Virus record (IMG/VR): IMGVR_UViG_3300047678_000815
Coordinates: 1 to 35,628 of that record
Direction: 5' to 3' (one strand)
From: a virus
Length of the DNA stretch: 35,628 bases
In this document: positions 1-35,628 of the stretch, in pieces
How the letters are laid out: each line of letters starts with the position of its first letter
Numbering within the stretch: position 1 is the stretch's first letter
Notes under the pieces: generated by a model
Seen by the model: the letters and a program-made list of their open reading frames with translations, nothing else
Database searches by the model: none
What the model was told of the DNA's origin: nothing
Position numbers and translations under genes: made by a program

Positions 1-617
1 GCTGGCAGCCTCTTGCGCGAAAACTCGAAACGCATATGCGCCGGCGCCAGCTGGTTAAAGCGGGTGAGAAAGGCGTTGTAGGCCTGCTCCGGCGACCAGG
101 GACGGATGGTGCGCTCGAGTGGTGTGATGCCGCAGGTGAGCGACCACACATCGTTATGGGCTGGCATCAGATCGCGCTGCTCGGTAGTCAGCATGATGCG
201 GTCGGCTTTCTTGATGGTGGCCGACAGTTTTTCAGGCAGGCCCAGCGCTGCGAACACGGCAGCCTCTACGCGGGCCTCTATCACCTTGAAATCGGGCAAT
301 AGCTCTTTCAGCGGCTTGGGGATGTCGCCCACGTATGCCTCGGCGGCATCGTGCAGCAGCGCCTCGTAGGCGTCCTCCGGAGGCACAATGGTGCTGGCCA
401 GCATGCTGTGCTGTGCCACCGAATAAAATTCACGGGTATGGCCGGCAAAGCGGCAGATATGCGACAGCGCGTGCGCGATATCGGTGATTTCGATCACGCA
501 GGTTTCCGGCTCCAAAAAGTTGAAGTAGTGACCGGAGCGGGCAAGGATGTCGGGGCGGATGTGCAGCCACTTTTCCTGCTCTGCCAGCGCCGTGGCATCT
601 TCGTAGTTTTTATTCAT
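1..617 (-). CDS. HD-domain phosphohydrolase (YfdR/YfbR-like), 3' end cut by window
   Basis: Reading leftward from ATG at 617, 205 codons stay open to the window edge, so the C-terminus is missing. The protein has the layout of a small HD phosphohydrolase: histidines near residues 56-70, the HD pair H89-D90 in LLHDAAEAYVGD, and a distal KADRIML motif supplying a further metal ligand. Such enzymes remove phosphate from nucleoside monophosphates using a divalent metal. The neighbour at 671-1513 is a DUF2303 (YfdQ-like) protein, and in E. coli prophage CPS-53 yfdQ and yfdR are also adjacent, which supports the assignment. Upstream there is only a weak ribosome site, and a hairpin at 637-654 lies directly before the gene. 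Inferred role: adjusting nucleotide pools during infection, together with the dNMP kinase upstream in the same operon. Confidence 0.85.
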   Translation of the reverse strand, partial: MNKNYEDATALAEQEKWLHIRPDILARSGHYFNFLEPETCVIEITDIAHALSHICRFAGHTREFYSVAQHSMLASTIVPPEDAYEALLHDAAEAYVGDIPKPLKELLPDFKVIEARVEAAVFAALGLPEKLSATIKKADRIMLTTEQRDLMPAHNDVWSLTCGITPLERTIRPWSPEQAYNAFLTRFNQLAPAHMRFEFSRKRLP

Positions 618-630
618 TGCGATGGTCTCG

Positions 631-660
631 AAAAAGGCCCGGCCGGAGCCGGGCTTTTTT
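631..660. terminator. bidirectional rho-independent terminator
   Basis: GCCCGGC at 637-643 pairs with GCCGGGC at 648-654 around a CGGA loop. Five A precede the stem and six T follow it, so it can terminate in both directions. It lies between the DUF2303 gene and the HD gene of the leftward operon, so the HD gene may be expressed by readthrough or from a promoter not recognised here. Confidence 0.7.
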
Positions 661-670
661 GTGGCAGTGA

Positions 671-1513
671 TTAACCGTGCTTGGCTTCGATCAGCTGGCC
701 CTTGCTCATGCCGGCCTTGATCTTTTCCTGTATCTGCTTCACGGCATCCGCCAGCGCGATGTGCGGACGGATAAGGTCGTACCAGAGCGTCATGCGGCCC
801 GCGCTGAGTCGGTAGCGGAAGTTCGCCTCGACCCTGTAGCGGTCGCCGCCCTGAAAGAGCTGGATACCCAGCGCGATTTTCGAGGGGATTTTCATCTGCC
901 CGGTGGTGCCGGCTGTGCCCTGGATGTCTTCGCGGTAGGTGAGCTGCACCTGGCCGTTGTCGAGGCGAATGCCGGAGCTGAAGTCAACGCCGGTTTTTGC
1001 CTGCATGGTTAGTGCGATTTCCAGCATTTCCGCCGCGCTAGGCTCGACGATTTCCGGCGCGCCTTCTTCAGTGAATTCGGCAAACTCGGTCTGATTTTTC
1101 TTGGCAGCATTGTTGTCGAGCCACTTCTTTGCCTCGGGTGTGAGCGGGCATTTGTAGCTGACCAGATGGCTGCCATGGCGTGGGGTATTAGCGGCCTCGC
1201 TATCTGCACTGCCCTCGTGGTAATCGAGCACGCCAAGGAAAGAACGGTTTTCGACGTCGACAAAGATGGTGCTGTTGTCATCCGCGAACCGGTTGAAGTA
1301 GTCGATGAAGGATTGCGCGTCCGTAGTCTCCACCGTTTTCTTGATACGGTGCGGACGTTCGCGCTGATCCTCGAAGGCGGTCAGCTTCAGGCGCTCGTCA
1401 TGCAAAAGCACTTGCGTGCCGTTGATTACAAGCAGTGCGGGCTCTGCCATTTTCTTGCCGGCGGCAAGGGCGGCGGCGAAATAGCCGGCCGGGGTTGTTG
1501 GTACCTGGCTCAT
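671..1513 (-). CDS. DUF2303 family protein (YfdQ-like)
   Basis: A 280-residue protein whose overall pattern matches the phage DUF2303 family: an N-terminal helix followed by ALLVINGTQV, a central FIDYFNRFADDNSTIF segment, a YHEG motif and a C-terminal YRLSAGRMTLWYDLIRPH segment. No biochemical function is established for the family. It is common in early regions of temperate phages and in E. coli CPS-53 sits beside an HD hydrolase, as here. The start at 1513 follows the preceding gene after a 14-base gap. The Shine-Dalgarno sequence is poor (GAGAG about 11 bases upstream). The upstream 1528-1923 gene is its usual companion. Confidence 0.8.
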   Translation of the reverse strand: MSQVPTTPAGYFAAALAAGKKMAEPALLVINGTQVLLHDERLKLTAFEDQRERPHRIKKTVETTDAQSFIDYFNRFADDNSTIFVDVENRSFLGVLDYHEGSADSEAANTPRHGSHLVSYKCPLTPEAKKWLDNNAAKKNQTEFAEFTEEGAPEIVEPSAAEMLEIALTMQAKTGVDFSSGIRLDNGQVQLTYREDIQGTAGTTGQMKIPSKIALGIQLFQGGDRYRVEANFRYRLSAGRMTLWYDLIRPHIALADAVKQIQEKIKAGMSKGQLIEAKHG

Positions 1514-1527
1514 GATTGTGGTGGCTC

Positions 1528-1923
1528 TCAGGCAGATGCAGCAGTGGAAGGATCGCGCAGCTCGCTAGCGGGCTTTTCTGCGCTCTTGAGATCACCGCCA
1601 CCGGCGGCAGCGGAAACATCGCGCAGCGGCAATTTCTGCTGGCGTGGGTCTTCGCGGGTGAGGTTGCCTTCGGGCGTGCCGAACATGATGGTCTGTTCCT
1701 TGACCGGCTCTGGCGCCTTCACCTTGATCTCGTCGAGCAGGATGTACTGCCCGCTCTGGCCCTGCGGCTTGATCTTAATTTTCAGGGTGATCTCGGCGGC
1801 CTTGCCGGTTTCACGCGCGCGATCAACGCAGTGCGCCAGCTGCTCGGAAAGGTCTTCCTGAGCAGCGCCATAGCGCAGCTGGTTGAGCACATGCGTGAAA
1901 AGATCGGGTCTTTTCTGCGACAT
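1528..1923 (-). CDS. conserved phage protein of unknown function, DUF2303 companion
   Basis: 131 residues. The first half is ordered (helical N-terminus, then alternating hydrophobic strands around ITLKIKIKPQ and YILLDEIKVKAP). The second half contains GNLTREDPRQQKLPLRD and ends in a low-complexity Ala/Ser tail. Small proteins with the same LTLKxxIKP, DEIKVK and NLxREDPRQ signature commonly precede DUF2303 genes in temperate phages; function is unknown. The start is supported by GGAG seven bases before ATG 1923. It is in the leftward early operon, 14 bases from the DUF2303 gene. Confidence 0.75.
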   Translation of the reverse strand: MSQKRPDLFTHVLNQLRYGAAQEDLSEQLAHCVDRARETGKAAEITLKIKIKPQGQSGQYILLDEIKVKAPEPVKEQTIMFGTPEGNLTREDPRQQKLPLRDVSAAAGGGDLKSAEKPASELRDPSTAASA

Positions 1924-1945
1924 GATTTACTCCTCGGTGGTGGTT

Positions 1946-2212
1946 TTAGGATGTGGCGGAGCGTCCGCCGGCCAGCACTTTTTTGAGGCGCGCAATCTCA
2001 ACCTGCTGCATGAGGTCGTGCGTCTCGAAATCTCGGCGCATTTTTTCAGCGGCGTCGACGCTGGCTTTTAGGGCGGCAATTTCTGCATCGTCTTCACGGC
2101 CGGTTTTCAGCCATATCCATACAAAGGCGGCCAAACAGCCGAGCGTGAAAACGCCCCACAGCAAGAGGATCAGCCACGGCGTGTCGATGGTCACTTCCTT
2201 AAATAAGTTCAT
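1946..2212 (-). CDS. small single-pass membrane protein with coiled coil
   Basis: 88 residues. One membrane segment lies at about residues 13-36 (WLILLLWGVFTLGCLAAFVWIWL), followed by an acidic/basic heptad-like stretch at about 42-80 that should form a coiled coil in the cytoplasm. No family recognised. The start has AGGGGAAG six bases before the ATG, one of the best ribosome sites in this operon, suggesting substantial translation. The shape (one TM plus coiled coil) is common among phage host-takeover or superinfection-exclusion proteins, but nothing here proves such a role. Confidence 0.65.
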   Translation of the reverse strand: MNLFKEVTIDTPWLILLLWGVFTLGCLAAFVWIWLKTGREDDAEIAALKASVDAAEKMRRDFETHDLMQQVEIARLKKVLAGGRSATS

Positions 2213-2224
2213 GGCTTCCCCTCG

Positions 2225-2434
2225 TTATTGCTGCCGGTCTGGCCAGCCCGCAGGCAGGCATCGCGCGGCCTCCATTTTTTCCGCCATCTGCAAGCGGCTA
2301 ATCACTGCCTGCCGCAATGGCCACATCACGTTGTTCAGCTTTTTTTGCTTGGGCAGATTTTTTATTTCTTCCCGCCACTGTTCGCGCGGGAACTGCCAGA
2401 TGCGCTTTGCTTCGTCATTTGCTTCGTTGCTCAT
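2225..2434 (-). CDS. small phage protein, unknown function
   Basis: 69 residues, charged N-terminus (EANDEAKRIWQFPREQWREEIKNLP) and a helical C-terminal part ending in a Pro-rich tail. No recognisable domain; no membrane segment. It overlaps the upstream KilAC-like gene by an ATGA junction (stop 2431-2433, start 2432-2434), a sign of translational coupling and the main evidence that it is real. The motif REEIKNLP followed by basic residues resembles small phage proteins that accompany primase/terminase modules, but this is not a firm match. Confidence 0.6.
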   Translation of the reverse strand: MSNEANDEAKRIWQFPREQWREEIKNLPKQKKLNNVMWPLRQAVISRLQMAEKMEAARCLPAGWPDRQQ

Positions 2435-2706
2435 GAAGCCTTTTTCAAACCGGTGCCATTGATGCGCTGATCCAGCCAGGCCAATCCCTGCAGCGTGACG
2501 AGGGTGATTTGGTAGTGACGGTTTTGGCCGTTATCCAGATGCCAGCTGCGTGGCTCTGTGACGAAGTAGCCGGCCTTCACGAGCTCGGGCGCGGGATCAG
2601 TGCCGGTCATGTACTCGGCGTCGCGCATGGACTTCAGCAGCGCCGGCCGGGTTGTACCCAGCAGGCGTGCTGCCTCGTGAAGGCTGAGCTGCTTCGCGCG
2701 CATCAT
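2431..2706 (-). CDS. KilA C-terminal (KilAC)-like DNA-binding protein
   Basis: 91 residues from ATG 2706 (a second ATG follows immediately). The sequence LSLHEAARLLGTTRPALLKSMRD looks like a helix-turn-helix. It is followed by VKAGYFVTEPRSWHLDNGQ and ITLVTLQGLAWLDQRI, the order seen in the KilAC domain of phage antirepressors (helix-turn-helix, GYF, then a T-x-GLxxL helix). There is no N-terminal BRO or Rha domain, so this is a stand-alone KilAC-type protein. A longer reading upstream is possible but would lie inside the exonuclease gene. I chose 2706 because GGGAG lies four bases before it and it overlaps the exonuclease stop (ATGATGA). Likely a regulator, function unproven. Confidence 0.65.
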   Translation of the reverse strand: MMRAKQLSLHEAARLLGTTRPALLKSMRDAEYMTGTDPAPELVKAGYFVTEPRSWHLDNGQNRHYQITLVTLQGLAWLDQRINGTGLKKAS

Positions 2707-3269
2707 TTGCTCCCAGCTTCCTGCGGGCTGAGTAGTGCCAAGCACTCCAGCGCAATGGAGGCCTGATAGATCGCATCGTCCTGTGCGTTGTGTGCGGTGC
2801 CGGTGTGCGGTGGCGGGGTGTAGCCGTGTAAGGTTTTGCAAAGTTTCAGCAGCGTGCGATGGCAGTTCTCGTTCCAGAATTTCCACGGAACTTGCTGTCC
2901 ACAGGCGCGATACGCGGCAGCGAGAAGGGGAAAATCAAAACTGCCGCCTTTGCACCAGATTTGTGTTTTGCTGGCATCGGGGCCGATCCACTGCGTGAAA
3001 CTATCTAGCGCCTCATGCAGCGGAATGCTTTCGCCCCGGCACAGCGATTCAATGGCTTCCGGCGCTTGGGTACGCCACCAGGCCACCGTATCGTCATCAA
3101 TCGTGAGGTGCTGTATCAGGCAGCTCTGCAGGCTGATACGGGCGGAAAAGGTGCGGCCAATGCCTTGGCCGGCCGGGGCCTCCGGGAAAAACTCCACGGC
3201 GCCGATTTCAAGGATGGCGCTGCCGGGCGTGGTGCCCATTGATTCAATATCAATCTCGATATGCCGCAT
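2703..3269 (-). CDS. DEDDh-type 3'-5' exonuclease (Rv2179c-like exoribonuclease family)
   Basis: 188 residues with the DnaQ-fold acidic motifs in order. Exo I is at residues 5-12 (D7, E9 in EIDIESMG, followed by a TTPGSAILEIGAV strand), Exo II is the D112 in GGSFDFPLL, and Exo III is HNAQDDAIYQA with H160 and D164/D165. The HxxxxD spacing marks the DEDDh class, so two-metal 3'-5' exonuclease chemistry is expected. The compact size and WCKGGSFDFPLL motif match the phage Rv2179c-like exoribonuclease family. It joins the dNMP kinase gene by a TAATG overlap (ATG at 3269), so the two are probably translated as a pair. Substrate (RNA or DNA) cannot be told from sequence. Confidence 0.85.
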   Translation of the reverse strand: MRHIEIDIESMGTTPGSAILEIGAVEFFPEAPAGQGIGRTFSARISLQSCLIQHLTIDDDTVAWWRTQAPEAIESLCRGESIPLHEALDSFTQWIGPDASKTQIWCKGGSFDFPLLAAAYRACGQQVPWKFWNENCHRTLLKLCKTLHGYTPPPHTGTAHNAQDDAIYQASIALECLALLSPQEAGSK

Positions 3270-3868
3270 TAGCTGGCCCTCTGGTTGTTGGTGGCGATTT
3301 CGCGCAGACGCCCCACGAAGAAATCGAGCTGATCAAAGAGGTGCTGTTGCGTGTGGTCGTTTTTCAGCACCAGATCGCTGTTGATATAAATCGGGAGGTC
3401 TTTCTCGCTGCTGTGGCTGCTGCGGGCGGCTGCATCTTTGCGGAGGATGTGAATTACCGTGCCGCCTTTGCTGCGGATAAGGTCGGCTTCGTTAGCAAAG
3501 CGCACATCGCTGATCACGATGCCGGCGGTGTTTTCACTCCACTCGGTGGCGGCAGCTATGCGCTGCTCTGCAATGGCCAGCCACAGCTCCGGATGGATTT
3601 GCTCGCGCCCCCATTCCGTGCCAAGCGTTTGCAGCATGGTGCGCATGACGGGGAAGTTTTTGTCGGCGCGAGCTGGCAGCACGGGCAACTCGCTGCGCTT
3701 CATTTCTTCCAGTTTTTCGCGAGTGATGCCCAGTAGGGTGCACACCATGTCCTTCAGCGGATCCGCGAAGCTGTACTCAATGAAGCCGTGCTCCGTGCGC
3801 AGGTGGCTGGCTGCTGTGGATTTGCCGCTTTCCATCCGGCCGGCAAGACCGATCAGGAGGGGCTTCAT
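3269..3868 (-). CDS. deoxynucleoside monophosphate kinase
   Basis: 199 residues from ATG 3868. The N-terminus has the P-loop GLAGRMESGKST (residues 7-18), followed by FADPLKDMVCTLLGI, an element typical of phage dNMP kinases of the T4 gp1 type. Later come TLGTEWGRE and IVISDVRFANEADLI (Walker B-like D plus the substrate-site R), and a C-terminal YINSD motif, all in family order. The enzyme phosphorylates dNMPs to dNDPs. The start at 3868 is preferred over an upstream codon because the P-loop strand begins right after it and it makes an ATGA overlap with the preceding gene. Its place in the early operon fits nucleotide supply for phage DNA synthesis. Confidence 0.9.
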   Translation of the reverse strand: MKPLLIGLAGRMESGKSTAASHLRTEHGFIEYSFADPLKDMVCTLLGITREKLEEMKRSELPVLPARADKNFPVMRTMLQTLGTEWGREQIHPELWLAIAEQRIAAATEWSENTAGIVISDVRFANEADLIRSKGGTVIHILRKDAAARSSHSSEKDLPIYINSDLVLKNDHTQQHLFDQLDFFVGRLREIATNNQRAS

Positions 3869-4143
3869 TTCGAGGCTCCTGCGGCTTTTGCGTACTCGGG
3901 GTGCCAGTAGTTCCACAGCACGTTGAATTCCGCGCGGGCGGTCTCTACCAGTGCTCGCAACTCGCCCACGGTCAAATCATCGATCGGCTTTCCCGCATCG
4001 ATAATTTTTTGCACTAGCAGGTGTTGGAAATTGCCGTTGCACTCGCGCACGTCAAGGTCATAGAAGGGGGCCAGTGTCTGGCTGATAGTGGTGTGCGGCA
4101 GGTCATAGGCGCGCACCCAGATGGCAAGGGCCTGTTCGATCAT
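3865..4143 (-). CDS. small early protein, unknown function
   Basis: 92 residues, mostly helical, with a WVRAYDLPHTTISQTLAPFYDLDVRECNGNFQHLLVQKIID segment and a Trp/Tyr-rich C-terminus (NVLWNYWHPEYAKAAG). No known domain recognised. It overlaps its neighbours by ATGA on both sides (start at 4143 in the preceding stop, stop at 3865-3867 in the next start), which argues that it is a real, coupled member of the operon. It precedes the dNMP kinase. Confidence 0.65.
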   Translation of the reverse strand: MIEQALAIWVRAYDLPHTTISQTLAPFYDLDVRECNGNFQHLLVQKIIDAGKPIDDLTVGELRALVETARAEFNVLWNYWHPEYAKAAGASK

Positions 4144-4361
4144 GCTGCGTCACCGCCCGTTGTGGTGCGGGTGGTGTGGTGAGCGCGGCGGCCCCAGCTG
4201 CTGGGTGCCGGGATGTGGGTGGTGGCCACGGGTGTGGTCACCGGTTCCAGCATGGCCAGCTGGCCAGCCAGCGTGACCTGCATGTCATGGCGCTCGGCCA
4301 AGGCTTGGGCGGCCTTGTAGTCGGCGGCGACTGCCGGGTGGATCAGGATTTTGCCCTTCAT
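4140..4361 (-). CDS. first gene of leftward early operon, small unknown protein
   Basis: 73 residues starting MKGKILIHPAVAADYKAAQALAERHDMQVTLAG, then a Pro/Thr/His-rich tail. ATG 4361 has an excellent ribosome site (AAGGGGG five bases upstream), better than an in-frame upstream ATG that lies inside the promoter/operator region. It is the first gene after the leftward promoter at 4393-4421, and ends with an ATGA overlap. No family recognised. As the first delayed gene of the operon it could be an antitermination or host-takeover factor, but the sequence does not show this. Confidence 0.65.
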   Translation of the reverse strand: MKGKILIHPAVAADYKAAQALAERHDMQVTLAGQLAMLEPVTTPVATTHIPAPSSWGRRAHHTTRTTTGGDAA

Positions 4362-4373
4362 GTTGGCCCCCTT

Positions 4374-4379
4374 GGTAAA
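4374..4379. promoter_or_regulatory. GGTAAA repressor half-site in early leader
   Basis: A lone GGTAAA hexamer, the half-site of the operator palindromes, in the leader just upstream of the ribosome site of the 4140-4361 gene. It is the leftmost of a series of such hexamers and may be an auxiliary operator. Confidence 0.35.
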
Positions 4380-4392
4380 CATCACGGGCCAA

Positions 4393-4421
4393 TATTTACC
4401 AAGAGGTAAACATAATGTCAA
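4393..4421 (-). promoter_or_regulatory. leftward early promoter (PL-like)
   Basis: On the minus strand, consensus -35 TTGACA (4416-4421) is followed after exactly 17 bases by -10 TAAATA (4393-4398). The expected start near 4386 gives a leader of about 25 bases before the ribosome site at 4361. The operator palindrome at 4395-4410 covers the -10 and the spacer, so bound repressor would block polymerase. It is the best sigma-70 promoter visible in the window. Confidence 0.85.
4395..4410. promoter_or_regulatory. repressor operator OL1 (perfect palindrome)
   Basis: TTTACC-AAGA-GGTAAA, perfect 6-base arms. On the minus strand the 20 bases at 4392-4411 are identical to the plus-strand 20 bases at 6059-6078 that cover the cro-side operator, so the same protein should bind both. 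Lies over the leftward promoter. Confidence 0.8.
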
Positions 4422-4435
4422 TACCTATTGGTAAA
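4420..4435. promoter_or_regulatory. repressor operator OL2 (imperfect)
   Basis: AATACC-TATT-GGTAAA. The right arm is a perfect half-site, and the left arm keeps TACC only. It overlaps the upstream edge of the -35 hexamer at 4416-4421. A further isolated GGTAAA lies at 4442-4447. Confidence 0.65.
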
Positions 4436-4476
4436 CTTTCTGGTAAATATTTCTGGTGGGCGGGATGGGTGTGCGC

Positions 4477-4501
4477 AAAAAAGCCCGCGCGAGGCGGGCT
4501 T
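4477..4501 (-). terminator. leftward rho-independent terminator after immunity genes
   Basis: AAGCCCGC (4481-4488) pairs with GCGGGCTT (4494-4501) around GCGAG. Read leftward, the stem is followed by six T (complement of 4477-4482). It ends the repressor/4521-5246 transcript just before the early leftward promoter, separating lysogenic from lytic expression. Confidence 0.8.
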
Positions 4502-4520
4502 GATGTATGGCAGAGTCGAC

Positions 4521-5246
4521 TCAGGTGGGGAGTAGTTTCTTGTTCATGTACTCAAGAGCTTCCTTCTCGGCTGGATGAACGGTTTTTTGCGTAGCAACCA
4601 TCTTCTCAGCTGCCTCAATCAATGTACGGCGGGCGCTTTCGGGTTTGTCGGCTTGTCTGCCCACTGCCAGTTTGAATGCGTGTACTGACGGAACGGCCAA
4701 TTGCCGGAAGATGTCATCAATCGCTTGATCGGTGATTGTTGATGCCGAGGATATTGCTTTGCATGTGGTTCGGATGATGATCTTTTCATTTTCGCGAAGC
4801 TGGCCATCTGCCTTTCCTACGTATAACAAGATGCGCAGCGTGTCGTATTCCTCTTCGAGTAGCTTTTGGGCGGCGAAGCCTGGCGATTTCTGATATCGCT
4901 CCCATAGAAACGCCCGTACATCGGCAACGACTTCACCGGTTTCGGTATCAATGGCCTGGGTAATACGGTCTAGTCTAAAGGTTCTGGTTTCTTTGCGGAG
5001 ATTGCAGTGGCCTACGAGGAGGCCGGCGGGCTGATTGTCACATCGCCAAACATCTACCACTCGATGGGTCTTTTTCCCCTCTATGTCTTTATAGGTCAGA
5101 TCAAGGCTGGCTTCGACGGAAAATGGGTTTTGAACTTCCCAAAAATTGCCTTCGGCGTGCTCGCTATGAGAGGCCTTGGTGAGCGTTTTTTTTGAATAGT
5201 GCCGCCATATAAAATATAAAATCACCACTAAGATTATGTATGCCAT
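4521..5246 (-). CDS. membrane-anchored WYL-like/TerB-like protein of the immunity region
   Basis: 241 residues. An N-terminal membrane segment at about 1-15 (MAYIILVVILYFIW) is followed by basic residues, then a compact beta domain at about 45-110 (ASLDLTYKDIEGKKTHRVVDVWRC, LLVGHCNLRKETRTFRLDRI, GEVV). This resembles a WYL-type domain, whose RxFRLDRI strand is characteristic. The C-terminal helical half (about 135-241) contains LLYVGKADGQLRENEK, similar to the acidic metal-binding turn of TerB-like domains. It lies downstream of the repressor in the same direction and upstream of a terminator, so it is likely expressed in the lysogen. A lysogenic-conversion or exclusion role is inferred. There is no helix-turn-helix in the N-terminus. 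Confidence 0.65.
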   Translation of the reverse strand: MAYIILVVILYFIWRHYSKKTLTKASHSEHAEGNFWEVQNPFSVEASLDLTYKDIEGKKTHRVVDVWRCDNQPAGLLVGHCNLRKETRTFRLDRITQAIDTETGEVVADVRAFLWERYQKSPGFAAQKLLEEEYDTLRILLYVGKADGQLRENEKIIIRTTCKAISSASTITDQAIDDIFRQLAVPSVHAFKLAVGRQADKPESARRTLIEAAEKMVATQKTVHPAEKEALEYMNKKLLPT

Positions 5247-5286
5247 ATCTGCTTTTGCTCGTGATTAGTGAGTCTTCTTTTTGGAG

Positions 5287-5991
5287 TCATTCAATGCTGA
5301 AGCTGGCAATCACTACGCCGCACACATGCAGCTCGCGGGTGATATCCATCGTGGGATAAGCGGGATTCAGCGGTTTCAGGTACATGCGGCCCGAATCCAT
5401 CACCAGCTTTTTGAAGGTGACTTCATTGGTTTCTGGCACCTTGGCGATCACACGCGATCCGTTTTCGTAGTTCTTGTCCGGGTCCACAAAGATGATGACG
5501 CCTTCCGGATAGGATTTTTCATTCGGATAGGGGCTGGTCATCGAATCGCCCACCACACGCAGCGCATAGGTGCGTGCACTGCAGGGAATGGGGCAGGGCA
5601 GCCACATTTCGGCATCGCCCACAGAAAAGTTATCTACGGCCTCGCACCAACTGCCGGCAGTGACCCAAGAAATCACAGGCACCATGGCTTGCTTGGAAAT
5701 TGGTCTTATCGGGGCAATATTGTCGTAGGCGATGCCCGGCGTACTGCCCCCGTGTGCTTCATCAAGAAGAGATGCATCGTCCAGGCTGTGTTCCGCAAGC
5801 CCTAGCAGCGCCTCAATGTCTCGAGCGAGGCCTTCACCAAGGTTTCTGCGGTGCTCGAGCTTTTCCGTGAATATCCGAGAGACATAGGACGAGTCACGGC
5901 CAATCGCCGCTGCAAGGTCGGAGGCGATGCCCTTGAACCGGGTATCAATGATCTGAGCCAGTCGGCGCCGGCGTATTTCTGAGAGTTCCAT
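5287..5991 (-). CDS. CI/LexA-type prophage repressor (HTH plus S24 peptidase)
   Basis: 234 residues from ATG 5991. The N-terminal helix-turn-helix (about 18-45, FKGIASDLAAAIGRDSSYVSRIF) is followed by a linker and an S24/LexA C-terminal domain. This domain has the Ala112-Gly113 autocleavage site in SWVTAGSW, catalytic Ser150 in VGDSMTSP and the catalytic Lys at 194/195 in EVTFKKL. It should repress lytic promoters and be inactivated by RecA-stimulated self-cleavage after DNA damage. An in-frame ATG at 6057 would place operators 6011-6026 and 6026-6041 inside the coding region, so I prefer 5991, although its ribosome site is weak. Divergent to the cro-like gene at 6085. Confidence 0.93.
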   Translation of the reverse strand: MELSEIRRRRLAQIIDTRFKGIASDLAAAIGRDSSYVSRIFTEKLEHRRNLGEGLARDIEALLGLAEHSLDDASLLDEAHGGSTPGIAYDNIAPIRPISKQAMVPVISWVTAGSWCEAVDNFSVGDAEMWLPCPIPCSARTYALRVVGDSMTSPYPNEKSYPEGVIIFVDPDKNYENGSRVIAKVPETNEVTFKKLVMDSGRMYLKPLNPAYPTMDITRELHVCGVVIASFSIE

Positions 5992-6010
5992 GTCGTTATT
6001 TGACCAATCT

Positions 6011-6026
6011 TTTACCTGTAGGGAAA
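6011..6026. promoter_or_regulatory. repressor operator OR3-like (one mismatch)
   Basis: TTTACC-TGTA-GGGAAA, one base off the TTTACC-N4-GGTAAA palindrome. Nearest to the repressor start (20 bases upstream of 5991), so positioned for autoregulation. Confidence 0.65.
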
Positions 6027-6041
6027 TTTCCTTAAGGTAAA
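6026..6041. promoter_or_regulatory. repressor operator OR2-like (imperfect)
   Basis: ATTTCC-TTAA-GGTAAA: right arm perfect, left arm keeps four of six bases. Centre-to-centre spacing to its neighbours is 15 and 34 bases. The inverted repeat ATTGC-TT-GCAAT (6042-6053) lies between it and the next operator. Confidence 0.5.
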
Positions 6042-6047
6042 TATTGC

Positions 6048-6077
6048 TTGCAATCATGGTTTACCTCTTGGTAAATA
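6048..6077 (+). promoter_or_regulatory. rightward early promoter for cro-like gene (PR-like)
   Basis: TTGCAA (6048-6053), 18 bases, TAAATA (6072-6077). The predicted start falls at about 6084-6085, on or next to the ATG at 6085, so the first transcript may have no leader. The -10 overlaps operator 6060-6075, mirroring the leftward promoter. Confidence 0.65.
6060..6075. promoter_or_regulatory. repressor operator OR1 (perfect palindrome)
   Basis: TTTACC-TCTT-GGTAAA with perfect arms. It is part of the 20-base block shared with the leftward operator, and overlaps the -10 of the rightward promoter. Confidence 0.8.
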
Positions 6078-6084
6078 TACGGCC

Positions 6085-6351
6085 ATGAAAACACGCAAGC
6101 CTCTGACTCCGGCGCAGCAGCATGCTGCTGACCGCCTCCGGACTTACCTGGACACCCTGCCTCATGGCGGCGTGTCCAGGCTCGCCACCGACCTCAAGAC
6201 AGACCCGACCTATTTATGCCGACTGGGCTCTGGAGATCGGCCGATTACGGCCGACTGGGTGTTGAGGCTCGTGAAAGTGACCCCGCTGCAACCGCATGAG
6301 CTGCGGGCCGATTTGTTTGACCCACCGGAAGAGGGGGCAGAGGCGGCCTGA
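6085..6351 (+). CDS. YdaS/Cro-like DNA-binding protein
   Basis: 88 residues: MKTRKPLTPAQQHAADRL, then HGGVSRLATDLKTDPTYLCRLGSGDRPITADWVLRLVKVTPLQPHELRADLF. The helix-turn-helix (about 29-46) and the downstream W-V-L-R-L / PHELRPDLF-type ending are those of YdaS/Cro-like prophage regulators. It lies head-to-head with the repressor across the operators, the classical Cro position. No Shine-Dalgarno sequence precedes ATG 6085: the operator and -10 end within seven to ten bases of it, suggesting leaderless translation. Expected to bind the same operators and favour lytic growth. Confidence 0.85.
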   Translation: MKTRKPLTPAQQHAADRLRTYLDTLPHGGVSRLATDLKTDPTYLCRLGSGDRPITADWVLRLVKVTPLQPHELRADLFDPPEEGAEAA

Positions 6352-6382
6352 TCTTTGGTGCGTCTATACCCTTTCGCTGAGT

Positions 6383-6412
6383 CGGCAGCCATGTGCTGCC
6401 GGATGGTTTTTT
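6383..6412 (+). terminator. possible weak terminator after cro-like gene
   Basis: CGGCAG (6383-6388) pairs with CTGCCG (6396-6401) over a 7-base loop, and a T6 run follows after five bases. The gap between stem and T-run makes it a weak candidate. Its position resembles lambda tR1. Confidence 0.35.
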
Positions 6413-6594
6413 GCGCCTGCTTCATGGCGTTGTCCTTCGCTTAACTGATGCCTCCATCGTAAGTGCGCCCACAGAAGGCTGATACGGTGAGTTGGCAAGG
6501 GAGTTCTACATGCAACCAAGCAATGAAAAATCCTGCAAAACCCGAAATTTACCCGCGCCATATCGCCACTGTGCGGCTGCCCATGGTAAGCAAT

Positions 6595-6864
6595 TTATTG
6601 CCGATGACTGGGAGCAGCCGATTGAGCGCTGGCTCCGGCAACGCGCAGCACAGTGCGCTCAAAGCGGTCGAGTGATTCCGCAGCAGCCTGAAGAAACAGC
6701 GGGGTTTCGCTGTGCTCTTTTTGCAGGGTTTCGCGCCACGCTGGTGAGACTTCTGTCCAGAACGCGGAAAGCGTTTCAGGGGCGGGGTGTGTGGAAATGA
6801 GGGCGGCAACGGCTCTCTCTATGGCTGCTATGCGCCCCAGCGCAATCAATGCGGCATCGTTCAT
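6595..6864 (-). CDS. small unknown protein on opposite strand of right early region
   Basis: 89 residues, Ala-rich and helical: ALIALGRIAAIERAVAALI, then HPAPETLSAFWTEVSPAWRETLQ, then FLQAAAESLDRFERTVLRVAG. GGAG lies seven to eight bases before ATG 6864, and its composition is protein-like while overlapping plus-strand frames are Cys/Arg-rich. No family recognised. It points against the surrounding rightward genes, so it is either independently expressed or antisense to the right early transcript. A plus-strand alternative starting at 6510 overlaps it and cannot be wholly excluded. Confidence 0.55.
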   Translation of the reverse strand: MNDAALIALGRIAAIERAVAALISTHPAPETLSAFWTEVSPAWRETLQKEHSETPLFLQAAAESLDRFERTVLRVAGASAQSAAPSHRQ

Positions 6865-6945
6865 GTCGGTCTCCGGTGGTGGGTCTGTGATTGGGGAATT
6901 GCAAGCCTACCATCGGCTGGCCGGCGCCATTCTGGAGTACGTGGC

Positions 6946-7452
6946 ATGAGTATAAAAAAAATGAGCAGCCGCGAACGCGCTGATCAATGCCTGCTGCCCA
7001 TTGACTGGGCGCTGTACCACGCGGCTCATGATTATCCTGGTGGTATCGCTGCCATCGCGGCGGTGGATGGCACGCTCTCCGCTGCCACCTTGCAAAACAA
7101 GCTCAACCCCAATGTGTCGTCGCATATCGTGAACATCAAGGATTTCCGCGTGATCTGTGCCATCACACAGGATCGCCGCATCCTGCGCACCGTGTGTTCC
7201 TGGTTCAATGCCGGCTTTTTCCTGATGCCGAATGTTGAGGTCGGCGGCGAAGCGCTTTTCGCGCAAGGTGCTGAACTGGCCAAGGAGTGCGGCGAGCTGA
7301 TGGCCAGCATTCAAGAGTCGCTGACTGATGGCAATGTCAACGCCGACGAGGTTGCCATGCTCGACAACGCGCTGCAGGAGCTGATGACGGCAGCGGGCAC
7401 GCTGGTGGAAGTGGCAAAGCGCGCGGGAGGTGCTGGCAATGGACATCATTGA
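6946..7452 (+). CDS. phage regulatory CII-like protein (CP76 family)
   Basis: 168 residues. The N-terminal half, LPIDWALYHAAHDYPGGIAAIAAVDGTLSAATLQNKLNPN, then HIVNIKDFRVICAITQDRRIL, matches the phage CII/CP76 regulatory family (helix-turn-helix-like region with the LxxKLNP signature). The C-terminal half is helical (AELAKECGELMASIQESL, LDNALQELMTAAGTLVEVAK), likely for oligomerisation. I start at ATG 6946, which has TGGAG about eight bases upstream; an upstream reading adds 53 residues of unlikely composition. Expected to regulate the lysis-lysogeny decision or early transcription from its place after the cro-like gene. Confidence 0.8.
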   Translation: MSIKKMSSRERADQCLLPIDWALYHAAHDYPGGIAAIAAVDGTLSAATLQNKLNPNVSSHIVNIKDFRVICAITQDRRILRTVCSWFNAGFFLMPNVEVGGEALFAQGAELAKECGELMASIQESLTDGNVNADEVAMLDNALQELMTAAGTLVEVAKRAGGAGNGHH

Positions 7453-7648
7453 TCAGGCACAGGAGCACGAAGAGCGTTTGCGTTCTGAGGCCATTGCCAA
7501 CGCGACCATCAAGCCTGGTAAAGAGCCGGCGCTGTGGTATTGCGAAGATTGCTTTGTGGGAATTCCCGAAGCTCGCCGTGTGGCAGTGCCGCACTGCACG
7601 CGCTGCGTGGATTGTCAGGAAATACATGAAATCCGGGGTCGCGTGTGA
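7439..7648 (+). CDS. TraR/DksA-type zinc-finger protein
   Basis: 69 residues. A helical N-terminus (MDIIDQAQEHEERLRSEAIAN) is followed by a zinc finger with C35xxC38 and C56xxC59 in WYCEDCFVGIPEARR...RCVDCQEIHE. This is the compact TraR form of the DksA/TraR family, which binds the secondary channel of RNA polymerase and mimics DksA-ppGpp effects. ATG 7439 has GGGAGG eight bases upstream, and the gene overlaps the end of the CII-like gene by 14 bases. Likely tunes host transcription during infection. Confidence 0.9.
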   Translation: MDIIDQAQEHEERLRSEAIANATIKPGKEPALWYCEDCFVGIPEARRVAVPHCTRCVDCQEIHEIRGRV

Positions 7649-7890
7649 GCAACGGGCCTCGCGATATTTCACCGGAAATGCGCCCACTCTATGACCGGCT
7701 GGGAGAGGTGGCGGAACACATCGATAATCTTGTGCAGGAGGTTGTCGGTAGTCGCCGTGGCTTCGTCGTAATCATTGCACCGCATGACACTGAGCATGCT
7801 GCCCTGACAGTGCACAACCTGAAAGACAACGGTGAAGCAAAAATGGTCATGAAGGATTTCATCGCGCATGCAGGTGACGCCGATGAGTGA
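7645..7890 (+). CDS. small early protein, unknown function (GTG start)
   Basis: 81 residues starting at GTG 7645, which overlaps the TraR stop (GTGA). Sequence features: DISPEMRPLYDRLGEVAEHIDNLVQEVVGSRRGFVVIIAPHD, a helical N-half then one hydrophobic strand, then a helical tail rich in Lys and Asp. No family recognised. Tight coupling on both sides (its stop overlaps the primase start by eight bases) supports it as real. Confidence 0.65.
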   Translation: MSNGPRDISPEMRPLYDRLGEVAEHIDNLVQEVVGSRRGFVVIIAPHDTEHAALTVHNLKDNGEAKMVMKDFIAHAGDADE

Positions 7891-8851
7891 TCTTGATTCC
7901 GTTATCAACCAGCTCCGTGATGGTGGCCTCGAAATAGAGCGCGATCTGGTGTTCGGCAAGCTGACCCATGTGCGCGTTGAAGGTGGCAAGCGCTCGAAAA
8001 AGCAAGGCTGGTATGTGCTGTATGAAGTTCGCCTCACCAATGACGAAACCATCATTGCCGGCGCCTTCGGCAATTACAAAACCGACTTCAAGGCAAAAAT
8101 TGAACGGGACGCAAAGCACTGGAGTGATGCCGACAGGGCGGAATACAAGATCCGAATGCAGGCAGCACGGCAAGCCCAAGCTGATGCCGATGTTGAAATG
8201 CGCCGGCAGTGTGCCGAGCGTGCACGGCAGACCTGGACCAATCTGAGAGATTCCGGCGCGAGCCCGTATTTACAGCGCAAAAAGGTGATGGCGTTTGGTG
8301 TGCGTTTTGCGCGGGGCACGGTGGTGGTGCCGGTTTGTGTGGCCACGGGTGCGCTGGTCGGGCTGCAATTCATTGGCCCCGATGGTGACAAAAAATTCCT
8401 GACAGGCACGCCGAAAAAGGGCGCTTTTCACATGCTGGGCATTTACGCGCCAGCGGAGTCAGGTTCGCACCAGATTCTGATCGCCGAGGGCTATGCCACG
8501 GCGGCGACGGTGCACATGGCTACGGGCCTGCCGACGGTGATGGCGTTTGATGCCGGCAACCTGAAGCCGGTCGCACTGGCTCTGCGTGCGCTCTATCCGG
8601 ATGCCCGATTTGCTTTCTGTGCTGATGATGACGTTGGCGAGCCTGGCTGGGGCTGTATGGACTGCGGCCACTTCATCAGCGCCAAGACCCGCACCTATAA
8701 ACCCTTCAACGTCTGCCCGCATTGCAGCTCCTACCGCTGCGAGTCCACCAATACCGGTCGCTGTAAAGCCACTGCCGCCGCGAGGCTTGTTGGGGGTGTA
8801 ACGGCGTTTCCTGTATTCGCGAATCGCGAAGAGGAGCAGGCCGCCGCATGA
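7883..8851 (+). CDS. Toprim primase with inserted zinc ribbon
   Basis: 322 residues from ATG 7883. The N-terminal ~120 residues are helical. A beta-rich segment (GTVVVPVCVATGALVGLQFIGPDG) precedes the Toprim domain with E202 in LIAEGYATA and D248-D250 in FAFCADDD, the residues that bind metal in primases and topoisomerases. Between the DDD turn and the NTGRCKATAAAR helix, where family members usually run straight on, there is a Cys-rich insert (CMDC at 258-261, CPHC at 278-281, plus C286 and C294) that reads as a zinc ribbon. It precedes and overlaps (ATGA) the VapE-type ATPase, so the two probably form the primase-helicase. The start is chosen for the GGTG six bases upstream. Confidence 0.85.
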   Translation: MSDLDSVINQLRDGGLEIERDLVFGKLTHVRVEGGKRSKKQGWYVLYEVRLTNDETIIAGAFGNYKTDFKAKIERDAKHWSDADRAEYKIRMQAARQAQADADVEMRRQCAERARQTWTNLRDSGASPYLQRKKVMAFGVRFARGTVVVPVCVATGALVGLQFIGPDGDKKFLTGTPKKGAFHMLGIYAPAESGSHQILIAEGYATAATVHMATGLPTVMAFDAGNLKPVALALRALYPDARFAFCADDDVGEPGWGCMDCGHFISAKTRTYKPFNVCPHCSSYRCESTNTGRCKATAAARLVGGVTAFPVFANREEEQAAA

Positions 8852-10290
8852 GTTCCACTGACTGGAATGATCTGCATGTTGCGCACGGCCTTGATGCTGT
8901 GCGTGAGCAGCTTCTACCCCTTCTTTCCGCTAGCGCAGCGCCGGCGGAGCCAGCTCCACAGCATGCGCAAGCGGATGTAGGGGGGGAATTGCCTCCTATC
9001 GAAGCCTACGCCGGTGAGGTGACATCCAACTGGCGTGACGAGCTGCTGCGCACAGATACCGGCGGGGTGATTGGCAACCATGCCAATGCCTACTTGATCC
9101 TTGCAAACGATGAGCGCTGGCATGGCGTGCTCGCCTACAACGAATTTTCACAGCGCATCGTGAAGCGCAGGCCACCGCCCTATGAGGGCGGCAAGGTCGG
9201 CGACTGGGAAGATTCCGATATCAGCAAAACGCTGGTGTGGTTGCAGCGCGAATGGCGCCTGCCTCTGAAGCAACCCAAGTCTGCTGACGAGGCGGCGCGC
9301 ATGGTGGCGGCTGACAACCATTTCCACGAGGTGCGCGAGTGGCTTAATGGCCTGCCAAAATGGGATGGCACCGATCGGCTGTGGGATTTCATGACGCAAG
9401 CCTTTGGTGCTGCGTGCGATACCTACACCTCGCACATCGGCACCGGCTGGCTGGTGTCGGCCGTGGCGCGCATCTTGGTGCCTGGCTGCAAGGTGGACAC
9501 CATGCTCGTGCTGGAAGGCGGGCAGGGCCTTGGTAAATCGACGGCCATCCTCGAGCTATTCGGCGCGCCCTGGTATCTCGAAACGTCCGAGCCACCCAGC
9601 ACGAAGGATTTTTATGTGCTGCTGCAGGGCAGCTGGGTGGTGGAAATCGGGGAAATGCAGTCCTTCACAAAATCCGAAGTGACGCTCGTGAAGCAAGCCA
9701 TATCACGCCGCGATGACAAGTTCCGCGCGCCATACGATCGATACGGCAGCGCGCACCCACGCCAGTGCATTTTCGTGGGCACCACCAATGCCGACACCTA
9801 CCTGTCAGACCCGACCGGTGCACGCCGCTTTTTGCCGGTGATGTGCCGCGCAGTGGATCTGGATTTTATCCGCAAGAACCGCGACCAGCTCTGGGCCCAA
9901 GCCTTGGTCCAATTCCGCGAGGGCTTCAAGTGGTGGGATTTCCCTGTGGACAAGGCCAATGCCGAGCAGGAGGCGCGCTTCGTGTCCGACTCGTGGGAAG
10001 AGCCCATAGGAAAGTGGCTCGAGGGGCGTGCGACGATGACCGATTACCCGAAGGACGTCGGGGTCGGGCGCATCGACAAGGTCACCACCACGCAGCTGCT
10101 CCAGTACGCACTGCGTGTGGAGATGGGCAAGCACACCAGGCAAGACCAGCTGCGTGTGGCGGCCATCATGCGGCGCATGGGCTGGAAGCAAGGCCCGCTT
10201 GAGCGTGTGGGCACCGTGCGCTGGCGTTATTACCTGCGGCCACCGGAGGAAGGGGCACAACCTCCGCCGGCGGCACAACAGGCGGCCTAA
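8848..10290 (+). CDS. VapE-type virulence-associated E family ATPase (replicative helicase-like)
   Basis: 480 residues. The N-terminus is low complexity, then a conserved region (RWHGVLAYNEFSQRI, HFHEVREWLNGLPKWDGTDRL) leads to the Walker A EGGQGLGKST (223-232), Walker B-like VVEIGEM (264-270) and RQCIFVGTTN plus GARRFLPV, the sensor and arginine-finger region. These are hallmarks of the VapE/DUF5906-like P-loop family found next to Toprim primases in phages and islands. A helicase role in initiating phage replication is inferred from this pairing. The C-terminal ~100 residues hold a winged-helix-like segment. ATGA overlap with the primase. The candidate origin begins 35 bases after its stop. 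Confidence 0.9.
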   Translation: MSSTDWNDLHVAHGLDAVREQLLPLLSASAAPAEPAPQHAQADVGGELPPIEAYAGEVTSNWRDELLRTDTGGVIGNHANAYLILANDERWHGVLAYNEFSQRIVKRRPPPYEGGKVGDWEDSDISKTLVWLQREWRLPLKQPKSADEAARMVAADNHFHEVREWLNGLPKWDGTDRLWDFMTQAFGAACDTYTSHIGTGWLVSAVARILVPGCKVDTMLVLEGGQGLGKSTAILELFGAPWYLETSEPPSTKDFYVLLQGSWVVEIGEMQSFTKSEVTLVKQAISRRDDKFRAPYDRYGSAHPRQCIFVGTTNADTYLSDPTGARRFLPVMCRAVDLDFIRKNRDQLWAQALVQFREGFKWWDFPVDKANAEQEARFVSDSWEEPIGKWLEGRATMTDYPKDVGVGRIDKVTTTQLLQYALRVEMGKHTRQDQLRVAAIMRRMGWKQGPLERVGTVRWRYYLRPPEEGAQPPPAAQQAA

Positions 10291-10325
10291 TGATGTGACC
10301 GGTTTTTATTTAATGAAATCAACAA

Positions 10326-10537
10326 TGTCACAACCGGCACAACTGTCACAACCTTCGCGCGTATGCGTGTGAGCGAATACGGGAAGGCTGGTTATGTAGG
10401 GCTGTAATTGGTGGCCTCTGTTCTTGGGGTCAGTTTGTATAAATGTTTAAAAAATAGTTGTGACAAAAGTGACAGTAGTGACAAGGCTGATTTTAAAAGG
10501 AATTTTTGTCACATCGTCTGTCACTACTGTCACAACC
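10326..10537. repeat. TGTCAC iteron-like repeat cluster, candidate replication origin
   Basis: Eight exact TGTCAC/GTGACA hexamers lie in 212 bases. Two are in TGTCACAACC direct repeats at 10326 and 10344. Three are GTGACA at 10460, 10469 and 10478, spaced exactly nine bases. Three are TGTCAC at 10507, 10519 and 10528, the last again in TGTCACAACC. The GTGACA triplet and TGTCAC triplet face each other across an AT-rich stretch (10484-10506), and 10437-10455 is also AT-rich. It follows the primase-ATPase genes, where a theta origin would fit. It could instead be an operator array for the downstream Q-like gene. Confidence 0.6.
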
Positions 10538-10560
10538 ACAGAAAAAGCATGGGGGCGATC

Positions 10561-10971
10561 ATGAAGGATCGGAAAATCACGAGGGAACGGCTGGAGTACC
10601 TGCTGGAAAACTGGGGCAAGTACGTGACGGTCGGTGCCCCTGTGGGTCCGCAGGTGCCAACGCGCTGTGGCAGCGTTGAAAGCCAGTATGCAGCTGACCC
10701 GTCTCGCTACGTGTGGGAAGGCCGCGCATATGTTCCACGCGGAACGGGTGACATGGATGAATCACTGGCAGTGCTCACCGAAAAGGCGGTGCTGACCTTG
10801 TGTGACAAATACCAGCACGCGCTGGTGATGCGCTATGGCAAAGGCCTCACGCTGGTCGCCATCGCCATGAATGCGCGCTGCTCACTACCTTCGGCGGAAG
10901 CGATGATCGCGAGCGCCACCATTGCGGTGTGGGAACACCTGGAGAGTGAGTCATGGCAGAAAGTAGCCTGA
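10561..10971 (+). CDS. putative late-gene regulator (antitermination Q-like)
   Basis: 136 residues from ATG 10561 (GGGGG five bases upstream). The first part is charged (MKDRKITRERLEYLLENWGKYVTVG), the middle has YVWEGRAYVPRGTGD, and the C-terminal half, LTEKAVLTLCDKYQHALVMRYGKGLTLVAIAMNARCSLPSAEAMIASATIAVWEHL, reads like the sigma-4-like helix-turn-helix of RinA/ArpU/Q-type late regulators. It lies last in the early region, two short genes before cos and the packaging operon, which is the lambda Q position. Assignment is from layout and the HTH-like pattern, not from diagnostic residues. A longer reading from 10408 would run through the repeat cluster and is unlikely. Confidence 0.6.
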   Translation: MKDRKITRERLEYLLENWGKYVTVGAPVGPQVPTRCGSVESQYAADPSRYVWEGRAYVPRGTGDMDESLAVLTEKAVLTLCDKYQHALVMRYGKGLTLVAIAMNARCSLPSAEAMIASATIAVWEHLESESWQKVA

Positions 10972-11198
10972 GCGCCAGAATCCTTGATGTGCTTGACCTG
11001 GCCATGCGCCCACTCGCGGCAGCAGAAATCCGGCGCTGGATTCCGGATGATGTAGGGGCGGATGAATTGGCGAGCTGCTTGGTCAAGATGGAAGCCCGCA
11101 AAGAAGTGATCGTCACGAAGGTGCCGCGCAAGGCAAAAACCGGCCCCAGCCTGATCAAGGCGTACTCTGCCGTCGCTGAACAGCAGAAAGCATCATGA
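10953..11198 (+). CDS. small winged-helix-like protein
   Basis: 81 residues: SLSARILDVLDLAMRPLAAAEIRRWIPDDVGADELASCLVKMEARKEVIVTKVPRKAKTGPSLIKAY. The order helix, helix, recognition-like helix, then a two-strand wing matches small winged-helix proteins. It overlaps the end of the Q-like gene by 19 bases, with a GAGAGTGAG-type ribosome site. Likely a DNA-binding regulator acting with its neighbour; no specific family recognised. Confidence 0.6.
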   Translation: MAESSLSARILDVLDLAMRPLAAAEIRRWIPDDVGADELASCLVKMEARKEVIVTKVPRKAKTGPSLIKAYSAVAEQQKAS

Positions 11199-11214
11199 CG
11201 CGCATATATGCGCG
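11199..11214. repeat. 16-base perfect palindrome
   Basis: CGCGCATATATGCGCG begins directly after the stop of the 10953-11198 gene. It could be a protein-binding site or part of a transcript-end hairpin. Confidence 0.5.
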
Positions 11215-11217
11215 GGC

Positions 11218-11243
11218 TTCCCAAAACCCCCGATTTTTGGGAA
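11218..11243 (+). terminator. hairpin after early regulators
   Basis: TTCCCAAAA (11218-11226) pairs with TTTTGGGAA (11235-11243) over an 8-base C-rich loop. The downstream T-run is poor (TTTA), so it may be a pause or processing hairpin rather than an efficient terminator. Confidence 0.4.
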
Positions 11244-11320
11244 TTTAGCGGCGGGAAGTTGCGTCCCTCACTCCTGCGCAGCTTCCGATGCGATGCGCTT
11301 GGTCATGCAAGTGTCTATTC

Positions 11321-11347
11321 AAAGCCCACTCCGGTGGGCTTTTTTTA
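11321..11347 (+). terminator. terminator before late operon (tR'-like)
   Basis: AAAGCCCAC (11321-11329), TCCG, GTGGGCTTT (11334-11342), then more T. It lies between the Q-like/winged-helix genes and the late genes, the place where a Q-type antiterminator would need to act. Confidence 0.75.
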
Positions 11348-11358
11348 TTGGATCGGGT

Positions 11359-11640
11359 ATGCCAACTCCTGACGAGACAACACGCCTTGCCAGAATTGAG
11401 TCGAAGCTCGATGCCATGGCGGACAACATGATCTTGCTGGCACGCATTGATGAGCGCCAGACCGCGCACATGGAGAAACAAACAAGCCTCGGCGAACGTG
11501 TCGGTGGTGTTGAGCGCCGCGTTGCTGAGCTGGAAAAGGCAAGCCATCAGGCAGGCCCTTTCATTCGCATACTGCAATGGATTGTCGTTGCTGTGATCAG
11601 CGCACTTGTTTCGTGGTTCGCCTCGGGTCGCCAAGGCTGA
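11359..11640 (+). CDS. XhlA-like coiled-coil membrane protein (possible holin)
   Basis: 93 residues from ATG 11359. A long amphipathic coiled coil (about 8-65: LARIESKLDAMADNMILL, HMEKQTSLGERVGGVERRVAELEKA) is followed by one membrane segment (about 70-88, FIRILQWIVVAVISALVSWF) and a short Gly/Arg tail. This is the layout of XhlA-type haemolysin/holin-associated proteins. In many phages such a protein helps lysis, but here it is far from the endolysin and right before cos. I read the start downstream of the terminator because an upstream start would include it. Confidence 0.65.
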   Translation: MPTPDETTRLARIESKLDAMADNMILLARIDERQTAHMEKQTSLGERVGGVERRVAELEKASHQAGPFIRILQWIVVAVISALVSWFASGRQG

Positions 11641-11679
11641 GGCATTGCCTCATGACCCCGGCCGGCACGGGGATGTGAT

Positions 11680-11756
11680 GGGTCCTTCCCCACCCCCCGG
11701 CCTATACGGGTGTGTGAGCCCGCGACTTTTTACTAGCTGGTGGGTTTCCGGTTAAG
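11680..11756. other. cos packaging site, lambda-like (cosQ-cosN)
   Basis: GGGTCCTTCC at 11680-11689 corresponds to the lambda right end/cosQ (GGGTCCTTTCC). TATACG at 11703-11708 corresponds to the lambda terminus TTACG. The next 12 bases GGTGTGTGAGCC (11709-11720) followed by CGCG line up with the lambda cohesive end GGGCGGCGACCT followed by CGCGGG. TTTCCGGTTAAG (11745-11756) corresponds to TTTCCGGTTTAAG just inside the lambda left end. The lambda sequences are recalled, not searched. The site is 33 bases before the Nu1-like gene, exactly as in lambda. Predicted 12-base cohesive end: 11709-11720. Confidence 0.85.
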
Positions 11757-11761
11757 TGAAA

Positions 11762-11788
11762 TTCACCACCTAGAGGTTAACTGGTGAA
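11762..11788. repeat. inverted repeat at start of terminase small subunit
   Basis: TTCACCA (11762-11768) and TGGTGAA (11782-11788) flank the leader of the 11789 gene, and GGTGAAAT recurs just inside it (11783-11790 and 11795-11802). It may bind terminase (a cosB-like role) or fold over the ribosome site and limit translation. Confidence 0.45.
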
Positions 11789-12388
11789 ATGAACGGTGAA
11801 ATCTCCTACCTGACAAAGTCGGAATTCGCGACAAAACAAAGCTGGAGCCCCAGCTACGTCACGAAACTCGGCAAGCAGGGCAGGCTGGTTTTCGCACCGG
11901 ACGGCAAACGCATCGACGTGGCCGCCACTTTGTTGATCTTGAACCGCACCACCGACCCCGCAAAGGAAGGTGTGCGGCAGCACCATGCACTGGGCCGCAC
12001 TGACAAGCACGTCGGCGCGCACACTCGCGCTGACGCGCCGAGTGATGAAGCCCCGGCCTCTACTCCGGCCGCTGCAGCTGACCCGCAGTATTGGTCAAAC
12101 AAGGCGCGCCGTGAGGGTGCCCTGGCTGAGCTCGCCGAGTTGGAGCTGGCAAAGAAGCGCGGGGATCTGGTTGATCGCCAGCGCGTTGAAGAAACTGCGT
12201 TTGCTATGGCTCGCATGCTGCGCGACACGCTTATGGGCCTGCCGACCACGCTGGCGCCGAAAGTTTCCAGCATGACAGATCACTTTGAAATCGAGGCCGT
12301 CATGCGCGAGGAAATCCGCCGCGTGCTGGATGACTTCGCGAAGATGAGCGAGCAGGACCTTGATGTCGCGATGCGGATTGAGCACTGA
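11789..12388 (+). CDS. terminase small subunit (Nu1-like)
   Basis: 199 residues. N-terminal winged-helix-type DNA-binding region (about 7-50: YLTKSEFATKQSWSPSYVTKLGKQGRLVF, then DGKRIDVAATLLIL), a low-complexity linker (about 60-95) and a C-terminal helical region (ARREGALAELAELELAKKRGDLVDRQRVEETAFAMARMLRD) expected to contact the large subunit. This is the Nu1 layout. It recognises cos and recruits the large subunit. Position next to the cos-like site and before the GpA gene, with a TGATG junction at 12388, supports the call. Confidence 0.85.
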   Translation: MNGEISYLTKSEFATKQSWSPSYVTKLGKQGRLVFAPDGKRIDVAATLLILNRTTDPAKEGVRQHHALGRTDKHVGAHTRADAPSDEAPASTPAAAADPQYWSNKARREGALAELAELELAKKRGDLVDRQRVEETAFAMARMLRDTLMGLPTTLAPKVSSMTDHFEIEAVMREEIRRVLDDFAKMSEQDLDVAMRIEH

Positions 12389-14379
12389 TGTGCGCTCAGA
12401 TTGCCGACGGCGCACAGGCTTACTACAGCGGCTTTCGCCGCGGTATTGAGCCCGACCCCAACCTGTGGGTCGATGAGTGGTCCGATGAATACATGCGCAT
12501 CCCGAAAGGGAACGGCCCAGAGCCTGGCAAGTACCGCACCGCCCGCACGCCTTTCGCTGCCGAGGTGATGCGCTGCCTGTCGCCGGGGCATCCGGCGAAA
12601 CGCGTGGTGGCAAAGGTTGCTTCGCAGCTGCTGAAGACACAGGTCGCGCTGAACTGGTTGTCGGCTTCGATACACATGGCACCGGGCAACATGCTGGTGC
12701 TGCTGCCCAGCCTCGGCTTGGCGAAGCGTGTCTCTGGTCGTATTGCCAAGACCATCGACCAGGTGCCGGAGCTGCGCGATCGAGTCGCTACGCCCCGCTC
12801 GCGCGATTCGCGCAATACGCTGGACACAAAGGAATTCGACGGCGGCACGATGTACATCACCACCGCTGGCAGCGCGGCTAACCTCGCGGAAATTCCAGCG
12901 CGGTATGTGTACGGTGATGAGGTCGATCGCTGGGAAGTATCTGTCGACAAAGAAGGTGATCCTGTCGAACTGGCTGAAACTCGCACGAGTAACTTCAGCA
13001 GCAACAAAAAAATGTATTACACCAGCTCGCCCACGATCGAAGGGGCGAGCCGGATTGATGACCTTTTCAAGGTCAGCGATCAGCGGCACTACTACGTGCC
13101 CTGCCCGCACTGCGATCACATGCAGGAGCTGGTCTGGGAAAATCTGCGTATTGATCCGGATTTTTCCAAAGCGTTTTACGTCTGCTCCAGCGGCAATGCC
13201 TGCATGATTGAGGAGAGCAGCAAAGAAGACATGCTCGCTCGCGGCGAGTGGCGTGCTCACGCAAAGGGCGACGGCGAGACGGTAGGCTTCACGCTTTCCG
13301 CTCTGTATGCCCCGCTCGGGTGGACCAGCTGGGTCGCTCTCGGCAAACAGCATGCCCGCGCCAAGGCCTCTCAGGACAAGGGTGATCCGGAGCCCATGCA
13401 GGTGTTTTACAACACCCGTCTCGCTCGCTGCTGGGATAATGCGCAAGAGCGCACACTGCCGAAGGAACTGCAGGACAGAGCAGAAGCCTACAGCCTGCGC
13501 ACGGTGCCGCTGGGCGTGCTGATTCTGACTGCGTCAGTGGACGTGCAAGACAATCGCCTCGAGCTGAAAATCATCGGCTGGGGCGAGGGCATGGAGCGCT
13601 GGACGCTGGATTTCCAGATCATCAATGGCGATCCGGCGACCGATGCGCCGTGGGAAACCCTCGACGATATTTTGAAAACGCCGCTGCGCCATCCGAGCGG
13701 ACGTGATCTGCATATTTTGGCGACCGGTGTTGATTCCGGTGGCCACTATACGCACGAGGTCTATCAGTTCTGCCGCCTGCGCCGACACCGCCATGTGCTG
13801 GCATTGAAGGGTGCCAGCCGCCCTGGCCGCCCGATCGTGGCTGCCCGCCCGAGCAAGGTTGACGTGAAGTGGCAGGGCACCACCGACAAGGATGGTGCTG
13901 AGCTCTGGTTTGTCGGTACCGATACCGCGAAGGATTGGTTGCACAACCGCTGGAAAATTCCGAGCGGTCCCGGTGGCATCCATTTCAGCAAGGATCTGCC
14001 GGACGATTTCTACGAGCAGCTGCTGGCCGAAAAGAAACTTGTGCGCTACGTGAAAGGGCATAAGCGCGTTGAGTGGGTCAAGTCGAAATCGGCGCGCAAC
14101 GAAGCGCTCGACCTTAGCGTGTACAACCTCGCGATGGCGTACTACCTCGGCCTGCACCGCTTCACTGCGCAGGACTGGGAGCGGTGGCGACTCAAGGTCG
14201 AGCCACCGCAAAGCGATATGTTTATCGACAGCAATGCCGAGCGCATTGCTGCCACGGCGCCGCCGCCGGAATCACCGGCAGCCGCCACCACAACACCAGC
14301 AGACCCCGCTCCGGCGGGGTCTGTCGTTTCTGGCACGGGCTACCAGCCACGCACTGGCTGGAAACCTCGCAGCCGATAG
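12388..14379 (+). CDS. terminase large subunit (GpA-like)
   Basis: 663 residues of the lambda gpA type. The ATPase domain has the divergent Walker A-like VAKVASQLLKT (about 74-84) and Walker B VYGDEVD (174-180). A zinc site (CPHC at 239-242 with Cys near 266 and 272) is followed by WTSWVALGKQH and the nuclease domain with acidic residues in TASVDVQDNRLE (D385), ATGVDSGGH and NEALDLSVYNLA. It translocates DNA and cuts cos. The C-terminal ~50 residues are Pro/Ala/Thr-rich, perhaps a tail binding the portal. Directly follows the small subunit (TGATG). Confidence 0.95.
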   Translation: MCAQIADGAQAYYSGFRRGIEPDPNLWVDEWSDEYMRIPKGNGPEPGKYRTARTPFAAEVMRCLSPGHPAKRVVAKVASQLLKTQVALNWLSASIHMAPGNMLVLLPSLGLAKRVSGRIAKTIDQVPELRDRVATPRSRDSRNTLDTKEFDGGTMYITTAGSAANLAEIPARYVYGDEVDRWEVSVDKEGDPVELAETRTSNFSSNKKMYYTSSPTIEGASRIDDLFKVSDQRHYYVPCPHCDHMQELVWENLRIDPDFSKAFYVCSSGNACMIEESSKEDMLARGEWRAHAKGDGETVGFTLSALYAPLGWTSWVALGKQHARAKASQDKGDPEPMQVFYNTRLARCWDNAQERTLPKELQDRAEAYSLRTVPLGVLILTASVDVQDNRLELKIIGWGEGMERWTLDFQIINGDPATDAPWETLDDILKTPLRHPSGRDLHILATGVDSGGHYTHEVYQFCRLRRHRHVLALKGASRPGRPIVAARPSKVDVKWQGTTDKDGAELWFVGTDTAKDWLHNRWKIPSGPGGIHFSKDLPDDFYEQLLAEKKLVRYVKGHKRVEWVKSKSARNEALDLSVYNLAMAYYLGLHRFTAQDWERWRLKVEPPQSDMFIDSNAERIAATAPPPESPAAATTTPADPAPAGSVVSGTGYQPRTGWKPRSR

Positions 14380-14388
14380 GGCCGATCG

Positions 14389-14595
14389 ATGTTCACACTT
14401 GCACAGCTCAACGCACTGGATGCGGCGATCGCATCCGGCGCGCTTGTCGTGGAGCACGACGGAAAAAAAGTCCAGTACCAGAACACGCAGGCATTGCTCG
14501 CCGCGCGTGATGTGGTGCGCAGCGAATTGATTGCCACTGGCCAGTTGGCCACGCCCACCACACCGCGGGTGAGCTTCGCCCGCCGGGAGCGCTGA
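14389..14595 (+). CDS. gpW-like head-tail joining protein
   Basis: 68 residues, the same length as lambda gpW: FTLAQLNALDAAIASGALVVEHDGKKVQYQNTQALLAARDVVRSELIATG. The helix, beta-hairpin (DGKKVQYQN), helix plan is that of gpW. It sits between the terminase and portal genes as in lambda. The product plugs the portal after packaging and provides the site for tail attachment. Confidence 0.85.
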   Translation: MFTLAQLNALDAAIASGALVVEHDGKKVQYQNTQALLAARDVVRSELIATGQLATPTTPRVSFARRER

Positions 14596-14598
14596 TCC

Positions 14599-16095
14599 AT
14601 GACTTGGATGGACAAGGTCATCGCTGGCATGTCACCGGAGCGCGCGCTGCGTCGTGAGATTGCGCGTGCCCAGCTTGAGCGCCTTGAGTCTGTCCGCAGC
14701 AAACGTGCTGGCTATGAGGGCGCAAAGGCTGGCGGCCGTCAGGTGTGGACATCCAGCGGCAACAGCGCAAACACAGAGCTTGATAGTGCACTGGTTCGCC
14801 TTCGCGCCCGCTCGCGTGATCTGGTGCGAAACAACCCGTATGCCACGCGCGCGATTTCGAGCCTGGCCGGCAATTCCATCGGCACCGGCTTCATGGCGAA
14901 GCTGCCCAAAAACTTGCGGCCCTACTGGAAGAACTGGACCGAGTACGCAGATGCCGATGGGCAGCTCGACTACTACGGCCTGCAGCATCTGATTGCCCGC
15001 ACCGTGTTTGAGTCTGGCGAATGCCTCGTGCGTCATCGCCAGCGCCTGCCGTCTGATGGCTTTGAGATTCCGCTCCAGCTTCAGGTTATGGAGCCGGACT
15101 TTATTGATGACAGCAAGAACGGCGAAGTCACCGGTGGCGGCTGGATGTGGAACGGGATCGAGTTCAATGCGATCGGCCAGCGTGTCGCGTACTGGCTTTT
15201 CCCTGAGCACCCTGGTGATGTCGCCATGTTCCGTCGCAGGACGATGGAATCGAAGCGCGTGCCGGCGGAGTACATCCAGCACATTTATGAAAAGTTGCGC
15301 CCCGGTCAGGGCCGCGGTGTACCGCGCCTTGCGTCATCCATGCTGCGCATGCGCGATCTGGATGATTACGAAGAAGCCGAGCTTGTGCGCAAAGGCTTCG
15401 AGGCCTGCTTTGCCGCTTTTGTTGTGGGCAGTGAAGGGAACCAGCCACTCGCGCAGCTTGAGCCTGCCGGAGAAAACGGCAAGCGCATCGAGACGGTTTC
15501 TGCCGGCATGGTGGCTTACCTAAACGGGTCGCAGGACGTGAAGTTCGGGCAGCCCGCTCCCATGGGTGGTTATGGTGAATACACCAGCGTCCATCTGCAC
15601 GCTGCTGCTGCCGGTGCTGGTGTGACTTACGAGGCCATGACGGGTGATCTGTCGCAGATCAATTTCACCAGCCATCGCGCCGGGCTTCTTGAATTCCGTC
15701 GCATGGTTGAGGTGTGGCAGTGGCTCACCTTCGTGCCGATGCACGGCACGCGCACCGTGCGCGCATGGGAACAGCAGGCGCGTATCGCCGGCAAGATTCG
15801 TAGCAAAGAACCCATCCTGATCGACTGGACTCCACCCAAGTGGGATTGGGTCGATCCGAAAAAAGAAGTGGGTGCTGTTCGTGAAGAAATCGCAGGTGGC
15901 CTTGCATCACTTTCCGAGAAGCTGCGCTCACGCGGCTTCGACCCTGACACCGTCTACGCCGAAATCGGAACGGACGTAAAAGCTCTTGCCGAGGCCGCCG
16001 ATATTCCGCGCGAGCTCGTGTTCAAGATTCTTTTCCAGTCTGGCGGCCAATTGCCAGCGCCAGCAGAGCCGGTCACGCCGGACGCTGAAGACTAA
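14599..16095 (+). CDS. portal protein (lambda gpB family)
   Basis: 498 residues. Typical elements of lambda-family portals in order: RSRDLVRNNPYATRAISSLAGNSIGTGF near residues 71-98, LIARTVFESGECLVRH, a MEPDFIDD strand, the clip/stem region with PRLASSMLRMRDLDDYEEAELVRKGFEACFAAFV and a C-terminal QINFTSHRAGLLEFRRMVEVWQWLTF region. The portal forms the dodecameric ring through which DNA enters and on which the tail is built. The start follows gpW by three bases, with GGGAG in the end of gpW as ribosome site. Confidence 0.93.
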   Translation: MTWMDKVIAGMSPERALRREIARAQLERLESVRSKRAGYEGAKAGGRQVWTSSGNSANTELDSALVRLRARSRDLVRNNPYATRAISSLAGNSIGTGFMAKLPKNLRPYWKNWTEYADADGQLDYYGLQHLIARTVFESGECLVRHRQRLPSDGFEIPLQLQVMEPDFIDDSKNGEVTGGGWMWNGIEFNAIGQRVAYWLFPEHPGDVAMFRRRTMESKRVPAEYIQHIYEKLRPGQGRGVPRLASSMLRMRDLDDYEEAELVRKGFEACFAAFVVGSEGNQPLAQLEPAGENGKRIETVSAGMVAYLNGSQDVKFGQPAPMGGYGEYTSVHLHAAAAGAGVTYEAMTGDLSQINFTSHRAGLLEFRRMVEVWQWLTFVPMHGTRTVRAWEQQARIAGKIRSKEPILIDWTPPKWDWVDPKKEVGAVREEIAGGLASLSEKLRSRGFDPDTVYAEIGTDVKALAEAADIPRELVFKILFQSGGQLPAPAEPVTPDAED

Positions 16096-16106
16096 AGGAG
16101 AACACC

Positions 16107-18101
16107 GTGTCGCAACGTCAACGCCTCGAGGGAACGCTGCACCGCAGTCTGCCCGTCACCATTGCCATCCGCGCAGCGCAGGAGGGTGATGCCGATGATG
16201 GTCTGCTGCGCCTGACCATTTCCGCTTCCTCGGAACTGGCCGTCCTGCGCACTCCCTACTGGGAGGACCCCTGGCTGGAAACGCTCGGGCACGACGAAGG
16301 CGAAGTTGATCTCACTCGTTTCAGTGATGGTGCCACTGTGCTGGCGAATCACGATCGCTATACGGCAGTCGGCAACACGCCGCTGGCAGGCATTGGTGCC
16401 ATCGAGCGTGCCTGGCTGGAGGGCGGTCGCCTGAACACGGACATCGTGATCAGCCGCCGCGAAGGCCTTGCCGATCTGCGTCAGGACATTGCCGACAATC
16501 TCGTGCGTAACGTGTCCATCGGTTACGTCATCAACGAGCGCGTGCTCACGAAGACGGGCAAGGATGGCGCCCCCAACGAATACCGCATCACCAGCTGGAT
16601 GCCCTACGAACTTTCTCTGGTGGATATCCCGGCCGACGCCACTGTCGGTATCGGGCGATCCGCTGGCGATCAGAAATCCCCTGCCGCGACTTATCGCGTG
16701 CTGGGGTTGCCCGCCGAGGGCACCTCGACCCACGAAGGAGAACGCTCCATGTCTCAAGCCCCCGCCCCGGCGGCAATCCCTGCCGCCTCGGCAGCAGCTC
16801 CGGCTGCTGTCACCGAAACAACCCGTGCCCAGCCCGCTGCTGCGCCTGTCGCTGCCCCTGTGGCGCAGATTCGCGAAGCGGTGCGCGTAGCCGGCTTCGA
16901 CAACGAAGTCGCGCTCGACTACATCGAGCGCGCTCTGCCGCTGGAACAGGTTCGCGAAGATCTTTTCCGCAAACTTGCAGAAAAGGCCAACGCCGCCCCG
17001 CAGCGCTCCACGACAAGCGTGGTGATCGTGCAGGACGAAACCGTCACCCGCCGCGACTTCATGGCCGACGCGATCGCTCACCGCATGTCGCCCAGCACCC
17101 AGCTGACCGAAGGTGCCCGCCAGTTCCGCCACATGAGCTTGCTGCGCATGGCCGAGGAAACCCTGTCGCTGAGTGGTCTGCGCGTGCGTGGTCTTTCCAA
17201 TATGGAAATCGCCTCTCGTGCGCTGCACACCTCCAGCGATTTCCCGCTGATCCTGGCGGCTGTGGCCAACAAGCGTCTGCGTGCTGCCTATGAAGGCGCG
17301 CCGGTGACCTACGACCGCTGGGCTCGCCGCGCTCCGAATGCGCCGGACTTCAAGAACATCAACGTCATGCAGCTTGGTGCCGCTCCCGATCTGGAAGCTG
17401 TGGCCGAAGGTGGCGAGTTCAAGTACGGCACGCTCAAGGAAGACGGCGCCACCTACAAGGTCGCCGCTTACGGCAAGATCGTGGCCTTCACTCGCCAGTC
17501 CATCATCAATGATGACCTGCGTGCTTTCGATCGCGTGCTGGCTTCCTTCGGTGCTTCCTCGCGTCGTCTGGAAAATCGCCTCGTGTACAAGCAGCTCACC
17601 AGCAACCCCGTGATGGGCGATGGCGTTGCACTGTTCCACGCTGACCATGGCAACCTGGGCGGTGCCGCCGCTATTTCCGGCACCACGCTGGGTGAAGGCC
17701 GCGCCGCCGTGCGTAAGCAGAAGGGCCTGGCAGGCGAAGACCTGAACATCACGCCTTCCTTCTTGCTGCTGCCGACTGATCTCGAGCAGCTGGGCTACCA
17801 GTACACCTCGAGCCAGTACGTGCCGGCCAAGCCGGGCGACACGAACGAATTCCGCGCCGGTGGCCGCACCGCGCTGGAGCCGATCGTGGACCCGGTTCTG
17901 GATGCGACCTCCTCTTCGCAGTGGTACCTGGTGGGTGATAGCAGCTCCTGCGATACCGTCGAGTATTGCTGGCTGGACGGTGCCGAGGGCGTTTACCTCG
18001 AATCCGAGCCCGGCTTCGATATCGATGGCATCAAGCTGAAAGCCCGTCTCGACTTCGCTGCCAAGGTGGTTGACCACCGCGGCATGTATCGCCGCGGCTG
18101 A
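16107..18101 (+). CDS. prohead protease / major capsid protein fusion
   Basis: 664 residues from GTG 16107 (AAAGGAG upstream). Residues 1-185 form an HK97-type (U35/S78-like) prohead protease with H82 in NHDRY and the likely nucleophile S137 in NVSIGY, ending in the LVDIPADAT strand. Residues 190-330 are Ala/Pro-rich then helical, like a scaffold/delta domain. From about 335 to the end it reads as a major capsid protein (LEAVAEGGEFKYGTLKEDGATYKV, FTRQSIINDDL, ALFHADHGN). Such fusions are a known class. An in-frame ATG at 16749 (residue 215) has its own strong ribosome site, so the capsid part may also be made separately. A terminator follows at 18121. Confidence 0.9.
   Translation: MSQRQRLEGTLHRSLPVTIAIRAAQEGDADDGLLRLTISASSELAVLRTPYWEDPWLETLGHDEGEVDLTRFSDGATVLANHDRYTAVGNTPLAGIGAIERAWLEGGRLNTDIVISRREGLADLRQDIADNLVRNVSIGYVINERVLTKTGKDGAPNEYRITSWMPYELSLVDIPADATVGIGRSAGDQKSPAATYRVLGLPAEGTSTHEGERSMSQAPAPAAIPAASAAAPAAVTETTRAQPAAAPVAAPVAQIREAVRVAGFDNEVALDYIERALPLEQVREDLFRKLAEKANAAPQRSTTSVVIVQDETVTRRDFMADAIAHRMSPSTQLTEGARQFRHMSLLRMAEETLSLSGLRVRGLSNMEIASRALHTSSDFPLILAAVANKRLRAAYEGAPVTYDRWARRAPNAPDFKNINVMQLGAAPDLEAVAEGGEFKYGTLKEDGATYKVAAYGKIVAFTRQSIINDDLRAFDRVLASFGASSRRLENRLVYKQLTSNPVMGDGVALFHADHGNLGGAAAISGTTLGEGRAAVRKQKGLAGEDLNITPSFLLLPTDLEQLGYQYTSSQYVPAKPGDTNEFRAGGRTALEPIVDPVLDATSSSQWYLVGDSSSCDTVEYCWLDGAEGVYLESEPGFDIDGIKLKARLDFAAKVVDHRGMYRRG
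16735..16751 (+). promoter_or_regulatory. internal ribosome site and in-frame ATG in capsid fusion
   Basis: AAGGAG at 16735-16740 lies eight bases before ATG 16749, in frame with the fusion (codon 215). The block GGAGAAC...TGTC.CAA resembles the gene's own start (GGAGAACACC GTG TCGCAA), so both starts encode MSQ. This suggests a scaffold/capsid-only product of 450 residues, translated more strongly than the GTG-started fusion. Confidence 0.7.
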
Positions 18102-18120
18102 TCGCCTGACGTAAACCTGT

Positions 18121-18147
18121 AAAAAGCCCTGCACCGCAGGGCTTTTT
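18121..18147. terminator. terminator after capsid gene
   Basis: AAAAAGCCCTGC (18121-18132) pairs with GCAGGGCTTTTT (18136-18147), loop ACC. It is near-symmetric and lies in the 93-base gap before the cement protein gene, inside the late operon, so it probably attenuates the transcript after the abundant capsid message or protects its 3' end. Confidence 0.8.
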
Positions 18148-18194
18148 GCTTTCCCGCTTTCCCGTTATTCCCCTTTCTCTTCCGGAGAACCGAG

Positions 18195-18524
18195 ATGAAA
18201 AACTTTGTGCAGAAGGGTGAAACCCTCACTCTCCCCGCGCCCTATGACCGCGCCAGCGGCGAGGGCGCACTGATTGGTGCTCTGTTCGCTGTTGCTGCTG
18301 CTGCTGTTCTGAGCGGTGTCGATGGTGAATTCGTCACGCGCGGTGTTTTCGATCTGACTGCTGTTGCTGCCAACACTGGCAACCCCGGCGCCAAGATTTA
18401 CTGGGACAACACCGCCAAAAACTGCACCACTACCGCCAGCGGTAACACGCTGATCGGTGCGCTGGCTAAGGCCAAGGTGGCGGACGAAACCACCATGCGC
18501 GTGCGTCTGAACGGCACGGTTTAA
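18195..18524 (+). CDS. DUF2190 capsid decoration (cement) protein
   Basis: 109 residues: MKNFVQKGETLTLPAPYDRASGEGALIGALFAVAAAAVLSG, then GEFVTRGVFDLTAVA and KIYWDNTAKNCTTTASGNTLIGALAKAKVADETTMRVRLNGTV. The pattern VQKGETLT...GxxxLIGxLFAVA...GxFxLxxVAxxTxxxGxxxYWD...NxLIGxAxxA..D.xxVRLNG is that of DUF2190 proteins, which include head decoration proteins. It takes the place of lambda gpD near the capsid gene. GGAG lies before ATG 18195. Confidence 0.88.
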   Translation: MKNFVQKGETLTLPAPYDRASGEGALIGALFAVAAAAVLSGVDGEFVTRGVFDLTAVAANTGNPGAKIYWDNTAKNCTTTASGNTLIGALAKAKVADETTMRVRLNGTV

Positions 18525-18527
18525 GCC

Positions 18528-18878
18528 ATGTCGTTCGGTGTACTGCTCACCGCGTCCCGCGATGTGCGGTATGCCACGTTCGGAGTGCCTGTCACCCTGC
18601 CATCTGCGGCAGTGGTGACTGGCATTTTTTCGTCGCCACGCGCGCTGACCGAACTGGAAAAAAAGCGTGGCGGAATTTCTCCGCTTGAGCTGGTGATCGT
18701 GCAAGCCAAGCTCGAGCTGCGTGATGAGGATGCGGTCGCGCTGGAAAAAGGCTCTGTGGTGGATGTCGGCGGGAAGCGCTACTTCCTCGAAGATCCGATT
18801 CCGGATGGTGAGGGCGAGACGCTTTTTCATATGGCGCCCGAGACTGAGGAATCTGCTGCACCCGGTGGCTGGCGGTGA
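18528..18878 (+). CDS. head-tail connector, gpFII-like
   Basis: 116 residues with a largely beta pattern (YATFGVPVTLPSAAVVTGIFSSP, LELVIVQAKLEL, GSVVDVGGKRYFLEDPIPDGEG). The layout and position, after the capsid/cement genes and before a gpZ-like gene, match lambda gpFII-type head completion proteins, which bind gpW at the portal and receive the tail. The assignment rests more on order and fold pattern than on diagnostic residues. Three bases after the cement gene; GTGA overlap with the next. Confidence 0.7.
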   Translation: MSFGVLLTASRDVRYATFGVPVTLPSAAVVTGIFSSPRALTELEKKRGGISPLELVIVQAKLELRDEDAVALEKGSVVDVGGKRYFLEDPIPDGEGETLFHMAPETEESAAPGGWR

Positions 18879-19468
18879 TCAATGTCAACCTGAGCGACTC
18901 TTACTATTCCGCGCTCAGTAGTTACGGAACATTGCCGCGTCGCATGGATTTGGCGCTGAAGCGCACCGTGCGCAAGGTGTCCATCTGGTTGCAGCGCCAA
19001 GCCAGCATCGCACTGAGCAAGCAGACCGGCATCACGCAGAAAAATCTGCGCAAGTACCAGCGCGTCAACATCAAGGTCGGCCCCTATGAGGGGGTGCTGT
19101 GGCTGGGTCTGAACCCGATGCCGCTGCAGCTGGCTGGCCGTGTTGCATGGAATCAAAAATCCATGGGCTCGCGTGTAAAGGGCAAGACATATCAGGGCTC
19201 GTTTTATCGCGCGGTGTATGGCGGCGAGCGTAAGGTCTGGGTGCGCACAGCGCGCAACCAAACAGCGAACCTGACGCCGTATCACCAGGCGCGCCGTTAC
19301 CGCCCGATTTCAGGTGAACACGGCGGGCGCTTTCCGCTCACATTGGTTGGCGTTCCGCTGAACGATGGGGCACAGCTGTTGAGCGATGACTTGCTCCGGC
19401 AAACCAATCAGCGCTTCGAGAAAGTGCTGGGTCAGGAAATCAATTACCAGCTGTTGAAGGAAAAATGA
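18875..19468 (+). CDS. minor tail / tail completion protein, gpZ-like
   Basis: 197 residues from GTG 18875 (GTGA overlap). RMDLALKRTVRKVSIWLQRQASIALSKQTGITQKNLRKYQRVNIK, then GVLWLGLNPMPLQLAGRV, GSFYRAVYGGERKVWVRTA and a C-terminal RFEKVLGQEINYQL match the lambda gpZ family. This protein acts at the head-tail junction so that DNA is positioned in the tail. It is followed by ATGA coupling to the tail terminator gene. Confidence 0.88.
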   Translation: MINVNLSDSYYSALSSYGTLPRRMDLALKRTVRKVSIWLQRQASIALSKQTGITQKNLRKYQRVNIKVGPYEGVLWLGLNPMPLQLAGRVAWNQKSMGSRVKGKTYQGSFYRAVYGGERKVWVRTARNQTANLTPYHQARRYRPISGEHGGRFPLTLVGVPLNDGAQLLSDDLLRQTNQRFEKVLGQEINYQLLKEK

Positions 19469-20001
19469 GCGAAGCCACTCTCACGCAGTTGCACGAGTCC
19501 TGGGAAGCGGCCCTCCGTGAGCGCATGCCGATTCTGAAGACGGTCGAGGCATACAAGCCTGATGCCACTGACGGCAAAGTAGATACACCCGCCGTGCTGC
19601 TGGACATGGAAGATTTTGAGGAAGGGGCATCGCCACTCGATAACCCTTTCTGCTGGCGACTTCGCTGGAGCTTTTTCTGCCTGATCTCAAACCAGACGCC
19701 GAAGCCGGAAATTGCCGCGCGCGAATTCGCGCTGGCCGTGAGCGGGCTGGTCAAGTCGCAGAATTTTAATTTTGAAAATGTCGGTGAGCCACAGCGTGTT
19801 GATGGCCAGCCCGCAGGATTGCGTCCGGGCATGACTGGCTATCAGTGCTGGGTGGTCAGCTTTGAGCACGACTTCACGGCAGCTGCCGATCGCGCCGTGG
19901 GAGGCATCGGTGATTTCAAGCTGGCCAATGCCACGGTCGATCTCAATAGCAACACCCCTGGCCTTATTGGCGTCGATGTCATCAAGCCCGCACAGGACTG
20001 A
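19465..20001 (+). CDS. tail terminator protein (gpU / Mu gp37-like position)
   Basis: 178 residues. An N-terminal helix (TLTQLHESWEAALRERMPIL) is followed by strands with PAVLLDMEDFE, WRLRWSFFCLI, a helix (IAAREFALAVSGLVKSQNF) and YQCWVVSFEHDF. The helix-strand-helix-strand fold pattern, size and place between gpZ-like and Mu gp38-like genes point to the tail terminator that stops tail elongation. I cannot separate a lambda gpU origin from a Mu gp37 origin. The last ~40 residues (GGIGDFKLANATVDLNSNTP) are an extension. This is the hinge between the lambda-like and Mu-like modules. Confidence 0.65.
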   Translation: MSEATLTQLHESWEAALRERMPILKTVEAYKPDATDGKVDTPAVLLDMEDFEEGASPLDNPFCWRLRWSFFCLISNQTPKPEIAAREFALAVSGLVKSQNFNFENVGEPQRVDGQPAGLRPGMTGYQCWVVSFEHDFTAAADRAVGGIGDFKLANATVDLNSNTPGLIGVDVIKPAQD

Positions 20002-20004
20002 CCC

Positions 20005-20178
20005 ATGGATACCTGGATTCTCAAGCCTGCGCCCGGTCACTCGGTGCGCAAGCAGAACGGCGAGCAGCTGAAAACCGCCGGCGAGCGCGTTCCGAAAAAC
20101 ACTTACTACCAGCGTCGCGTCAATGAAGGCGGGGCGGTGGAAGTGAAAAAACCCACTCAAAAACCCAAGAGGGTCTAA
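20005..20178 (+). CDS. DUF2635 small protein (Mu gp38-like)
   Basis: 57 residues: MDTWILKPAPGHSVRKQNGE followed by QLKTAGERVPKNTYYQRRVN and a basic tail EVKKPTQKPKRV. The features LKPxxGxxVRxxxG...L...GExVPxxxYxxRRxxxGxV match DUF2635, the Mu gp38 family, which always precedes the tail sheath gene. Role unproven. It starts three bases after the tail terminator stop and ends three bases before the sheath gene. Small enough to be missed by length cut-offs. Confidence 0.9.
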   Translation: MDTWILKPAPGHSVRKQNGEQLKTAGERVPKNTYYQRRVNEGGAVEVKKPTQKPKRV

Positions 20179-20181
20179 GTC

Positions 20182-21660
20182 ATGTCCATCGGCTTCGATG
20201 ATATTCCGGGCACCCTGCGTGTTCCCGTTGCTGCAGTCGAATTCAACAGCACGCGCGCCGTCTCGGGCACCCCGGACGCTCCCTTCAAGCTCATGGTCAT
20301 TGGCCAGCGCTTGTCGGCCACTGCGACAGTGGCCGCCGGTGTGCCCACGCGCATCATGTCTCCCGATCAGGCCGAGTCCGCTTTCGGTCGTGGCTCGATG
20401 CTGGCGGAAATGTTTCGCTACCTGAAGGCCGCGAACAAGATGGTGGAAACTTGGGCGATCGGTCTTGATGACCTGCTCGCAGGCGTGAAAGCCACCGGCA
20501 AGATTTCCTTCACTGGCCCGGCCACGAAGCCCGGCGTGCTCGCGCTCTACATTGCCGGCCAGAAAATCTCCGTAGGTGTTTCTGCTGCTGACACTGCCAC
20601 GCAGGTTGCAACTGCTGCGATCGCCGCCATCAATGCCAACACGCGCATCCCGGTGGTGGCTGCTGTGGATGGCACCAATGCTTATGAGGTCAATCTGACC
20701 TGCCGCTGGAAGGGCGTCACCGGCAACGATGTGGATGTCCGCATCAACTACTACCCCGACGATGCCACGCCTGTCGGCTTGGCTGTGGCCATCACCGCAA
20801 TGGCCAGCGGTGCCGGCAATCCTGACGTCACCACGGCACTGACCGCGCTGGGTGATGAATGGTGGAATGGTTTCGTGATGCCCTACACGGACAGCACAAA
20901 CCTCACCGCCTTCGAGGAAGAGCTGGATGTGCGCTTCGGTCCGCTGCGCGCTCTGGATGGTGTCGCCTTCACGGGATTCCGCGGCACGCACAGCGCCACC
21001 GGTACTTTTGGCGATGGCCGCAATTCCAAGCTGTTCTCTGTCATGGGCTCCAATCTTTCGCCCACTCCGCCCTGGCTGTGGGCGGCAGTGAATGGCGTGG
21101 TGGCCATGGCCTCCTTGAATATGGACCCCTTGCGTCCGCTGCAGACGCTGGTCCTGCCCGGCCTGCTGCCGCCCAGCATCGGCCAGCGCTGGACGCTCGA
21201 GGAGCGCAATCTGCTGCTGTACAGCGGCATTTCCACCTTCATGGTGGATGCGGGTGGCCGCGTGCTTATCGAGCGCCAGATCACGACCTACCAGCAGAAC
21301 GGGCTGGGTGTTGCTGACACGGCCTACCTCAACGTGAACACCGTCTACTGGCTCTCCTACATCCGCCACGCCATGAGCAACCGCATTCGCCTTCGCTTTC
21401 CGCGCATGAAGCTGGCGAACGATGACGCGCGCTTCGGTGCAGGCCAGCCCATTGTCACGCCGAAAATCGTGCGCATGGAGCTGCTTGCTCTTGGTCGTGA
21501 GTTTGAGGACCGCGGCTTGCTGGAAGATTTCGAGCAGTACAAGGCCGATCTGATCGTGGAGCGCGACTCCAACAATCCGGATCGCCTCAATGTCTTGATG
21601 GCACCTAACGAAGTGAACGGCTTGATCGTGTTCGCTGCACAGGTGCAGTTCATCAACTGA
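20182..21660 (+). CDS. contractile tail sheath protein (Mu gpL-like)
   Basis: 492 residues. Start IGFDDIPGTLRVPVAAVEFNSTRA matches the Mu gpL N-terminus (FDxIPxxxRxPxxxxExDxxxA). The long body includes a beta-rich insert domain (KISFTGPATKPGVLALYIAGQKISV), RGTHSA, then conserved C-terminal elements DPLRPLQTLVLPGLLPP, ERNLLLYSGISTFMVD, IERQITTYQ and YLNVNTVYWLSYIRHAMSNRI. These last form the sheath core. The presence of a sheath makes this a myovirus. Followed after a 61-base gap with a GCGCGC-TTAG-GCGCGC hairpin (around 21667-21682) by the tube gene. Confidence 0.95.
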   Translation: MSIGFDDIPGTLRVPVAAVEFNSTRAVSGTPDAPFKLMVIGQRLSATATVAAGVPTRIMSPDQAESAFGRGSMLAEMFRYLKAANKMVETWAIGLDDLLAGVKATGKISFTGPATKPGVLALYIAGQKISVGVSAADTATQVATAAIAAINANTRIPVVAAVDGTNAYEVNLTCRWKGVTGNDVDVRINYYPDDATPVGLAVAITAMASGAGNPDVTTALTALGDEWWNGFVMPYTDSTNLTAFEEELDVRFGPLRALDGVAFTGFRGTHSATGTFGDGRNSKLFSVMGSNLSPTPPWLWAAVNGVVAMASLNMDPLRPLQTLVLPGLLPPSIGQRWTLEERNLLLYSGISTFMVDAGGRVLIERQITTYQQNGLGVADTAYLNVNTVYWLSYIRHAMSNRIRLRFPRMKLANDDARFGAGQPIVTPKIVRMELLALGREFEDRGLLEDFEQYKADLIVERDSNNPDRLNVLMAPNEVNGLIVFAAQVQFIN

Positions 21661-21721
21661 TGCCCGGCGCGCTTAGGCGCGCTGCGCAACACAAGCCCAT
21701 TACCGATCGAGGATCACAAAG

Positions 21722-22081
21722 ATGGCACAGGTATTTGGTAAGGCCTTCATTTCGGCCAATGGTAAGCGCCTGCGCTCCATGGCCGGGGCGAAGTTGGACT
21801 TGGGCGGCTTCGAGCGCCAGGTCGTCAAGGGGTCCGCGCAGGTGCACGGGCATTCTGAAACGGTGAAGGAAGCCACCGTCGAGTGCGAAATTGCGCTCGC
21901 CCGCGGCGACAAGCTGGAAGACATTCGCAACCTCACGGATGCCACCATCACTTTCGAGTGCGACAGTGGCCAGACCTACGTGATCCGCGATGCCTTTCTC
22001 ACGGACACGCTGTCCATGAGTGAAGGCGAAGGTGGCAAAATTCCGGTGAAGTTTGCCGGCCAGCCGGCGGAGGAAGCCTGA
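21722..22081 (+). CDS. tail tube protein (Mu gpM-like)
   Basis: 119 residues: GKAFISANGKRLRSMAGAKLDLGGFERQVVKGSAQVHGHSETVKEATVECEIAL, then LEDIRNLTDATITFECDSGQTYVIRDAFLTDTLSMSEGEGGKIPVKFAGQPAEE. The alternating strands, GxxxxVxGxxxVxGxxExxxxAxxExxI signature and C-terminal SEGEGGKIPVKFxG match Mu gpM-type tube proteins. It builds the inner tube under the sheath. GAGG before the start and immediate coupling to the chaperone gene. Confidence 0.93.
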   Translation: MAQVFGKAFISANGKRLRSMAGAKLDLGGFERQVVKGSAQVHGHSETVKEATVECEIALARGDKLEDIRNLTDATITFECDSGQTYVIRDAFLTDTLSMSEGEGGKIPVKFAGQPAEEA

Positions 22082-22083
22082 TC

Positions 22084-22371
22084 ATGGCGGCCATTACCAG
22101 CAAGACCCGCAAGCTCATCATTCCCGTGCCCATGAAGGACGGCGCCTTGCTGACCGAGGTGGTAGTCCCTCGCCTCAAGGCGGCGCATCTGCGCCGCCTT
22201 GGCAGTGATCCCACCATGGGCGATATCCTGGATATCCTGCCCGACCTTTGCAGCCTGCCCAAGGCTGTGATTGACGATCTGGACGGTGCCGATGCCATCG
22301 CCATCGCGGAGTTTGTCGGCGATTTTTTGGACCCTGGCGAAACGGGCGATGGGAAAACGCCGTCGATCTGA
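22084..22371 (+). CDS. tail assembly chaperone, zero-frame product (gpE / Mu gp41-like)
   Basis: 95 residues: KLIIPVPMKDGALLTEVVVPRLKAAHLRRL, then PTMGDILDILPDLCSLPKAVIDDLDGADAIAIAEFVGDFL, the pattern of the P2 gpE/Mu gp41 tail chaperone family (beta N-half, helical C-half with L-x-x-D-x-x-x-I). Near the end, GATTTTTTGG contains the slippery heptamer T_TTT_TTG in frame at 22323-22329. A -1 shift there fuses the first 82 residues to a second frame (next feature). GAGGAAG lies eight bases upstream of ATG 22084. Confidence 0.88.
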   Translation: MAAITSKTRKLIIPVPMKDGALLTEVVVPRLKAAHLRRLGSDPTMGDILDILPDLCSLPKAVIDDLDGADAIAIAEFVGDFLDPGETGDGKTPSI

Positions 22372-22484
22372 TCGCCTTCATCTACCACTTCCCGCCCTCT
22401 GAGCTGTGGGCGCTAGAGTTGGATGAGCTGGAATTCTGGGAGGGGCGTGCCCAGGCCGTTGCCAAGGCCATGCAGCCGACTTGA
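22084..22484 (+). CDS. tail assembly chaperone frameshift product (gpE+E'-like)
   Basis: A -1 slip on T_TTT_TTG (22323-22329) continues translation from 22329 to a stop at 22482-22484, giving about 133 residues in all. The extension reads AVDLIAFIYHFPPSELWALE, then LDELEFWEGRAQAVAKAM. The FPPSELxALxLxELxxWxxxA motif is the signature of the P2 E'/GpE family (HWPPSExxxMxLxELxxWRxxA). No start codon serves this frame, so frameshifting is the only plausible route. The same heptamer is used in P2 E+E'. The two products act as chaperones for the tape measure, encoded downstream. Confidence 0.88.
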
Positions 22485-22515
22485 ACCCTGCTGCCGATAC
22501 CGTAAGATGGTGACC

Positions 22516-22926
22516 ATGAACACAGCCGCCAGCCGCTACACAGGTACGCTTACCCGCCATGAAATCATCATGGCGGTGGGTGCGATCGTGTCCGTGGTCC
22601 TGCCGTTACTGTTCGCCAGTTCTAACTGGTGGGCCTTGGCCGCCTTCTTTGTCTGGGTGGTCCTGTGTGAGGTGTTCGGCCTGACGCAAAACTGCAGCGC
22701 CGACCCCGTGCAGGGCTGGCTCCGGGCTCATGGCCACACCGGCTTGGCTGACAGCCTCGACATGGGCCCAGCCTCACGCGAGGAGCTGTGGCTGCTGGTG
22801 GCCTCGCTGATCGCTGTTGGTGTGCTCCTCCTGTTTTCTGCCTACGTGATTGCCCTGATCGCGTTCTGGGTGTTCTGCGTGCCCATGGCACTGCTCACCG
22901 TCGGGGCCATGCTTCTGCCTCGCTGA
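22516..22926 (+). CDS. multi-pass membrane protein inserted between tail chaperone and tape measure
   Basis: 136 residues from ATG 22516. Two hydrophobic segments in the first half (about 17-35, IIMAVGAIVSVVLPLLFAS; about 37-57, WWALAAFFVWVVLCEVFGL) are followed by a polar loop holding CSADPVQGWLRAHGHTGLADSLDMG, and then two closely spaced segments (about 95-135). No phage tail family recognised. It has a poor ribosome site; TTGAAC (22482)-N16-TAAGAT (22504) upstream could be a promoter, which would start transcription at or near the ATG. A terminator follows at 22950. Own promoter-like and terminator signals in the middle of the tail operon suggest a moron gene expressed in the lysogen. Confidence 0.65.
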   Translation: MNTAASRYTGTLTRHEIIMAVGAIVSVVLPLLFASSNWWALAAFFVWVVLCEVFGLTQNCSADPVQGWLRAHGHTGLADSLDMGPASREELWLLVASLIAVGVLLLFSAYVIALIAFWVFCVPMALLTVGAMLLPR

Positions 22927-22949
22927 TGCTTTAACTCACTCCAAAAAAT

Positions 22950-22974
22950 AAACCCGCCTTGTGCGGGTTTTTTT
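22950..22974 (+). terminator. rho-independent terminator after membrane-protein gene
   Basis: AAACCCGC (22950-22957), loop CTTGT, GCGGGTTT (22963-22970), then TTTT. It lies 16 bases before the tape measure start, an odd place for a terminator in a tail operon unless the preceding gene is its own transcription unit. Confidence 0.8.
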
Positions 22975-22989
22975 ATTTCCGGATTTCGT

Positions 22990-24687
22990 ATGGGTAACAC
23001 CAACAACAAGGTCACGCTGGTTTTCACGGCGCTGGACAAGGCGACCGCGACGATCAATCGCGTGCACGATCGCCTTGAACGCGTGAACCGTCCCTTGCGA
23101 AATCTCAAGGCGGCCACCGGCAAGCTGTTCGGAGAGGGACTGGGCCTCACTGCGGCCAAGCAGAACCTGAAGGATATCGGCGATGGGCTCGCCCAGACCG
23201 CGCGCAATGTCGCCGTTCTGGGCGCCGCATCCTATGGGGTCTACCGATTTGCCGCCGGCGCAGTTTCTGCTGCTGATGCGATTGGTGATCTGGCTGCTCA
23301 GACCGGTGCGTCTGGAAGGGACATTCAGGTATTTGGCTCACTGGTAGAGCTTGCTGGTGGTAGCACGGAAGATGCTGCCACTGCTTTAGGCAAACTGAAT
23401 AAATCAATGTCTTTGGCGCGCAGTGGGTCAAAGGAGCATTTGAAGGCATTCCGTGCTGTCGGTATCTCGATGGATGACCTCAAGCGCATGACGCCTGCGC
23501 AGGCTCTTGAGAAAATGTCTGATGCTTTTTCCAAGAGCAACAATCAGGGTCGAAAACTGGTTATTGGTCAACAGCTCATGGGCAAGAGCTCGGCTGCGAT
23601 GGTTGCTGCTCTTAGCGAGGGATCGCAAAAGATTCGAGATCAAGCACGGGAGATGGAAGAGGACGGAACTCTTCTGACTCCAGAGCAGCTAGAGGATGCT
23701 GATCGAATTGACAAGGCATTCACGCGGCTAGGAAATACCTTGAAGGGCCTTAAAAATATTTTTGGGCTTGAGCTTGGAAAGGCCTTGGAGCCTTTTATCA
23801 ACTCTTTCCGCAAGTGGCTGTCGGCCAACAAGGAAATGCTCAAGGGCGAGTGGGTGAAATTCCTGAAGGTGCATTTGCCCGTGATCATCGAAGGCGGCAA
23901 GGTGGCCTTCAAGGTGCTGGGCGCCGTGGTGATGATCGTGGCCAAGGCCTTTGCCTGGATGGGGCACCACCTGGGCGTGACGGGCACCACGATGCTGGTG
24001 CTGGCCGTCATCCTTGCGCCGCTCATTGGCAGCCTGCTCTCACTGGGTGGCCTGCTGTTCAATATCGGCATCCGTGCACTGCCGTGGGTGGTGCGCGGCT
24101 TCAATCTGCTGGTGATAGTGGGGCGCTTGTGCGTGGCCGTGATGGGCAGCCTGTTCCGGCTCATGCTGGCCAATCCCTTTGTCCTGCTCGCCGCGGCTGT
24201 CATTGCCCTTGGCCTGATCATCTACAAAAACTGGGACAAGATCGTCGCTTACATCAAGGGCGCCTGGGACCGCATCAAGGCCGCTTTCGGTGATGGCTTT
24301 TTCACAGGCATGTTCACGCTGTGGCTGGAGGGCTGGAAGGCTTTCGGCAACGCCATTCTCGGCATCGTGAAGACGATCATTCCGGATTCGCTGATGCCGG
24401 ATTGGCTGAAAAACTTCTCATTCGGTGGCACCACTCCGGCGACAAAACCAACCGCAAACCCAGCGACCCCCTCTGCTCCCGCTGCCGCGAAGGGCCGACC
24501 CGTAGATGGCGCGGCTGTGGCTGCGTCCATGCGCCAAAACGCTGCTGGCGCCGCCGGTGGTGACATGGGGCTGATGGGGCGCATTGAGTTGATGGTCAGC
24601 GATGACCGAGTGCGTGCTCGCGTGGTGGGCGGCAAGCCCGGCATTGATGTGGATGTCTACAACGGCAGAGCAATGGCGGCTTCCTGA
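22990..24687 (+). CDS. tail tape measure protein
   Basis: 565 residues. The N-terminus (NKVTLVFTALDKATATINRVHDRLERVNRPLRNLKAATGKLFG) matches phage tape measures that begin with a VTLVF strand and an amphipathic helix. A region around 95-265 has SLVELAGGSTEDAATALGKLNKSM and ALEKMSDAFSKSNN, typical TMP repeats. Hydrophobic segments lie at about 298-330, 335-360 and 375-410 (ATMLVLAVILAPLIGSLLSL; FVLLAAAVIALGLIIYKNWDKI), a channel-forming region. It fixes tail length and helps DNA entry. The low-GC segment between about 23270 and 23790 differs in codon use from the rest. Confidence 0.92.
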   Translation: MGNTNNKVTLVFTALDKATATINRVHDRLERVNRPLRNLKAATGKLFGEGLGLTAAKQNLKDIGDGLAQTARNVAVLGAASYGVYRFAAGAVSAADAIGDLAAQTGASGRDIQVFGSLVELAGGSTEDAATALGKLNKSMSLARSGSKEHLKAFRAVGISMDDLKRMTPAQALEKMSDAFSKSNNQGRKLVIGQQLMGKSSAAMVAALSEGSQKIRDQAREMEEDGTLLTPEQLEDADRIDKAFTRLGNTLKGLKNIFGLELGKALEPFINSFRKWLSANKEMLKGEWVKFLKVHLPVIIEGGKVAFKVLGAVVMIVAKAFAWMGHHLGVTGTTMLVLAVILAPLIGSLLSLGGLLFNIGIRALPWVVRGFNLLVIVGRLCVAVMGSLFRLMLANPFVLLAAAVIALGLIIYKNWDKIVAYIKGAWDRIKAAFGDGFFTGMFTLWLEGWKAFGNAILGIVKTIIPDSLMPDWLKNFSFGGTTPATKPTANPATPSAPAAAKGRPVDGAAVAASMRQNAAGAAGGDMGLMGRIELMVSDDRVRARVVGGKPGIDVDVYNGRAMAAS

Positions 24688-25919
24688 TGACAACCGGTAA
24701 AGAGTTTGCAGTCGGCCGCTTCCGTGGCGTGCCGTTCTATATCGATGATGGCGATCGCAGTGGCGGCCGTCGCGTTGCCTCTCACCAATTCCCGTTGCGT
24801 GATACTCCGTTCACGCAGGATATGGGACGCGAGCAGCGCGGCACCACGCTCAACATTGTGCTGGTTGGCAATGGTGTGCGCGGTGATGGTCGCCGATATG
24901 AAAGCGTCGAGAAGTGGTGTGAAGACCTGATCAATGCACTCGAGGCCGCCGGGCCCGGCAAGCTGGTGCATCCCCGCTTGGGCGAGGTGTCGATGCAGCC
25001 GGGGAAGTACCGGGTGCCCGACGATTTCCGCACGCGCAACATAATCCGCCTGACGGCGGAATTCATGGAGCCCGGCGACCAGGTGTTGCAGCCTCGCGTT
25101 ATCAGTTACGCGATGGTCAACGCGCAGGCAGACGCACTGCAAACGATTGCCGCCGCTGCTTTTGTTGATGAAGTGGCTGTCTCGGATCAGCCGGTATCGG
25201 TGCTCGAGCGCGCCCGTGCTGCGATCGCTAACGTGGTGTCCTTTGTGGAGAACACACGCGCCCAGGCCCGACAGATTCAGGCAGCCTCGCAGCGCGCCCA
25301 AGCACTCCTTACACAGCCGGCTAATCTTGCTTTCAGCTTGATTTCATCGGTGCGCATTGTCAGCGGATCCGCTTTTAACCCGGTGCAGCTGCTGCGGGGG
25401 CAGATGAATTTCCTGCGCGCGGTCATTGATCGTCGTCCGTCCACGCCGATCACATCGGCCACCGGTGCCGAAAATGCCACGGCAGCGCGAAATGAGGCGG
25501 CCATGTTCGCCTTGGTTGCTGCTGGTGTTTTGGGTGAGGCTGCGCGTGTACTGAGCGGAACTATCACTACCGGTGATGATGAGGTCCTGACAGGGGCCGG
25601 GTTCGGCAGTGCTGACGAAGCTCTGGCGGCCCGCGATGAATTTCTTGATCTACTGGATGGCATTGAATGCCTGGTGCCAGACCCGGTTTATGCCAGCTGT
25701 AGGATGCTGCGTGCGCAGGTGGTGAAAGATATGACCGCGCGTACTGCAAACCTTGCTCACGTTCGCCGCCACACGCTGGATGCAGCGCTGCCGGCGCTGT
25801 TGGTTGCGCAGCAGCTCTACGGTGATGGCTCGCGTGCTGATGACATTATCCAGCGCAACGGCATCAGACATCCGCTTTTTGTGCCAGCTGGCGTGATGCT
25901 TGAGGTGCTGGATGTCTGA
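24687..25919 (+). CDS. DNA circularisation protein N / baseplate hub-proximal protein (Mu gpN-like)
   Basis: 410 residues. The N-terminus, FRGVPFYIDDGDRSGGRRVASHQFPLRDTPFTQDMGREQRGTTLN, with FRGVxFxxxxxxxxxGRRxxxHExPxRDxPxxEDxGRxxR, is the signature of the Mu gpN-like family annotated as DNA circularisation protein N-terminus. It is a tail component at the tube tip next to the baseplate hub. The middle has coil segments; the C-terminal part ends VPAGVMLEVLDV, a LysM-like tail. Start at ATG 24687 in a TGATGA overlap with the tape measure stop. Confidence 0.9.
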   Translation: MTTGKEFAVGRFRGVPFYIDDGDRSGGRRVASHQFPLRDTPFTQDMGREQRGTTLNIVLVGNGVRGDGRRYESVEKWCEDLINALEAAGPGKLVHPRLGEVSMQPGKYRVPDDFRTRNIIRLTAEFMEPGDQVLQPRVISYAMVNAQADALQTIAAAAFVDEVAVSDQPVSVLERARAAIANVVSFVENTRAQARQIQAASQRAQALLTQPANLAFSLISSVRIVSGSAFNPVQLLRGQMNFLRAVIDRRPSTPITSATGAENATAARNEAAMFALVAAGVLGEAARVLSGTITTGDDEVLTGAGFGSADEALAARDEFLDLLDGIECLVPDPVYASCRMLRAQVVKDMTARTANLAHVRRHTLDAALPALLVAQQLYGDGSRADDIIQRNGIRHPLFVPAGVMLEVLDV

Positions 25920-26952
25920 GCTCGTGCTCAAGGTCGGCGAAGAAGAATTCGCGGGCTGGAAAAATATCCGCGTCAGCCGCTCCATGCAGGACCTCGCTGG
26001 CAGCTTTACGCTCGAGGTCACGGAAAGATGGGCCGACAACCCCACGCCGCGCCGCATAAAGCGCGGTGATGCGTGTCAGGTGCTGATCGATGGCGTTGCC
26101 GTCATCACTGGCAGTGTGGACGCCACCCCCGTGGACTATGACGACAGCTCGCATCGGCTGTCTGTGCAAGGCCGCGATCGCACGGGCGATCTGGTCGACT
26201 GCTCGGCCCCGACCCTGCAGTGGATTGGCCGCTCCCTCGCGCAAGTGGCAACACAGCTATGCAAGCCGTTTGGCATCAAGGTGATTGATGAGTCCGGCGC
26301 CGACCGGCCTTTCCAGACATACCGCCCTGGTGATGGCGAAAGCATTTTCGAGGCGCTGGAAAAGGGCGCGCGGTTTCGCGGTGCGCTCCTGACGACCGAT
26401 GGCCTCGGTCGGCTGGTGATCACGCGCGTGGGTACTGATCTGGCAGACGATGCCCTCGAGCTGGGCGTCAACGTTATTTCTGCATCCGGCTCATTCGATG
26501 TGCGCGACTGCTTTTCGGTCTACACGGTGAAAGGGCAGCAGCAGGGTGGCGGTGATCTGGGCGAAGCATGCCATGTCATTGCCAGCGTCAAGGATTCAAA
26601 GATCACGCGCCACCGCCCACTGATTCTGCTTTGTGATGGCCCTGCCGACGCGCAGACGGCTCGCGAAAAAGCAGTATGGGAGCGCAATGTTCGGCAGGGT
26701 CGCGCGGAGTCGGTGACGTATACGGTTTATGGCTGGAAGCAATCCACCGGCAAGCTGTGGCGTCCGAATCTTCGCGTGCCCGTGAAAGATGCTTACCAGC
26801 AAATTGACGATGAGCGCTTGATTGCTGACGTCAATTATTCGCTGGATGACAGTGGCGGCGAGATTTGCGAGCTGACCGTTGTGCCCATTTCGGCTTTCTC
26901 TTTCAAGCCAGAAAAAGATCCCGTAGCCGAGAGCATTGATGAAAGCCTTTAA
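25912..26952 (+). CDS. baseplate hub protein (Mu gp44/gpP-like)
   Basis: 346 residues. SELVLKVGEEEFAGWKNIRVSRSMQDLAGSFTLEVTERW and the later SYDDSSH-type motif, RDRTGDLVDCSAP, FGIKVIDESG, GESIFEALEKGARFRGALLTTDGLGRLVITRVG match Mu gp44 (P), the trimeric hub that holds the tail spike, related to gp27 of T4. The reading starts at ATG 25912 inside the end of the previous gene. The last residues overlap the spike gene start by 14 bases. Confidence 0.93.
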   Translation: MSELVLKVGEEEFAGWKNIRVSRSMQDLAGSFTLEVTERWADNPTPRRIKRGDACQVLIDGVAVITGSVDATPVDYDDSSHRLSVQGRDRTGDLVDCSAPTLQWIGRSLAQVATQLCKPFGIKVIDESGADRPFQTYRPGDGESIFEALEKGARFRGALLTTDGLGRLVITRVGTDLADDALELGVNVISASGSFDVRDCFSVYTVKGQQQGGGDLGEACHVIASVKDSKITRHRPLILLCDGPADAQTAREKAVWERNVRQGRAESVTYTVYGWKQSTGKLWRPNLRVPVKDAYQQIDDERLIADVNYSLDDSGGEICELTVVPISAFSFKPEKDPVAESIDESL

Positions 26953-27451
26953 CCGACTGATAAGCCCGCTCAAGCGCGCGATCATCAATATGATGGTGAA
27001 GGGTGTCGTGACTATGGTGGACGATGCCGGCGACCTGCAGCGTGTTCAGGCTCGTCTTCTGGGCGGCACACCACATGATGGTATCGAGCATTACCAGCCC
27101 TATGGGCTTGCCTATTGCCCAAAGCCGGGCGCGCTGGGTCTTTTCCTTGCGCTGGGCGGGAATCGCTCACACACCGTTGCCGCCGTTGTTGCTGATCCGC
27201 GCTACAGGCCGAAAGACCTTGAGTCCGGTGAGGTCGCGCTCTATACGGACGAGGGCGACACCATATTTTTCAGGCGGGGCCGCATCATTGAAATCACCGC
27301 CGGTGCAAAAGTGAAGGTCGCCGCTCCGGAGATTGAGGCCATCGCTGATACGAAGGCGAAGGTGCAGGCTCCTGATATTGATCTGATCGGCGCGGTAAAT
27401 ATAACGGGCAGCGCCATGGTCAATGGGCACGCCGTATTGGTGGCTCCATGA
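26939..27451 (+). CDS. baseplate spike/assembly protein (Mu gp45/gpV-like)
   Basis: 170 residues. The N-terminal helical cap MKAFNRLISPLKRAIINMMVKGVV is followed by an OB-like domain (DLQRVQARLLGG, GIEHYQPYGLAYCPKPGALGLFLALGG) and a repeating beta-helix tail (KVKVAAPEIEAIADTKAKVQAPDIDLIGAVNITGSAMVNGHAVL). The tail looks like the triple-stranded helix of tail-spike needles, which perforate the outer membrane. No His-x-His iron motif at the tip is visible. Start at ATG 26939; a TTG three bases earlier is unlikely. Confidence 0.92.
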   Translation: MKAFNRLISPLKRAIINMMVKGVVTMVDDAGDLQRVQARLLGGTPHDGIEHYQPYGLAYCPKPGALGLFLALGGNRSHTVAAVVADPRYRPKDLESGEVALYTDEGDTIFFRRGRIIEITAGAKVKVAAPEIEAIADTKAKVQAPDIDLIGAVNITGSAMVNGHAVLVAP

Positions 27452-27894
27452 CGGATTTTGCTCTCACATATCAAAACGGTGTGGTTGATCTGGTTGTTGA
27501 GGATGGCGATCTCAAGGTGGACGAATCACTTCTGCCGGCCGTGCTGGTTTCTCTTCTTGTCGATCGTCGTGCCGAGCCCAGCGATCCGTTGCCCGATGCG
27601 TCAGCCGATCGCCGCGGCTGGTGGGCTGATGCTTACCTCGACGGCAATGACAAATATGGCTCGCGGCTCTGGCTGCTTCGCCGTGCCAAGAACACTCCGG
27701 ATGTGCGCGAGCGTGCCCGCGATTACGCCATGGAGGCATTGGCCTGGCTGATTGAGGATGGTGTCGCTGAACGGGTGGATGTGACCGCTACCGTTCCTGA
27801 GAAAGAGAAATTGCAGCTGCGTATCGCGATCACCCGCAAAGGCGGCACGCCAGAAGAATTTACGGTCGATTATGACTTGGGGGTAATGCAATGA
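27448..27894 (+). CDS. baseplate wedge protein (Mu gp46-like, gp25 family)
   Basis: 148 residues. DFALTYQNGVVDLVVEDGDLKVDESLLPAVLVSLLVDRRAEPSDPLP, then DRRGWWADAYLDGNDKYGSRLWLLRRAKNTPDVRERARDYAMEALAWLIEDGVAERVDVTA match the phage GP46 family (DLxxxxGDL...LxTAVxxSLxxDxRA...RRGWWAD...GSRLWLLxR). It forms part of the wedge ring linking hub to sheath. ATGA coupling on both sides. Confidence 0.95.
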   Translation: MTDFALTYQNGVVDLVVEDGDLKVDESLLPAVLVSLLVDRRAEPSDPLPDASADRRGWWADAYLDGNDKYGSRLWLLRRAKNTPDVRERARDYAMEALAWLIEDGVAERVDVTATVPEKEKLQLRIAITRKGGTPEEFTVDYDLGVMQ

Positions 27895-28937
27895 GTTTCG
27901 ATCAGCCGACACTGCCGGAGCTGATCCAGAAGAACAGCGCCGACATTGAAGCGCGGTTCCCCGGTGGGGGCGTGTATCGCCGCCGTTCGGTGTTGGGTGC
28001 CAAGGCTCGCACGCAAGCCGGTGACGAGCGCGGCATGCGTGCTTTCCTTTCGTGGATTGCACGCCAGATCATGATCGACACAGCCGATCAGGAAGTGGTC
28101 GAGCGTGATGCGGCCATTCACGGCATGGACTATCTGGATGCAACGGCTGCAGAGGGCCCGCTCATTGTCAGTGGTCTTAGTGATGCGCCGCTGCCCGCGC
28201 TCACTTCGTGGCAGGGGCCGAATGGTCTGGTGTATGTGCTTGATGAGGGCGTCGTCCTTGCCGGTACCGTTCAGACCGTGACAGTGCGATGCGAAACAGT
28301 TGGCGCAGCCGGCAATTTGCTGGCCGGCGCCACGCTGACTCTGGTCAATCCTGTCTCTGGCATTGTGACGACTGCTGTTGTTGATGCGGATGGCATAACG
28401 GGTGGCGCCGCCGGCGAGGACTTGGAGTCCTTGCGCGAGCGTGTCATCGATCGCAAACGCAAGCCACCCCGCGGTGGCGCGAAAAGTGATTACGAAGCCT
28501 GGGCTAAAGAAGCGCATCCTGATGTCGATCAGGTGTGGGTGAGTCATGAGCAGGGCGACAACATCGTCAGCGTGCGCTTCAGCACGTTCACCGGCCCGAT
28601 TCCTTCCTCCGGCGTGGTGACTGCCGTTGCTGACTATATCGAGACGGTGCGGCCCGTTACTGCTTCGCCGCAGGTATTGGCTCCGATTGCGCAAGTCGTG
28701 AACTTCAGCATTTCTCTGTTGCCCGACACCCCGGAAGTGCGTGCCAATGTCGAGGCCGAGCTGCGTGGCCTGATGCAGCGCGAAGGCCGCCCCAGCGGCA
28801 GAATTTATTCAACGCGCATTAACGAAGTGATTTCCGGTGCGGCTGGTGAACTTGATCACGACATGACCGTGCCATCCGGTGATGTGGTTTCTGACTACGC
28901 ACACCTTCCAGTGTTTGGAGTCATCACATGGCTGTGA
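27891..28937 (+). CDS. baseplate J-like protein (Mu gp47-like)
   Basis: 348 residues. It begins FDQPTLPELIQKNSADIEARFPGG, then VLGAKARTQAGDERGMRAFLSWIARQIMIDTADQEVVERDAAIHGM, GNLLAGATLTLVNPVSGI, GGAAGEDLESLRERVIDRKRKPPRGGAKSDYEAWAKEAHPDVDQVWV. This is the baseplate_J signature, including the E-[DE]-x-x-x-L-R-x-R-V motif and the GG-x-x-x-D-Y-x-x-W motif. It is the main wedge protein that controls baseplate opening. Overlaps gp46 (ATGA) and gp48 (10 bases). Confidence 0.96.
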   Translation: MSFDQPTLPELIQKNSADIEARFPGGGVYRRRSVLGAKARTQAGDERGMRAFLSWIARQIMIDTADQEVVERDAAIHGMDYLDATAAEGPLIVSGLSDAPLPALTSWQGPNGLVYVLDEGVVLAGTVQTVTVRCETVGAAGNLLAGATLTLVNPVSGIVTTAVVDADGITGGAAGEDLESLRERVIDRKRKPPRGGAKSDYEAWAKEAHPDVDQVWVSHEQGDNIVSVRFSTFTGPIPSSGVVTAVADYIETVRPVTASPQVLAPIAQVVNFSISLLPDTPEVRANVEAELRGLMQREGRPSGRIYSTRINEVISGAAGELDHDMTVPSGDVVSDYAHLPVFGVITWL

Positions 28938-29515
28938 GTGCCGAGGCATATACACAGGCCCAGCATGCGCTGCTGCCTCCTGGTCTCTTTCAGGCGCTGG
29001 GTCCCAATTTCCTGAAGCTGCTGGATGTGCGCTCCGAAATGCTGGTGCGCGTGCATCTGCGTGGTGATGACCTTCTCCGTGAAATGGATCCGCGCAGCGC
29101 CTACGAGCTGCTGCCGGATTATGAGCGCGTTTTTGGATTGCCCGATCCCTGCGCGCCAGAGGCGCTATCTATTGCAGACCGCCGAGGGGCGGTCATTGCC
29201 AAGTACACCGACGCCGGCCTTCAAACGCCGGCGTTTTTCATTCAGCAGGCGGAAGCCATGGGCTACGCCGGCGCCGCGCTGGAAGAGTTCGAGCTGTGCA
29301 CCTGCGAGTCGGATTGCGAGGACACCCTCTACAGCCAGCCCTGGCTGCACACCTTCATGTTGCATCTGCCCGCTGATCCGCCAGCCCTTGGGGCTACCTG
29401 CGAGGGCAGCTGCGAAGACTTTCTCGGTGCACCACCGAACACGGTGATCGAGTGCCTTATCAACCGTCTCAAGCCGGAGCACACCACCGCGCTGTTCCAC
29501 TACATCGGAGTCTGA
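28928..29515 (+). CDS. Mu gp48-like baseplate/tail protein (DUF2313)
   Basis: 195 residues. SAEAYTQAQHALLPPGLFQALGPNFLKLLDVRSEMLVRVHLRGDDLLREMDPRSAYELLPDYERVFGLPD, then LSIADRRGAVIAKYTDAGLQTPAFFIQQAEAMGY match the DUF2313/Mu gp48 family (LLPPG...LL...DP..A.ELL.DWER..GLPD). Two Cys-rich clusters (CTCESDC and CEGSCEDF) in the C-terminal part may bind metal. Acts at the baseplate-fibre junction, following baseplate J as in Mu. Confidence 0.93.
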   Translation: MAVSAEAYTQAQHALLPPGLFQALGPNFLKLLDVRSEMLVRVHLRGDDLLREMDPRSAYELLPDYERVFGLPDPCAPEALSIADRRGAVIAKYTDAGLQTPAFFIQQAEAMGYAGAALEEFELCTCESDCEDTLYSQPWLHTFMLHLPADPPALGATCEGSCEDFLGAPPNTVIECLINRLKPEHTTALFHYIGV

Positions 29516-29516
29516 A

Positions 29517-30335
29517 ATGCGTCGTATCAATACCTCGACAAAAGCCACTGATCTGCACGGCCCGGGCAAGCATGGCTTCAAGGCCGGCAACAGCCTGACC
29601 GGCGAATTGCCCACACAGTTGAGTCCCGTTTATTGCGACGATGTGCAGGAAGAAATTGCCAATGCCATTGAAGGTGCTGGCATCACGCTCGGTGCAGACC
29701 AGAGCCAGCTGCTGGCAGCCATCATTGCGCTGGCTGATCAGCGCGCGGCGTTGCGCGCTTCTTTCACTGGTCAGCCTTCTTACTGCTTCGGATTAACAGC
29801 TCCGGCTGGTTGGGTGCGTCGTCATGGCGGCACGATCGGCAATGCTATATCGGGTGCAACAGAGCGAAATCACGCTGATACGGAAGCGCTTTTCACGCTC
29901 ATCTGGGAAGAAACAGATAACGCTGACTATCACATTCAGGACAGTGCTGGCACGCCGACCATACGCGGAGCAAATGCTGCAGCAGACTTTGCTGCCAATA
30001 AGCGCATGCCACTGCCTGATGATCGCGGCAGTGTTGATGTCGGCCTGAATGCCAGCGCTACGGGTAAAGACCCCAATCGTGTGCTTGGTAGTTATCAGGA
30101 AGATGCAATCCAGAACATTACCGGCACGGTTGGCGAGTGGCCCCAGTATTTCTCGGATAACCCGGCCGCCGCCGCTGGGCCTTTTTACTATGACGCAAAC
30201 GGTTCCGGCACGCCGCCCAATGTCGGTGGTAGCGCAGGGAAGGGCTATGTGAAATTTGATGCTTCTCGAACCGTGCGCACTTCCACTTTCACGCGCATGT
30301 CAAACCGTGCCTACACCGCAATCATGAAGCTCTAA
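29517..30335 (+). CDS. tail fibre protein with tail-collar domain
   Basis: 272 residues. The N-terminal part (MRRINTSTKATDLHGPGKHGFKAGNSLTGELPTQLSPVYCDDVQEEI) resembles the baseplate-binding start of short tail fibres, and ALRASFTGQPSYCF begins the collar region. The collar segment GWVRRHGGTIGNAISGATERNHADTEALFTLIWEE and MPLPDDRGSVDVGLNA carries the GGTIGN-x-x-SGATER-x-x-ADT pattern of tail-collar domains. The C-terminal part (GYVKFDASRTVRTS...NRAYTAIMKL) is beta-rich, likely a receptor-binding tip. No fibre assembly chaperone gene is recognisable downstream. Confidence 0.85.
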   Translation: MRRINTSTKATDLHGPGKHGFKAGNSLTGELPTQLSPVYCDDVQEEIANAIEGAGITLGADQSQLLAAIIALADQRAALRASFTGQPSYCFGLTAPAGWVRRHGGTIGNAISGATERNHADTEALFTLIWEETDNADYHIQDSAGTPTIRGANAAADFAANKRMPLPDDRGSVDVGLNASATGKDPNRVLGSYQEDAIQNITGTVGEWPQYFSDNPAAAAGPFYYDANGSGTPPNVGGSAGKGYVKFDASRTVRTSTFTRMSNRAYTAIMKL

Positions 30336-30343
30336 GGAGCGCC

Positions 30344-30484
30344 ATGTACATCTTCATCGGCTACGGCCCCTTGCCGCTCGATCGCGATCCGCCGGCGGGT
30401 GGCGACTGGCCGGAAAACACACTTTTTCTTGATGAACTTGGCGCGTTCGCTCTCGATGACGACGGCGTGCTTGTGCTGGAGTAA
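30344..30484 (+). CDS. 46-residue protein of unknown function
   Basis: 46 residues, MYIFIGYGPLPLDRDPPAGG, then DWPENTLFLDELGAFALDDDGVLVLE. Strong ribosome site TAAGGAG six bases before ATG 30344. It is acidic and beta-like (several hydrophobic strands), with no membrane segment. It lies eight bases after the fibre gene and three before the 627-residue repeat protein, whose ribosome site (GGAG) is within its last codons. No known family. It may be a small adaptor or chaperone for the cassette. Confidence 0.7.
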   Translation: MYIFIGYGPLPLDRDPPAGGDWPENTLFLDELGAFALDDDGVLVLE

Positions 30485-30487
30485 CAC

Positions 30488-32371
30488 ATGGCTGGCGAAC
30501 AAAAGTGGAAAAACCAAACGCCTGTTGAAAATCCTTCGCTGAGTGCTGAGGTGATAGTCAAAGTGGGCGAGGGTCAATTCGGCCGCACAACTGTCGGCGC
30601 GATTGCCGCGACGGCCGTGCGTGGTGGCCCTGCGCAGTTCGATGATTATTTCACTGACCGCCCTTACTTCGAGCGCGGTGGCGGTTACTACGACATCACG
30701 GCCGCCTATAGCCGAGAAGGTGGCCAGCGCGCTGTGAAGCAGGGCGACATGATTACCTGGTTGCCCAATCTGGCACCGGCCGCGCTCGGTGGCCCTGCCG
30801 CCCTCTATTCATTTGTGCCGGGTGGCAAGACACTGCCGCTCGAATTCCGCCGGGACGTTCGCTACACCAGCGATCCCGAGCAGCCGATGTCCTGTGAATA
30901 TCATCACGACATTCCGATGATGTTTCCGAGTGCGGCTTTTTTCGCGCAGCTCAGTGAGGCGGCGGCAGGTGGCGGTGATCCGTCCGGTGCCCTCATGGGC
31001 GCTTTGGCGGTGATGGCGGCGGATACCGGGCTCAATACAGTGGAGGCGAGTGGTCTGACTATCGCTCTGCTGTGCAGCACGGTGATGGCTCCGCTGATTG
31101 AGCTGGGCGCTGCGGATAGTGTTGGCGCAATCGCCGGGAGCCGCATGTCTGCCTATGGCCTCGTGCCGGGCGTCACGATTATTTCCATGGACTTCGAGTT
31201 GTTCGGTTCCGGGGACGCAAGCGGGATGCGCTTCTGGCGCGACGGCGAAATCGTTACTCCCACGGGCGGTATTACGCCAACGCCTGGTCAAACCGCCGAA
31301 GACATCCTTGCCCAGTTCCTGCTGCCCGACGGCAAGATCATGCTGGGCGGTGCGGGCACGCTTTGCGCCGCTGTGCAGAAAATCTTGCTGCTGACGCGCG
31401 CCGTTGACGAGGCCGAGGCGCTGGACATTACCGAGCGCTGGCAAGAAACGATGGCCATGCCCGACCCGGATTACGAGCCGACGGAGCTTGTCTGCACAAT
31501 TCAGGGGCCCCCGCCCATCCACCTTATTCGCGCGCGTATGGAGCATCCGCTCGGAGAAACGGTGTTCCAGTGGCCGCTCGGTTACGACATGCCGGCGTCG
31601 GTGGTTGCGGGCATGGAAGACGATCAGGAGATCGCGGCGGCAATATCCGCATGGATTTTGGCTGAGCACGACTTTGATCTTCAGGCAGCTTTTGAGGCGA
31701 AGTACGGTGAGCTGGAAATCGCGCCGCCTTGGGGGGCTTATATCGACGGCACGTATCAGGAAGAAGATCAGACGATCACGCTCTTTGAGGACACCAGCGA
31801 GCCGCAGATATACGCGCACAATATCCGCCTGATGAGTGACGACGGCAGCACGGAGTTGTCGCTGTGGGGTATCGGCTTCGAGTTGCCAGCGTCGGTCATG
31901 CTGGGGACGTCTGAAGATGTGCTCGCGGCAATGATGCCCTTCATTAACGTGAAGAACATGGTGGATGAGGCGCTCGTGGGCTGGGGCATCAATCACACCG
32001 CACTGGTCGAGCTGCTCTATACCGACGCCGATGGTGCCGAGCAGACGTTTGCACTCCTGACTGACTACACGAAACCGGCACCGCCGCTTTATGCGCAGCG
32101 CTACTACATGCTAAACGAGGCCGGTGATGGTGAGTTTACGTCATGGTCAATCGGCTACCCGATACCGGCTGAAACGGTTGCGGCGGGTGAGGTGGAAATC
32201 ATCAACTGGATTAACACTGTCTGGACTAACACCCCGATTCTGACTCAAGTGAGGGAAATGCTTTCGTACTATAGCCTCCCGAGTTCCGCCGGTGTTCGCT
32301 TCGTCTATCTCGATGCGGACAGCGTGTCGCAGGAAATTACGCTTTACGACACCATCTATCCCCTGGACTGA
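30488..32371 (+). CDS. large protein with three C-terminal repeats, unrecognised family
   Basis: 627 residues. The N-terminal ~115 residues are polar and beta-rich with GYYDITAAYSREGGQRAVKQGDMITWLPN. The middle (about 135-320) contains DPEQPMSCEYHHDIPMMFPS, a helical Ala-rich part, and DFELFGSGDASGMRFWRDGEI. The C-terminal half consists of three tandem repeats of about 90-95 residues (about 341-435, 438-527, 531-622). Each has an aromatic/Arg strand, then Wx-GYxxPASV-like, a helix, and a final strand ending in LFEDT/LLTDYT/LYDTI. No family is recognised. Place after the tail fibre and the repeat architecture suggest a structural or receptor-interacting virion protein, but membrane association or an effector role is not excluded. 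Confidence 0.85.
   Translation: MAGEQKWKNQTPVENPSLSAEVIVKVGEGQFGRTTVGAIAATAVRGGPAQFDDYFTDRPYFERGGGYYDITAAYSREGGQRAVKQGDMITWLPNLAPAALGGPAALYSFVPGGKTLPLEFRRDVRYTSDPEQPMSCEYHHDIPMMFPSAAFFAQLSEAAAGGGDPSGALMGALAVMAADTGLNTVEASGLTIALLCSTVMAPLIELGAADSVGAIAGSRMSAYGLVPGVTIISMDFELFGSGDASGMRFWRDGEIVTPTGGITPTPGQTAEDILAQFLLPDGKIMLGGAGTLCAAVQKILLLTRAVDEAEALDITERWQETMAMPDPDYEPTELVCTIQGPPPIHLIRARMEHPLGETVFQWPLGYDMPASVVAGMEDDQEIAAAISAWILAEHDFDLQAAFEAKYGELEIAPPWGAYIDGTYQEEDQTITLFEDTSEPQIYAHNIRLMSDDGSTELSLWGIGFELPASVMLGTSEDVLAAMMPFINVKNMVDEALVGWGINHTALVELLYTDADGAEQTFALLTDYTKPAPPLYAQRYYMLNEAGDGEFTSWSIGYPIPAETVAAGEVEIINWINTVWTNTPILTQVREMLSYYSLPSSAGVRFVYLDADSVSQEITLYDTIYPLD
31508..32353 (+). repeat. three diverged ~280-base coding repeats
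   Basis: Repeat units at 31508-31792, 31799-32068 and 32078-32353 within the 627-residue gene. Shared residues: HLIRARMEHPLGETVFQWP-LGYDMPASVVAG in the first, IYAHNIRLMSDDGSTELSLW-GIGFELPASVMLG in the second, and LYAQRYYMLNEAGDGEFTSW-SIGYPIPAETVAAG in the third. Repeats are recognisable in protein but diverged in DNA, so the duplication is old. Confidence 0.8.
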
Positions 32372-32373
32372 TC

Positions 32374-32811
32374 ATGAAACTTTCTATTCCGATGTCATTT
32401 GATCTTCCGATTCCTTTCGCGGAGCTGTTCGCCAACCCGTCGCGCATCGTGGAGTGTATGCCGCGCGTTGAGCGCATTGATCAGCTTCAGGAGGGGCGCG
32501 TCCGCATCACCATGCAGACGACCCAGTTCACGCCACTGGTGAAGTACCAGCCTGTCGGCATTGTTGATATTCGCCGTGAGGGTAACACCCTGCGCTGGGT
32601 GCCCTGCGAGTGCCCACAATCCAAGGGAACGCTGGAGGGCACGGCCACGGCTACAACTGACGGCGCCACTCACATCGAAGCAAAGATAAACATTGACGAT
32701 CCGGCTTTGCCACAGCTGTGGACGCCACTGCTCAATGTTTATTTGCAGCGTGTTGTCGACAAGCTGATCGCCGAATTCAAAGAGAAATGGGTCGCCGCTC
32801 ACCCGGCCTGA
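32374..32811 (+). CDS. SRPBCC/START-like fold protein
   Basis: 145 residues: FDLPIPFAELFANPSRIVECMPRVERIDQLQEGRVRITMQTTQFTPLVKYQPVGIVDIRREGNTLRWV, then GTLEGTATATTDGATHIEAKINIDDPALPQLWTPLLNVYLQRVVDKLIAEFKEKW. The order strand, FxNPSRIVECMPRV helix, then many strands, then a long C-terminal helix is the helix-grip pattern of SRPBCC (CoxG/polyketide cyclase) proteins, which bind lipids or other hydrophobic ligands. This is unusual next to a tail fibre. It is two bases after the repeat protein and ends before a terminator. Conserved only as a fold pattern here; ligand unknown. Confidence 0.65.
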   Translation: MKLSIPMSFDLPIPFAELFANPSRIVECMPRVERIDQLQEGRVRITMQTTQFTPLVKYQPVGIVDIRREGNTLRWVPCECPQSKGTLEGTATATTDGATHIEAKINIDDPALPQLWTPLLNVYLQRVVDKLIAEFKEKWVAAHPA

Positions 32812-32829
32812 TTTTCACCACGCACACAC

Positions 32830-32853
32830 AAGCCGCCTTCGGGCGGTTTTTTT
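32830..32853 (+). terminator. terminator before lysis genes
   Basis: CCGCC (32833-32837), TTCG tetraloop, GGCGG (32842-32846), extended by A-T pairs and followed by a T7 run. It lies between the SRPBCC-like gene and the endolysin, separating the cassette from the lysis genes. Confidence 0.8.
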
Positions 32854-32868
32854 ATTTCCGGAGAAATC

Positions 32869-33369
32869 ATGGCAGGAATCATAGAGCCGGCCTGGCTGAC
32901 AGAGGCCCGTCGTCAGATCGGCGTGGCTGAAATCAAGGGGCCGAAGCATAACGGCACCATTCTCGGCTGGCTGAAGGTGTTGGGGGCATGGTGGGCAGAT
33001 GACGAAACTGCATGGTGTGGCGTGTTCGTCGCCAATTGCATGCGCATTGCGCGCGTGCCTCTTCCAAAAACATGGATGCGGGCAAAGGAGTGGCTGACTT
33101 GGGGTGTGGCTGTTGCTGCTCCCTGCGTCGGCGCCGTGGTTGTTTTTTCTCGCGACGGTGGCGGTCATGTCGGCTTCGTTGTGGGTAAGGATGCCCGCGG
33201 CAATCTCATGGTGCTGGGTGGCAATCAGGGCGACATGGTGGGGATCAGCCCCTTTGCCATGTCGCGAGTCACCGGGTACCGCGTTCCCGCTGACTACAAG
33301 ATTCCGCCGGCGAATTTGCAGCTTCCCATCCTTGCCAGCGACGGCAAGCTCTCGGCAAACGAAGCCTGA
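32869..33369 (+). CDS. endolysin, TIGR02594-type cell wall hydrolase
   Basis: 166 residues. EPAWLTEARRQIGVAEIKGPKHNGTILGWL, DETAWCGVFVANCMRIARVPLP, GGGHVGFVVGKDARGNLMVLGGNQGD match the TIGR02594 NlpC/P60-like family: catalytic C50 in AWCG, H100 in GGGHVGF and the third residue N119 in LGGNQGD. It should cleave peptidoglycan cross-links. There is no signal peptide or membrane segment, so release relies on a holin. GGAG precedes ATG 32869. The lysis location after the tail genes is typical. Confidence 0.92.
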   Translation: MAGIIEPAWLTEARRQIGVAEIKGPKHNGTILGWLKVLGAWWADDETAWCGVFVANCMRIARVPLPKTWMRAKEWLTWGVAVAAPCVGAVVVFSRDGGGHVGFVVGKDARGNLMVLGGNQGDMVGISPFAMSRVTGYRVPADYKIPPANLQLPILASDGKLSANEA

Positions 33370-33371
33370 TC

Positions 33372-33740
33372 ATGGCGGCGCTTTCAAAAAAACTGCGCAG
33401 CGTCGGCGAGGGTGCTCTCGCATTTTACTGTCCTGGCTGTAAGCAAGTTCACCAGATCCAGTATGGCGCTGGTCCCGGTCCGCGGTGGACATGGGATGGT
33501 GATGTCGAGCGCCCTACCTTCACGCCCAGCGTGCTCGTGCGTGGCGTGCGTGAGGATATGACGGATGAAGAGTGGGCCGAATACGACGCGGAATATCGGC
33601 GTGTCGGCCGCGCTGTGCTGGAAGGAAAGTTCGGCACTACCTGTCACACCTACATCACCGCCGGCCGCATCCAGTTTTTGGGTGACTGCACGCATGCCCT
33701 CGCGGGCCAGACCGTCGATCTGCCTGATCTTGATCCCTGA
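33372..33740 (+). CDS. DUF6527 family protein, small zinc-binding
   Basis: 122 residues: ALAFYCPGCKQVHQIQ (C20xxC23), RWTWDGDVERPTFTPSVLV, then TTCHTYITAGRIQFLGDCTHALAGQTVDLPD. This Cys/His-rich protein with W-x-W-D-G-D-x-x-x-P-T-F-x-P-S and the DCTHALAGxTVxLPD ending matches phage DUF6527 proteins. Function is not established; metal binding is inferred from Cys/His positions. Two bases after the endolysin gene. Confidence 0.85.
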   Translation: MAALSKKLRSVGEGALAFYCPGCKQVHQIQYGAGPGPRWTWDGDVERPTFTPSVLVRGVREDMTDEEWAEYDAEYRRVGRAVLEGKFGTTCHTYITAGRIQFLGDCTHALAGQTVDLPDLDP

Positions 33741-33770
33741 TTTTTCCACTTCATTTTTCTGGAGGAAATG

Positions 33771-34679
33771 ATGCCACCCATCATTGTTGCTTTGTGGCCG
33801 CTGCTGCTGGTCTGCCTGCAATCGCTTGTGAGTTATCTGCTGGGCCAGCGCATCTTTGAGTCGCTGCTGCTGGTGGGTATTCGCCAGTTCTGCAAGCGCT
33901 GGCCGAATCCCGTGGTGATTGAGCTCGCCATTGCCTGGGCGGATGCCGTGGGCAAGCGGCAGCTGCTGGGCGATCTGAAAGTGCCCGAGCCCACCGCGAT
34001 CGATTTACCCGCCATCAGTGGCAAGCCGCCGTCGGGTGAGGCCGGCTTTGCGTGGCTGCCGGTGCTCCTGGGGCTGGCTCTGCTGGTCGCGGTGGGTGCC
34101 GCATGCTTTCGGGCTGGTATGCACTACAGCGAGCCCGTGCCTGTTGCTGCCACCTATGAGGCTGGCAAGGCATTGCCCGGTGGTGGCCTGCAGCTGGAGT
34201 CGCGACCCGATCCAAAAGCGGTGCCGGCGCAACCGGTGCCAGCGGGGGCGAAGGTACAACGCACCGGCCAGATCAAGGTCCGCCCCAAGGCGCCGGCGAA
34301 GCCTGCGCAGCTGGTGGGTGGTGCTGGGCAGCAAGGCGCTGCCTTGGCCAAGGACGGCGCCCCGGAAGGCCCTTCGATTGATTGCCCGGCGGTAACGCTG
34401 GACTACACGCTGCTCCGGCTTCCGGATGGCCAAGAACGCATGCTCACGAGCTCGCCCGATGGGACGGTGCTGGATGGCCATGATTCGCCCGTGGCAGCCG
34501 TCACGCTCGTGCCTGAGCGTAAGTGGGCGGCCGGCCTGAGTTACGGGCTAGGCGCGCGCTCCGGAGGCATTGGCGTGGCGCTTGAGCGTGAGCTGGCGCC
34601 TTTCGTAGTTGGTGCCGATGTCTTCTTGGTAGATGGCGAGCCCGGTGCCCGCCTCAAGGCGCTCTGGCGCCTGAAATAA
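33771..34679 (+). CDS. two-membrane-segment protein with beta-rich C-terminus, possible spanin/lysis protein
   Basis: 302 residues from ATG 33771 (GGAGG five bases upstream, so preferred to the ATG three bases earlier). Membrane segments at about 4-24 and 95-113, a Pro/Ala/Lys-rich linker (about 120-180), and a C-terminal domain ending PERKWAAGLSYGLGARSGGIGVALERELAPFVVGADVFLVDG, which reads as amphipathic beta strands. Many phages carry a protein with this type of C-terminus near lysis genes. Together the inner-membrane anchor, linker and terminal beta part would suit a protein spanning the periplasm, but no lipobox or coiled coil proves a spanin. The N-terminal segment could also make it holin-like. 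Confidence 0.6.
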   Translation: MPPIIVALWPLLLVCLQSLVSYLLGQRIFESLLLVGIRQFCKRWPNPVVIELAIAWADAVGKRQLLGDLKVPEPTAIDLPAISGKPPSGEAGFAWLPVLLGLALLVAVGAACFRAGMHYSEPVPVAATYEAGKALPGGGLQLESRPDPKAVPAQPVPAGAKVQRTGQIKVRPKAPAKPAQLVGGAGQQGAALAKDGAPEGPSIDCPAVTLDYTLLRLPDGQERMLTSSPDGTVLDGHDSPVAAVTLVPERKWAAGLSYGLGARSGGIGVALERELAPFVVGADVFLVDGEPGARLKALWRLK

Positions 34680-34768
34680 AAACAGGGGCGGCATGGTTCG
34701 GCGTTGGCGCGCCGGCCCAGCCACCCACCCCCGCAGAAAGGCCCTGCTGGGTAGGCCGCAGACCCCCG

Positions 34769-34782
34769 TCCCGTGCACGGGA
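34769..34782. repeat. 14-base palindrome between lysis gene and methylase
   Basis: TCCCGTGCACGGGA, perfect inverted repeat, in a 148-base non-coding stretch (34680-34827) that is otherwise GC-rich without clear signals. A hairpin without T-run, perhaps an RNA-processing or protein-binding site. Confidence 0.5.
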
Positions 34783-34827
34783 GGGTGCAGCCTATCACTG
34801 ACCATATGGACAGCAGAAGGCTTGTAA

Positions 34828-35628
34828 ATGAACGCAAAACCCATCATCCCCTGGATCGGCGGCAAGACCCGTCTGGCCGCCGATATCGTCCCCTTGTTCC
34901 CGCCTCATACCTGCTACGTGGAGCCCTTTGCGGGCGCTGCTGGCATCCTGTTTGCCAAAGAGCCATCGAAGTCGGAAGTGCTGAACGACGTCAACGGCGA
35001 GCTGGTCAATCTCTATCGCGTCCTGAAAAACCACCTCGAGGAATTCGTCCGCCACTTCAAGTGGGAGCTGACCAGCCGCCAGATTTTCGAGTGGCACAAA
35101 TGCACCCGGCCGGAGACGCTGACGGATATCCAGCGCGCAGCGCGGTTTTATTACCTGCAGCGCACCTGCTTCGGCGGTCGCGTGGTGGGCCAGACTTTCG
35201 GCACCGATCCGACAGCACCCGCCCGGCTCAATCTGCTGCGCATCGAGGAAGACCTGTCGGCGGCACACTTGCGCCTTTCCAGCGTGGTCATCGAGCACCT
35301 GGACTGGCACGACTGCGTCACCCGCTATGACCGGGAGAGCACGCTGTTTTTCTGCGATCCGCCTTACTGGGGCACCGAAGGCTATGGCGTGGATTTTCCG
35401 CTGGTGGAATATGAGCGCCTAGCAGAAGCCGCGCGCACCGTTGCCGGCAAGATGATCATTACGGTCAATGACCATCCGGAAATGCGCAGGGTGTTTGCTG
35501 GCTTTCCCATGGACGTGGTGGGCATCAAGTATTCGATCACCGCACCAGGTGCAGAGCGCAAGCAGACCGGCGAGCTCATCATCCGGAACCGCGCGGATGG
35601 ATTTAACGGACAAGTTGGTTTGCTATGA
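34828..35628 (+). CDS. D12-class DNA adenine-N6 methyltransferase
   Basis: 266 residues. PIIPWIGGKTRLAADIVPLFPPHTCYVEPFAGAAGILFAKEPSKSEVLNDVNGELVNLYRVLK has the SAM-binding motif I (VEPFAGAAG, 31-39) preceded by the PWIGGK motif of Dam-like D12 enzymes. FFCDPPYWG has the catalytic DPPY (177-180). The order FxGxG first, DPPY later, is the alpha class. It methylates adenine in DNA (GATC-like specificity is typical but not proven here). The gene ends at the last base of the window. Likely protects phage DNA from host restriction or acts in regulation; a moron gene is equally possible. Confidence 0.92.
   Translation: MNAKPIIPWIGGKTRLAADIVPLFPPHTCYVEPFAGAAGILFAKEPSKSEVLNDVNGELVNLYRVLKNHLEEFVRHFKWELTSRQIFEWHKCTRPETLTDIQRAARFYYLQRTCFGGRVVGQTFGTDPTAPARLNLLRIEEDLSAAHLRLSSVVIEHLDWHDCVTRYDRESTLFFCDPPYWGTEGYGVDFPLVEYERLAEAARTVAGKMIITVNDHPEMRRVFAGFPMDVVGIKYSITAPGAERKQTGELIIRNRADGFNGQVGLL

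Follow-up and report, generated by a model that had tools for sequence, protein, structure and literature searches.

What is the function of the regularly repeated hexamers in a short non-coding gap of a 35.6-kb virus record? The whole stretch of DNA that we analyzed, 35,628 nucleotides, is referred to here as the window. A preliminary description, made from the letters alone, had put the gap forward as a candidate theta origin or, failing that, as an array of regulator-binding sites for the Q-like gene that follows it.

The window encodes a CI-like repressor, a CII-like activator, a Toprim primase, a VapE helicase and a GpA-type terminase, and its virion genes comprise terminase, portal, major head/protease, tail sheath, tape measure and baseplate genes. 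Given this virion gene set of its own and the CI-like and CII-like genes, we identify it as a temperate phage with a contractile tail and not a satellite; PICIs are satellites without a full virion gene set of their own, which the window does have. ORFs of more than 660 aa are present on both strands at 16092-18134, where the plus strand encodes the head protein/protease and the minus-strand ORF is probably a shadow ORF. The features of the operon and of the gap are as follows.

7868-8851, plus strand: Toprim-type primase gene (weak match to PF13362; phrog_2249 positions 33-298)
8848-10290, plus strand: VapE-like AAA+/SF3-type helicase gene, the proposed initiator (PF05272, 1.1e-72)
10291-10560, no strand: non-coding gap of 270 nt from the VapE-type helicase gene to the Q-like gene, with the proposed origin inside
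10326-10352, plus strand: left iteron array, TGTCACAAC CGGCACAAC TGTCACAAC, 9-bp period
10356-10371, no strand: alternating purine/pyrimidine tract CGCGCGTATGCGTGTG, 16 nt, recurrent in relatives
10430-10456, no strand: AT-rich segment, predicted as the likely unwinding site, 85% AT (whole window, 41%)
10457-10483, minus strand: inverted iteron array, GTTGTGACA AAAGTGACA GTAGTGACA, 9-bp period, conserved columns in alignment A5
10488-10506, no strand: second AT-rich spacer, conserved in close relatives
10507-10536, plus strand: right iteron array, TGTCACATC, TGTCACTAC, TGTCACAAC, with spacing of 12 and 9
10561-10971, plus strand: Q-like gene, the downstream neighbor (phrog_79, E 2.1e-4)

The primase and helicase genes are separate, with a 4-bp overlap (ATGA) at 8848-8851, and they correspond to the two parts of a single fused family (phrog_2249, positions 33-298 and 300-780); the pair is fused in many relatives. 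The Q-like gene probably lies outside the origin. A longer ORF spans 10408-10971, with its likely ATG at 10561, and no relatives of the Q-like protein were found among viral contigs. GTGACA occurs twice more inside this gene, past the array, at 10748-10753 and 10802-10807.

We examined the repeats by exact matching and by shuffling the gap. TGTCAC or its inverse GTGACA is present in eight exact copies, at 10326, 10344, 10507, 10519 and 10528 and, on the minus strand, at 10460, 10469 and 10478. Both the count of eight in non-coding DNA and the exact 9-bp period of three of them (10460/10469/10478) had been noted before and were borne out by the position list, and 5000 dinucleotide shuffles of the gap yielded a mean of 0.34 TGTCAC copies and a maximum of 4. 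When any 6-mer was allowed, at least eight copies appeared in 2 of 2000 shuffles of the gap. Across the genome, only two overlapping-step windows of 270 nt held any 6-mer at a count of 8, at the top of the distribution. The repeat unit is 9 nt long and TGTCACAAC-like; there are nine units in total, one of them, the middle unit of the left array (CGGCACAAC), being degenerate and invisible to an exact-match count. The array starts 35 nt past the helicase stop, immediately 3' of the proposed initiator gene. The facing arrays at 10326-10352 and 10457-10483 flank the alternating tract (10356-10371) and then the AT-rich segment (10430-10456). An inverted set facing direct copies across AT-rich DNA, as first described, is thus present, but the pair then stressed, 10457-10483 against 10507-10536, was too narrow, and the conserved core is 10326-10352 facing 10457-10483. 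GC skew along the window shows no switch at the array of the kind expected for an origin.

The preliminary description had called for a comparative search for the same array in relatives. Our set comprised 172 sequences, mostly viral contigs or prophages, that encode the helicase or a relative of it, and at 85% identity they reduced to 82 distinct loci; a scan of genome contigs gave one distant relative. A 7-mer repeated at least five times in 300 nt was found within 1 kb downstream of the helicase in 66% of the 82 loci, as against 0.6% of 481 control segments taken from the same loci, about one-third of the surveyed loci being without a strong array by this k-mer test. We then defined the exact core as two direct copies at a spacing of 8 or 9 bp plus an inverted copy at a distance of 45 to 140 bp, or the mirror image of this. 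This core was present downstream of the VapE helicase in 47 of the 82 loci and in 2 of 732 control segments (p 3e-51). Automatic core calling failed in 13 of 61 arrays and chose a secondary core in the window; there, the comparative core was used instead. The letters of the iterons vary by lineage (TGTCAC, TGTCCC, TGTAAAC, GGCAACA and others), while the layout is constant. Aligning the nine nearest loci showed hardly any variation in the 9-bp register of either facing array, and an AT-rich spacer recurs after the inverted array. The core was richer in AT than its own locus in 46 of 48 cases.

The array also stays with the helicase while the genes downstream change, the next gene being Q-like, phrog_4300, or an endonuclease followed by a helicase. 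In the firmicute-type loci an endonuclease and then a second helicase come next, and phrog_4300 proteins are among the products of the next genes in the nearest relatives. The small phrog_4300 gene sits between helicase and array in Pseudomonas phages (6305-6676 in locus L009, 5335-5706 in L023), and it comes after the array in other relatives. These neighbors bear on the idea that the array is a set of transcription-regulator binding sites controlling the Q-like late gene, which lies directly downstream of it in the window. The downstream gene is unrelated in most relatives, the array of the Pseudomonas phages is not upstream of phrog_4300, and linkage of the array to a Q-like gene was not found across the relatives. 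No sigma-70-like promoter was found in 10200-11300, and the Q site of lambda-type phages overlaps the late promoter, which lies downstream of Q. The VapE helicase is the constant neighbor of the array, and a Q operator, the alternative entertained at the outset, is therefore disfavored; we consider it very unlikely. A packaging site was dropped as well: the small terminase gene lies about 1.2 kb further downstream, and in relatives the array is tied to the helicase.

The core of the window contains an alternating purine/pyrimidine tract, and a run as long as its 16 nt was rare in shuffles of the gap (P 0.0075). Alternating runs of at least 14 nt were found in 51% of loci, compared with 2.7% of controls, and in 49 of 82 loci the run exceeded that of dinucleotide shuffles of the same regions with p <0.05. 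The tracts are placed within the core, since 31 of 36 tracts of at least 12 nt lay inside it, as against about 3 expected. This recurrence suggests a specific melting element. A literature search of partial coverage returned no account of Z-DNA or an alternating tract in such origins, and a search, also of partial coverage, for a VapE origin with iterons returned nothing specific. The window contains a second alternating run at 11197-11214, nearly palindromic (ACGCGCATATATGCGCG), at the end of an ORF finishing at 11198, and no iterons were seen around it.

We next considered the helicase as the protein that might read the iterons. It matches PDB entry 7pds, PriRep1 with dsDNA, at a sequence E of 1.7e-48; we take this PriRep1, whose PDB chain is named 'Similar to D. 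nodosus vapE', to be a SaPI initiator. The AlphaFold model of the helicase (pLDDT 87.5) superimposes on 7pds with a Z of 32.8 over residues 60-471, SaPI PriRep1 being the closest structure; Foldseek also aligned the two. The proposed initiator is thus a homolog of SaPI Rep/PriRep. Its C terminus is predicted to adopt a winged-helix topology at about residues 410-465. In a partial Mantel test on 61 loci, iteron similarity tracked the identity of the C-terminal domain with the ATPase controlled (r 0.16, p 0.001), and in the reverse test, on the ATPase domain with the C-terminal domain controlled, no correlation was found (p 0.70). The effect of the C-terminal domain is small. In a single contrast, loci L004 and L013 have ATPases that are 80% identical and differ in their iterons (CACAAC vs CACCAG), and their winged helices differ in the recognition helix (VAA vs VAD) and by a shorter wing. 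The window shares the iteron, the VAA and the short wing of L004, its ATPase being equally far from both. The C-terminal domain of SaPI Rep recognizes iterons directly downstream of its own gene (PMC7581432).

It might also be that the origin is genuine and that the primase, the CII-like protein or a host factor reads the iterons, the helicase being recruited secondarily. In favor of such a reader, helicase and primase genes travel together, and direct binding of the iterons by the helicase is a prediction. Iteron similarity, however, follows the C-terminal domain of the helicase specifically, the layout is the same although the N-terminal or primase part varies among relatives, and the relatives from SaPI and SCCmec use the helicase C terminus for binding (PMC7581432). 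This variant is therefore unlikely.

Altogether, the region is very probably the theta-type replication origin of the phage, with the VapE-like helicase encoded upstream acting as its initiator on 9-bp iterons through the C-terminal winged helix, and with bidirectional replication. The comparison strongly supports an origin, as had been proposed for this gap, because the layout is conserved with changing iterons directly downstream of VapE helicases, because the annotated origin of phage Sfi21 and VapE plasmids have the same layout (see below), and because the helicase is homologous to SaPI PriRep1 and iteron similarity tracks the winged helix. A plasmid-like array for partition, incompatibility or copy control that does not initiate replication would be an alternative, since these are possible roles of iteron arrays and VapE plasmids carry similar ones. 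We regard it as extremely unlikely, given that the array adjoins the helicase, that the facing sets flank an AT-rich segment and that the Sfi21 and SaPI/PICI origins have the same layout.

From the layout, its conservation, the helicase homology and predicted fold, and the covariation of iterons with winged helices, all computed here, we infer how binding, melting, ring assembly, firing and directionality would come about at this origin. The C-terminal winged helix of the helicase would bind the 9-bp iterons, and helicase rings would form on the arrays at 10326-10352 and 10457-10483, which point in opposite directions. Between these facing arrays the DNA, alternating purine/pyrimidine and then AT-rich, would melt, two helicases would load on the single strands and move apart, and the primase of the operon would lay the primers for bidirectional replication. 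Such binding, opening and bidirectionality are considered most likely because SaPI Rep and other AAA+ helicases related to it offer the analogy. We also advance a broader proposal, to which we give somewhat less than an even chance, that VapE-helicase phages, PICIs and some small plasmids of Gram-positive and Gram-negative bacteria make up one origin class. Its melting zone would carry a selected alternating purine/pyrimidine tract, Z-DNA-prone and easily unstacked, between facing arrays of 8- to 9-bp iterons. A supercoil-driven B-to-Z transition or the opening of pyrimidine-purine steps would aid the loading of the helicase with its C-terminal winged helix, and the winged helix would re-tune iteron specificity.

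Temperate phages of this kind form a large group in which most origins lack annotation, and these results provide a signature by which such origins can be recognized. The layout was earlier described as exclusive to phage satellites (PMC6092414), and here its range comes to include small plasmids as well as tailed phages. Because iterons and winged helices vary in pairs in nature, recognition of an origin by its initiator can be tested directly.

Among known systems, the array appears to work like a self-loading-helicase origin of the SaPI/PICI type and probably belongs to that class, in a tailed phage. It resembles those origins in lying directly 3' of a primase/initiator-helicase module and in having an initiator homologous to PriRep1. 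At the level of sequence the window has the features of the SaPI/PICI class, yet it is a tailed phage that itself encodes capsid, terminase, sheath and baseplate, and many of the relatives are also phage or viral records. A further difference may be the alternating purine/pyrimidine tract inside its core, for which the VapE-helicase loci and the Sfi21 origin were compared. The Streptococcus thermophilus phage Sfi21 has an annotated 302-bp origin in non-coding DNA after its helicase gene, containing two direct AGTTAC copies at 9-bp spacing, an AT-rich segment and two inverted copies. In contrast to the window, its helicase is of the Pox_D5/DUF5906 type, not VapE, and its longest alternating run is only ATATATATA. 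The Sfi21 element is described as an independent origin activated by infection (PMC6356513). The putative origin of SCCmec Cch2 likewise has iterons, AAGTG, downstream of a self-loading helicase, which binds direct repeats with its C-terminal domain (PMC7581432), but only three iterons are reported and the helicase is of D5 type.

More distantly, the helicase fold is related to the AAA+ helicases of SV40 large T and papillomavirus E1 (E1 structure 2v9p, Z 10.0 against the helicase model). In the origins of SV40 large T and papillomavirus E1, short sites of opposite orientation surround the region that melts. In those different replicons the origin-binding domain is N-terminal (PMC7581432), whereas here it is predicted to be C-terminal.

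The layout also occurs on plasmids. On the Roseomonas plasmid p1318-5, three copies of CCCAACC (3954/3963/3972) face three of GGTTGGG (4083/4092/4101); in a plasmid record from E. coli, TGTTCCCC is found at 515/524/533 and, facing it, GGGGAACA at 638/647. In the 4340-bp Gluconobacter plasmid pGO128 (locus L174), the VapE helicase is the only replication-type gene annotated in an incomplete gene table. Just downstream of it, in region 2641-2945, AGCACT at 2852/2860 faces AGTGCT at 2924/2933. Judged from its sequence, pGO128 is apparently a natural minimal replicon with the VapE-type layout of facing iterons.

Follow-up and report, generated by a model that had tools for sequence, protein, structure and literature searches.

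A predicted START-like protein beside an orphan repeat protein behind the tail fiber of a temperate-type myovirus: a candidate accessory tail module

Behind the tail fiber gene of a myovirus, three closely spaced genes encode a small acidic protein (A46), a large orphan protein ending in three diverged tandem repeats (B627), and a third protein (C145) that very likely folds like members of the SRPBCC/START superfamily. In a phage tail region, the pairing of a predicted START-like protein with an orphan repeat protein appears unusual, and it is represented by one record among those searched. Phage tail-tip genes often decide which bacteria get infected, and some of their products need dedicated chaperones. 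We tentatively favor reading the cassette as a late-expressed accessory tail-tip module, in which B627 would be a second appendage and C145 its partner or assembly factor. A reading of the genes as cargo acting on the host comes a close second.

The window, that is, the whole stretch of DNA analyzed, is the complete virus record of 35,628 bases, which is possibly a fragment. Judged by gene content, the virus is a myovirus with temperate-type regulators: family searches identified genes for a repressor, a CII-like activator, a primase, and a helicase, for the terminase, the portal, and a head protein with protease, and for the sheath, tube, tape measure, hub, GpP-like, J, and gp48 proteins of the tail. 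A 664-residue protein (16107–18101) matches "major head and protease protein" from end to end (phrog_4523, 9.7e-196) and, by this match, is a fused head protein and protease; a 680-aa antisense ORF overlies its gene. In gene order, gp48 is followed by the fiber, A46, B627, C145, a terminator-like site, and a CHAP gene (Table 1). The fiber resembles phrog_1858 tail fiber at residues 1–86 (2.8e-21), phrog_8763 tail protein at residues 92–182 (5.5e-10), and phrog_523 tail collar fiber at residues 183–271 (4.3e-10), and the DNA of the fiber and gp48 genes had no match in phage records. The succession of gp47/J, gp48, and fiber is that of SfV-like and Mu-like myovirus tails, with 32–37% identity for gp48 among the matches listed. 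However, the window differs from these tails in having the A46-B627-C145 trio in place of Tfa.

The CHAP protein downstream is a probable endolysin by sequence, with "baseplate hub subunit and tail lysozyme" as its best PHROG (1.7e-38) and a weaker PHROG endolysin match (8.6e-6). Beyond it lie a DUF6527 family gene (33372–33740; Pfam 1.1e-12; phrog_3362, unknown function) and a gene for a 303-residue protein (33768–34679), possibly a lysis-associated membrane protein: its hydropathy peaks strongly at residue 96 (2.35), and no family matched it below E 0.3. A D12-class adenine methyltransferase gene (34828–35628) follows, and the record ends exactly with its stop codon.

Table 1. Positions in the window of the cassette genes, their internal features, and their boundaries
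Feature	Position	Strand	Basis or description
Tail fiber, 272 aa, upstream boundary	29517..30335	+	PHROG matches
A46	30344..30484	+	46-residue acidic protein, no known relative
B627	30488..32371	+	627-residue acidic orphan protein
Most hydrophobic 19-residue stretch of B627, residues 190–208	31055..31111	+	Kyte-Doolittle mean 1.81
B627 repeat 1, residues 328–439	31469..31804	+	self-comparison
B627 repeat 2, residues 434–530	31787..32077	+	self-comparison
B627 repeat 3, residues 525–627	32060..32368	+	self-comparison
C145	32374..32811	+	SRPBCC/START-like protein, 145 residues, predicted model
Terminator-like hairpin and T-run closing the cassette	32830..32853	+	8-pair stem, 4-base loop
CHAP-domain protein, probable endolysin, downstream boundary	32869..33369	+	Pfam CHAP 4.8e-8

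All genes of the cassette lie on one strand with the fiber gene, which is separated from A46 by 8 bases; the gaps from A46 to B627 and from B627 to C145 are 3 and 2 bases. The original prediction, made from the sequence alone, had the coordinates, lengths, and both short spacings right, and it correctly placed the cassette between the fiber gene and a terminator. The latter is a hairpin at 32830–32849, followed by TTTTATTT, before the CHAP gene. Terminator-like sites of any quality numbered eight between 29400 and 33000, against 3.0 in shuffles, and the site at 32830 has the longest stem. The ribosome sites had been called good throughout, which is true of A46 (AGGAG, four bases before the ATG) and B627 (GGAG) but not of C145, whose site is weak, with a GGA core only. 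Since this weak site is combined with a start two bases past the B627 stop, translational coupling of C145 to B627 is likely. A search of 29400–33000 confined to sigma-70-type promoter-like sites found one on the minus strand, where 1.1 were expected, and none on the plus strand. Slot, strand, and tight spacing favor late expression with the tail.

All three are real genes with phage-like codon usage. A codon model was trained on ten other genes of the phage, with the fiber, CHAP, and methyltransferase genes left out. The in-frame scores per codon of A46, B627, and C145 were 0.55, 0.33, and 0.34 (z of 4.7, 14.2, and 7.1 against shuffled sequence), similar to the held-out fiber (0.29), CHAP (0.28), and methyltransferase (0.34). 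Antisense ORFs over B627 and C145 scored −0.02 and 0.05, below the sense frame and above their own shuffles (z of 5.5 and 3.9), as is expected opposite a real gene.

The fold of C145 was predicted with AlphaFold2 from the single sequence (pLDDT 65.7, pTM 0.58; pLDDT of the five models 50.0–65.7). The model consists of a strand at residues 2–11, helices at 15–20 and 23–27, eight more strands, and a helix at 117–142, and it contains the helix-grip order of a strand, two short helices, an antiparallel sheet, and a long C-terminal helix. Foldseek matched it to 199 solved structures at E <= 0.001, with 3p9v (Maqu_3174, Marinobacter) as the best (1.9e-8, TM 0.67–0.70) and the CoxG-like 2ns9 and 8uds also among the matches. 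Within the best 50 of these 199, 35 bear names that we take to denote the SRPBCC/START superfamily (START, CoxG, PR-10 and Bet v 1-like, PYL, and aromatase/cyclase), 14 are uncharacterized proteins, and one is a designed cage. VIA-align superposed the model on 3p9v_B with a Z of 14.3 and an rmsd of 3.1 Å over 140 of 145 residues; its further rows, at Z 11.9 and below, are lipid-transfer and CoxG-like proteins. That a model made without an alignment falls so clearly within a single superfamily supports the fold well, and the earlier guess that C145 is SRPBCC-like is borne out by the prediction. C145 differs from the superfamily in being encoded in a phage tail region and is 18–20% identical to 3p9v. 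The predicted fold match gives no indication of ligand or role.

By sequence, the Pfam family nearest to C145 is DUF1997 (PF09366), at 14 bits and E 0.055 (12.5 bits in a second search), below the curated cut-off of 27 bits. The DUF2505 profile (PF10698; curated cut-off 26.9 bits), which gave matches in 3 of 14 control genomes, did not match C145 at E <= 10. Sequence relatives of C145 were absent from phages, viral contigs, and plasmids, and the only PDB sequence matches had E values of 1 and 1.5. Four viral models matched C145 at E <= 0.001, one unnamed and three from giant viruses, and none of the four is named as a phage protein. A phage-encoded SRPBCC protein was not found in a limited open-access literature collection, a result that applies to those sources and is not a claim of absence from print.

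B627 (67.6 kDa) has a pI of 4.15, and its residues 328–627 form three diverged tandem copies of about 100 residues each. Their pairwise scores of 63, 61, and 87 exceed the shuffle maxima of 45, 43, and 54 (means about 26; 300 shuffles each); identity to copy 2 is 27% for copy 1 and 28% for copy 3, and W-x-x-G and PA are kept in all three. The three repeats of the original prediction are therefore present, but the copies span 97–112 residues with small overlaps, rather than about 90, and the first 327 residues lie outside them. A model of copy 2 from the three-sequence alignment (pLDDT 60.8, pTM 0.45) suggests the order strand-strand-helices-strand-strand. This low-confidence model gave no clear match to solved structures (Foldseek best E 0.38, VIA-align best Z 4.7); we regard the fold as unmatched at low confidence and do not claim that it is novel.

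Profile searches of PHROGs, Pfam, NCBIfam, and PADLOC gave no match for A46 or B627, in agreement with the statement that neither belongs to a known virion or lysis family; C145 likewise had no match in PADLOC, a defense library. No relative of B627 appeared in 50,697 phage records (tblastn), in 72,556 plasmids, or in the viral and genome contigs (exact-peptide scans, close relatives only), and PDB sequences gave chance-level rows only (best E 0.34). Across the PHROG, Pfam, NCBIfam, phage, contig, and PDB-sequence searches, B627 had no fiber, spike, or baseplate sequence match. Searches with its repeat profile came up empty in viral contigs, in PDB sequences, and among fetched ORFs, and each copy was without a Pfam match. 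A46 was compared with eight small ORFs that follow gp48 in six of its relatives; none stood out, as 54–294 of 300 shuffles reached each score.

These negatives differ in weight. The contig scans looked for exact matches to six short peptides, an approach that detects only close relatives; for gp48, the genome-contig scan yielded 76 stretches and no confirmed relative. It thus missed gp48 relatives, and its empty answers weigh little. The tblastn search in phages is a better negative, because the same search recovered gp48 relatives in 52 records. Against 195 fetched loci (2.4 Mb), the best matches of A46, B627, and C145 were at chance level (lowest E 0.21). The whole records behind 51 loci gave no C145 match and those behind 38 loci no repeat-profile match; both searches lacked a positive control, so their emptiness proves nothing. 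No second genome with the trio was found among the phages, viral contigs, plasmids, and fetched loci.

The slot itself was compared across loci sharing the fiber. The fiber middle region (about residues 92–178) is common to 18 viral contigs (L009–L026) at 44–64% identity, some of them short fragments or near-duplicates (L016/L017, L019/L020), and only in L010 and L013 does the similarity continue as far as the C-terminus; four further contigs among 22 with fiber relatives share the N-terminus only and were left out. In four of the 18 (L013, L015, L021, and L023), the gene 8–12 bases after the fiber encodes a plus-strand protein of 520–757 residues with partial-length matches to PHROG tail, tail fiber, or tail spike families, followed in L021 by a phage lysozyme. 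The earlier view that receptor-binding and fiber-assembly genes normally sit in this position is supported in part, by these four loci. An ORF behind the fiber of L025 has an L013-type N-terminus (8.1e-24). A 120–124 residue protein precedes a large protein in L010 (weak tail fiber match) and L018 (family of unknown function), a 589-residue protein occupies the slot in L014, L016, and L017, and the slot holds something else or nothing clear in L009, L011, L012, L019, L022, L024, and L026; this tally covers all of the 18 except L020. This comparison favors a second appendage for B627, which, like these proteins, lies close behind the fiber on the plus strand and is of similar size. However, the second proteins of L013, L015, L021, and L023 have PHROG tail matches and a common N-terminus, and B627 has no PHROG match and apparently not that N-terminus; one of the three scanned with Pfam (L013) exceeded the Beta_helix cut-off, whereas B627 has no Pfam match. 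An apparent resemblance of B627 residues 14–45 to the N-terminal motif of the L013-type proteins was dropped after a profile of the four appendage N-termini, in a one-sequence search without a shuffle control, missed B627 at E 100.

The lack of a standard fiber chaperone had been presented as a peculiarity of the window. A profile of 35 Tfa-like proteins did not match the fiber, A46, B627, or C145, and a Tfa remnant in the slot was rejected on this ground; searches of PHROGs gave no Tfa match for the three cassette proteins. Tfa is missing as stated, but its absence is not odd, since none of the 18 fiber-sharing loci gave a Tfa match. Among 90 loci with a gp48 relative, 55 have 2.5 kb or more behind gp48; a Tfa-like gene, sought on the same strand in the first five ORFs of a crude longest-ORF gene call, was present in 35 of the 55 and absent from 20. 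In these 35 loci, the first ORF of at least 100 aa after Tfa has the opposite orientation in 28 and the same orientation in 4, and no such ORF was seen in 3. Right behind the fiber or Tfa, on the opposite strand, Pantoea phage AH07 (L005) has an annotated acyltransferase, and L028 and L029 have membrane-protein-like ORFs (331 and 354 aa), possibly acyltransferase-like. In L163, gp48-like and fiber-like ORFs recur adjacently, with two fiber starts of the same N-terminus flanking the second gp48-like ORF, an arrangement that resembles a duplicated or invertible fiber region.

The accessory tail module is, in our judgment, possible rather than probable. It would have the N-terminal half of B627 attach the protein to the tail or baseplate, with the C-terminal string of three diverged domains facing outside. 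C145, made straight after B627, would most likely bind and shield it as a dedicated assembly partner or bind a hydrophobic ligand, and A46 would be a small accessory protein. In this reading, late expression, a virion location, a B627-C145 partnership, and possibly receptor binding are inferred; receptor binding or membrane action by the cassette would be a plausible candidate role. The shared strand, the 8-, 3-, and 2-base gaps, the lack of a plus-strand sigma-70-type site, and the terminator-like site after C145 argue for this module, as do the apparent fiber-appendage-lysis order common to L021 and the window, the putative tandem C-terminal domains of B627, and, by analogy, the place of C145 directly behind B627, where dedicated chaperones are encoded. 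Against it stand the absence of any fiber, spike, or baseplate match for B627, the unmatched repeat model, the N-terminus profile that missed B627, a hydrophobic maximum above those of the six second-slot proteins measured (1.81 against at most 1.60), and the frequent cargo site in gp48 relatives.

We know of no SRPBCC fiber chaperone. We consider unlikely a new kind of tail-appendage system in which an orphan receptor-binding protein with repeats has an SRPBCC/START-fold protein as its own partner, serving as a chaperone or in host-lipid delivery or sensing at the tail tip. In size, C145 falls within the 81–243 residues of the Tfa-like proteins in the compared loci, and like Tfa and gp27 of phage V22, it is encoded directly downstream of a large protein. 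Chaperones that serve one receptor-binding protein and are encoded right behind it are established, gp26/gp27 of V22 being an example (PMC7289586), and gp27 was shown experimentally to be a new chaperone type (PMC7289586; PMC10579305). The body of V22-type chaperones is helical and bears a hairpin (PMC10579305), whereas C145 is predicted to have an SRPBCC fold.

A lysogenic-conversion or host-modifying cassette is the close rival to the tail module, although we hold it somewhat doubtful. B627 and C145 would then act outside the virion, inside the infected or lysogenic cell, on envelope lipid, a small molecule, or superinfection. The other-strand ORFs after Tfa in 28 of 35 gp48 loci, exemplified by the acyltransferase of Pantoea phage AH07, mark this position as often a cargo site and speak for such a role, and orphan status fits cargo as well. 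Lipids and small molecules are frequent ligands of SRPBCC proteins. In Corynebacterium, mycolic acid synthesis requires a DUF2505 SRPBCC protein, which was a phage-resistance hit (PMC9671496). However, the cassette genes follow the tail genes on one strand with almost no gaps, no plus-strand sigma-70-type site precedes them, their N-termini have no hydrophobic stretch of signal-peptide strength (by hydropathy only), and the defense library gave no match.

It is least likely that B627 is membrane-active and linked to lysis or DNA entry, with C145 shielding its hydrophobic segments until use. Residues 284–302 (Kyte-Doolittle mean 1.72) add a second stretch to that at 190–208 (1.81), and the next gene encodes the CHAP protein. 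Yet a terminator-like site parts the cassette from that gene. Within this phage, moreover, similar values are reached by the CHAP protein (1.93) and the hub (1.71), neither annotated as a membrane protein, and the tape measure is more hydrophobic still (2.48), which makes the stretches weak evidence. Chance adjacency of three unrelated passengers is only slightly less improbable: in its favor, no second genome among those searched has the trio as a sign of conserved linkage, but the 3- and 2-base spacing and the weak C145 ribosome site suggest coupled translation.

What the cassette would mean depends on the reading. If the tail module holds, a START-like fold at a tail tip would be a new class of partner; if the genes are cargo, they would point to a phage acting on host lipids or small molecules. 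B627 and its repeats, if solved, may define a new domain family.
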